Shown here piece by piece: positions 1-42,974 of a DNA stretch of 42,974 nt. The notes under the pieces are model-generated. The model had not been told where the DNA came from. It saw only the letters and a program-made list of their open reading frames with translations, and made no database searches. A program made the position numbers and the translations under genes. Every line of letters starts with the position of its first letter. Positions within the stretch are counted from its first letter, which is position 1. This stretch comes from an uncultured Bacteroidota bacterium (GTDB lineage: Bacteria > Bacteroidota > Bacteroidia > AKYH767-A > OLB10), in the NCBI GenBank assembly GCA_903847585.1, contig CAINEC010000017.1, forward strand, positions 1 to 42,974, written 5' to 3'.

Positions 1-97
1 CAGCTAAAGCAGCGATACCTGCACCAATGGCAGCAAGACCGTATCCGAATCCTAATCCGTCTACGCCTGTTGTTTGTAATAAGATGTTAAGTAACAT
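1..97 (-). CDS. atpE: ATP synthase F0 subunit c, 5' part only
   Basis: This is the start of subunit c of the membrane rotor of F1F0-ATP synthase, cut by the window edge. Reading from the ATG at 97, it translates to a short leader followed by GLGFGYGLAAIGAGIAALA, the glycine/alanine-rich first transmembrane helix typical of subunit c. It lies 32 bp downstream of atpB in the same direction, the usual atpB-atpE order. The ion-binding carboxylate of the second helix is outside the window. The identification rests on about 32 residues plus gene order. Confidence 0.88.
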   Translation of the reverse strand, partial: MLLNILLQTTGVDGLGFGYGLAAIGAGIAALA

Positions 98-129
98 GTT
101 TATATAATTAAGTGATTAAAATGTTCTAA

Positions 130-1272
130 TTAATGATGATCGTCGTGATGATGTTCTTCTACTGCAGCTCCGATATATACAGACGATAATAATGTAAATA
201 CATACGCTTGTAAAAAGGCAACTAATAATTCAAGCATTGCCATGAATACCGTAAACACTAACGATAACGGAGATACGCCTAATCCTCCACCTGTACCATA
301 TAACGACTCTTGTCCAAAGATGAAGATCAAACAGAAGAATGATAATGCAATGATGTGACCCGCTGCAATGTTTGCAAAGAGACGAATCATCAATACAAAC
401 GGACGAAGGAACATACCTAAAATTTCAATTGGCGTTAATAAAACTAAAACTCCTTTCGGAACCCCTGGCATTGCAAATATATGTTGCCAGTAATTTTTAT
501 TACCTGATAATGTTGTAATGATAAATGTTAGAACAGCTAACACTAAAGCAACTGAAATATTTCCGGTTACATTCGCTCCACCTGGGAAAATAGGAATCAA
601 ACCTAATAAGTTATTGATCCAGATAAAGAAGAATAATGTTAAAAGGTAAGGAACATACTTCTCATATTTCGCTCCGATGCTCGCTTTAATTACATCATCA
701 CGCATAAAAACAATAATTGGTTCTATTGCATTCTGAAGTCCTGTTGGTGCTAACCCTTTTCTCTTATTAGTATATGCTCTTGCAACTGAAATAAACACAA
801 ATAATAAAATAGCGATTGTAATGAAAATACTCACTACGTTTTTCGTAATTGAAATGTCGTAACTGCCTGCCGTTAGTGCTTCATTCATTGTAGCATGATG
901 AGCATCCATTTCACCCATTTCGTTTACTGCTTCAATCTTACCTTTCTCATTTAAACGATATCCCTCATATGCTTTATGGCCATGCTCAAATCTAGCAGAT
1001 GAAAAAACCGTCAAGCCTCTCTCACCATTATAAACAATTACAGGAAGTGGAATTGAGGTATGTCCCCATAAATGCCAATCATGACTATCAGCGATATGCT
1101 CCATGATTAGCTTTCCAGCGTTTAATTTTTCTTGACCTTCACCATGAGCTGCTGTGGCCTCGTGCGTATCAGATACAGAAACATTTTCATGCTCACCTGC
1201 AAATGATGCGGTGCTGAAAGAAATTGTTAAAAAACAAATTACTGAAAGTATTACTAACTTGCTGATTTTCAT
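130..1272 (-). CDS. atpB: ATP synthase F0 subunit a
   Basis: Subunit a forms the proton half-channels of F0 next to the c ring. The ATG at 1272 (MKISKL) is chosen because it opens a signal-peptide-like helix of about 25 residues; an upstream TTG at 1308 would add 12 unlikely residues. The protein has 380 residues. It has a long hydrophilic N-terminal region rich in His and Glu (about residues 26-140), as is common in Bacteroidota, then five or so membrane helices. The essential channel arginine sits in MIRLFANIAAGH (R297 by my count). The C-terminus is a His/Asp-rich tail, EEHHHDDHH. It is followed by atpE. Confidence 0.97.
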   Translation of the reverse strand: MKISKLVILSVICFLTISFSTASFAGEHENVSVSDTHEATAAHGEGQEKLNAGKLIMEHIADSHDWHLWGHTSIPLPVIVYNGERGLTVFSSARFEHGHKAYEGYRLNEKGKIEAVNEMGEMDAHHATMNEALTAGSYDISITKNVVSIFITIAILLFVFISVARAYTNKRKGLAPTGLQNAIEPIIVFMRDDVIKASIGAKYEKYVPYLLTLFFFIWINNLLGLIPIFPGGANVTGNISVALVLAVLTFIITTLSGNKNYWQHIFAMPGVPKGVLVLLTPIEILGMFLRPFVLMIRLFANIAAGHIIALSFFCLIFIFGQESLYGTGGGLGVSPLSLVFTVFMAMLELLVAFLQAYVFTLLSSVYIGAAVEEHHHDDHH

Positions 1273-1411
1273 TTTGATAAACGATTGTTTTGCGTTTTCA
1301 GGGCACAAAGGTAGTGAAAATTAAATCACTAACAATACAAATGCTATCTTACATTGATAAGATTATCGCCTTTCAAAGTATTTTACAATAAAAAATCAGC
1401 TAATAAATTGT

Positions 1412-1419
1412 TAGGTTTG
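1412..1419 (+). promoter_or_regulatory. Bacteroidota-type -7 box upstream of the LUD gene
   Basis: TAGGTTTG matches the TAnnTTTG -7 element used by the main sigma factor of Bacteroidota and lies 20 bp before the ATG at 1440. No clear TTG -33 box is seen at the expected distance, so the call is tentative. Confidence 0.4.
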
Positions 1420-1439
1420 CAGTCGCCTCACGCTAATCT

Positions 1440-2738
1440 ATGAATCCATCCAACCAACTGCATTATGTTAAAGCCAAATACGACGCGGCTTTTAAAGATG
1501 CGAGCCTGCAGTTTAAAAACTTAGAACTGGCAAGAGAAAGAGCAACTCATGCAAGATGGAAGGCCATTGAAAACCTCGACTCTTATCTTATTGAGTTTGA
1601 GGCGAATTTTATCAAAAGCGGGGGTAAAATAATATGGGCTCAGGATAGCCTAGAAGCCATTGATGCCGTTGTCAAGATTAGTAAAAACGCTGGTGCTCAA
1701 ACCATTATTAAATCAAAATCCTCCACAGCTGAAGAGATTTTATTGAAAGAACGCGTGGGTATTGAAGGGCTTGATATTATTGAAACCGACGCAGGCGATT
1801 ATATTGCCGATAGCATGGATGAGCATTCTGGCCATATGGTTTTACCTGCTATTCACAAATCGGTAGAGGAAATTAATTCTCACTTCGGCCTCAACAACCT
1901 TGCTCCCGATCAACTTGTTGGAGTAATTAGAGATCGTTTAAGAGAAACTTATCTTCAGGCAGATATCGGTATCACGGGTTGTAATTTTTTAATCGCCGAC
2001 CCAGGAGCTATCGTCATTACTGAAAATGAGGGGAATGCCCAACTCTGCGCATCGGCTCCCAAGACACACATCGTTTTAACGGGCATCGACAAAATTCTTC
2101 CAAGCTTAAATTACCTCGACCTGTTTCTTCCTTTGCTAAGCACTTATGGAACAGGGCAAAAGCTAACCGCTTATAACAGCATTATTACCGGTCCAAAGCA
2201 GCCTGAAGATTTGGATGGACCTGAAGAACTTTATGTGATTATCATTGATAATGGAAGAAGTACCGTTTTGGAACATGAAGTACAACGACAAGCCTCTACC
2301 TGTATAAAATGTGGCGCCTGTCAGTTTAACTGGCCTGTATACATGTCGAACCCTGCCACTAATTTTTCAAATCCGATTTCAGCCGTAACCGCACCCCTGA
2401 TAGATAATTTCGAATCTCAAGAGGAAGCCGTTAGAAATAGTTTACTTGATGGAAATTTGATGGATATCTGTCCCGTAAAAATTGACATTCAAAAATTATT
2501 AATTGAAAACAGAAAAGAATCCGTAGAAAAAGGATTTGAGCCAAGGGCTAATAAATTGTTTTATTTCTTCTGGAAAAAGGCAATGCTTAACCGTGATATA
2601 ATGAACTGGAAAGGGATTAAAGCTGGGAAATATATTATGGAAGGGCTTTATAAATCTGATCGAGGCCTTCGTGAAACACCTTCCATTGCACCTCAATCGT
2701 TTAATGAGCAATGGAGAGACAAACTAAATATCAAATAA
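1440..2738 (+). CDS. LutB-like LUD-domain protein with one remaining Fe-S cluster motif
   Basis: The 432-residue protein resembles LutB, the iron-sulfur subunit of the LutABC lactate oxidation complex. The LUD domain covers about residues 60-270 (TGCNFLIADPGAIVITENEG is a good match), followed by a ferredoxin-like region and a C-terminal tail. Normal LutB has two CxxCxxCxxxCP motifs. Here the first reads CIKCGACQFNWPVY (C288, C291, C294, with W298 in place of the fourth Cys). The second keeps only C344 in DICPVKIDI. The four remaining cysteines are those that would bind one cluster. LutA and LutC are not adjacent; panC follows 7 bp later. The role in lactate oxidation is therefore uncertain. 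Confidence 0.8.
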   Translation: MNPSNQLHYVKAKYDAAFKDASLQFKNLELARERATHARWKAIENLDSYLIEFEANFIKSGGKIIWAQDSLEAIDAVVKISKNAGAQTIIKSKSSTAEEILLKERVGIEGLDIIETDAGDYIADSMDEHSGHMVLPAIHKSVEEINSHFGLNNLAPDQLVGVIRDRLRETYLQADIGITGCNFLIADPGAIVITENEGNAQLCASAPKTHIVLTGIDKILPSLNYLDLFLPLLSTYGTGQKLTAYNSIITGPKQPEDLDGPEELYVIIIDNGRSTVLEHEVQRQASTCIKCGACQFNWPVYMSNPATNFSNPISAVTAPLIDNFESQEEAVRNSLLDGNLMDICPVKIDIQKLLIENRKESVEKGFEPRANKLFYFFWKKAMLNRDIMNWKGIKAGKYIMEGLYKSDRGLRETPSIAPQSFNEQWRDKLNIK

Positions 2739-2745
2739 TCAGATT

Positions 2746-3600
2746 TTGGAGATAAAAACAATTCATCATGCACAGGAGATGCATGACTTTTCTTCTCAGA
2801 ATTTAAAGGAAAATAGTTCTATAGGCTTTGTTCCAACGATGGGGGCTTTACATCCTGGTCATATTTCTTTAATTGAAAAAGCAAAGGCTGAAAACGACAT
2901 AGTTGTCTGTAGCATTTTCGTTAATCCGACCCAGTTCAATGATCCTAAAGATTTAGCCAATTACCCTCGGATGCCAGAAGCAGATATTGCTTTATTAAAA
3001 GCCGCCGGTTGCGATATTGTTTTTCTTCCAACACCAGTTGAAATATATCCCAACGGAACAGAACTACTTGATATATCTTTCGGATTTATGGAAGAAACAA
3101 TGGAAGGCGCCTTCCGTCCAGGACATTTTAAAGGAGTCGCTACCGTAGTAAATCGGTTATTTGAAATTGTTCAGCCTACTAATTCTTACTTCGGAGAAAA
3201 AGACTTCCAGCAGTTGGCTATCATTCGTAAAATGGCAGCTATGCTAAACCATTCCACCACCATTATTGGTTGCCCAACTTTGCGTGAACAAGATGGATTA
3301 GCAATGAGCTCACGAAATTTATTACTCACACCAGAACAACGTAAAGCAGCGCCCATCATCTATAAAGCGATGGAGATGGCGAAAGAATTTATTCCTCATC
3401 AAAGCCCGGCAGCAGTCATTGAACTTGTTAAGCGATACATCCAAAAGAGTCCGTATTTAAGTGTCCAATATTTTCAATTAGTTAACCCTGATACATTGGA
3501 AAATATTACCCAATGGGAGGAGGGGACAAACGTTCAAGGTTGTATTGCCGTTTTAACGGAAGGTCCTCGTTTGATAGATAATATCCGATATACTGTTTAA
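2746..3600 (+). CDS. panC: Pantothenate synthetase
   Basis: PanC joins pantoate and beta-alanine with ATP to give pantothenate, the precursor of coenzyme A. The 284-residue protein shows the nucleotidyltransferase HIGH-type motif in FVPTMGALHPGH, the loop VCSIFVNPTQFN, the YFGEKDFQQLAII segment and GLAMSSRN, the KMSKS-like loop. The start is TTG at 2746: the family needs about 25 residues before the PTMGALH motif, and the next in-frame ATG (MHDFSS) would remove the first strand. It directly precedes panD, which supplies beta-alanine. Confidence 0.96.
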   Translation: MEIKTIHHAQEMHDFSSQNLKENSSIGFVPTMGALHPGHISLIEKAKAENDIVVCSIFVNPTQFNDPKDLANYPRMPEADIALLKAAGCDIVFLPTPVEIYPNGTELLDISFGFMEETMEGAFRPGHFKGVATVVNRLFEIVQPTNSYFGEKDFQQLAIIRKMAAMLNHSTTIIGCPTLREQDGLAMSSRNLLLTPEQRKAAPIIYKAMEMAKEFIPHQSPAAVIELVKRYIQKSPYLSVQYFQLVNPDTLENITQWEEGTNVQGCIAVLTEGPRLIDNIRYTV

Positions 3601-3627
3601 TTTTTTCGACTAATTACTTGGATTATT

Positions 3628-3635
3628 TACCTTTG
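3628..3635 (+). promoter_or_regulatory. -7 box directly before panD
   Basis: TACCTTTG fits the TAnnTTTG consensus and ends 8 bp before the panD ATG. If it is used, the transcript has almost no leader. No matching -33 TTG is seen, and panD may simply be co-transcribed with panC. Confidence 0.35.
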
Positions 3636-3643
3636 TCGCCGTT

Positions 3644-3997
3644 ATGACAATACAGGTACTCAAGTCAAAAATTCACAGAGCGAAAATTACGCAGGCAGAA
3701 TTACATTATGTTGGAAGCATTACGCTTGACCAGGATTTAATGGATGCCGCCAATCTCATTGAAGGAGAAAAGGTTCATGTTTTAAATATTAATAATGGGG
3801 AGCGACTTGAAACCTACGTTATTACAGGTGAAAGAGGTTCTGGGCAAGTATGCATTAACGGACCAGCTGCCAGAAAAATGCAAGTTGGTGATATCGTTAT
3901 TGTAATCAGCTATGCGGGTATGGACTTCGAGGAGGCTAAATCATTTAAGCCAACGCTATGTTTCCCTGATCAGAATAATCGCCCAACAAACTCATAA
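3644..3997 (+). CDS. panD: Aspartate 1-decarboxylase precursor
   Basis: PanD decarboxylates L-aspartate to beta-alanine, the second substrate of PanC. It is made as a proenzyme that cleaves itself between Gly and Ser to form the catalytic pyruvoyl group. The site G24-S25 is present in [16 protein letters not shown] at the same position as in well-studied homologues. The length of 117 residues is close to the family norm. [18 protein letters not shown] and [12 protein letters not shown] are further family matches. It lies between panC and a membrane-protein gene on the same strand. Confidence 0.96.
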
Positions 3998-4000
3998 GCT

Positions 4001-5002
4001 TTGAAAAGCCTTACATCAATCCTTAAAACACTTTTATTTTTAGTAATTGGTGGAGGATTATTATGGCATACCTTTAAAAATCAGGATTTATCTCTCATTG
4101 TTTCGAGAATAAAAAATGCTGATTTATCATGGGTGGCCTTATCCATATTTGTTTCTATTGCTGCCTTAATTAGCAGGGCCATGCGTTGGAAACAATTAAT
4201 TGAACCCCTTGGTTATAAACCACGATTATCATCGGCATTTAATGCTGTTATGTTCGGATATGCTGCAAACATGGCCATTCCTCGTTTAGGAGAAGTTAGT
4301 CGTTGTGGCGCCCTTAGTAAATCTGACGATATTCCATTTGAAAAACTAATTGGAACGGTCATCATCGAAAGAACTTGCGATGTAATCATGTTGGTCGTAT
4401 GTATTTTACTGTCGGCGCTGTTTGAATTTGAATTGTTAGGCGGATTTTTATCAAAACATATTTTTAATCCGATTATTAATGCGGTAGGAAACTCCTATTT
4501 ATTGGGAGTGCTATTAATTGTATTCTTAATCGCTTTCATGATAGCCTATCGATTAATTATAAAACATTACCATCAACACCCCTTCATAGTTAAATTGAAA
4601 TCTTTTTTAAAAGGATTATTGGATGGGTTGGTAGCTGTAACCCGACTAGAGAATAAATGGCTATTTGTTTTCCATTCATTATTTATTTGGGCAATGTATT
4701 TCTTAATGACCTATGTGTGCTTCTTTGCACTGCCCGAAACAAGCGGACTTTCTCCAATGGCTGGACTATTTATTATGGTGATAGGAGCTATTGGAATGAC
4801 AGCTCCTGTTCAAGGCGGTATTGGCGTTTATCATTTATTGGTTTCTGAAGGAATCATTTTATACGGATTAACCCCCGACGACGGGATTACTTTTGCAACA
4901 TTGGTACACTCAGGACAAACATTGCTTTTAGTCCTTTTAGGAGGCATCTCTATGATTTATTTGTTTTTCTTTACCAAACCTATTTCAAGTAAAATGTCAT
5001 GA
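4001..5002 (+). CDS. UPF0104/LPG_synthase_TM-type membrane protein, possible flippase
   Basis: This 333-residue integral membrane protein has about eight hydrophobic helices. The pattern RAMRWKQLIEPLGYKP, then MFGYAANMAIPRLGEVSRC and IGTVIIERTCDV, matches the YbhN/AglD family (PF03706), whose members are related to the membrane part of lysylphosphatidylglycerol synthase and are linked to lipid translocation. There is no C-terminal aminoacyl-transfer domain, so it is not MprF itself. The start is TTG at 4001, 3 bp after the panD stop. Its stop overlaps the rfaE2 start (ATGA), suggesting translational coupling with an LPS-precursor enzyme. The substrate is unknown. Confidence 0.85.
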   Translation: MKSLTSILKTLLFLVIGGGLLWHTFKNQDLSLIVSRIKNADLSWVALSIFVSIAALISRAMRWKQLIEPLGYKPRLSSAFNAVMFGYAANMAIPRLGEVSRCGALSKSDDIPFEKLIGTVIIERTCDVIMLVVCILLSALFEFELLGGFLSKHIFNPIINAVGNSYLLGVLLIVFLIAFMIAYRLIIKHYHQHPFIVKLKSFLKGLLDGLVAVTRLENKWLFVFHSLFIWAMYFLMTYVCFFALPETSGLSPMAGLFIMVIGAIGMTAPVQGGIGVYHLLVSEGIILYGLTPDDGITFATLVHSGQTLLLVLLGGISMIYLFFFTKPISSKMS

Positions 5003-5490
5003 GTTTTAGCGAAAATTTGAATAACAAGGTCTTTACCCGTGAATCTTTGATTAAAAAAATCGAAGAATGGCGCCATCAAAAATGTAAGATTGTGTTCACA
5101 AATGGTTGTTTTGACCTGCTTCATCTGGGACATGTTGACTATTTAGCAAAAGCTGCGGACTTAGGAAACTATTTAATTATTGGGGTTAATACCGATGCTT
5201 CGGTGAGCCGGATTAAAGGACCTTCAAGACCTATTACCGATGAAACATCAAGAACAACGGTATTGGCTGCATTAGAGAGTGTTAGCGCTGTTGTACTTTT
5301 CGACGAAGAAACCCCCTATGAATTAATTAAAGCACTTCAGCCTGATGTATTGGTAAAGGGTGCCGACTATCAAATAGATCAAATTGTGGGAGGTGATATT
5401 GTGTTAGGCCGTGGAGGAGAGATTAAGACCATCGCCTTTGTAGATGGATACTCCACTTCAGCAATTGAAAAGAAAATTAAAGGTCAATAA
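4999..5490 (+). CDS. rfaE2: D-glycero-beta-D-manno-heptose 1-phosphate adenylyltransferase
   Basis: This enzyme transfers AMP to heptose-1-phosphate to give ADP-heptose for the LPS core. The 163 residues form a single nucleotidyltransferase domain: TNGCFDLLHLGHVDYL carries the HxGH motif (H42, H45), followed by NTDASVSRIKGPSRPI, VKGADY and the GYSTSAIEKKI end motif. In many Proteobacteria this domain is fused behind a sugar kinase (HldE). Here it stands alone, as is usual in Bacteroidota. The ATG overlaps the preceding stop by 4 bp. Confidence 0.93.
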   Translation: MSFSENLNNKVFTRESLIKKIEEWRHQKCKIVFTNGCFDLLHLGHVDYLAKAADLGNYLIIGVNTDASVSRIKGPSRPITDETSRTTVLAALESVSAVVLFDEETPYELIKALQPDVLVKGADYQIDQIVGGDIVLGRGGEIKTIAFVDGYSTSAIEKKIKGQ

Positions 5491-5576
5491 TTTGAAAAAT
5501 GTAATGTTTTGCCGTTTTTTATGCGCACCTTTATGGTAGTGAGCGTATATATGCCAAACAAAAAAATTAAACAGAC

Positions 5577-6008
5577 ATGAAAAATTTACTATTGTTGGCT
5601 TTCAGTTTTATGCTATTAACTGTAGCCGGATGTGAAAACAACGATTTACTGTTATCAGAAAAGAAACTGAACAGTAAAATTCAAAACAACTGGAAAGTAC
5701 TTTCTCCAAGTACAACAATCGACTATAATGAAATATGGTCGTTCCGCGATGGAAATGTTGTGATTGTGAGCAAAGATGAATCTGGTGCAGAAAAAACAGT
5801 TACAGGAAAATATTCTATTGATGCAAAAATCAACAATGCATATGTGACTTTAAGTGGATTTACTTACCCTAATCAACTTGCATCACACTGGTTGGCTTCT
5901 GAGCTAAATAGAAAATGGACAATCGTTGAATTAGAAAATGGCGTAATGTATTTATCAGGTATTGATGATAAAAATGTAATACGTTCAATTGAATTCGCTC
6001 AACGTTAA
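5577..6008 (+). CDS. Small secreted lipoprotein of unknown function
   Basis: A 143-residue protein starts with a lipoprotein signal peptide; the lipobox is LTVAGC with the lipidated Cys at 19. The mature part has the pattern NNWKVLSPSTTIDYNEIWSF, then KYSIDAKINNAYVTLSGF and ELNRKWTIVELENGVMYLSG. This looks like a small beta-sheet, lipocalin-like domain of the kind found in many Bacteroidota lipoproteins, but I cannot name the family. It is a single gene with an 86-bp upstream region and its own terminator. Confidence 0.75.
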   Translation: MKNLLLLAFSFMLLTVAGCENNDLLLSEKKLNSKIQNNWKVLSPSTTIDYNEIWSFRDGNVVIVSKDESGAEKTVTGKYSIDAKINNAYVTLSGFTYPNQLASHWLASELNRKWTIVELENGVMYLSGIDDKNVIRSIEFAQR

Positions 6009-6030
6009 AATTATTTATCACTAATAAAAA

Positions 6031-6058
6031 GGGACGGTATAAAACCGTCCCTTTTTTT
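6031..6058. terminator. Bidirectional intrinsic terminator
   Basis: A perfect 8-bp stem GGGACGGT/ACCGTCCC with a 5-nt loop is flanked by AAAAA on the left and TTTTTTT on the right. It can end both the plus-strand lipoprotein and the minus-strand S46 peptidase gene that converge here. Confidence 0.9.
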
Positions 6059-8213
6059 ATTTCACAATATCCATTTCTTGTATTAGCCTTTTCGCTTCAC
6101 CATATTTATCGATTACAAATAATGTGTATCGAATATCTAATGTGATGTTTCTACAAATTTCTGGATTAAATAAAATATCACTCATTGTTCCTTCCCATAC
6201 TCGATCGAAGTTGGTTCCGATTAAATGTCCGTAGGCGTTTAATACCGGACTACCAGAATTACCTCCTGTTGTATGATTTGTAGCAATGAATGCAACCGGA
6301 ACAGTTCCATTTGAAGCATAAGGTCCGAAATCTTTTCGGTTGTAAAGATCAAGCAACTTAGGCGACACATCAAATTCTTCATGTCCCTTGATATACTTCT
6401 CCATAATACCATCTAAGGTGGTGTAGTAATTATATTTTACTCCATCGCGAGGGAAATAACTTTTAACATTGCCATATGCTACACGCAAGGTACTGTTTGC
6501 ATCCGGATAATATTTTTTTGAAGTATTCATCTCTCGTTGTGCAGCCATGTATAAACGATTCAACTTTCCTAACTCTAACGACATACCGTTAACCTTAGCT
6601 GCAATTATTGTTTTATAATAATTTGCTATCGGCTCCATTAATTTATACGCCGGATCATTAATGATTTTTTTTGCCATACTTGGTTTGTAGGCCGTTAAGA
6701 ATTTTTCTACCGCAATTGAATCACTAAAAATTGTTTTCGAGTAAACATCAGCAGACCATTTAACAAAATCTCCCTGATATTTTTTTCGTTGCTCAATAAA
6801 ATACGAAGGCTTCAAACTATCCGGAACATTCTTATCAAACATTAATAACAACGATTGAAAAAATTGTTTGTCGGTTGCCATATCATAATCACGATAAAAA
6901 TCTGCTATTGTATTAAAGAGTTTGTTCTTCTCGGTTTCTAACTTATTATTATCAATTTGCTTTGCAACGGATACCTCAACAAGACTTTGAAAGTTTAATG
7001 AATAGGCTAACAACTCAACACCATATGCCGCTTCAGAATAAAAATTATTTGCAGAAATATAGGGTCTGTTCTTAGCATATATCATTTTTAATCCAGGTAA
7101 TACTTGTCCGTATTTTTGTTGCATAGCAGGATTATTTGTTAACCATTGATTAAAGTCTCGCTCTAAAGCTTCTTTCTTTTCTAGCCCATTTGACTGGGTT
7201 AATCCTTTTGATTCACCTTGCCATTTTTTCCAGCCATTACTTACACTACTTTGCTTTGCTGCATACTGAATATGTAGTTTTTCGCTGCTACGCATAGCAT
7301 CATCCATAATGCGTAATTTCTCTGTTCTAACTTTAATACGCTCTGGGTTTGTGGTGTTTAAAATCATTTCCTCCTGATAAGATGAAATGTATTCTTGCGT
7401 TCTACCAGGAAAACCATAAACCATTGTGAAGTCGCCTTCATTTACACCACTGATATTAATCGACAGCGAAGAACGAGGAACAAACGGAACATTCTCTTCA
7501 TTGTACTCTGATGGCTTATTTTCTTTATTTGCGTATATGCGAAACAGTGAGAAGTCGCCAGTATGACGAGGCCACATCCAGTTATCAGTATCACCACCAA
7601 ACTTACCAACAGAGGAAGGAGGCGCACCCACCATTCGAATATCTTTAAACGTTTCAGTAGTGATCAAATAAAATTCATTCCCTGAAAAAAACTGACGAAC
7701 CTTTGCTTCATAATGCGTTCCTTCAATCGATTTCTTTTCTATTTGTGCTGCTAGTTCTTTAATCTTTTCATTGCGCATTTGTTCACTCATTCCATCTTTC
7801 AATACTTCATTAAACTGCGCTGTTACATCGGTAATGCTAATTACAAAAGAGGCTGTTAGTCCTGGGCATGGCAATTCATCTTTTAACGTTGATGCCCAAA
7901 ATCCATCTTTCAAATAATTATGTTCTACTGTTGAGTGTGATTGAATTTCACCAAATCCACAGTGATGATTAGTAAGCAATAATCCTTGCTTCGAAATTAT
8001 TTCGCCTGTACATCCGCCGCCAAATAAAACAATGGCATCTTTTAAACTGCTCTTGTTCACACTATAAATATCTTCTGCAGATATTTTCAATCCACGCATT
8101 TGCATATCAGCAATATTTAATTGCTGTAACAATTGTGGAAACCACATTCCTTCATCTGCTTTCGAAAAGAAAGAACAAAATAATAAGGTAAAGGCTAAAA
8201 GAATCTTTTTCAT
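6057..8213 (-). CDS. S46 family dipeptidyl-peptidase, DPP11-like
   Basis: This 718-residue enzyme releases dipeptides from peptide N-termini in the periplasm and belongs to a family involved in peptide feeding. A signal peptide ends near residue 19 (FFSKADEGMW; the mature DEGMW start is typical). The serine-protease triad is visible: His in LLLTNHHCGFGE (H83/H84), Asp in the GGDTDNWMWPRHTGDF region, and Ser in TTGGNSGSPV (S653). Eighteen residues after the Ser comes GTNFDRVWEGTMSDI. The Arg there (R671) corresponds to the residue that gives DPP11 its Asp/Glu preference; DPP7 has Gly. Specificity is thus inferred from one residue. The gene stands alone and ends at the shared terminator. Confidence 0.93.
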   Translation of the reverse strand: MKKILLAFTLLFCSFFSKADEGMWFPQLLQQLNIADMQMRGLKISAEDIYSVNKSSLKDAIVLFGGGCTGEIISKQGLLLTNHHCGFGEIQSHSTVEHNYLKDGFWASTLKDELPCPGLTASFVISITDVTAQFNEVLKDGMSEQMRNEKIKELAAQIEKKSIEGTHYEAKVRQFFSGNEFYLITTETFKDIRMVGAPPSSVGKFGGDTDNWMWPRHTGDFSLFRIYANKENKPSEYNEENVPFVPRSSLSINISGVNEGDFTMVYGFPGRTQEYISSYQEEMILNTTNPERIKVRTEKLRIMDDAMRSSEKLHIQYAAKQSSVSNGWKKWQGESKGLTQSNGLEKKEALERDFNQWLTNNPAMQQKYGQVLPGLKMIYAKNRPYISANNFYSEAAYGVELLAYSLNFQSLVEVSVAKQIDNNKLETEKNKLFNTIADFYRDYDMATDKQFFQSLLLMFDKNVPDSLKPSYFIEQRKKYQGDFVKWSADVYSKTIFSDSIAVEKFLTAYKPSMAKKIINDPAYKLMEPIANYYKTIIAAKVNGMSLELGKLNRLYMAAQREMNTSKKYYPDANSTLRVAYGNVKSYFPRDGVKYNYYTTLDGIMEKYIKGHEEFDVSPKLLDLYNRKDFGPYASNGTVPVAFIATNHTTGGNSGSPVLNAYGHLIGTNFDRVWEGTMSDILFNPEICRNITLDIRYTLFVIDKYGEAKRLIQEMDIVK

Positions 8214-8255
8214 TTTCTGATTTTTTGCAAATATATTTTTATCATTCGTATAAAT

Positions 8256-8279
8256 AAAAAATCCCGCAATTGCGGGATT
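8256..8279 (-). terminator. Terminator after the DUF3127 gene
   Basis: The palindrome AATCCCGCAATTGCGGGATT (8260-8279) is followed on the minus strand by a run of T. It lies 21 bp beyond the DUF3127 stop codon. Confidence 0.85.
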
Positions 8280-8299
8280 AATTATGGTTTGATTACTAA

Positions 8300-8686
8300 T
8301 TAAAATGGTAAATCATCTGAACCTGTTTGAGTAAGTCCTTCCATTGTGTTGTTTAACACTTGCTCTCCAAATGAATCACCTTGTGACGACATAGGTTGAG
8401 AAGCAGGAGCAGACATAGATGTTAATCCGAATGCTCTTACATCCGTATACCATCTTCCATTATATTCTCTTGATTCAACTCTGAAATTTACTTTAACAGT
8501 TGATCCAATTGACATTGCTTTTAGCTGACTGATTAATTGTTCGTTGAAAGCTGTGAATGCTATCTTTTTAGGATATTGATCCATCGTCTCTCCGATAAAA
8601 GTTTGTTTTACCCAACGACCATTTTTTCCTTCGCCAGATTGTTCTGATTGCACTTCCATTAATTTGCAATTTACTTCGTAACTCAT
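8300..8686 (-). CDS. DUF3127 protein with SSB-like acidic C-terminal tip
   Basis: A 128-residue protein matches the Bacteroidota-typical DUF3127 family: MSYEVNCKLMEV, then GRWVKQTFIGETMDQYPKKI and VNFRVESREYNGRWYTDVRA, an OB-fold-like sheet of about 85 residues. A flexible Ser/Gln-rich linker follows, and the protein ends in GSDDLPF. That ending resembles the acidic DDxPF tip with which single-stranded DNA-binding proteins recruit partner enzymes. A DNA-binding role is inferred and not shown. It is a single gene between two terminators. Confidence 0.85.
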   Translation of the reverse strand: MSYEVNCKLMEVQSEQSGEGKNGRWVKQTFIGETMDQYPKKIAFTAFNEQLISQLKAMSIGSTVKVNFRVESREYNGRWYTDVRAFGLTSMSAPASQPMSSQGDSFGEQVLNNTMEGLTQTGSDDLPF

Positions 8687-8725
8687 AGTTATATTGATTT
8701 TAATTATTTTCTACATCAAAGATAC

Positions 8726-8755
8726 AAAAAAGCCTCGGTGTTTTTACACCAAGGC
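8726..8755 (-). terminator. Terminator after htpG
   Basis: The imperfect 11-bp stem AGCCTCGGTGT/ACACCAAGGCT (8731-8755, one mismatch) is followed on the minus strand by six T residues. It lies 26 bp beyond the htpG stop. Confidence 0.85.
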
Positions 8756-8780
8756 TGATTTGTGAATAAATTTTAATGGC

Positions 8781-10592
8781 TTAAATTAGCTCTACCGAGC
8801 GACGAATAAATCCGCTTAAAGCTTCTCCTTTTAATAACCCTTGAGAAAGCATGGCAAGATCAACAGCCTGACGAATCATTTTTTGTTTTTCCTCGTCAGA
8901 AGAGGCATTTAACACCTTTTTCATTAAAGGGTGGTTAGCATTCATTATCAGATTAAACTGCTCGCCCATACTACCCATAAACTCATAACCACCTCCTGTT
9001 GCTGCCATCTCTTTCATACGACGCATGAATTCAGGTCGTGTAATTAAAGCTGGAGCATCTGATTCTGAAAGTCCTTCAAGCTGAACAAAATACTTTTCTT
9101 TTTCAACTGCCTTTTCGGTTAATTCCTTAATTGTATTTTGCTCTTCTTCGGAAATTAAAATCGGGCGCTTATCTTCTTTTTTAATCAGATTATCTGCCGT
9201 ATCAGCATCCACACGAACGAACGAAGTGTTTTCCAGTTTATACTCTAAAAAATTAACAAAATGACTATCAATTACACCATCCATTTGTAACACATCATAT
9301 CCTTTGTTTTTAGCAGCTTCCACAAAAGCATATTGCTCTTCTAGATTAGATGTATAAGTATAAACCAGTTTGTTGTCTTTATCTGTCTGATTAGGTTCTA
9401 CCGCCGATTTATACTCATCAAACGTAAAGTACTTAGCATCCGTATTTTTAAGTAAGCAGAATGATTTTGCGCGATCATAAAATTTCTCTTCACTTAGCAT
9501 TCCGTATTTAATAAACACCCCGATATCATCCCACTTTGCTTCGAAATCAGTTCTGTTTTCTTTGAATAATTCTTCGAGCTTATCCGATACTTTTTTCAGA
9601 ATATGATTACTGATTTTCTTTACATTCGAATCGCTTTGTAAATAAGAACGACTCACATTTAGAGGAATATCTGGTGAATCAATTACTCCATGTAAAAGCG
9701 TTAAAAATTCAGGAACAATTCCTTCTACAGAATCTGTTACGAATACCTGACGACAATACAACTGGATTTTATTCTTCTGAACTTCTAAATTCTTTTTCAG
9801 TTTAGGGAAGTAAAGAATTCCAGTAAGATTAAAAGGGAAATCTACATTCAAATGGATATAAAACAATGGATCTTCTGCCATTGGATAAAGCTCTTTGTAA
9901 AAAGCTAAATAATCTTCGTGTTGCAATTCACTTGGCTTTTTAACCCAAGCAGGAGTAGGGTTATTGATTTGCTCATCCTTGAACTTTATTGCAGTAGGTA
10001 AAAAGCTACAATATTTGTCAAGCATTGTTTTAATTCTTGCTTCCTCTAAAAACTCTAAAGAGTCTTCATTGATGTGGAGGATAATATCTGTTCCACGATC
10101 TGCTTTTGTGTCGCTGGTCATGGTGTAATCAGGACTACCGTCGCATGTCCAACGGATAGCTTCATTTTCCTGCGCTTTAAAAGAACGAGAATAAATCTCC
10201 ACTTTATCAGACACCATAAAACCAGAATAGAATCCTAATCCGAACTTTCCAATTAAGTTTCCTTCTGTTTGGTCTTTATATTTATTTACGAATTCCTCTG
10301 CTCCCGAAAATGCAATTTGATTGATGTACTTTTCTACCTCTTCAGCGGTCATTCCTAAACCACGGTCTCTGATGGTGAGCGTTTTGTTTTCCTTATCGAT
10401 GATTACCTCAACCGACAATTCACCAAGTTCGGTTTTGTTTTCTCCAATTGAGGTAAGTGTTTTAATTTTTCCTGTAGCATCTACAGCGTTAGCTACTAAT
10501 TCACGAAGAAAAATTTCGTGATCGCTGTAAAGAAATTTCTTGATAATTGGAAAGATGTTTTCCGTTTGAACATTTATTTTTCCTGTAGTCAT
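8781..10592 (-). CDS. htpG: Hsp90-family chaperone HtpG
   Basis: HtpG is the cytoplasmic bacterial Hsp90, an ATP-driven homodimeric chaperone. The 603-residue protein has the GHKL ATP-binding domain at the N-terminus: LRELVANAVDATGK, IRDRGLGMTAEEV and LIGKFGLGFYSGFMVSDK. The middle domain has FPFNLTGILYFPK and LYCRQVFVTDSVEGIVPEFL, with the conserved catalytic-loop Arg in SPDIPLNVSRSYLQSD. The C-terminal dimerisation domain follows. The length is slightly below the E. coli protein. It is monocistronic with its own promoter and terminator. Confidence 0.97.
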   Translation of the reverse strand: MTTGKINVQTENIFPIIKKFLYSDHEIFLRELVANAVDATGKIKTLTSIGENKTELGELSVEVIIDKENKTLTIRDRGLGMTAEEVEKYINQIAFSGAEEFVNKYKDQTEGNLIGKFGLGFYSGFMVSDKVEIYSRSFKAQENEAIRWTCDGSPDYTMTSDTKADRGTDIILHINEDSLEFLEEARIKTMLDKYCSFLPTAIKFKDEQINNPTPAWVKKPSELQHEDYLAFYKELYPMAEDPLFYIHLNVDFPFNLTGILYFPKLKKNLEVQKNKIQLYCRQVFVTDSVEGIVPEFLTLLHGVIDSPDIPLNVSRSYLQSDSNVKKISNHILKKVSDKLEELFKENRTDFEAKWDDIGVFIKYGMLSEEKFYDRAKSFCLLKNTDAKYFTFDEYKSAVEPNQTDKDNKLVYTYTSNLEEQYAFVEAAKNKGYDVLQMDGVIDSHFVNFLEYKLENTSFVRVDADTADNLIKKEDKRPILISEEEQNTIKELTEKAVEKEKYFVQLEGLSESDAPALITRPEFMRRMKEMAATGGGYEFMGSMGEQFNLIMNANHPLMKKVLNASSDEEKQKMIRQAVDLAMLSQGLLKGEALSGFIRRSVELI

Positions 10593-10620
10593 AATTAATT
10601 TTTTTAGCGCGCGCCGTTGG

Positions 10621-10651
10621 CAAACAAAATGCCATCAGAAATAGGTGACAA
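10621..10651 (-). promoter_or_regulatory. Predicted housekeeping-type promoter of htpG
   Basis: On the minus strand, TTG at 10651-10649 and TTTGTTTG at 10628-10621 are 20 bp apart. This fits the Bacteroidota -33 TTG / -7 TAnnTTTG pattern with one mismatch in the -7 box. The -7 box is 28 bp before the ATG. Confidence 0.5.
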
Positions 10652-10828
10652 TTTGACTTCAAAAATACAGTTATAATTGCGTTAATTAAAGCAGTTTTGT
10701 CATCAATAATTTATTTTGTCACGAACTATTTTAGAGATTTGCTCGTTAATAAGATTGTTAGCAATGATTCTGACAATAAATAATCCGATTAATTAATTTT
10801 TAAACTTCGCATATTCAAACCAATTCAC

Positions 10829-12433
10829 ATGATTTACAAGTCTCGTTTTTACTTTAAAGTCCTTATTACCGCAGTTGTCTTTACCCTTTCCTTCGGAAAA
10901 TCAATTGCACAGATTAGTCCTACCGCCGAAAAATTAGATGCCTTAATGAGCATGATTAACTATGCTTACGTTGATAGTATCGATGAGAAAAAAATATCTG
11001 ATGATGCGATCAGAAATTTATTAAAAGGATTAGATCCGCACTCTGTATACATTCCTGCAGAAGAATTAAAAGAAGTAAATGAGCCTCTTGTTGGAAATTT
11101 TGAAGGTATTGGAGTACAGTTCAGCATTCTGGAGGATACTATTATGATTACACAAACAATCTCTGGTGGGCCCTCCGAAAAATTAGGTTTGCGTGCTGGA
11201 GATAGAATTGTAAAAATTGATGGTAACAGTGTTGCGAACATTGGAATTAAAAACAATGACGTCCTTAAAAAACTAAGAGGAAATAAAGGAACAAAGGTAA
11301 AGGTGGATATTTTCAGAAGAGGAAATAAGGAATTGATTCCGTTTACCATTACAAGAGATAAAATTCCATTATACAGCGTAGATGCTGCTTATATGGTTAC
11401 ACCTACAGTTGGATATATCAAGATTAGTCGCTTTGCAGATAGTACAGTAGAAGAGTTTAAACAAGCATTAGAGAAGTTAAAAGCACAACATGTTGAAAGT
11501 CTGATTATGGATTTATCGGATAACGGTGGTGGCTATCTGAACAGAGCAATTGAATTAGCTGATGAGTTTTTAAGTAACGGTAAAGAAGTCGTTTATACCA
11601 TTGGAAAAAATAATCCACGTCAAGATAATTATTCTACATCCGTTGGTGGATGGGAAAAGGGAAAAGTGGTTGTACTGGTAAATGAGTCTTCTGCATCTGC
11701 AAGTGAGATTGTTTCTGGTGCATTACAAGATTGGGATCGTGCTTTAATTATAGGAAGAAGAACATTTGCTAAAGGACTAGTGCAAAAACCTTTTCCATTA
11801 CCTGATGGCTCAGCAGTCCGTTTAACAATTGCTAGATATTATACTCCTTCGGGAAGATGTATTCAAAAACATTATGAGCCAGGCGATGAGAATTATGATA
11901 TGGATATTAGTATGCGTTATCAGCATGGAGAGTTATATCATGCAGACAGTATTAAATTCATTGATTCATTAAAATGCAAAACAATGGGAGGAAGAGAAGT
12001 TTATGGAGGCGGTGGAATTATGCCTGATGTGTTTGTTGGATTAGATACAAGCATGAGTAGTAAATACTACGATGAGTTAAGAAGAAACGGAATATTAAAT
12101 GAATTTACTTTAAACTATGTTGATGCAAATCGTGCAATGTTATTAAGCAAATACAAAGATGTTTATCAGTTTAAAAATGATTTCAAAATCACAAAAGACT
12201 TTTTAGAAGATTTTATTGCTTATGCTGAAAAGAAAAATATTAAACGTGATAATGCAGGAATAAAAACATCTGAGAAATTAATCAATACGCAGTTAAGAGC
12301 ACTTATTGCTCGTGATCTTTGGGACACTAACGCTTACTATGTAATCATTAACGATATCAATGTATTTATGGTGAAAGCACTTGAGTGTTTAAAAGACGAT
12401 ACATTTAAAAAGATGAAGGTGAACGATAAATAA
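10829..12433 (+). CDS. S41 family carboxyl-terminal processing protease
   Basis: A periplasmic CtpA/Prc-type serine protease of 534 residues. A signal peptide (about residues 1-28, ending SIAQ) is followed by a short helical region, a PDZ domain (about 85-170, with the GGPSEKLGLRAGDRIVKIDG loop) and the S41 core. The Ser/Lys dyad is S290 in NESSASASEIVSGALQDW and K315 in GRRTFAKGLVQ; the 25-residue spacing equals that of the characterised Prc dyad. The remaining 200 residues include a long C-terminal helical extension typical of Bacteroidota members. It is transcribed alone, divergent from htpG. Confidence 0.95.
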   Translation: MIYKSRFYFKVLITAVVFTLSFGKSIAQISPTAEKLDALMSMINYAYVDSIDEKKISDDAIRNLLKGLDPHSVYIPAEELKEVNEPLVGNFEGIGVQFSILEDTIMITQTISGGPSEKLGLRAGDRIVKIDGNSVANIGIKNNDVLKKLRGNKGTKVKVDIFRRGNKELIPFTITRDKIPLYSVDAAYMVTPTVGYIKISRFADSTVEEFKQALEKLKAQHVESLIMDLSDNGGGYLNRAIELADEFLSNGKEVVYTIGKNNPRQDNYSTSVGGWEKGKVVVLVNESSASASEIVSGALQDWDRALIIGRRTFAKGLVQKPFPLPDGSAVRLTIARYYTPSGRCIQKHYEPGDENYDMDISMRYQHGELYHADSIKFIDSLKCKTMGGREVYGGGGIMPDVFVGLDTSMSSKYYDELRRNGILNEFTLNYVDANRAMLLSKYKDVYQFKNDFKITKDFLEDFIAYAEKKNIKRDNAGIKTSEKLINTQLRALIARDLWDTNAYYVIINDINVFMVKALECLKDDTFKKMKVNDK

Positions 12434-12450
12434 TTGTTCCTGTAAACTAA

Positions 12451-12490
12451 AAAAGGGCGCCCTTCTAGATTCGAAGGACGCCCATTTTTT
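12451..12490. terminator. Bidirectional terminator between S41 protease and secreted unknown
   Basis: The stem GGGCGCCCTTC/GAAGGACGCCC with a 7-nt loop is flanked by AAAAAA on the left and TTTTTT on the right. It serves two convergent genes. Confidence 0.9.
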
Positions 12491-13067
12491 ATTTCATCTT
12501 TTTTTCAAATCTTCTTTTTGACCTTTCAAAAGCTGTTTTTTCCCAAGAACTATCAAATCCATTCCAAAAAAGTCTTATACTATAACTTAAATTAGGGCAA
12601 TCAATTAACACATCAATATCATCGTATTTGAAACAGATACTATTATTACCTGCATCTTCTTTTAAATAATCTTCATATTTATCGAGACACTCATCAATTT
12701 TTTTTAAAAACTCCATTGCCTTTTCTTTATTAAAGTTTTTGAAAGCAAATCCTTGATAAATTACTCCACTTTCATTCCAATAATTACCATAAAAGCCAAG
12801 CAAAAGACCTTCAATTTGTTTATCTCCACACTTATAAAGCAGAGTAGTAAGTTCTCCCGAATTAGCTGCTGCTAATGGAATTATTTCAAATTTTGTTATA
12901 TCATTGGAAATGCCAACCACTTGAGTGAACAAAAAACTTTTGGAGTTATAAAGTGCTATTTCCTTACTAAACTCTTTGGCAATTAAAAAATTGTTTTGTC
13001 CAGTTTTGACTTGACCGAATATAAATATTGAATGAAATAAAAATAATAGCGTTAATGCGTTTTTCAT
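12489..13067 (-). CDS. Secreted protein of unknown function
   Basis: A 192-residue protein has a signal peptide of about 18 residues (MKNALTLLFLFHSIFIFGQ). The mature part is rich in aromatic and charged residues, with a probable helix EKAMEFLKKIDECLDKYEDYL and a basic C-terminus FERSKRRFEKKMK. I do not recognise a family. It lies 10 bp downstream of deoC on the same strand and may be co-transcribed with it, though no functional link is evident. Confidence 0.7.
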   Translation of the reverse strand: MKNALTLLFLFHSIFIFGQVKTGQNNFLIAKEFSKEIALYNSKSFLFTQVVGISNDITKFEIIPLAAANSGELTTLLYKCGDKQIEGLLLGFYGNYWNESGVIYQGFAFKNFNKEKAMEFLKKIDECLDKYEDYLKEDAGNNSICFKYDDIDVLIDCPNLSYSIRLFWNGFDSSWEKTAFERSKRRFEKKMK

Positions 13068-13077
13068 AATTTATAAA

Positions 13078-13980
13078 TTAATCTTTAGAAAAATATTCTG
13101 GTCCTTGATAAACTCCAGTTTCTAGTTTTTCTAATTGCATCAATACATCATTTGCAAGTGAACTAGCTCCAAAGCGGAACCAATCAGCATTCATCCAAGC
13201 TTCTCCTAATGTTTCGCGAAGCACTACCAGATATTGCATAGCAATTTTCGATGTTGCTATTCCTCCCGCTGGTTTCATTCCGATCATTTTTCCTTCCTTG
13301 AAATAGAAATCTTTAATGGCTTCAAACATGACTAATGTAACGGGTAGCGTAGCCGCTGGTTGAATTTTTCCAGTTGATGTTTTTATAAAATCGGCACCTG
13401 CGTACATCGCAATATCAGATGCTTTACGCACATTATCCAACGTAGATAATTCGCCTGTTTCTAAAATCACTTTCAAGTGTGCATTGCCACAAGCTTCTTT
13501 GATGGCTGCAATTTCATCAAACACAAAATTATATTCACCAGCTAAAAATTTACCTCTTGAAATAACCATATCTATTTCATCGGCACCTTCATTCACTGCA
13601 TACTTTGTTTCGTCGATTTTAATTTTTTTAGTGCTCATCCCACTCGGAAATGCGGTAGCCACCGAAGCCACTTTTACTTTTGAGCCTTCTAATTCCTTCT
13701 TTGCGATTGCTACCATATTTGGATAAACGCATACTGCAGCAACAGGAGGAACATAGCTTAATTTATCATGCGGTCGCAATGCCTTTGCACAAAGCTGCTT
13801 CACTTTGCCGGGAGTATCTTTCGCATCGAGCGTTGTTAAGTCCATCATGCTAATAGCCATTAACAATGCCTCTTTCTTGCTCTCGTTTTTAATTGAGCGT
13901 TTTGTCAATCGTGCTATTCTCTCTTCTATTCCTATCTGATCAACAGGGGGCGAATTTTTAGCTGCTATATTTCCGTTCAT
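13078..13980 (-). CDS. deoC: Deoxyribose-phosphate aldolase
   Basis: DeoC cleaves 2-deoxyribose-5-phosphate to glyceraldehyde-3-phosphate and acetaldehyde in deoxynucleoside breakdown. The TIM-barrel protein has 300 residues, of the longer subtype. The Schiff-base lysine is K200 in GADFIKTSTGK, and the second active-site lysine is K236 in GMKPAGGI. The substrate motifs DLTTLD and NEGADEIDMVI are present. Neighbouring genes do not belong to nucleoside catabolism. It lies 35 bp downstream of the permease gene on the same strand. Confidence 0.96.
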   Translation of the reverse strand: MNGNIAAKNSPPVDQIGIEERIARLTKRSIKNESKKEALLMAISMMDLTTLDAKDTPGKVKQLCAKALRPHDKLSYVPPVAAVCVYPNMVAIAKKELEGSKVKVASVATAFPSGMSTKKIKIDETKYAVNEGADEIDMVISRGKFLAGEYNFVFDEIAAIKEACGNAHLKVILETGELSTLDNVRKASDIAMYAGADFIKTSTGKIQPAATLPVTLVMFEAIKDFYFKEGKMIGMKPAGGIATSKIAMQYLVVLRETLGEAWMNADWFRFGASSLANDVLMQLEKLETGVYQGPEYFSKD

Positions 13981-14015
13981 AGTTTATCTGAAAAGGTTAA
14001 AAATAATGAAATAAA

Positions 14016-15260
14016 TCAGATGATAGTGTTTTCAAGTTGTCGCTTAACAATCAAACGGGAAGTCACAAATGCTGCTGTTCCTCCTATTATTAAAACGATG
14101 GCTGTTACCAATAAAAAATCGTTGAGCTGCATAGCTACAGGATAACTATTGGTCACAAAGTTTTCGGCATCACCTAATTTTATAATTCCAAATTGTTGTT
14201 GGACAAAACAAATTCCTCCTCCTAATAACATTCCTATACCTGCACCAAAAACAGAAATGAGCAGTCCTTCAATAAAAAATACTTTTTTAATAAAACTTAC
14301 TGAAGCACCCATATTAATCAATGATAAAATATCTTTCTTCTTATCGATGATTAACATGGTTAAGGAACCAAAAACATTAAAGGTTGCGATGAGTAGGATG
14401 AAACAAAGTATCAAATAAACACCGGCCTTTTCAGACTTTAAAATCTTGTACAAGAAATCGTGTTGCTGAAATCGGTCTTTAACTTTAAAACCTGTTCCTG
14501 TTATTTGTTGCAACTGTTGAGCTACCGCTTGCTGGTCGATTCCTTTCTGCAGTTTTATTTCGATGGATGATATTTTTTTTTCTTCACCCATCATCTCTCG
14601 AATAAAATCGATAGGCACAATTGCAAACTTATTATCAAAATCTTGTTGTACCGAAAATACAGCTGATGCAGCAATTGTTCGTTGCGAAAAAGCCTCATCT
14701 GGATTTAACAAAGCGGTTGATGGATCAATCCCTTTCTTCGGTAAATAAACATTTATTCTTGAAACAGGATCGTTCAATTTTAGTCCGAGTGAATATGCAA
14801 TACCCGCCCCCGGAATCATAAAGTTTAAGTCGCCATGCTTTAACATCGGACTACCATCAATAATTTTTGTTTGAAGGTCGCTGCTTTTAAAATAAGATGC
14901 TGATACACCTTTCATGGTGGCTATAAACTGTCGTTCCTTATAACGAAGCAAAACATTCTCTTCTAACGTATACGTAGTAACGCTAACTCCATTCAGCTTT
15001 TCTATTTTTTCTATCTGTGCGTCTTCAGGATTAAAGAACTTTCCTTTAGCGGGCGTAATAACGATATCTGGATCAAAGCTATCGTACATGCTTAAAACCA
15101 AATTGCCAAAGCCATTAAATACCGACAACACAATGATTAATCCCATGGTGCCAACGCATACACCGGCAACACTGATTTTGCTAATGATATTGATAAGATG
15201 ATGTGACCGCTTGGCAGCAAAATATCGTCGCGCGATTTTCCAGGCTAGTCCAAATTTCAT
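14016..15260 (-). CDS. LolC/LolE-type ABC transporter permease
   Basis: A 414-residue permease of the FtsX/MacB fold as in LolC/LolE. There is one N-terminal membrane helix (HLINIISKISVAGVCVGTMGLIIVLSVFNGF), a periplasmic domain of about 200 residues and three C-terminal helices (about 275-400). LolCDE-type systems extract lipoproteins from the inner membrane. No LolD-like ATPase gene is adjacent, so the partner must be encoded elsewhere. The methyltransferase gene upstream is 8 bp away in the same operon. Confidence 0.85.
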   Translation of the reverse strand: MKFGLAWKIARRYFAAKRSHHLINIISKISVAGVCVGTMGLIIVLSVFNGFGNLVLSMYDSFDPDIVITPAKGKFFNPEDAQIEKIEKLNGVSVTTYTLEENVLLRYKERQFIATMKGVSASYFKSSDLQTKIIDGSPMLKHGDLNFMIPGAGIAYSLGLKLNDPVSRINVYLPKKGIDPSTALLNPDEAFSQRTIAASAVFSVQQDFDNKFAIVPIDFIREMMGEEKKISSIEIKLQKGIDQQAVAQQLQQITGTGFKVKDRFQQHDFLYKILKSEKAGVYLILCFILLIATFNVFGSLTMLIIDKKKDILSLINMGASVSFIKKVFFIEGLLISVFGAGIGMLLGGGICFVQQQFGIIKLGDAENFVTNSYPVAMQLNDFLLVTAIVLIIGGTAAFVTSRLIVKRQLENTII

Positions 15261-15268
15261 AATGCCGA

Positions 15269-16078
15269 TTATTTCCAGGCTTTCACGATCAACCCTGTTC
15301 CGGTTTTATGACTAAACATCACATCACACCAGTTTAACAGATAGGCGATTGGATACGTGATGATATAATAAACAGGCAAAATGATGAAAAACAATTTTGT
15401 TGCGCCCAGCATTAAAATCGGATACTTCATTGAAAGTCGCCAGCTAATTTTACCTGGTGTACCATATTGATATCTTGCTTCGACTTTCGAAAATCCAGCC
15501 GAACGAAGTTTATCCTCAATTTCTTTGATATTATATCCGTCACGAACATGCTCTTCAATAAACGAAGACTCACCATCTCCATGCACATCAGAACCACCTT
15601 GATCACTTGGAGTAGAAATCAATAACATTCCACCCTGTTTAAGCGAAGCGTTAATATTTTTAAATACCTGAACATCTTCAAGAATATGTTCCATCACATC
15701 AACAGATATTGCTAAATCGTATTTGTTAGGATGTTCAAACTGGGTTAAGTCGCCAACAACAAATTTCACTTGCTCGCCAGATCCAATCGATTTGAAAAAC
15801 TGATTACAATCCTCCACCTGCTCTTCCTTTACATCCATGGCTAGAATGGTCGACTTTGGTAGCCTGGAATTTAACCAATACGAATGCTGGCCATATCCAG
15901 CTCCAGCATCGAGTATCTGAGCATCTGCTTTTGCTCCGCGTTTCCATTGCTTTAATTCCTTATGCACATGCCAAGCTCTTAGTAATAATAAGTCTAAAAG
16001 ACGATAAAACATCTTTCGTAAAAACGGAGTTTTATTGAACACATTTCCGAGACTTCTTTTTATTGGATCGTATTGCAT
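15269..16078 (-). CDS. Class I SAM-dependent methyltransferase
   Basis: A 269-residue protein has a Rossmann-type methyltransferase domain. Motif I is ILDAGAGYGQHSYWL (about residues 55-70), the acidic end of strand 2 is ILAMDVKEEQ, and FVVGDLTQF and LAISVDVMEHI follow. A C-terminal hydrophobic segment (about 225-250, LFFIILPVYYIITYPIAYLL) suggests membrane association. The substrate cannot be told; small-molecule, lipid or quinone-like targets are possible. In the leader, a short hairpin TCGGC/GCCGA (16082-16100) sits just before the ATG. The gene precedes the LolC/E-type permease. Confidence 0.82.
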   Translation of the reverse strand: MQYDPIKRSLGNVFNKTPFLRKMFYRLLDLLLLRAWHVHKELKQWKRGAKADAQILDAGAGYGQHSYWLNSRLPKSTILAMDVKEEQVEDCNQFFKSIGSGEQVKFVVGDLTQFEHPNKYDLAISVDVMEHILEDVQVFKNINASLKQGGMLLISTPSDQGGSDVHGDGESSFIEEHVRDGYNIKEIEDKLRSAGFSKVEARYQYGTPGKISWRLSMKYPILMLGATKLFFIILPVYYIITYPIAYLLNWCDVMFSHKTGTGLIVKAWK

Positions 16079-16164
16079 AATCGGCTTTGCTTTATGCCGA
16101 CGAAGATAATTAAATTACACGAGGAATTATAGTGGTATAAAGGCTTCAAATAAATTAACTTATC

Positions 16165-16172
16165 TATCTTTG
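16165..16172 (+). promoter_or_regulatory. -7 box just before the ABC exporter gene
   Basis: TATCTTTG fits TAnnTTTG and ends 4 bp before the GTG start at 16177, so the mRNA would be nearly leaderless. A -33 box is not convincing. Confidence 0.4.
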
Positions 16173-16176
16173 GAGG

Positions 16177-18003
16177 GTGAAAAACTATATTCGTTTACTA
16201 CGTTTTATCAAGCCTTATAAAGCACAAGCATCTTTATCGGTCTTGTTTAATATCATGACTGTCTTTTTTTCGCTTTTTTCACTCACGATGATTATTCCCT
16301 TTCTGAATGTTCTTTTTAGTCAGAATAGAAATTATACACTAATGCCATGGTCAGTAAGTGCTAAAAGCTTACTAAATAATTTTAATTACTATCTCGGAAA
16401 TTATATTGTTGAACATGGTCAGCTAAAAGCCTTGATGCTGATTAGTATGTTGGTGGTTGTTATGTTTTTTCTGAAAAACTTAACCCGCTATATGGCCATG
16501 TACTTTTTAGCTCCTATTCGCAACGGAGTTGTTCGTGATATCCGAAGAGATGTATATCATAAAATCTTGAGTTTGCCAATTGGCTATTTCACCGATGAAC
16601 GCAAGGGCGATATGATGGCTCGCATGACTAGCGACGTACAAGAGGTTGAATGGGGTATTATGAATTCATTGGAAGCGGCCTTTCGTGAACCACTAAACAT
16701 TATCGTTTTTTTAATTACCATGTTTACGATGAGTTCGGAGCTAACCACATTTGTATTGGTGCTGCTTCCTATTGCTGGATTAATCATTGGTCGTATTGGA
16801 AAAAGCTTAAAGAAGAAATCGGTGCAGGCCCAGGAAAAAATGGGAGAGTTGTTAAGCAACATCGAAGAGACCTTAAGTGGATTAAGAATTATACATGCCT
16901 TTACTGCAGAAAAATCGGCCTCTAAAAAATTCGGTGGCTTAAATAACCAGCATTATGGGTTGATGAATAAAATTGGTCGTCGACGTGATTTAGCTTCTCC
17001 GGTGAGTGAATTTTTAGGAACGGTTGTAATGACGGTTGTAATGTACTTTGGAGGCTTGCTCGTATTAGGTAGCAATTCTAAATTAGAGCCGAGTGAATTC
17101 ATTGCTTTTATTGCGATATTTTCTCAGGTAATCACTCCTGCTAAGAGTTTAACATCGGCGTGGTATAATATTCAAAAAGGATTAGCCTCTTCTGAGCGAA
17201 TTTATAAAATTCTCGATGCGGAAGTTTTAGTAAAAGATCCAGAACATCCTGCTGAAGCAAAACCATTTTCAGATAAAATACATTTCGATGGAATCAGTTT
17301 TTCTTACACCAAAGAAGATGGAAAGTCTGTATTAAAAAATATTTCCTTAGAAATTCCAAAAGGAAAGACGGTTGCATTAGTAGGACAATCGGGGAGCGGT
17401 AAAACTACATTAGCGGATATGCTTCCCCGTTACTATGATGTAGATAAAGGAAAAATTACCATTGATGGTGTTAACATCAAAGACATACGCATTACTGATT
17501 TAAGAAGTTTGATGGGCATTGTTACACAGGAATCCATTTTGTTTAATGATACGGTGTTTAATAACATTGCTTTCGGAATGGAGAATGCAACGGAAGAAGA
17601 AGTAATTGCTGCCGCTAAAATTGCTAATGCTAACGACTTCATAACTGCTATGAGCGATGGTTATCAAACAAGTATTGGCGACAGAGGAAGTAAACTGAGT
17701 GGTGGACAACGTCAACGTTTAAGTATCGCACGTGCAGTGCTTAAAAATCCTCCGATTTTAATTCTTGATGAAGCTACCTCAGCATTGGATACTGAATCAG
17801 AGCGTCTTGTTCAGGAAGCTTTAATAAACTTAATGAAACAACGAACTACACTTGTTATTGCGCATCGTTTATCAACCATCGTACATGCTGATGAAATCAT
17901 TGTGATGCAGAGTGGAGAAATCGTTGAACGAGGAACACATCAAGAGTTATTAAACAAAAACGGGTACTATAAACGTCTGTTTGATTTGCAAACATTTTCA
18001 TAG
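16177..18003 (+). CDS. MsbA-type ABC exporter (fused membrane and ATPase domains)
   Basis: A 608-residue half-transporter that would work as a homodimer in the inner membrane. Six membrane helices occupy about residues 15-330. The ATPase domain has Walker A GQSGSGKTTL, the Q-loop in GIVTQESILFND, the signature LSGGQRQRLSIARA, Walker B ILILDEATSALD and the switch His in VIAHRLSTI. The architecture fits MsbA, which flips lipid A, or a related lipid or drug exporter. The start is GTG at 16177; the next Met would remove the first helix. An EamA permease gene follows after 6 bp. Confidence 0.93.
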   Translation: MKNYIRLLRFIKPYKAQASLSVLFNIMTVFFSLFSLTMIIPFLNVLFSQNRNYTLMPWSVSAKSLLNNFNYYLGNYIVEHGQLKALMLISMLVVVMFFLKNLTRYMAMYFLAPIRNGVVRDIRRDVYHKILSLPIGYFTDERKGDMMARMTSDVQEVEWGIMNSLEAAFREPLNIIVFLITMFTMSSELTTFVLVLLPIAGLIIGRIGKSLKKKSVQAQEKMGELLSNIEETLSGLRIIHAFTAEKSASKKFGGLNNQHYGLMNKIGRRRDLASPVSEFLGTVVMTVVMYFGGLLVLGSNSKLEPSEFIAFIAIFSQVITPAKSLTSAWYNIQKGLASSERIYKILDAEVLVKDPEHPAEAKPFSDKIHFDGISFSYTKEDGKSVLKNISLEIPKGKTVALVGQSGSGKTTLADMLPRYYDVDKGKITIDGVNIKDIRITDLRSLMGIVTQESILFNDTVFNNIAFGMENATEEEVIAAAKIANANDFITAMSDGYQTSIGDRGSKLSGGQRQRLSIARAVLKNPPILILDEATSALDTESERLVQEALINLMKQRTTLVIAHRLSTIVHADEIIVMQSGEIVERGTHQELLNKNGYYKRLFDLQTFS

Positions 18004-18009
18004 TTTACT

Positions 18010-18909
18010 TTGCAAAACCGAAATCCATATTTAGCATTACTGGCCCTGTGTTTTCTTTGGGGTACGACTTATCTCGCAATAAGAATTGGCGTTAAAAGTT
18101 TTCCGCCATTTTTGTTTTCGGGTATTCGCTACATGATATCAGGACTCGCCATTTTACTTTGGTTTTATTTTAAAAAAGAAGTGGTATGGCCCAACCTGCA
18201 AGAATTAAAACGAATTATCGTAACGGGTTTATTCATCTTCGTTGGTGGTAATTTGTTTTTAGTCCTTGCAGAACAATCTGTAACCAGCGGGATGGCAGCA
18301 TTAGTTAATTCATCTTTTCCAATATGGATTGTATTAATCACACGCGTATGGAATCCAGAAGAACGAATATCAAATTTATCTATCATCGGAATACTGGTGG
18401 GTTTTGTAGGACAATGGTTAATATTTTACGAGCAACTATTTCTATTAAGTAATGGCGCTTACTTTTTAGGCTTCGTTTTATTGATAGTTGGATTAATCAA
18501 CGGATCACTTGGGTCTGTGTACATGAAAAAGTTTCCTGTGAAAATAAATTCTGTGTTAAACGCAGGATTACAAATGATGATTTGTGGATCTGTTACAACG
18601 GTTTTAGGTTTGCTCATAGGAGAAGGCAAGAAAATTACTTTTGACCCTACGGGTTGGTATGCTTTGTTTTACCTTGTAGTGGCAGGATCCATTTTGGGAT
18701 ATAGCTTATTTGTTTATGCTATGGACCGACTTCCAGCAACGATCGTTTCGGTGTATGCCTATATTAATCCTATTGTTGCAATTTGGTTGGGGCTAATAAT
18801 CCTCAATGAACCAATTAGTGGAAAAACATTAATTGCAATAGGTATTACGCTTATTGGAGTTTTTATTGTTAACAAAGGAAGGGCAACAACAAAAGAATCG
18901 AGAGAATAA
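18010..18909 (+). CDS. EamA/DMT-family transporter
   Basis: A 299-residue membrane protein with ten predicted helices arranged as two EamA repeats. The first begins LALLALCFLWGTTYLAIRIGVKSF and the second ends in the conserved SVYAYINPIVAIWLG and LNEPISGKTLIAIGITLIGVF. The family exports amino acids, nucleotides or other metabolites; the substrate is unknown here. The start is TTG at 18010, needed to keep helix 1. It is probably co-transcribed with the ABC exporter and converges on crtZ, 12 bp away. Confidence 0.9.
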   Translation: MQNRNPYLALLALCFLWGTTYLAIRIGVKSFPPFLFSGIRYMISGLAILLWFYFKKEVVWPNLQELKRIIVTGLFIFVGGNLFLVLAEQSVTSGMAALVNSSFPIWIVLITRVWNPEERISNLSIIGILVGFVGQWLIFYEQLFLLSNGAYFLGFVLLIVGLINGSLGSVYMKKFPVKINSVLNAGLQMMICGSVTTVLGLLIGEGKKITFDPTGWYALFYLVVAGSILGYSLFVYAMDRLPATIVSVYAYINPIVAIWLGLIILNEPISGKTLIAIGITLIGVFIVNKGRATTKESRE

Positions 18910-18921
18910 AGTCGTTTCTCT

Positions 18922-19392
18922 TTATCGGTCCATTAATTGACCCGACTTCCTCGCCTCTAAAAAGTATTTGAAAGGCACTAATAACATTCCAAAACATTCA
19001 CCATGTTCTTTATTTAAATACTTATGGTGAACCTTATGTGCCTTACGAATTGCTCGTAAATAAACATTGTTAGATCGCTTAAAAAGTCCAATTCGCTGAT
19101 GAATAAAAATATCGTGAACTAAAAAATAAGCTAGTCCGTAGGTAGCAATACCTAATCCGATATACATACGAATATCATATCCATTCATCACGCCTAAAAA
19201 AATCAATATCATACTTGGAATCGCGAAAATCAAAAAGAAAGCATCGTTCTTTTCAAAGATTCCTGGCTCTGTTTGATGATGGTCTTTATGCAGAATCCAT
19301 AAGAACCCGTGCATAACAAACTTATGTGTGAACCAGGCTACAAATTCCATAATAAAAAAAGTAGCTAAGAAGGCAATCCAATTTTGAAGCAT
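18922..19392 (-). CDS. crtZ: Beta-carotene hydroxylase
   Basis: A membrane-bound di-iron hydroxylase that converts beta-carotene to zeaxanthin. The 156-residue protein carries all four histidine boxes of CrtZ: HKFVMH (H23-H28), HKDHH (H35-H39), HDIFIH (H93-H98) and HKVHH (H119-H123), between three or four hydrophobic helices. Length and spacing match bacterial CrtZ and not the larger fatty-acid hydroxylases. No other carotenoid gene is in the window. Its presence implies a pigmented, zeaxanthin-producing cell. Confidence 0.9.
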   Translation of the reverse strand: MLQNWIAFLATFFIMEFVAWFTHKFVMHGFLWILHKDHHQTEPGIFEKNDAFFLIFAIPSMILIFLGVMNGYDIRMYIGLGIATYGLAYFLVHDIFIHQRIGLFKRSNNVYLRAIRKAHKVHHKYLNKEHGECFGMLLVPFKYFLEARKSGQLMDR

Positions 19393-19433
19393 GACTATTT
19401 GAAATTTGATTAGAGAACAAAGTTCGGAAAATA

Positions 19434-19464
19434 TTGTTTTGCTTTATTCTAAAAAGTAACTTTA
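19434..19464 (+). promoter_or_regulatory. Predicted promoter of the deacetylase gene
   Basis: TTG at 19434-19436 and TAACTTTA at 19457-19464 are separated by 20 bp, fitting the Bacteroidota -33/-7 arrangement with one mismatch. The GTG start is 25 bp further on. Confidence 0.45.
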
Positions 19465-19489
19465 TAGCCTTATATGACATTTATTAGTT

Positions 19490-20302
19490 GTGTTTACCTC
19501 AAGACCTCTTGTTAAGATAATCTGTTTGGTGCTTTTCCTATATTCTTGTCAGCAGGAAAAGAAATCTGATGTTATTTCCAAAACCGCTATTGTTACGAAT
19601 GAAAAGGAAATAAAGCCTATCGCCAGCAATGCCAAAAATGATACAGGACTAATCATTTACTTAACATTTGATGATGGTCCATATAAAACCACTCCCAATA
19701 TCGTTTCTGTTTTAGAGAAAGAAAATGTCAAAACGAGCTTCTTTATTGTCGGTTCACAGCGCGATAAATCAACTGTATTTGATAGTATCTATAGAAGAAA
19801 CATTCAAAATCCCATGTTTCGTTTTTATAATCATTCGTATTCTCATGCTATCACTGGTGGAAGAATAAGAAGATACTATCGTGATGCTGAAAAGGTATTA
19901 GCCGACTTAGAAAAAAACAGGGCCTATATACCGTCCTCTAGCAAGATGATTCGTTTACCGGGTAAAACGATTTGGAGAACATCTATCAGAAATAGAAAAG
20001 ACCGTATGACCGCTAAATTGCTGAAGCTAATGGAAGAGCGCAATGTGAATGATAGAATAATGGGGTGGGATTTTTCCTGGAAAAAAGAAATGAGTAAAGA
20101 TGTTAGCCAAGTAGATACATTGATTGCTAAAATCATTAAGAAATCACAGAAGAAAAAACCTTACAGCAACCACATCGTAATTTTAACTCACGATTATTTG
20201 TATAATTCAAAAACAGCTTTAGAAAATTTAGCTTATTTGATAGAAGAATTAAAAAATAAATACCACTGCTCGTTTAAGTGGGCAGAGGAGTATCCTGATT
20301 AG
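19490..20302 (+). CDS. Polysaccharide deacetylase (NodB-type) lipoprotein
   Basis: A 270-residue protein with a lipoprotein signal (lipobox FLYSC, Cys 20) followed by a NodB/CE4 domain. The catalytic motif 1 is LTFDDGPYKTTP (D61, D62) and motif 2 is NHSYSH (H115, H119); together these form the metal site. RLPGK replaces the usual RxPG-type motif 3. The family removes N- or O-acetyl groups from peptidoglycan, chitin-like or other polysaccharides. The anchor predicts an envelope location. The start is GTG at 19490. Confidence 0.88.
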   Translation: MFTSRPLVKIICLVLFLYSCQQEKKSDVISKTAIVTNEKEIKPIASNAKNDTGLIIYLTFDDGPYKTTPNIVSVLEKENVKTSFFIVGSQRDKSTVFDSIYRRNIQNPMFRFYNHSYSHAITGGRIRRYYRDAEKVLADLEKNRAYIPSSSKMIRLPGKTIWRTSIRNRKDRMTAKLLKLMEERNVNDRIMGWDFSWKKEMSKDVSQVDTLIAKIIKKSQKKKPYSNHIVILTHDYLYNSKTALENLAYLIEELKNKYHCSFKWAEEYPD

Positions 20303-20334
20303 TTTTATATTTACAAAAATTCAAAATAAATCTC

Positions 20335-20853
20335 ATGAAAAAACTATTTCTTTATTTCGCTGGATTACTTCTAATTTCTGCTTGCGGAAAAGATGGAGCT
20401 CCGGGTGCAACAGGTCCTCAGGGTCCTTCAGGTAATGCGAATGTACATTCATCAACATTTGTAGTGTCGTCAACACAATGGCAAACTATAGGTACTTCTG
20501 GTACTGACTATGAAAAATATGTCGATTTAAGTGATCCATACATTACACAAGATATTTTAGACAATGGTGCTGTATTGGTTTATTGGATTACAAGCTCAGG
20601 AATCAATGTACAACTACCATATCAAAATGTTTATCCTGCAGGAAGCACTCCGTTTATTTATCAACCAAGTGCAACTGTTGGTACTGCAACCGTTGAAGCA
20701 TACTATTCAGATTGGACATCGTTCAACTTTAATGCGGGCAGTCAGATTAAATTTAAAGTAGTAACTATCGATGGTTCACTTCGTGTAACACATCCTGAAA
20801 TAAACTGGAAAGATCCACAATCAATTGTAAAAGGATTAAACCTTCAGTTATAA
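20335..20853 (+). CDS. Collagen-like lipoprotein
   Basis: A 172-residue lipoprotein (lipobox LISAC, Cys 17) in which the lipidated Cys is followed at once by a short collagen-like stretch, GKDGAPGATGPQGPSG, five Gly-X-Y triplets. The rest is a beta-rich domain of about 135 residues with VYWITSSGINVQLPYQN and FKVVTIDGSLRVTHP. Such proteins are common in Bacteroidota and probably trimerise through the Gly-X-Y stem; no function is established. It ends at a strong terminator. Confidence 0.85.
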   Translation: MKKLFLYFAGLLLISACGKDGAPGATGPQGPSGNANVHSSTFVVSSTQWQTIGTSGTDYEKYVDLSDPYITQDILDNGAVLVYWITSSGINVQLPYQNVYPAGSTPFIYQPSATVGTATVEAYYSDWTSFNFNAGSQIKFKVVTIDGSLRVTHPEINWKDPQSIVKGLNLQL

Positions 20854-20857
20854 AGAA

Positions 20858-20887
20858 AATCCCGAACTAAAACTCGGGATTTTTTAT
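20858..20887. terminator. Bidirectional terminator
   Basis: The perfect stem AATCCCGA/TCGGGATT with an 8-nt loop is followed by TTTTTT. It lies between the convergent collagen-like and META-like lipoprotein genes. Confidence 0.9.
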
Positions 20888-20893
20888 TTGATT

Positions 20894-21334
20894 TTATTTA
20901 CGATTGAATCTCATTAATTCAGAATCTTCTTTGAAAAGAATTAATTGTTCTGTTTTTATTCCGTTACTATTTACATTTTTAATTTGAAATCGATTAGCAC
21001 TTTTTGCTTGCTGTACATATTCGCCAAAAAGAGGTGGATTACAATTCTGATTTGTTCTGCCTAATACATTTAATAAAACAAAATCTTCTTGCGCTGTATA
21101 CAAGCCATACGCAGTATCGCATTCGCAATTCAAATAGATTGCATTATCAACCGAAAATATTTCCAACGTAAACATTTTAGACGAATCTTTTTGTTGAATT
21201 AATTGTGCATTAAGAGAAGATAAATACCATTTTTTATCTTCTAATTTGGTAACTCTACCAAAAGGTTCTTGTTTTCTTGATTTACAAGATGATACAAAAA
21301 GTACAACGATAATAATAAATAAACTATGTTTCAT
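20894..21334 (-). CDS. Lipoprotein, possibly META/HslJ-like
   Basis: A 146-residue lipoprotein with lipobox VSSC (Cys 17). After a short linker the pattern KKWYLSSLNAQ, then FTLEIFSVDNAIYLNCECDTAYGLYTAQED and LGRTNQNC resembles the W.L..L / cysteine-bearing layout of META-domain proteins, but the match is by eye and weak. Its ATG is 2 bp from the xseB stop, so it may be translated with the exonuclease VII genes; no functional link is known. Confidence 0.7.
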   Translation of the reverse strand: MKHSLFIIIVVLFVSSCKSRKQEPFGRVTKLEDKKWYLSSLNAQLIQQKDSSKMFTLEIFSVDNAIYLNCECDTAYGLYTAQEDFVLLNVLGRTNQNCNPPLFGEYVQQAKSANRFQIKNVNSNGIKTEQLILFKEDSELMRFNRK

Positions 21335-21336
21335 AA

Positions 21337-21534
21337 TTAATCTTCAAATGATTCAAGAATAGTTTTAACTTCTTCGTCGGTAGCTTTTAATTTGTCTTTA
21401 CAAAGCTTGATTAATTCATTCGCGCGCTTAACTAATTTAGCGAGCTGATCAATGCCTACTTCACCGCTTTCTAATTCTTCAAGAATTTTTTCAAGCTCTT
21501 CTTTTGCTTTATCGTAAGTAATTTTCTCTGCCAT
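21337..21534 (-). CDS. xseB: Exodeoxyribonuclease VII small subunit
   Basis: XseB is the small helical subunit that assembles in several copies on XseA to give exonuclease VII, which degrades single-stranded DNA from both ends. The 65-residue protein has the family sequence YDKAKEELEKILEELESGEVGIDQLAKLVKRANELI. It starts 4 bp after the xseA stop. Confidence 0.95.
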   Translation of the reverse strand: MAEKITYDKAKEELEKILEELESGEVGIDQLAKLVKRANELIKLCKDKLKATDEEVKTILESFED

Positions 21535-21538
21535 TATC

Positions 21539-22915
21539 TTATTTTGTTTTTTTACTCTTAATGCTTCCTTTATAAAGAACCGTTTCTATTTCCGCCTCCA
21601 AAGGTACTTCATTGGCATCATAAACAGGTTTGTTATTATAGAGCGTATAACTAAACCCTCTCTTTAATATATTAACCGGATCTAAAATTAAACTTTTTTG
21701 TTGTGCGTTGATTAAATAATTCTCCTCTTGTTTTAATACAGCAGCTGATTTATTCTTTAGCATACTAGTATCAAAAGATAGCTGGCTTAATTCCTTTGTT
21801 ATTATGCTTTCAGTTAATAAACGAATTTTATCTTTTGCATAAATCAATTGACTATTCTCACTTACCAATTCTTGATTTACCGTTTGCGTTATTACCGAGG
21901 CAAGGTTATCAAAAAAAGATTTTTCATCTTCCATTGTTTCATTTACTATCGACAAAATAGCATTCATTAAATCGGCTACCGCTTCTTCTTCGGATTCGAT
22001 GCAAAGGTTAGCATAAGCATGAATACCATCGCGCAGATAATCAATTTGTTCTTTAAACGTATTCGTATGTTGTATAATAAAATCAGCTACTGCAGTTGGC
22101 GTAATTAAATTCATATTAGCCACTTCATCAACTACAGATACATCTGCTGTATGTCCTATACCCGTAAGAACCGGCAATGGATAATTAGCTACTTCATACG
22201 CTAATGAATAATCATTATAACAACTTAAACTTGATGTTTGTCCGCCACCTCTTACAATTACAACAGCATCTAAAAATGGAAAGCATGCATGTTGCTTAAT
22301 GATAGTTAGCGCAGCAATAATATCTCTAGGAGCATTATCTCCTTGCATGAGTGATGGAAATAGTTTAGTGTGGAAAACAAGTCCAAATTTATTATCGTTG
22401 AGCTTTGTTGTAAAATCTTTAAATCCATCTGCATCAGCAGAAGAAATAACAGCTATTGTTTGAATGACAGCCGAAACTTGTTTTTGCTTGTTTAAAAAAT
22501 AGACACCTTCTTGCTTTAGCTTATCAACCGTTTTTTTTCGTTCGATGGCCATTTTACCAAGTGTATAAGCGGCATCTACTTCGTGAACGATAAGGCTCAT
22601 TCCAAATCGCTCATGAAACTGGACTTCTACCTTACACAAGATTTCCATGTTTTCCTGAAGTTCGTTTCCTGTTTCAGCAATAAAGCGTGTATGAATAAAA
22701 TTAAAATTACTCGCCCATATCATTGCTTTAAACTCTGCCTTGGGTTGAGTGCTTCTTTCATCTTTCTCTCCAAGCTGCAAATAACAATGACCCTTATTTA
22801 TTTTTAGCCCTAGAATTTCTGCCGAAACCCAATAGCGTTCCATGGAAAAATTCTTCCGAAAAACTTCCGAAATTTCTTTTGCAAGATCTGAAAGGCGAAT
22901 AATGTTTTTATCCAT
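21539..22915 (-). CDS. xseA: Exodeoxyribonuclease VII large subunit
   Basis: The catalytic subunit of exonuclease VII, 458 residues. An N-terminal OB-fold (about residues 15-115, with YWVSAEILGLKINKGHCYLQLGE) binds single-stranded DNA. The nuclease domain follows, with VAVISSADADGFKDF, AVVIVRGGGQTSSL and PVLTGIGHTADVSVVDEVANMN. A long coiled-coil region (about 300-420) then binds XseB, and the ending GFSYTLYNNKPV is typical. It is transcribed before xseB. Confidence 0.96.
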   Translation of the reverse strand: MDKNIIRLSDLAKEISEVFRKNFSMERYWVSAEILGLKINKGHCYLQLGEKDERSTQPKAEFKAMIWASNFNFIHTRFIAETGNELQENMEILCKVEVQFHERFGMSLIVHEVDAAYTLGKMAIERKKTVDKLKQEGVYFLNKQKQVSAVIQTIAVISSADADGFKDFTTKLNDNKFGLVFHTKLFPSLMQGDNAPRDIIAALTIIKQHACFPFLDAVVIVRGGGQTSSLSCYNDYSLAYEVANYPLPVLTGIGHTADVSVVDEVANMNLITPTAVADFIIQHTNTFKEQIDYLRDGIHAYANLCIESEEEAVADLMNAILSIVNETMEDEKSFFDNLASVITQTVNQELVSENSQLIYAKDKIRLLTESIITKELSQLSFDTSMLKNKSAAVLKQEENYLINAQQKSLILDPVNILKRGFSYTLYNNKPVYDANEVPLEAEIETVLYKGSIKSKKTK

Positions 22916-22954
22916 TGGTACGAAAAACAGTTGTTTAACTAATTATCTGTTAAG

Positions 22955-23029
22955 TGGTAGTCCCGAGCAGAATCGAACTGCTATCTAGAGTTTAGGAAAC
23001 TCCTATTCTATCCGTTGAACTACGGGACC
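22955..23029 (-). tRNA. tRNA-Arg (anticodon CCU)
   Basis: A complete cloverleaf can be folded on the minus strand: 7-bp acceptor stem (GGTCCCG/CGGGACT, one G-U), 4-bp D stem with GTTC/GAAT, anticodon stem GGAGT/ACTCT with loop TTCCTAA, and T arm AGCAG-TTCGATT-CTGCT. The discriminator is A and CCA is encoded. Anticodon CCT (22996-22994) reads AGG (Arg). It stands alone between xseA and a secreted-protein gene; no repeat or integrase gene is beside it. Confidence 0.96.
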
Positions 23030-23110
23030 ATTCAAATGAAGAATGCAAATATAAAAATTAGCTAATGAGATGAATTCGATAAGATAAAGTATTGGTAAGT
23101 TTTCATCAAC

Positions 23111-23139
23111 AAAAAAGCCCTGATTCATCATCAGGGCTT
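23111..23139 (-). terminator. Terminator after the secreted Pro/Lys-rich protein
   Basis: AAGCCCTGAT/ATCAGGGCTT (23115-23139) forms a 10-bp perfect stem with a 5-nt loop and is followed on the minus strand by T residues. Confidence 0.85.
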
Positions 23140-23159
23140 ATGCTATTTATGTGCTTTTT

Positions 23160-23675
23160 TTATTTAGTTCCTTGGATTTGCTTTTTCCATTTTACTGAAT
23201 TGGTTTTCCAAGCAGCGTCAAAGCAAGTTGGATTTAACAACATCTCCCACTTCAATAAGAGACTATTAAAACCACCTAATTCTAAATCTCCATTGAAATT
23301 AGCTGTCATTTGTCTTCCTGCTTCTGCATTCCCTGATTTATAGGCCTCAGCTGGTGCTGACTCAATAACACTTCTCATCGCATTAATAAGTTCATCATTA
23401 TTATTTGCTCCTGCAATCATCGAGACAGAGTTCTTCAATTGTTCTTTATCAAAAGTTTTGCTTTCTGATTTCAATATAGAAGTCAACAATTCTCCTGCAA
23501 GCGCTTTAGAATTATCAATTGGATTGGCTTCGGGTGCTGCTGCATTGCCTTGTGTATTGGCAGGCTGCGTTGTTTTATTACTCGGCTTTGGAGCAGGTTT
23601 TGCCGCTGGCTTTGATTGTGAAAACCCTACAGTTGTGATTACGCTTAGAGCAATTATTAGAGCTGTTTTTTTCAT
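23160..23675 (-). CDS. Secreted protein of unknown function with Pro/Lys-rich linker
   Basis: A 171-residue protein: signal peptide 1-20 (ending VGFSQ), then a low-complexity Pro/Ala/Lys/Asn/Gln linker to about residue 50, then a helical domain of 120 residues with TFDKEQLKNSVSMIAGANNNDELINAMRS and FNSLLLKWEMLLNPTCFDAAWKTN. I do not recognise a family. The leader carries a perfect hairpin (separate entry) and the gene ends at a clear terminator, so it is probably monocistronic. Confidence 0.72.
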   Translation of the reverse strand: MKKTALIIALSVITTVGFSQSKPAAKPAPKPSNKTTQPANTQGNAAAPEANPIDNSKALAGELLTSILKSESKTFDKEQLKNSVSMIAGANNNDELINAMRSVIESAPAEAYKSGNAEAGRQMTANFNGDLELGGFNSLLLKWEMLLNPTCFDAAWKTNSVKWKKQIQGTK

Positions 23676-23692
23676 GTTTTGTTTTTTTAAGA

Positions 23693-23716
23693 GTCCATAA
23701 TACGCTTATTATGGAC
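23693..23716. other. Perfect 9-bp hairpin in the leader of the secreted-protein gene
   Basis: GTCCATAAT/ATTATGGAC with loop ACGCTT lies 17 bp before the minus-strand ATG at 23675. It is not followed by a T run on the minus strand, so it is not a standard terminator for the upstream pyrophosphohydrolase gene. Its role, if any, is unknown. Confidence 0.55.
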
Positions 23717-23754
23717 ATTGGTTACGCAATCTAAGATAGTAAATATTTTTTATT

Positions 23755-24153
23755 TCACAATTTGTTTAATATCCTTTCAATATCTGGTAAAAAATACAAC
23801 TCGCTTTTCATCACCTTTCCATCTTCTCTGTAAATAGGTTTTCCATCAGCGTCTAATTTACTCATATTAGAACGATGTATTTCTTCAAACACCTCTACAA
23901 TTTTATGTTGTAATCCGTGAGAAATAATAGTTCCACATAAAATGTAAAGCTTGTCACCTAAAGCATCTGCTACTTGAACAAGATCATTATTCTTTGCGGC
24001 CTCCAGATACTCATCATTCTCTTCTGCCATTAGGCGATGACGTAAATTAATTGTTTTTTCGTCTAGCGATGCAGTCGGTTCGCTTTTATGATCAATGCCA
24101 AATGAAGTGTGAAACTCCTTAACGGCTTTCATGATTTGGTGAAAGTCAGACAT
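23755..24153 (-). CDS. MazG/HisE-like nucleotide pyrophosphohydrolase
   Basis: A 132-residue all-helical protein. The metal-binding signature of this superfamily is visible as LMAEENDEYLEA (E44, E45, E48) and VADALGDKLYILCGT (D63, D67). Members hydrolyse NTPs, dNTPs or phosphoribosyl-ATP to the monophosphate and pyrophosphate. The tail KLDADGKPIYREDGKVMKS resembles the ends of house-cleaning members and not the His-pathway HisE, and no his genes are near. The gene starts 4 bp downstream of the endonuclease stop. Confidence 0.85.
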   Translation of the reverse strand: MSDFHQIMKAVKEFHTSFGIDHKSEPTASLDEKTINLRHRLMAEENDEYLEAAKNNDLVQVADALGDKLYILCGTIISHGLQHKIVEVFEEIHRSNMSKLDADGKPIYREDGKVMKSELYFLPDIERILNKL

Positions 24154-24157
24154 AACT

Positions 24158-25837
24158 TTATTTTTTAATGAATGAATAATTACTTGTTGTATTATTTTCA
24201 GTAATTGAAATTACATAGTTTCCTTTCGGATATTTTTCCAGTCCTGAAATTTGATTGCCAGTGAAGAAGTCGTTCGAAAAAACTTGTTGGCCTTTCGAAT
24301 TATAAATTCTTAAACTCACATTGTTAAGCGACTTTGAAAAAGTGATTTGATCAGCCACTGGATTAGGATAAATATGATTACTGTTAGTTGCATTTTCATT
24401 CAATCCTGTAACTGAAACATATGCTTTAATAGGAACTTGAATAGGCGCATTTAAAGAGTTGCCATTTAAAATAAAATTTAAACTACCTGAAAAACTCCCA
24501 AGAGGTGCATTGTTCAATTCAACATCAATTGGTGTTGACTCACCCGGTAGAATTGACACATTTACTCCCGTATTATTCGCAAAGGTTAAATTGCTATTAG
24601 GTGTTAATGTTAATCCTGAAACTGTGATTGTCTGATTACCATCATTTACAATCCAAAAACGATATACATTCGGAATCCCGCCATTAATTAATCCGTAATT
24701 GATAGTGTCTTCGGGCAATACAAAAGTGTTTAAAGAAGGAGCAACAGATAAATTTGAAATAGAATTAATACGATCTATAAATTGCGGATAATCTATAAAT
24801 GGATTTCTATTTTTCTGATACGTATAAATATCATCACATCGTCTGCGTTCTACTTGTGAAGGCAAATATGTTTTATGCCACTGACGTAAAATTTGTTCTT
24901 GACTATCTAAATAGCTGTTGTAATTCTGATAGCGAGTAACAAAGTAAAACATTGCTCGTGCAACTACTCCTTTGTGTACATCACGTGGTTCAAATATGTT
25001 TGTATTCTGATCAAACTTGCTTCCACCAACACTCCACGTCGGATTAATCACAACTCCAAAAGGATAATTTGATCGCTTATTATTTGCTGATTCATCGGTT
25101 GGGTATAAATGATACATATCCGAACGCATTGGCTCCAAAGAAGAAAACAAACTTTGCGGAAAGGTATGCTCTGTATTAAAGTTATAATAAGGATCGGCAG
25201 TATTCTGACATTGAACGCGATCTACATATCCTACAATTTGTCTTCCAGTATAAACACATTCAATCGTGTTTTGCGTAGCTCCTTGTCCGTTAGCCGCCTG
25301 ATTATCGATTATCATAAACATCGTATCTCGAGCACAAGGAGAAGTAGCAGGGAAAGGAGCAGAATATCCTAATGAACGATAACCCTGTCCGGTTATCACT
25401 TTCAATGCTTGCTTTAAACTTTCTTCGGAAAGATTTTCTGTTGTATCATAATAGGCTTTCGAATAATGACCCTGTCCTCTTAAATCAACGCGTGCATCTC
25501 CTTTGGGGCCATCTGTTCTAATAATCATCTCACAATTATGATTGATATTATGTGAGGGATAGAAACGCACCCAGACTCCAACAGCGGCACCCGGAGCTAA
25601 TGTGTATTGTTGCTGATTAACTGAAAAGGCAGGAGCACCATACGTTTTCGTAAATAGGCAATCAAACACCTTTACGGTATAAGCATTATTGTTGGTTAAC
25701 CATACTTGCTGACTATCCACGGACAGTTCATCTACCGTTCCAAAAACTAATTGTGAAGGCGAAACTTGTAACGTTTGTGCCTTTACGAAGTTTGTCAGTA
25801 GTAAAAAAACAAACAATAAACTTATCTTGCTCTTCAT
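24158..25837 (-). CDS. T9SS-exported endonuclease I
   Basis: A 559-residue secreted nuclease. Signal peptide 1-20; a short beta domain (21-125); an endonuclease I domain of the EndA/NucM type (about 125-350) with FNTEHTFPQSLF, RSDMYHLYPTDESANNKRSN, NYPFG and FEPRDVHKGVVARAMFYF. These include the catalytic His and the Asn metal ligand. A choice-of-anchor-like beta domain (about 365-470) precedes a T9SS sorting domain starting YPNPVADQITF and ending GNYVISITENNTTSNYSFIKK. It should release nucleotides from extracellular DNA or RNA. Its start codon overlaps the metG stop (TAATG). Confidence 0.92.
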   Translation of the reverse strand: MKSKISLLFVFLLLTNFVKAQTLQVSPSQLVFGTVDELSVDSQQVWLTNNNAYTVKVFDCLFTKTYGAPAFSVNQQQYTLAPGAAVGVWVRFYPSHNINHNCEMIIRTDGPKGDARVDLRGQGHYSKAYYDTTENLSEESLKQALKVITGQGYRSLGYSAPFPATSPCARDTMFMIIDNQAANGQGATQNTIECVYTGRQIVGYVDRVQCQNTADPYYNFNTEHTFPQSLFSSLEPMRSDMYHLYPTDESANNKRSNYPFGVVINPTWSVGGSKFDQNTNIFEPRDVHKGVVARAMFYFVTRYQNYNSYLDSQEQILRQWHKTYLPSQVERRRCDDIYTYQKNRNPFIDYPQFIDRINSISNLSVAPSLNTFVLPEDTINYGLINGGIPNVYRFWIVNDGNQTITVSGLTLTPNSNLTFANNTGVNVSILPGESTPIDVELNNAPLGSFSGSLNFILNGNSLNAPIQVPIKAYVSVTGLNENATNSNHIYPNPVADQITFSKSLNNVSLRIYNSKGQQVFSNDFFTGNQISGLEKYPKGNYVISITENNTTSNYSFIKK

Positions 25838-27885
25838 TATGCGATGGTGCTTCCGTTAGTTGTTTTTGTTGATGGCTGTACGAAAATCAATTTACCGTTT
25901 TCATCTTCTGCCATTAGTATCATTCCGTTTGATTCAATCCCGCGTAATTTTCGAGGAGCCAAATTTGCTAACAATGTCACTTGTTGTCCAACAATATCTT
26001 CTGGTTTAAAATGCATTGCTATTCCTGAAACTACTGTGCGTTGATCGATGCCAGTATCTATCGTAAGCTTTAATAATTTATCAGCCTTCTCTACTTTTTC
26101 TGCAGCAATGATGGTCCCCACACGCAAATCCATTTTAGCAAAATCATCATACGTTGTGGTTTCTTTCAATGGCTTTAATGCTGTTGTTTCTTCTGATGTT
26201 GCGGTAGCTTCTTCATTCGCTTTTTTAGAAGCCATCAATTTATCAATCTGCTGTTGCACTGCTTCGTCTTCAACCTTATCAAATAACAAACCTACTGTTC
26301 CTAATGAATGTCCTGCTTGAATTAAATTTCCTGTAAACGCATTCGTCCAATCATAATGCGAAATATTCAACATACTTCTGATCTTCTCTGCTGTAAATGG
26401 AAGGAAGGGTTCACACAATGAAGCAAGCGCTGCTGTAATTTCCAATGAAATATTTAAGATGGTTTCTACACGAGCTACATCTGTTTTATAAAGCTTCCAC
26501 GGTTCTGTATCCGCTAAATATTTATTTCCTACACGTGCTAAATCCATCATATGCGCAAGCGCTTCGCGGAAACGATATTTTTCTAAACTCTCTTTTACTT
26601 GATTTGAAATCGTCTCAATTGATGTCAAACAAGTTTGATCCATTTCATTTAATGTACCTCTTGCAGGAACTTTATTATCAAAATATTTTCCTGTTAACAC
26701 CAAAGTTCTATTCACAAAATTTCCAAGCACAGCAACTAACTCATTGTTGTTTCTATCTTGAAAATCTTTCCATGTAAAATCATTATCTTTTGTCTCTGGT
26801 GCAGTTGAACATAATACATAACGAAGGACATCTTGCTTGTCTTTAAAATCGATTAAGTATTCATGTAACCAAACTGCCCAGTTTCTTGAGGTAGAAATTT
26901 TATCTCCTTCTAAATTTAAAAACTCGTTCGCGGGAACATTTTCAGGGAGAATATAATCGCCATGCGCTTTTAACATCGCAGGGAAAATAATACAATGAAA
27001 AACGATATTGTCTTTACCAATAAAGTGAATCAGTTTCGTATCCTTATTTTTCCAATAGCTTTCCCAATCGTTTGGTAATAATGCTTTCGTAGCAGAGATA
27101 TATCCGATAGGTGCATCAAACCATACATACAATACTTTTCCTTCGTTACCCGGAATCGGAACGGGAACCCCCCAATCTAAATCACGCGTCACCGCTCTTG
27201 GTTGTAATCCTTGGTCTAACCAGCTTTTACACTGACCAAATACCGATTTCTTCCAGCTATCTTCTTTGCTTAATAACCATTCATTCAACCACTCATTTTG
27301 CATTTTATCAAGTGGGAGATACCAATGTTTTGTTTTTTTAAGTATTGGTGCTTTACCGCTTAATTGAGAGTGTGGGTTAATTAATTCCTTCGGACTTAAA
27401 CTTGTTCCGCACTTTTCGCACTGATCGCCATAGGCACCAGGGTTGGCGCACTTAGGACAAGTACCTGTGATGTAGCGATCAGCCAAAAACATATTGGCTT
27501 CTTCATCAAAATATTGTTCGCTTTCCTCCTCTGTAAAAAGACCATCGTCATATAATTTTTTGAAAAATCCAGAAGCAGTTTCATGATGTATAGCATCAGA
27601 AGTACGATGATAGATATCGAAAGAAATTCCGAATTCCTTAAAGGCATCACGCATCATTGCATTGTATTTATCAACTACTTGCTGAGGCGAAACACCGTCT
27701 TTCTTCGCGCGAATCGTAATTGGAACTCCATGTTCATCACTTCCACAAATGAATTTTACATCTCTATTCATCAAACGCAAATAGCGAACATAAATATCAG
27801 AGGGTAAATAACATCCTGCGATATGGCCAATATGCAAAGGACCATTCGCGTAGGGAAGTGCAGCTGTAACTAAATATTTTGACAT
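25837..27885 (-). CDS. metG: Methionyl-tRNA synthetase
   Basis: MetG charges tRNA-Met. The ATG at 27885 ([21 protein letters not shown]) is the family start; the extra 25 residues of the longer frame have no family match. The class I HIGH motif is HIGH in PLHIGHIAG. The zinc knuckle [18 protein letters not shown], the KISTSRN form of the KMSKS loop and the helical anticodon domain follow. The last 110 residues are the EMAP-II-like tRNA-binding/dimerisation domain ([23 protein letters not shown]), so this is the long two-part form (682 residues). It is translationally coupled with the endonuclease gene. Confidence 0.97.
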
Positions 27886-27998
27886 TCTTCTCTTATTTCT
27901 CTGCAAATTTACTTTTTCCGACTCACTTTTATGGATGAGAGGCAGAGTATTTTTATTCACAAATCAAGGGTTCTCTTTAAAAATCTATTGTATTGATT

Positions 27999-28006
27999 TA
28001 CTTTCG
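27999..28006 (+). promoter_or_regulatory. -7-like box before the LD-carboxypeptidase gene
   Basis: TACTTTCG differs from TAnnTTTG at one base and ends 7 bp before the ATG at 28014. No clear -33 element is seen. Confidence 0.3.
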
Positions 28007-28013
28007 TGGCGCT

Positions 28014-28937
28014 ATGAAAACAATTCCTCCATTTCTGCAACCGGGCGATGTAATTGGTATTTGCGCTCCCGCTCGTAAAGTTTCATCCGATGAGATGAAG
28101 GATGGTATCAATTGGCTTACTTCAAAAGGATTTAAAGTGAAGGAAAGTCAGCACTTATACGGTCAAAACAACCAGTTTTCTGGTACCGATGAGGAAAGGA
28201 CATCCGACTTACAATCGCTGATTAACGATACAGAAGTAAAGGCCATTTTTTTTGCACGCGGTGGATATGGCTGTGCCCGAATAATTGATCGTATTGATTT
28301 TTCTCCGTTGGAAAAACATCCGAAGTGGCTGGTTGGATTTAGTGATATGACCGTTATTCATTCGCATATAAACGCGCATCATGGTGTTGGTACTTTACAT
28401 GCTCCGATGATGATTAATCTGCTTCAAGAGAAAAGAAATGATGAAGCGGCTAATGCAATAATCGATATTCTAACGGGAAAGAATATCCGTTATTCGGAAA
28501 AAAACCTGAATTCACTGAATAGAAACGGCGTTTGTGAAGGAGAATTTGTTGGAGGAAATTTATCATTGCTTTATGCACTTGCAGGAACACCAAGTGATAT
28601 TTCAACAGACGGAAAAATTCTTTTTATCGAGGATCTCGATGAGTATTTATACCATATCGACCGAATGATGATGCAGCTAAAAAGAGCAGGTAAGTTAACC
28701 CATTTGAAAGGACTTGTTGTTGGTGGCATGAGTGATATGCGAGACAATGCCATTCCTTTTGGAAAGTCTGCCATCGAAATTATTGCAGAGGCAGTTGCAG
28801 AATATGATTATCCTGTTTGCTTCGATTTTCCTTCAGGACATATCGACAGAAATCTGCCCATGGTTTTAGGAGCAGATGTACGATTAGAAGTTGGAAATGA
28901 AGTAACCTTAACCTTTTTATATGATGCAGCATCTTGA
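28014..28937 (+). CDS. LD-carboxypeptidase (S66, LdcA-type)
   Basis: This family removes the terminal D-Ala from muropeptide tetrapeptides during peptidoglycan recycling. The ATG at 28014 (MKTIPPFLQPGDVIGICAPA) matches the family N-terminus; the TTG 21 bp earlier adds residues with no counterpart. The 307-residue protein has the triad: S110 in GFSDMT, E206 in LFIEDLDEYLYH and H276 in FPSGHID. ARGGYGCARIIDRIDF is also conserved. No signal peptide is present, so it acts in the cytoplasm. The end overlaps yraN by 17 bp. Confidence 0.94.
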   Translation: MKTIPPFLQPGDVIGICAPARKVSSDEMKDGINWLTSKGFKVKESQHLYGQNNQFSGTDEERTSDLQSLINDTEVKAIFFARGGYGCARIIDRIDFSPLEKHPKWLVGFSDMTVIHSHINAHHGVGTLHAPMMINLLQEKRNDEAANAIIDILTGKNIRYSEKNLNSLNRNGVCEGEFVGGNLSLLYALAGTPSDISTDGKILFIEDLDEYLYHIDRMMMQLKRAGKLTHLKGLVVGGMSDMRDNAIPFGKSAIEIIAEAVAEYDYPVCFDFPSGHIDRNLPMVLGADVRLEVGNEVTLTFLYDAAS

Positions 28938-29277
28938 AGTTGGGGCGCAAGGCGAGGAAATTGCGCAAGACTTTCTTAAAAATTTAGGCTATCACATTTT
29001 AGAGCAAAACTGGCGCTATAAGCACAAAGAAATCGACTTGATTGCGCTCGATAAAAATGATTTAGTGATTATTGAAGTCAAGACGCGTAGATCGAAAAGA
29101 CATGGTGAAACGGAAGATTTTATCAGCTATCAAAAAATAAATTTTTTAGCCGATGCGGCGGGGAAATATGTAGAGCGCTTCAAGCAAGAATTAAACATCC
29201 GGTTTGATGTAATTACCGTTTATCTTTTAGGAGAAGAAGTAGAGGTAGAACATACGAAAGAGGCATTTTATCCTTAA
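28921..29277 (+). CDS. yraN: UPF0102 (YraN) nuclease-fold protein
   Basis: A 118-residue protein of the YraN family, which has the restriction-endonuclease fold. The PD-(D/E)xK-like core is EIDLIALDKNDLVIIEVKTRRS (about residues 37-58), preceded by the family N-terminus GAQGEEIAQDFLKNLGYHILEQNWR. The biological role of the family is not settled. The start overlaps the LD-carboxypeptidase stop; either of two adjacent ATG codons could be used. Confidence 0.93.
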   Translation: MMQHLEVGAQGEEIAQDFLKNLGYHILEQNWRYKHKEIDLIALDKNDLVIIEVKTRRSKRHGETEDFISYQKINFLADAAGKYVERFKQELNIRFDVITVYLLGEEVEVEHTKEAFYP

Positions 29278-29327
29278 TTCGTTTAATCGGCTTTTTATTC
29301 CGACCTTTGCAGCATACTAAGTACCAC

Positions 29328-31064
29328 ATGAAAAAGTCTTTTAAGCCACGTCGCAACGAATCAGGCAGCGATAAACCAGGACCAAGAAAAAGAAGCAGTC
29401 AGGATAAACCAGCGGGAAGAAGAAGCAGTTCCGATAGAAATCAGGATGAAAAGCCATCTTCGTTCAAAACTCGCCGTTCTAACTTTAATAATTTCGATAA
29501 TCCGAGGTTTATAAACGACAAAGACAGCGTTACGAAGAAAGCAGGATGGGATGATTTTGATGGCCCTTCTGAAAGAAAGCGTCCTTCAAGAGACAATGAT
29601 GATCGTCCGAAGAGAAGTTTCTCACGCGATAACGACGACCGACCAAAAAGAAGTTTTTCGAGAGATAATGATGATCGTCCGAAGAGGAGTTTCTCGCGTG
29701 ACAATGACGACAGACCAAAAAGAAGTTTTTCGAGAGATAATGATGACCGTCCGAAGAGAACTTTCTCGCGTGATAATGACGACAGACCCAAAAGAAGTTT
29801 TTCAAGAGATAATGATGATCGTCCGAAAAGAACTTTCTCGCGTGACAACGAAGACAGACCTAAGAGAAGTTTTTCAAGAGATAATGATGACCGTCCAAAG
29901 AGAGCTTTCTCACGTGATAACGACGACAAACCGAAGAGAAGTTATTCTCGCGACAACGACGACAGACCAAAAAGAAGTTTTTCGAGAGATAGTGAAGACC
30001 GTCCAAAGAGAGCTTTCTCGCGCGATAATGACGACAGACCAAAGAGAAGTTATTCTCGCGACAATGAAGACAAGCCGAAGAGAGCTTACTCACGCGATAA
30101 CGACGACAAACCGAAAAGAAGTTATTCTCGCGACAATGAAGACAAGCCGAAGAGAGCATACTCGCGTGATAACGACGATAGACCAAAAAGAAATTTTTCG
30201 AAAGATGATGATCGTCCGAAGAGAAGTTATAACAAATCAGACAAAGGCGAATCAAAGAGAGGTTATTCAGCAGGACGTGAAGAGTTTCGTTCGAAAAAAT
30301 CACAACGTGGAACCTTCACTGAGAATGGAGCTATTCGCTTAAACCGTTATATATCTATGGCGGGGATTTGTTCTCGTCGTGAGGCCGATGAAATGATTCT
30401 TGCAGGTGTAGTTTCTGTGAACGGTCAAGTTGTTACTGAATTAGGTACTAAAGTAGAGGCTGGAGATGATATTCGTTATAACGGAGAGCGTTTGAAGAAT
30501 GAAACACATCGTTATATTTTGTTGAACAAGCCAAAGGATTATATCACAACCATGGAAGATCCTACCGCAAGAAAAACGGTAATGGAATTAGTTTCTGGTG
30601 CTTGTCGAGAGCGTATTTATCCTGTAGGACGTTTAGATCGTTTAACAACAGGATTATTATTGTTCACTAACGATGGTGATTTAGCAAAAGTGTTGACGCA
30701 TCCAAGTTCATTGGTGCGTAAAATATATCATGTGGAGTTGAATAAAAACGTGAAGGCTGCCGACTTAAAACTTATTGCCGAAGGGATTGAACTGGAAGAT
30801 GGTTTTATGCAGGTTGATCAAGTAGCGTATGATGGCGATGGATCTGATAAAAAAATGGTGGGCTTACAAATTCACTCAGGTAAAAACAGAATTGTTCGTC
30901 GTATTTTCGAACACTTAGGTTATGAAGTTGTCAAACTTGATCGTGTAATGTTTGCTGGCTTGACTAAAAAAGATTTACCAAGAGGAAGATATCGTTCGTT
31001 AACGGAGACAGAAGTAGGAATGCTGAAAATGATTTCTCCAAAACGAATGAAGGGCTTGCGTTAA
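29328..31064 (+). CDS. rluB: RluB-type 23S rRNA pseudouridine synthase with long repeat N-terminus
   Basis: The C-terminal half is an RsuA/RluB-family pseudouridine synthase: an S4 RNA-binding domain (about residues 335-385, IRLNRYISMAGICSRREADEM) and a catalytic domain with the Asp motif YPVGRLDRLTTGLLLFTNDGDL and IHSGKNRIVRRIFEHLGYEV. Homologues modify 23S rRNA; the exact site is inferred. The N-terminal 330 residues are disordered, Arg/Lys/Asp/Ser-rich and contain 17 copies of the 12-residue unit RDNDDRPKRSFS plus one shortened copy. I chose the ATG at 29328 (MKKSFKPRR) over a TTG at 29307. GACCTTTG (29302-29309) is a possible -7 box. Confidence 0.93.
   Translation: MKKSFKPRRNESGSDKPGPRKRSSQDKPAGRRSSSDRNQDEKPSSFKTRRSNFNNFDNPRFINDKDSVTKKAGWDDFDGPSERKRPSRDNDDRPKRSFSRDNDDRPKRSFSRDNDDRPKRSFSRDNDDRPKRSFSRDNDDRPKRTFSRDNDDRPKRSFSRDNDDRPKRTFSRDNEDRPKRSFSRDNDDRPKRAFSRDNDDKPKRSYSRDNDDRPKRSFSRDSEDRPKRAFSRDNDDRPKRSYSRDNEDKPKRAYSRDNDDKPKRSYSRDNEDKPKRAYSRDNDDRPKRNFSKDDDRPKRSYNKSDKGESKRGYSAGREEFRSKKSQRGTFTENGAIRLNRYISMAGICSRREADEMILAGVVSVNGQVVTELGTKVEAGDDIRYNGERLKNETHRYILLNKPKDYITTMEDPTARKTVMELVSGACRERIYPVGRLDRLTTGLLLFTNDGDLAKVLTHPSSLVRKIYHVELNKNVKAADLKLIAEGIELEDGFMQVDQVAYDGDGSDKKMVGLQIHSGKNRIVRRIFEHLGYEVVKLDRVMFAGLTKKDLPRGRYRSLTETEVGMLKMISPKRMKGLR
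29589..30233 (+). repeat. 36-bp in-frame tandem repeat inside rluB
   Basis: Seventeen 36-bp units run from 29589 to 30200, followed by one 33-bp degenerate unit. They encode RDNDDRPKRSFS with changes mostly at S/T/A, F/Y, D/E and R/K. Units near the start are closest to one another and those near the end more diverged. Because the unit is a multiple of three and lacks stops in other frames, several long spurious frames open across it on both strands; none looks like a gene. Confidence 0.97.
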
Positions 31065-31109
31065 TCAAAAAAACAAATTGTTCTATTAAATTTCTTAATT
31101 CATCAAAAA

Positions 31110-33989
31110 ATGAGTCGCGTTTGTATTTATTTAACATTCTCTTTTCTTTTTTTAATGCAGCATTCGTTTGCGCAATTAACTCAACAATGGCTACGAACTC
31201 ATAATGTTCGTGCAAACTCATCTGACAGGGTTCAAAATATTTATCCAACCGTAAACGGAGATGTTATTGTTTCCGGAAGCTCCGCTGGTAAAAGAAATTC
31301 CCTTGATGCTTTCGCAATGCGCTATGCAAGTAACGGCGATACACTTTGGTTTTATCGTTACGACGGAACTGCGTTAAGTGATGATTACGCTTATGCAATG
31401 GCCGTTGATGCCAACGAGAATGTGTACTTAACTGGAAAGTCGAGAGCAGCTTCTACAGGATGGGATGAATTAATCACCATCAAATTAAATTCTTCAGGTG
31501 TTCAACAATGGGTCTATCGTTATTCACCAACAGGTGGTGGCGATAGTCGCGGAAATAGCATTACTGTAGACCCTAACGGTAACGTCTATGTGGCAGGATG
31601 GTTTGATGGACCTTCATCAAGTCAGGATTGGTTGGTTATTAAATTTAATCCGAGTGGTACAGTACAATGGACAGACATTAAAAACAGTGCATTAAGCGGA
31701 ACCGACGAGTGTAATAAAATAATCATTGATGCAATTGGAAATCCTGTTGCATGTGGATACATGTATAATAGTGTAGCGAACGGATATGTGAATGCCTATG
31801 TGAAAAAGTATAATGCTGCAGGAGTAATGATTTGGGAGGACTATTACACAAATCCCGTAATTAATTATACCGACAATGCAGTCGATTTAAAAGAAAATAG
31901 TGTAGGGGATATAATAGTGGTTGGAGAAACAACCAACGCTACTGGATTTAATCGTGATCCATTTGTAATTTCTTATTCTCCCTTAGGCGTAAGAAATTAT
32001 ACTTTGATTGTTCCAGATAGTGGATCAAATGATGTTTCTGTCATGGATATGGATCTTGATAATAACAACAATATCTATTTCACCAGTTATGATTTTAATA
32101 ACATCTTAGTTTCAAAAGTAAATAGCAGTGGTGTTTTTCAATGGAAAAGATTCTGGAGAGGCTCCATACCTTTTTCATATGATGTTTCTTTTTCTATCGG
32201 ATTAGATGCTAACGGTAATGCCTATACTACAGGAAGAGGTATCTATCCTGGTCCGCCTTACTACGGGAATGGCGGTACTGATAACTTGGTAATTGCTAAG
32301 TTTGGAACTAATGGAGATTCTCTTTGGACGTATAGAACTTTATTAACAGGAACAGCGTCAATGGGATTTGCCTTAGCTGTTCGCGATAACAAAGTATATG
32401 CGGGTGGTTTTGCTACGGATACTGCAGAGGTAAATGAAAATTTATTGACCGTTGTAGTAGATACCGCTGGTCAGTTATTAAATCAATGGACGTACAACGG
32501 AGTAGGCGAGGCGATCACATTAGGACAATTTGTTTGTAGTGATGCGAATAACAATATTTATTGCGCAGCTACTGTGAATCGTCAGTATTATCACGGTTAT
32601 GATATTGCTGTCGTGAAATATAATTCAGCAGGAACATTACTGTGGGAGTCGATTTATACTTCTCCAGGATGGAAAAATGATACAATCACCGCATTTCGAT
32701 TAGATCATCTTGGTCAACCAATCATTAGTTTATCGACGGATACAAATGCTAACAATTCTGGCTATCAATTATCATTGTTGAAAATGGATGTTGATGGACA
32801 TTTCATTGATACCGCTGTTTACACATCTACTATTGGTAGTAATTCTTTTGCAAGCGATATGATTATTGGCAACAGCAACGATATTTATTTAGCATCGAAG
32901 TCAAATGATGGAAGAGGATTGTTGATGCATTGCGATTCTAATTTAAATGTTACATGGTCTGCAACGATAGATAGTACCTTGTTTACACCTTCTGAAATTA
33001 ATCAGTTGGCGTTATTTAACAATGGAGATGTTGGACTTGCTGGATACATTCAGTCGGGACCAGGCAATATGTGGTACGGCGTATTACAGCGATACGATTC
33101 AACAGGTGCAAGGCTTTGGAATATTCCTGTTGACTCTGCCAATGTAGCGGATAATGCGAAGGGACTTGCGATTAATGCTGCGGATGAAGTAGCTGTTACA
33201 GGATCAAGTGGTACTACAGCCTTTACTTGTAAGTATGATAATACAGGAACGCTTCTATGGAGAAAAATTAACAATACGAACACCTCGAGTGAGTTCGGTG
33301 TTAAATGTGGATTCCTATCTAACGGTAGTGTGGTAACGCTTTCGAGAGGATGGACAGGATTCGTAGCACAATATCAAACATCGCTTTTTGATTCGAATAC
33401 GGGCTCTTTACTTTGGACAAAAATCTACAATCAAACGGCATCCGATAGAGAGCCTAAAAAGTTGTTAGTTGATCCAAATAATAGAATTGTCACTGCTGGA
33501 TGGGAAATAAATGTCGGTTCTACCAATGCAGATTATTCATTGGTTGGTTATACTCCTACTGGCACTCAGCTATTCGCTAATAAATACACTTCTCCAGGAT
33601 TAAACCCCGATTACCTACGTGATTTATGTCGTGATTCAGTAGGTAATTACATTATTACCGGACAAAGTGCGAATGATTTCTTGAATGAGTTTTTATATAA
33701 AATGGTTACTATAAAATTTGGTAGCGGTGTGACATCGTTAGAAAATATTGCGCCGAGTAATTCAGTTTTGATTGTTTATCCTAATCCAACCAACCAATCG
33801 TTAACTATTTTAAATACAACAGTAGAAGAAATTAATCAAGTATTATTATTTGATATCAGTGGTCGCTTGATTACCACCTTCGGAAAAACAATTGAACTCG
33901 ATTTATCGACTATTCATACAGGAATGTACTTATTACAAATCAGCAAAACGAACGGAGAAATATTGAGTACACGAATAATAAAAGAATAA
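31110..33989 (+). CDS. Secreted beta-propeller-repeat (SBBP-like) protein with T9SS sorting domain
   Basis: A 959-residue exported protein. A signal peptide of about 22 residues (ending HSFA) is followed by some 15 repeats with the pattern 'aDanGNvYvtG' and 'D.lviKfnssG..qW...Y', e.g. AVDANENVYLTGKSR and VDPNGNVYVAGWFDG. This fits SBBP-type propeller repeats. The C-terminal sorting domain begins IVYPNPTNQSLTIL and ends TGMYLLQISKTNGEILSTRIIKE. It should be displayed on the surface or released; the ligand is unknown. The stop overlaps the start of the acetyltransferase gene (TAATG). Confidence 0.9.
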   Translation: MSRVCIYLTFSFLFLMQHSFAQLTQQWLRTHNVRANSSDRVQNIYPTVNGDVIVSGSSAGKRNSLDAFAMRYASNGDTLWFYRYDGTALSDDYAYAMAVDANENVYLTGKSRAASTGWDELITIKLNSSGVQQWVYRYSPTGGGDSRGNSITVDPNGNVYVAGWFDGPSSSQDWLVIKFNPSGTVQWTDIKNSALSGTDECNKIIIDAIGNPVACGYMYNSVANGYVNAYVKKYNAAGVMIWEDYYTNPVINYTDNAVDLKENSVGDIIVVGETTNATGFNRDPFVISYSPLGVRNYTLIVPDSGSNDVSVMDMDLDNNNNIYFTSYDFNNILVSKVNSSGVFQWKRFWRGSIPFSYDVSFSIGLDANGNAYTTGRGIYPGPPYYGNGGTDNLVIAKFGTNGDSLWTYRTLLTGTASMGFALAVRDNKVYAGGFATDTAEVNENLLTVVVDTAGQLLNQWTYNGVGEAITLGQFVCSDANNNIYCAATVNRQYYHGYDIAVVKYNSAGTLLWESIYTSPGWKNDTITAFRLDHLGQPIISLSTDTNANNSGYQLSLLKMDVDGHFIDTAVYTSTIGSNSFASDMIIGNSNDIYLASKSNDGRGLLMHCDSNLNVTWSATIDSTLFTPSEINQLALFNNGDVGLAGYIQSGPGNMWYGVLQRYDSTGARLWNIPVDSANVADNAKGLAINAADEVAVTGSSGTTAFTCKYDNTGTLLWRKINNTNTSSEFGVKCGFLSNGSVVTLSRGWTGFVAQYQTSLFDSNTGSLLWTKIYNQTASDREPKKLLVDPNNRIVTAGWEINVGSTNADYSLVGYTPTGTQLFANKYTSPGLNPDYLRDLCRDSVGNYIITGQSANDFLNEFLYKMVTIKFGSGVTSLENIAPSNSVLIVYPNPTNQSLTILNTTVEEINQVLLFDISGRLITTFGKTIELDLSTIHTGMYLLQISKTNGEILSTRIIKE

Positions 33990-34528
33990 TGAATGTTCTA
34001 GAAAAAATAGAGATTCATAGAGCAACTATCGCTAACATCGACGAATTACAAAAAATTAGTCGTGATACTTTTTTTGAAACGTTTGCGCATTCTACTTCCG
34101 AAGAAAACATGCGTGACTATTTAGAAAATAATTTTTCTAAAGAACAACTCTCAAAAGAAATCGAAGACGAGCATTCTGCATTTTATTTTGCTAAACTTGA
34201 AGATGTTGTAATCGGTTATTTAAAGATTAATTATTCGGGAGCACAAACAGAGCTGAACGATCAAAAATCGTTAGAGGTTGAACGCATTTACATTGTTAAG
34301 GAATTTTACGGAAAAGGTGTTGGTCAGCTGCTTTTGGATTTTGCATTACAAATCGCAAAACAACAACAAATGAATTATGTGTGGTTAGGTGTTTGGGAAG
34401 AAAATCATAGAGCCATTCAATTCTATTTAAAAAACGGGTTTATCACTTTTGATAAACATGTTTTCATGCTTGGCGAAGAAGTCCAAAACGACTTTATGAT
34501 GAAGTTGGAATTGAAGAATATCGAATAA
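33989..34528 (+). CDS. GNAT-family N-acetyltransferase
   Basis: A 179-residue cytoplasmic acetyltransferase. The acetyl-CoA-binding motif A is VERIYIVKEFYGKGVGQLLLDFALQIA (about residues 91-117), followed by YVWLGVWEENHRAIQFYLKNGF, the typical motif B end. The overall pattern IEIHRATIANIDELQKISRDTFFETFAH resembles PaiA-type polyamine acetyltransferases, but the substrate is not certain. The ATG overlaps the preceding stop by one base, so translation is probably coupled. Confidence 0.9.
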   Translation: MNVLEKIEIHRATIANIDELQKISRDTFFETFAHSTSEENMRDYLENNFSKEQLSKEIEDEHSAFYFAKLEDVVIGYLKINYSGAQTELNDQKSLEVERIYIVKEFYGKGVGQLLLDFALQIAKQQQMNYVWLGVWEENHRAIQFYLKNGFITFDKHVFMLGEEVQNDFMMKLELKNIE

Positions 34529-34539
34529 TTTTACGAAGA

Positions 34540-35043
34540 TTATTCTTTATGCTCCGGCTTTGAATTAGGATGCAAAAGCTCCATTACTGAATTTACTTTT
34601 TCATTCGGAATCATTATCGCTAATTGATAGTGAGAAATCTTCCATCCTTGCTTCGTGCGTGTAGCTACACCTGCACCTGCACAAACGCCCATCCATGTAT
34701 CTAACTTTTCATCCCACCAAGCAGTATTATTATCCGAAGAAAAATAAACATATCGTTCTATTGTTTTAAAATCCCAGGTCTTTTTACTCTCAAAATATTC
34801 CTTCGACCATTCCTGAAACTCGTTTTTTGTCCAGCGTTCAGTAGCATCCGTTCCTAAATAGATGGCGCCATCTGCCATTGCACCAAAATATTTTTCTGCA
34901 TCTGCAATGGCTGCATCGTGATGCCAATTGTTAACCAGCTCTTGTATTTCTTGTTTTTTATCAGATGCTGTGGACTGTGCATTTACATTCGAGAAAAATG
35001 CAAGCAACAAACAAAGGCCTAAAATAAAAGATGTTCTCTTCAT
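34540..35043 (-). CDS. Secreted SnoaL/DUF4440-like protein
   Basis: A 167-residue protein with a signal peptide (1-22, ending NVNAQ) and one NTF2-like domain: IQELVNNWHHDAAIADAEKYFGAMADGAIYLGTDATERW, then VYFSSDNNTAWWDEKLDT and GVATRTKQGWKISHYQLAI. Such domains bind small molecules or act as simple enzymes; this one is not assigned a function. It is 10 bp downstream of fhs and may be co-transcribed. It converges with the GNAT gene, with a weak AT-rich hairpin between them (34523-34545). Confidence 0.82.
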   Translation of the reverse strand: MKRTSFILGLCLLLAFFSNVNAQSTASDKKQEIQELVNNWHHDAAIADAEKYFGAMADGAIYLGTDATERWTKNEFQEWSKEYFESKKTWDFKTIERYVYFSSDNNTAWWDEKLDTWMGVCAGAGVATRTKQGWKISHYQLAIMIPNEKVNSVMELLHPNSKPEHKE

Positions 35044-35053
35044 ACTATTTTCT

Positions 35054-36793
35054 TTACGACAATCCTGTAATCACTCCATTCTTATCAATATCCATATGCT
35101 CCGAAGCAGGAGTTGCTGGTAAGCCTGGCATACGCATAATCTCTCCTAAAATAGGAATGATAAATCCTGCACCCGCTGCGTATTCAAATTCACGAACGGT
35201 AATCGTAAAGTTTGTAGGTCGACCAATTTTCTTTTCATCATCTGAAAACGACTTTTGTGTTTTGGCCATGCAAACCGGTAATTTATCAAAGCCTAATTCT
35301 TTAATCGATTTTAATTGCGACTTGGCCGTTGACGTATATTCAACGCCGTTAGCACCGTAAATTTCAGTCGCAATCGTTTTGATTTTATCTTCTACTGAAA
35401 TACTCCAGTCGTATAAAGGTTTGAAATTGTTTTTTCCTGATTCGATTTCACTCACCACTACTTCTGCTAATGCTTTCGTTCCCTCTCCGCCCTTCACGAA
35501 CCCTTGTGAAACAACCGCTTTTACTCCGTGCTTCGCACAAGCTTCAATTACAAAATCGATTTCTTCTTGTGTATCGCTTACAAAATTGTTGATTGCAACA
35601 ACAGGAGTAATTCCGAACTTCTTGCAATTCTCAATATGCTTCTCTAAGTTTTCAAATCCTTTTTGAACACGCTCTAAGCTTGCAGTGTTATACTCTTCTT
35701 TTTTCGCTCCTCCATGATGACGAAGCGCACGAATCGTAGCTACTAATACAATCGTTTCTGGTTTCAGATTTCCATAGCCACATTTTATGTCCATGAATTT
35801 CTCTGCACCTAAATCAGCACCAAAACCTGCTTCTGTTACTACGTAGTCGCCTAACGTTAGTCCCATCTTTGTTGCAAGAATTGTATTTGTTCCTTGTGCA
35901 ATATTTGCAAATGGTCCTCCGTGTAAAATAGCAGGATTACCTTCTAACGTTTGAACTAAATTTGGTTTGATAGCATCCTTTAACAAAATAGCCATCGCTC
36001 CTTGTGCATTTAACTCACGAGCGAAAACAGGTTTCTTATCAAATGTATATCCCACGAAAATAGAACCTAGTCTGCTTTTCAAATCTTCAACATCCTTCGA
36101 CATACAAAGGATAGCCATAATTTCAGAAGCCGCTGTAATATTAAATCCGTCTTCACGCGGAATTCCGTTTGCTGTTCCTCCAATACCAATTACGATATGA
36201 CGCAATGCACGATCATTCATATCCATCACACGTTTCCAAACTACGGTACGCGGATCAATATTTAACGAGCGTGTTTTACTTTGAATATTATTATCGATGA
36301 TGGCTGCTAATAAATTATTTGCTTTTTCAATCGCCGAAAAATCTCCTGTGAAATGTAGGTTAATATCTTCCATCGGTATCACCTGCGAATATCCTCCACC
36401 TGCTGCACCACCTTTAATCCCGAATACAGGTCCGAGTGAGGGCTCACGCAACACTACAATCGACTTCTTACCAATCTTATTAAGTCCTTCGTTAAGTCCA
36501 ATAGAAACAGTGGTCTTTCCTTCACCTGCTGGCGTTGGATTAATTGCAGAAACTAAAATTAGTTTGCTCTTTTTTACTTTCTCCTCATCAATCAAATGTA
36601 AAGGAAGCTTTGCTTTATGTTTACCATAATATTCCAACTCTTCGGCATCAATGCCAATTTTAGCTGCTATGTTTTTGATATGTTGGATATTAGCGCTTTG
36701 CGCGATTTCTAAATCAGAAGGGAAATTGGCCACGTTGTTTATTTTTTGTAGCTCAAATGTATTAAAATAATTGTCAAGATTTTGAAAGGTCAT
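35054..36793 (-). CDS. fhs: Formate-tetrahydrofolate ligase
   Basis: Fhs makes 10-formyl-tetrahydrofolate from formate, THF and ATP, feeding one-carbon units into purine and methionyl-tRNA formylation. The P-loop is TPAGEGKTT (residues 87-95), with [39 protein letters not shown] and [18 protein letters not shown] as family blocks. The ATG at 36793 (MTFQNL) is preferred to a TTG 9 bp earlier. The length, 579 residues, is slightly above many homologues (about 555). Eleven base pairs upstream lies an attC-like arm, so this gene borders the accessory cassette region. Confidence 0.96.
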
Positions 36794-36803
36794 CGCGCCC
36801 AAC

Positions 36804-36838
36804 AGTCGCCAGTTTTTCCATACCCGAAACCGTTATAC
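36804..36838 (-). repeat. Unpaired attC-like arm upstream of fhs
   Basis: Read on the minus strand, positions 36835-36804 match the left arm of the palindrome at 37957 at 25 of 32 positions without gaps, including the identical 13-mer TAACGGTTTCGGG. No partner arm is found within 140 bp on the fhs side. It is inverted relative to the two complete palindromes. I read it as a remnant or end of an attC-like site. Confidence 0.55.
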
Positions 36839-36894
36839 TACAAAAGCCAAATTTGATATCTGCTCTTCTTGTTATCAGATAAATTTTTCTTTTT

Positions 36895-37023
36895 CTAACG
36901 GTCCGCGGCTTTGCGAAGCGCGGGTTTCAGGGCAATAAAGTATCAAAACTAACGGAAACTTCCAAGCAACTTGATGACTTTTTGGAACTCAAATCCCCGC
37001 GTTGTGCAAAACCGCTGTTAGTG
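36895..37023 (-). repeat. attC-like palindrome downstream of the hydrolase gene
   Basis: A 129-bp imperfect palindrome. The ends are CTAAC (36895-36899) and GTTAG (37017-37021). The arms GCGGCTTTGC/GCAAAACCGC and CGCGGG/CCCGCG pair across an unpaired 4-nt spacer, about 16 of 20 positions. The left arm has a 5-nt spacer (GGTCC) after TAAC, the right arm only 1 nt. The middle contains a second hairpin (TTCCAA/TTGGAA). Length, ends, bulges and asymmetry resemble integron attC sites oriented with the minus-strand gene. The hydrolase stop TAA (37018-37020) is within the core. Confidence 0.7.
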
Positions 37024-37960
37024 GTAGTTTTTTATTGTCGCGCCTACGTAATCTAATGCTTTGTCATATGTTTCAATTCCGTGTCCTACATTATTGAATA
37101 TTTTGGTCTCTTTCAGTGTCTTTATATGTCTTTTGGCATTATCTATTGATTTTTGATAAGGAAATAAAAGGTCTTTGTCACCAACAATTAAAAATGTATT
37201 TACTTTCATTTCTTCAAGTTGTCTATCCATATAATATGGTTTTTGCGTCTTGTCTTTATAACGACTTATTGCGAAAACCTCATAGTCAATAAGCATTTTT
37301 TCTGAAAATTCAGATAGCTTATGATTAGGTTTGGAAAAAACTGCTTTATCGAGAAATTTTGACACATTTATTTTAGTCGGTTTTAGAATAGGTAGAAGAT
37401 TAAAATACAGATTTTTAAGAGTCAAGGAAAAGGGTTGTAGGCAACCTGGGTTTAATAAAAAAACTGCTTTTATTCTTTGTGGGCTTACTATTCCCAATTT
37501 CATACAAATCAGTCCACCAAATGAAGCTCCAGCAACAAAAGCATTTCCAATATTTAGTTTGTCAAAAACTTCGGTTGCCCATATACCATAATCTAATGAT
37601 TTAATGTCTGGTGTTGCACCGTCACTTAAATTTGGAAGTCCATTGGTTTCTATCATAAAAATTCTCATTTTATGATTTAAGTTGTCAAGACCTTTATCAA
37701 AGTCCCAAATCAATGAGGTAGTTCTTGCTCCTGGGAAAATGACTAATGTGTCAGAGAATTCTTCTTTTGTGTGAATTCCCCAAACAATTGTTTTGCCAAT
37801 TGAAGTTTCGATTTCATATCGCTCATATTTCCTACCGTTATTTTTTTCTAATTGTGATACCCAATTTTCAAAATAGTTTCGGTCTGTTTTTTCGTCTTTG
37901 AAGTGTGACTTACTGTATATTTTCATTTCTCTCTATGATGTCATTTAAAATTACCACTAA
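36899..37960 (-). mobile_element. Putative single-gene integron-type cassette
   Basis: If the two palindromes are attC sites cut between G and TT of the core, the mobile unit is 1,062 bp. It contains a leader of about 34 bp, one alpha/beta-hydrolase gene and its own attC-like site. The layout (one gene filling the unit, stop codon in the core, no internal promoter recognised) is that of a classical gene cassette. No integrase or attI is seen in the window. Other explanations are a non-integron palindrome family, such as REP-like or transposon-end hairpins. Confidence 0.55.
37018..37926 (-). CDS. Alpha/beta-fold hydrolase (cassette gene)
   Basis: A 302-residue protein of the alpha/beta-hydrolase superfamily without a signal peptide. 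The nucleophile elbow is GASFGG (S135), the acid is in IVGDKDLLFP (D252 or D250) and the His in NNVGHGIETYD (H282), so the triad is complete. The oxyanion region is VIFPGARTTSLIWDF. The substrate cannot be predicted; esterase, peptidase or lactonase activity are all possible. It is the only gene between two attC-like palindromes. Its stop lies in the core of one and its start 31 bp from the other, suggesting arrival as a cassette. Confidence 0.87.
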   Translation of the reverse strand: MKIYSKSHFKDEKTDRNYFENWVSQLEKNNGRKYERYEIETSIGKTIVWGIHTKEEFSDTLVIFPGARTTSLIWDFDKGLDNLNHKMRIFMIETNGLPNLSDGATPDIKSLDYGIWATEVFDKLNIGNAFVAGASFGGLICMKLGIVSPQRIKAVFLLNPGCLQPFSLTLKNLYFNLLPILKPTKINVSKFLDKAVFSKPNHKLSEFSEKMLIDYEVFAISRYKDKTQKPYYMDRQLEEMKVNTFLIVGDKDLLFPYQKSIDNAKRHIKTLKETKIFNNVGHGIETYDKALDYVGATIKNYH

Positions 37961-38088
37961 CGGTTTCGGGCTTGGCGAAGGTGGCGATTTTCAGCACCAA
38001 GGTTGATGCGAAGAACCAAACTTTGATTACCCACAAATGTATCTGCGGAGAAGTGAACCGCCACTTTTGCCAAGCCCGTGTTATACAC
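37955..38088 (-). repeat. attC-like palindrome between the hydrolase and CotH genes
   Basis: A 134-bp imperfect palindrome with ends CTAAC (37957-37961) and GTTATAC (38080-38086). The arms CGGGCTTGGC/GCCAAGCCCG (10 of 10) and TGGCG/CGCCA (5 of 5) flank a partly paired 5-nt spacer, about 20 of 23 in all. As in the first palindrome, the left arm has a 5-nt spacer (GGTTT) after TAAC and the right arm 1 nt, and the left arms share TAACGGT and GGCTT.GCGAAG. The CotH stop codon is 17 bp away. Confidence 0.72.
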
Positions 38089-38102
38089 AGTGCAATTTCG
38101 AC

Positions 38103-41100
38103 TCATTGCTTAATAAATGGTGCGTTAAACATTCTGCCATTTTTTGAAGTGAAGTTAATTATGTAGTAACCACTCGTAAAGCTTGATACGTCAACTACAT
38201 ATTCTCCGTTTCCAGATGCAGAAAAGGGTATATTGTATTTTCTACCCATCGCATCAACAATATTTAGCTTATCTAATATCTCCGAAGAATTTACATGTTT
38301 AATGATTATTTTTTCTGAAGTTGGATTCGGATAAACTAAAATTGATTGTGAAGTCAATTCGTTGATTCCTAACGTTGAAATAAAATATGCTTTGAAAGAT
38401 ATGCTATTTGTTTGAAGCGTGTCCAAAAAGACGGCATTTAAGGTGTCTGAAATCAATCCATTTGCCTCCCAATGAGAAAATTGATAACCCGGCATTGCTT
38501 CTGCTTCTATTTTTATAGGAACTCCATCGAAGTAAATACCGCTCCAAGGATATGAATTGGGAGTAATTGTGCTGATGTTGATTTTCCCGGCATTTGCAGG
38601 AAATACATCAAGGCTGAGGTCAACTTGTTGTGGTAAATTAAACTCGCTTTGAATGTGATTTCTAACTTGTTCTGAGCGGCAGGACAATTCACTTTGATAT
38701 AATAAATGATATTGATTAAAATCGTTCATCTGGCCTGCTACATTGAGCGAATCGCCCCATCTGTAATATTCGTTTGCCATTTCGACAACGGTTTGGTTGT
38801 ACATTGAACTATCTATTGCAAGTAATCTGGATGGTAAATAAAGGGTATTCATTTGATCGGCAAATCGATTAATAAAGTAATTGCGGAATCGATCGTTTTG
38901 AATGCCTCTTAACCAAATATTCAAATGTGGATTATTGGGATCGGCCTGAAAAAGTTGCGATAGAAAATTATGATTGCAATTTACAATCCATGGTTGGTCG
39001 TTGGGTTGTAACCCATAATCCAAGTCATTTAGGATATAACGCCAACGGTAGTTTGTTGCATCCGATCGGTATAGTTTTAAATTGTTGTAATTAAATGCCC
39101 AATCCACATTGTCAATCCACATTTCGGCAATAATGTAGTCGTTGTAGTATTCCATGTCGAAATATTGATCAGCTAGGTTCCAATAATTGGTATCGATTGG
39201 ATTAAGTTGCACCAAACTATCATATGAATTGTAGAATGATTGAACGGAGCCTTCAATTGCACGAAGGTTAAATCCATATTGCGAAGAGGAAGATAGTATT
39301 TCGATGGCATCAGGGTCTGCATTTTCGGAAAGCTCGAACATCTCAGAGTTCGTTTTTTCTCTAACTTCATATAGACCCCAGTATTTCCCGTTGATATATA
39401 CTGAAGCAGGTCTCCATGCTGAATAATAGTTATTGCTTCCATCCGCCATCATTTTACAACTTGCAGCATCTTTATAGGGCAAGGTCAAATAATTGTTACT
39501 TCCATTTCTGAGGTAAAAGTCACCATACTGAAAACGGTTTGGACGGTCCGGTATTACATTGTGCATAATGGGACCATCGCCCAACACGCCATGATCAAAA
39601 TTGATACGAAATGCTCTTTGTGCACGTGAACGTGCTGACCACCCTCCATCCATCATAATTCCCGTTTTTCCGGAATGGATCAGATTATGGTTTGCTGTTG
39701 AGTCAAAATATTCAACGTATGCAGGTTTTAATAAATCCAGCGTGGGATTGTCAAACATTCCGTTAGGGCCGTACAAATTAGATGTGTCTGTAATTACCGA
39801 AATAATTGGGGTAATATGATTCAGGTTAAACAAATAACTGGCTGTTGATGTAGTGCTTGGTAGATAACCATTGATAAATGCCCTTGCTCGTAAAACTGTT
39901 GTTTGTGATATTGGAATAGACGTCCCATTCCATAAACTGGAAGTTGTGTCAGGATCGCTTCCGTCAAGCGTATAAAAGACATTCGCACTGGGCGAATTAG
40001 GGTCCGTGATACTAACAGTGAAGCCTGAAGTGTACACCCCTCCAACCATTGAAAACAAAGGAGCAATGGCATAATTTGTAAAAGGAGTTGAAAAATTGTT
40101 TGTTGCGCCTGGTGTTGGAGTCCCAAATTTTTGAATGTTTGGAGCCGAATCAGGAAAAGATCCAATACTCACACCAACTCCTTGCCCACAATTTACGTTC
40201 AAAGAACTAACTAAAACGTTCGATGGATTATATAGTTTTATTGTCTCACCATTGGAACTTATTTTGAAATTAGTGTGGTTTCTAACTCCAGTTGGGGGAA
40301 TAAAGTTCGTTTGTAATGAATTGATTCCAGTATTTGCTAGACTTAACTCAAACAACTGGAAATTTGTTGGACAAGTTGCGATTACATCAAACGCAAGCGA
40401 ATCTATGTTTCCAGCTGAAAGGCCAGCTGATATCAATTCAGTTGCCGTGTAAAGGTATTGTTGGCGAGCACCTTCGTACCAGTTGCTGTAAGCCGAAGGA
40501 TAGTCGTAGTAGCCATTCTGTAAGGTGCCCGTGCCTACATTGGTTGAGTTAAAGCGAATATTTGGGCGCTGCTGGGCATTGCTTCCACCGCTGAATCCGC
40601 ATGCGGAACCTGGGTAATTCAATGCAATAGTAGCCGAATTATATATTGTGGAACTTTGGGAATGAATGGAATTGCATTGGTAAAACGAGTTGTAGGTGCA
40701 AAGATTCAAAACAATATTTGATACGCCGTCCCAATAGAACGGAGTCGTAAAATGATGGGTGTTCCAACCTGTTTGTGGTGTAAATGTGCTATCTGTTAAA
40801 ACATTTGTAAATTGAGATGATGCGAATCTGTCTTTTCCGCTACAAAAAACTATTATGTACTCATTGGGCTGAATAATTTGATGCGGAAATGACCATTCAC
40901 CTGGGTTTGAATTGTCGCTGAGACTGTAGTTGTAAAGATCTATCGGAGTTGGCCCTGCATTGTAAATTTCAATCCAATCTTCATATTCTCCGTCTTCATC
41001 TAAGAGGGTGGGGTAATTTTTATTGCTCCCCTCGTTGATTACTAATTGGCCAAAACATACGTTCGTACATAAAACAGCGATCGTAATAAATACTATTTTA

Positions 41101-41117
41101 CAAGTTCGCATTAACAT
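38103..41117 (-). CDS. Lamin-tail/CotH surface protein with T9SS sorting domain
   Basis: A 1,004-residue exported protein. Signal peptide 1-23; lamin-tail (LTD) first half 24-97 (QLVINEGS, DEDGEYEDWIEIYN); an inserted module about 98-280; LTD second half 281-340 (HTNFKISSNGETIKLYNPSN); a chitobiase C-terminal-like domain 348-430 (VFYTLDGSDPDTTSSLW). A CotH domain spans about 435-760 with YLRNGSNNYLTLPYKDA, VYINGKYWGLYEVREK and the acidic RYILNDLDYG (D698, D700). A T9SS sorting domain from about 935 (VYPNPTSEKIIIKHV) ends in FIKQ. CotH proteins are atypical kinases that phosphorylate proteins. The ATG follows the RCC1 stop directly (TAAATG). Confidence 0.9.
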   Translation of the reverse strand: MLMRTCKIVFITIAVLCTNVCFGQLVINEGSNKNYPTLLDEDGEYEDWIEIYNAGPTPIDLYNYSLSDNSNPGEWSFPHQIIQPNEYIIVFCSGKDRFASSQFTNVLTDSTFTPQTGWNTHHFTTPFYWDGVSNIVLNLCTYNSFYQCNSIHSQSSTIYNSATIALNYPGSACGFSGGSNAQQRPNIRFNSTNVGTGTLQNGYYDYPSAYSNWYEGARQQYLYTATELISAGLSAGNIDSLAFDVIATCPTNFQLFELSLANTGINSLQTNFIPPTGVRNHTNFKISSNGETIKLYNPSNVLVSSLNVNCGQGVGVSIGSFPDSAPNIQKFGTPTPGATNNFSTPFTNYAIAPLFSMVGGVYTSGFTVSITDPNSPSANVFYTLDGSDPDTTSSLWNGTSIPISQTTVLRARAFINGYLPSTTSTASYLFNLNHITPIISVITDTSNLYGPNGMFDNPTLDLLKPAYVEYFDSTANHNLIHSGKTGIMMDGGWSARSRAQRAFRINFDHGVLGDGPIMHNVIPDRPNRFQYGDFYLRNGSNNYLTLPYKDAASCKMMADGSNNYYSAWRPASVYINGKYWGLYEVREKTNSEMFELSENADPDAIEILSSSSQYGFNLRAIEGSVQSFYNSYDSLVQLNPIDTNYWNLADQYFDMEYYNDYIIAEMWIDNVDWAFNYNNLKLYRSDATNYRWRYILNDLDYGLQPNDQPWIVNCNHNFLSQLFQADPNNPHLNIWLRGIQNDRFRNYFINRFADQMNTLYLPSRLLAIDSSMYNQTVVEMANEYYRWGDSLNVAGQMNDFNQYHLLYQSELSCRSEQVRNHIQSEFNLPQQVDLSLDVFPANAGKINISTITPNSYPWSGIYFDGVPIKIEAEAMPGYQFSHWEANGLISDTLNAVFLDTLQTNSISFKAYFISTLGINELTSQSILVYPNPTSEKIIIKHVNSSEILDKLNIVDAMGRKYNIPFSASGNGEYVVDVSSFTSGYYIINFTSKNGRMFNAPFIKQ

Positions 41118-42527
41118 TTATTCTAATACAATTTTGAATGTTTGATTAAACATGTCACCAATTCTTAAAAAATAAAGGCCTTTCGAGTTATGGCTTAAAT
41201 CAATGGTTGTGTTTTCTGATATACGGCCTTCTGATTTAACTTCTCCTAACAGATTGTAAATTTGGAAATCAGAATCAACATACTCTTGGGCAGCGACCAG
41301 AAAAAGCAAACCGGATGTTGGGTTTGGAAAGAGGGTTGCCTCAAAGTTTTTTGGGGCCTCAAATATTGCAAGTGTAGTACAATTGACCGTCTGAGGCGTT
41401 GCTTGATTCAGGTTATTTCCTATACCCATTTGACCTAGACCATTACTCCCCCATGCCCACAGAGTTCCATCTGATTTGATTCCCGAAGAAAATTCCATAC
41501 CTCCACTAATTTTAATAAAATTGTTATTTATGGAAGATAATATCATTTGAGGTAAGGTTTGAACACCTCCTACATTTCCATTACCCATTTGGCCAATGTA
41601 ATTTCTTCCCCATGACCATACTGTTCCATCGTTTTTAATTGCGAGATCATGATCTGCTCCCGCACTGATATCTGTCCAATAATTATTTGTTCCAATTTGA
41701 GATGGTATCGGAATAACTACAAAAGGAGTGTCTGTAGTAATGTCGTAACCCCATGACCAAATGGTCCCATCAGTTTTAAGGGCCAATAAATGAGAGTAAT
41801 TACCAAAATCCAGTTGGCTCCATGATGTATCAGTTCCAATTTGTATCGGTGTATTATTGAGTGGCAATCCGTTATTTACAAAGTTTGCGGTATTGTCCCC
41901 CCAGCACCAAAGTGTTCCATTAAATTTAATAGCTCCAGAAAAGTTCGCGCCAGCACTGATTTGCTTCCAATCGTTATCGCTCCCTATTTGCAATGGAGTA
42001 GTTTGATAGATTGGTGGACAAAATGTGCAGGTGCTTAATCCATTACCAACCTGTCCCGTATTATTTAATCCCCATGCCCATAACGTATTGTTTGATTTTA
42101 ATCCAAGAGCATGTTGCCCTCCAGCGCTGACTTCAATCCAATCATAATCATTTCCAATTTGAACTGGGTAGTAGGTGTTTAAATTTGTGGTGTTATTTCC
42201 TCCGATAGCAGGATCTGGGAATGACCCCCATGCCCATAATGATCCATCGTTTTTAATCCCCAATGAAAAATTTTCACCCGCTGAGATGTCTGCCCAATTA
42301 TTTTGCGTCCCTATTTGAATCGGAGTAATGTAATATGGAATTGTCGGCAAGCCAATACCCAAATCACTGGAGCTGCCCCACCCCCACAAGGTTCCATCAT
42401 TTTGAATTGCCAATTGATGGCTGGAACTGGCACTCACTTTGTCCCAGCATTGTGCAAACAAAATATTTTGATGAAGGATAAACAATAGTAGTATTAAACA
42501 ATGTATTCTGCGTTTGAGACTTTTCAT
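41118..42527 (-). CDS. RCC1-repeat propeller protein with T9SS sorting domain
   Basis: A 469-residue exported protein starting at ATG 42527 (MKSLKRRIH; an earlier frame start adds 9 residues without a signal-peptide pattern). Signal peptide 1-26 (ending NILFAQ). Seven RCC1-type repeats follow, each with 'W..iSAG..fslgIKnDGtLWaWG', for example ADISAGENFSLGIKNDGSLW, giving one complete seven-bladed propeller. The C-terminal sorting domain starts LFPNPTSGLLFLV and ends RIGDMFNQTFKIVLE. RCC1 propellers bind proteins or other ligands; the partner is unknown. It is translated directly before the CotH gene. Confidence 0.91.
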   Translation of the reverse strand: MKSLKRRIHCLILLLFILHQNILFAQCWDKVSASSSHQLAIQNDGTLWGWGSSSDLGIGLPTIPYYITPIQIGTQNNWADISAGENFSLGIKNDGSLWAWGSFPDPAIGGNNTTNLNTYYPVQIGNDYDWIEVSAGGQHALGLKSNNTLWAWGLNNTGQVGNGLSTCTFCPPIYQTTPLQIGSDNDWKQISAGANFSGAIKFNGTLWCWGDNTANFVNNGLPLNNTPIQIGTDTSWSQLDFGNYSHLLALKTDGTIWSWGYDITTDTPFVVIPIPSQIGTNNYWTDISAGADHDLAIKNDGTVWSWGRNYIGQMGNGNVGGVQTLPQMILSSINNNFIKISGGMEFSSGIKSDGTLWAWGSNGLGQMGIGNNLNQATPQTVNCTTLAIFEAPKNFEATLFPNPTSGLLFLVAAQEYVDSDFQIYNLLGEVKSEGRISENTTIDLSHNSKGLYFLRIGDMFNQTFKIVLE

Positions 42528-42841
42528 GCTTATTTCTTTTTTGATTAATTCCAAGTGTAATACTAAATTTTCATTTTTTGTTAAGGTTCGGCTCTAGCTG
42601 TCTTGTTTGCATTGTGAATAACGTTTTGGAGCTAAAAGAAGTGCGGATTTGAAACCGAAATATTTCCTACCCACACAATATTATTTAGTTGCCGAAATAT
42701 TGCCTCTTTTTTTGCCTACATAAAAATAAGAAACTTTCGCGAAGCGACAACTTGTAGGCAAAAAAACTTATACTTCCGCCCGCATTTTTTTTAGGTACTG
42801 TTAAGGGCTGGCTTTGCTTTATTTCTATTCTTGGCTATTTG
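42528..42841. other. 314-bp spacer with repeats; possible degenerate attC-like site
   Basis: No gene is seen. The spacer holds a perfect 14-bp inverted repeat, TTTTTTTGCCTACA (42707-42720) and its complement (42753-42766), with a 32-nt loop. A direct repeat CCGAAATATTKCCT lies at 42655-42668 and 42692-42705. A pair of outer arms, TAAC...CTAAAAGAAGTGCGG (42619-42646) and CCGCATTTTTTTTAG...GTTA (42780-42803), could be the ends of a 185-bp degenerate attC-like site. That is longer than usual and poorly paired near the ends. The promoter of the RCC1-CotH operon should also lie here but is not recognised. Confidence 0.4.
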
Positions 42842-42974
42842 TCATTGTTTAATAAATTCTCCATAGTATAATTTGCTATCATCGGTTTGACATATTATTA
42901 GATAGAGTCCTGGGCCAAGTGACGAAACATTTATCCAATACTCAGTGGTGCCATTTTGTTTGTTGTCTAGATGG
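42842..42974 (-). CDS. 3' end of a T9SS-secreted protein
   Basis: Only the last 43 residues are in the window. They include EYWINVSSLGPGLYLIICQ and the ending YYGEFIKQ, the last strands of a T9SS C-terminal sorting domain (pattern 'v..L..GlYl......' and a final basic residue near the end). The rest of the gene lies beyond the window. It has the same direction as the RCC1 and CotH genes. Confidence 0.72.
   Translation of the reverse strand, partial: HLDNKQNGTTEYWINVSSLGPGLYLIICQTDDSKLYYGEFIKQ

Follow-up and report, generated by a model that had tools for sequence, protein, structure and literature searches.

The window, which is the whole stretch of DNA analyzed here, is a contig (C17) of 42,974 nucleotides from an uncultured Bacteroidota bacterium whose genome comprises 2.99 Mb in 203 contigs. 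In it, a gene for an alpha/beta hydrolase is flanked by two long palindromes, termed e1 and e2 (Table 1). Beyond e2 lie genes for an RCC1-repeat protein and a CotH/LTD protein, and a weaker and longer site, termed site0, is found upstream of these. On the other side, e1 is close to a dnaE-like remnant and the chromosomal gene fhs. All of these features are on the minus strand.

Table 1. Features of the array region, with positions counted over the whole window. R1 is the covariance model described in the text; e1 and e2 are both among its 22 model sequences, whereas site0 is not.
Feature	Position	Strand	Basis
fhs (formate-tetrahydrofolate ligase), chromosomal flank of array	35054..36793	-	Pfam FTHFS E 3e-261
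dnaE-like 3' coding end, remnant abutting array	36794..36885	-	matches dnaE 3' end before fhs in sister genomes G004 and G002, and full-length dnaE on contig C54 of the same genome (G000)
attC-like site e1, candidate 3' end of hydrolase cassette	36892..37024 (AAC..GTT 36897-37019)	-	R1 87.6 bits, E 4e-19; detector score 13.5
Hydrolase cassette body (predicted), 5' end GTTAGTGGTAATTTT at 37961, 3' end AAAACTACCACTAAC at 37017	37017..37961	-	15-nt end complementarity, single A/G mismatch at position 11
Alpha/beta hydrolase, 302 aa, cassette gene	37018..37926	-	Pfam Abhydrolase_1 E 2e-10
attC-like site e2, candidate 3' end of RCC1+CotH cassette	37954..38087 (AAC..GTT 37959-38082)	-	R1 132.8 bits, E 2e-30; detector score 18.5
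Second cassette (less certain), 4.5 kb, two genes	38080..42622	-	Pfam; ends 13/15 complementary
CotH/LTD protein gene, Por secretion tail	38103-41117	-	Pfam
RCC1-repeat protein gene, Por secretion tail	41118-42554	-	Pfam
attC-like site0, weaker and longer, upstream of RCC1 gene	42615..42807	-	R1 38.5 bits, E 7e-7

The TAAC...GTTA cores of e1 and e2 span positions 36896-37020 (125 nt) and 37958-38083 (126 nt) of the minus strand. A preliminary description made from the sequence had located both palindromes correctly, and its lengths of 129 and 134 nt are slightly too long when measured from core to core. Its account of the spacers is exact, the core being separated from the stem by 1 nt on one side and by 5 nt on the other, and the two sites indeed have arm motifs in common (the inner stem and conserved mismatches) while differing in their central sequence. 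Folding of e1 and e2 as single strands beats that of shuffled sequences modestly (z -2.2 to -3.0). A geometric detector that scores both sites above 13 returned 0 matches at a score of at least 13 in 0.56 Mb of simulated sequence. The case for e1 and e2 as candidate recombination sites appears strong and is mainly comparative, folding by itself being modest evidence.

The two ends of the predicted hydrolase cassette, GTTAGTGGTAATTTT and AAAACTACCACTAAC, form an inverted repeat (I4) that the preliminary description overlooked, as it did site0. Because these ends are reverse complementary over 15 nt with one conserved mismatch, the arrangement is sensible only if the cassette circularizes. The hydrolase is absent from the other genomes of the same order that were searched, and its relatives (62-63%) occur only in G042 and G055, which belong to other families. 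Thus, the gene is no fixed neighbor of fhs, and the synteny with fhs that would have told against a cassette was not found. The earlier proposal that the hydrolase is a gene cassette is strongly supported by array polarity, by the complementarity of the circular ends, by the presence of the same sites behind different genes, and by the absence of the gene from same-order genomes. We also considered the relatives in G042 and G055 as possible cassettes and rejected them, as they have no detectable flanking sites and no matching ends.

The position of site0 suggests that the RCC1 and CotH genes together form a two-gene cassette. Its R' segment, GTTATTCACAATGCA, agrees with the reverse complement of the R'' segment of e2 at 13 of 15 positions. 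This cassette is less certain than the first, the upstream site being weak and long. It encodes two large predicted secreted proteins and is far above the median size of the cassettes seen in this study.

In the sister genomes G004 and G002, a dnaE-like 3' end is located upstream of fhs without these sites and with differing upstream DNA. These genomes exhibit the locus without the array, which falls short of a clean one-cassette difference, and the comparison turned up no strain that differs by a single cassette. The window keeps just the last part of the dnaE-like end before the array begins. Full-length dnaE is carried on C54, where it is followed by other genes and by a site cut by the contig end. 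The window array may therefore occupy the interval from dnaE to fhs, and C54 or C155 may hold its continuation, with assembly gaps intervening. A half-site at 36806-36838, which has an 80% inverted match to e2, was rejected as an att site and is coding sequence of the dnaE-like 3' end common to G004 and G002. This 3' end is repeated beside variable genes in the genome (window 36794-36885; locus L328 on C54, 8445-8853 and about 9890-9969) and before fhs in the sisters, as if it were an insertion hotspot.

Additional members of the site family are present elsewhere in the same genome. Two copies of e2 with 90-91% identity reside on C155, whose minus strand carries, in order, a gene for a tyrosine recombinase (279 aa), a first cassette, a site, a second cassette, a site, and a third cassette that is truncated where the contig ends. 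The first cassette encodes a protein of 196 aa that is lipoprotein-like by eye and has no family match, and the second encodes a GmrSD/DUF262 protein. Both complete cassettes start with GTTA plus a short sequence and finish with its reverse complement (GTTAGCAGC/GCTGCTAAC and GTTATGCCCA/TGGGCATAAC), and an attI-like boundary is evident behind the recombinase. Further R1 sites occur on C39, C31, C54 and C167, and a search of the whole genome by direct DNA similarity revealed no second copy of e1. The recombinase on C155, adjoining the same sites, is the only close relative of the array recombinases in the genome. The preliminary description had suggested that further copies be sought and had pictured an array with no integrase nearby, which is true of the window contig and not of the genome. 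It had also proposed a search for a recombinase with the IntI patch; the partner enzyme is patchless and scores under the IntI cut-off.

To describe the family, we built the covariance model R1 from 22 aligned sites of this genome and its relatives, most of which have an AAC-to-GTT distance of 117-120 nt. Strong covariation is observed, with both partners varying in 18 of the 23 inner stem pairs, and the score of 0.46 compares with 0.114 for shuffled controls (0/500) and at most 0.095 for slid ones. As in attC sites, the alignment indicates a hairpin conserved in structure and not in sequence, with a GTT/AAC core. Column 23, an A facing column 111, is never paired in the 22 model sites, and among 78 sites of standard geometry this position is A.C in 61 and a Watson-Crick pair in 5. 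The arms of the bottom strand are the more stable ones in 50 of these 78 sites, which is a modest bias. The cores depart from the GTTRRRY/RYYYAAC form of attC sites and consist of GTTR plus variable bases, as in GTTAGTGG and GTTATGCC. When run on class 1 integron loci, R1 found no match (best E 6.7).

Application of R1 to 34 loci yielded 75 usable sites. None of the clusters in these loci is of mixed strand, and the longest ORF points in the array direction in 31 of 34 cassettes. For 42 consecutive site pairs, the 5' end of the cassette and its reverse-complemented 3' end agree at 5.69 of 8 positions beyond GTTA, versus 2.73±0.20 for permuted partners (maximum 3.64) and 2.9 when the two sides of a single site are compared. 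This result was replicated with 37 cassettes of named organisms (5.51 versus 2.63±0.22 permuted; 2.48 within sites). Both sets were found with one model; however, R1 covers just four bases outside TAAC/GTTA and models them as unpaired, and matches between ends of different sites can therefore not be an artifact of the model. Agreement is high at positions 1-9, drops to 5% at position 11, returns to 65-76% at positions 12-15, and is near zero at positions 16-17. As judged from these alignments, the cassette end is an arm of defined length (15 nt) that includes a conserved mismatch. Some of the unmatched pairs span long gaps in which a site was probably missed. Because complementarity is found within a cassette and not within a site, the cassettes appear to be excisable as circles.

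Relatives of the C155 recombinase were found in 30 of 61 related genomes searched, and a scan of genome contigs provided 80 named recombinase loci, including those of Algoriphagus ornithinivorans, Arundinibacter roseus, Flavobacterium aciduliphilum and F. enshiense. A total of 69 of the 72 R1 sites in these loci are located downstream of the recombinase on the same strand. The model had been built from sites found by routes other than recombinase loci, and the sequence searched was greater upstream (623 kb) than downstream (351 kb). The binomial p value of about 1e-47 is a guide only, because sites of one array are not independent. The exceptions are single R1 matches that lie upstream or on the other strand (L247 5361-5494, L249 2590-2722 and L227 86-220). 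Where at least 1.5 kb is available downstream, 24 of 47 loci have a site, as do 9 of the 11 best-matching loci with such room (within L198-L217). Many recombinase relatives have no detected site; for the most part, these are distant relatives or lie close to the end of a contig.

At most of the 33 loci examined, the stop codon of the recombinase gene is followed at a distance of about 70-160 nt by the start of the first cassette, often with TATAA or TATAC just before it. Its placement beside the recombinase suggests that this boundary is equivalent to an attI site. A scan of the recombinase and attI region for sigma-70 type promoters gave nothing above chance, and Bacteroidota promoters differ from that type. 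At one recombinase locus (L034), a 99-bp imperfect direct repeat (87%) is present at 4298-4396 and 5441-5539, with the second copy in what by eye is a Sua5-like gene, and a Bro-N gene is located between the copies, just upstream of the recombinase.

The C155 recombinase scores 205 bits against TIGR02249 for IntI, which has a cut-off of 265, and 218.8 against the XerA-type model NF040815, which has a cut-off of 220. Its catalytic R, K, H, R, H and Y columns are invariant among 19 relatives, indicating that an intact tyrosine recombinase lies beside the array. The spacing from the catalytic K to HxLRH is 63-65 (one 68), versus 67-71 in E. coli XerC/D and 105 in IntI, the latter taken from 5 of 14 sequences since the pattern was misplaced in 9. 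The specific insertion of IntI-type integrases (I2, patch) is lacking. In a quick tree, for which sequences were sampled by similarity to the query and in which some branches are long, the array recombinases and IntI together are set apart from XerC/D with a support of 97, and the IntI sequences (support 100) form a branch inside the patchless set.

R1 sites are present in 42 of the 61 relatives. Across the phylum, 124 of 296 sampled genomes have them, including 50 in the class of the window. Near-identical sites (96-98%) occur in genomes of other families, which points to horizontal spread. In G065, four R1 sites on the same strand are located upstream of an IntI-family gene over the cut-off (L295 2836-5509), an arrangement unlike both classical arrays and those described here.

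Some of the apparent cassettes carry antibiotic resistance genes. The tnpF/xerD products encoded beside tet(X3) and tet(X5) on plasmids are 50% identical to the C155 recombinase, and in the tree they cluster with the Arundinibacter roseus enzyme, which is encoded at a locus with five sites. On Acinetobacter and pHH1107 plasmids, xerD/tnpF is found upstream of tet(X5) (L301 4465-5368) or tet(X3) (L302 8001-8920), and tet(X) follows a cassette-type 5' end, with tet(X5) starting behind GTTATGTGCCATTTT. No downstream site was found at these two tet(X) loci. A Bacteroides xylanisolvens plasmid (L305 1210-5335) has four sites that flank aadS, ere(D) and tet(X2), and the ends of each of these cassettes match at 14 of 15 positions with the sole mismatch at position 11. 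The same 14/15 ends, with the mismatch at position 11, accompany tet(X2) in Empedobacter brevis. Resistance genes are also found between or beside R1 sites at L306, L307 and L308, and lnu(H) and catB of E. brevis adjoin R1 sites.

Thus, the window very probably contains part of an integron-like cassette array. The underlying cassette-capture system is apparently widespread in Bacteroidota and undescribed, as no account of such a system was found in the full-text literature searched (bioRxiv and most subscription journals being outside its scope). We regard the system as integron-like and withhold the unqualified term 'integron' because the IntI insertion and the GTTRRRY core were sought and are not present. 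One phrase of the preliminary description, an unnamed palindrome family with the same logic, is the more exact wording, given that R1 finds no class 1 attC and that the recombinase fails the IntI cut-off and has no IntI insertion.

In the model we propose, a cassette would be composed of one gene (rarely two), starting between the G and the TT of GTTRNNNNN and finishing with an attC-like site of about 125 nt that can fold. Upon excision as a circle, the two cassette ends would meet and lengthen the hairpin by the 15-nt arm (9 bp, the conserved A.C mismatch, and 4 bp). The tyrosine recombinase, encoded on C155 in line with its own array, might then bind the hairpin arms of the folded bottom strand and cut next to the GTT core. 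Cassettes would be exchanged with other sites or with the attI-like site that follows the recombinase stop codon by about 70-160 nt, and their expression could occur by read-through. The enzyme is without the helix that permits single-strand recombination in IntI, which weakens the case for a folded substrate; recombination of a folded strand by a patchless enzyme nevertheless seems likely to us.

Alternatively, the same cassette system might employ a recombinase that acts on double-stranded DNA, wherein the hairpin merely keeps two inverted binding arms alike. In its favor, the enzyme lacks the IntI insertion and has the XerC/D-like spacing noted above. However, the arms covary instead of preserving one binding sequence. 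Moreover, pairing of the 15-nt arms at the cassette ends requires the circular form, and these arms contain the conserved A.C mismatch. We consider this alternative rather unlikely.

It is improbable that the region is a canonical integron or a CALIN, in which ordinary attC sites are moved by an IntI protein with the usual insertion and the integrase has been lost or is located elsewhere. The logic, the GTT core and the spacer asymmetry are the same, classical IntI proteins over the TIGR02249 cut-off are found in 84 of the same 296 genomes, and R1 weakly matches sites beside some IntI loci (L295 and L288). In contrast, TIGR02249 matches nothing in the genome under study at the search threshold, and among the matches listed only one (G097) is in the class of the window. 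Moreover, R1 sites adjoin patchless recombinases, R1 finds nothing in class 1 loci, and the core after GTT is not RRRY.

Transcription or RNA elements (terminators, stability hairpins) and REP-type repeats accumulated between genes would also produce long conserved hairpins behind genes, and covariation suits folded RNA as well as folded DNA, but we judge this explanation very improbable, since the complementary ends are separated by an entire gene and would not be neighbors in a transcript of the array, no Rfam family matches the palindromes above chance, and all clusters keep to one strand, unlike dispersed repeats. Likewise, the palindromes did not prove to be copies of a REP or transposon-end family, as had been considered at the outset. 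REP/RAYT palindromes resemble the present sites in being scattered over chromosomes. To our knowledge, however, REP elements are not polar, are not linked to tyrosine recombinases, and have no matching gene ends or cassette-end logic.

A further-reaching interpretation, which we consider slightly more likely than not, is that a separate Bacteroidota integron lineage uses an I2-less integrase to recombine folded attC-like cassettes, that cassette capture may predate the I2 helix, and that the cassettes of this lineage include the resistance genes tet(X), aadS and ere(D). A study of IntI evolution (PMC7790495) argues that the I2 helix and single-strand cassette recombination are confined to integron integrases and that acquisition of I2 was the founding step, with no intermediates known. 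Because IntI is nested in the patchless family in the quick tree, capture may be older than the helix. With a large I2-less family whose arrays share this cassette logic and have structured sites, the order of events becomes testable with natural enzymes. Furthermore, one complete integron, that of Salinibacter ruber, was named in Bacteroidetes proper with IntegronFinder 2.0 (PMC9024848), whereas 124 of 296 genomes carry R1 sites, and thus a large mobile gene pool has probably been overlooked.

Among known systems, integrons are similar in having polar arrays, sites conserved in their fold, ends that are complementary in the circle, an attI-like boundary by the integrase, and mobile genes that include resistance determinants. 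They differ in that the recombinase described here lacks the IntI insertion, scores below the cut-off of TIGR02249, is encoded in line with its array, and is associated with a 15-nt cassette-end arm and a conserved A.C mismatch in place of RYYYAAC/GTTRRRY. Site length is also mostly constant here, near 125 nt, and the class 1 sites that we compared have an extra unpaired base where the present sites have A.C mismatches in the stem. The window array resembles a CALIN in that its contig has no recombinase and it abuts a chromosomal gene; however, its sites belong to the R1 family and not to IntI attC sites, and assembly gaps may separate it from the C155 recombinase.

A classification of tyrosine recombinases (PMC8138268) includes, among the simple ones, an integron-like subgroup with incomplete conservation of the insertion; unlike in the present system, the passages on this subgroup assign no sites or cassettes to such recombinases. 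The closest parallel to resistance gene mobility is provided by the xerD-tet(X) modules of Acinetobacter and Chryseobacterium (PMC7494873, PMC11194056), where xerD is a relative of the recombinase described here (50% identity) and tet(X) has cassette ends of the R1 family. The relevant sections of these papers treat xerD and tet(X) as mobile elements that occur together and mention neither recombination sites nor a cassette mechanism. If tet(X), aadS and ere(D) indeed move as cassettes, then the system would supply a mechanism for the xerD-tet(X) linkage noted in these resistance studies.
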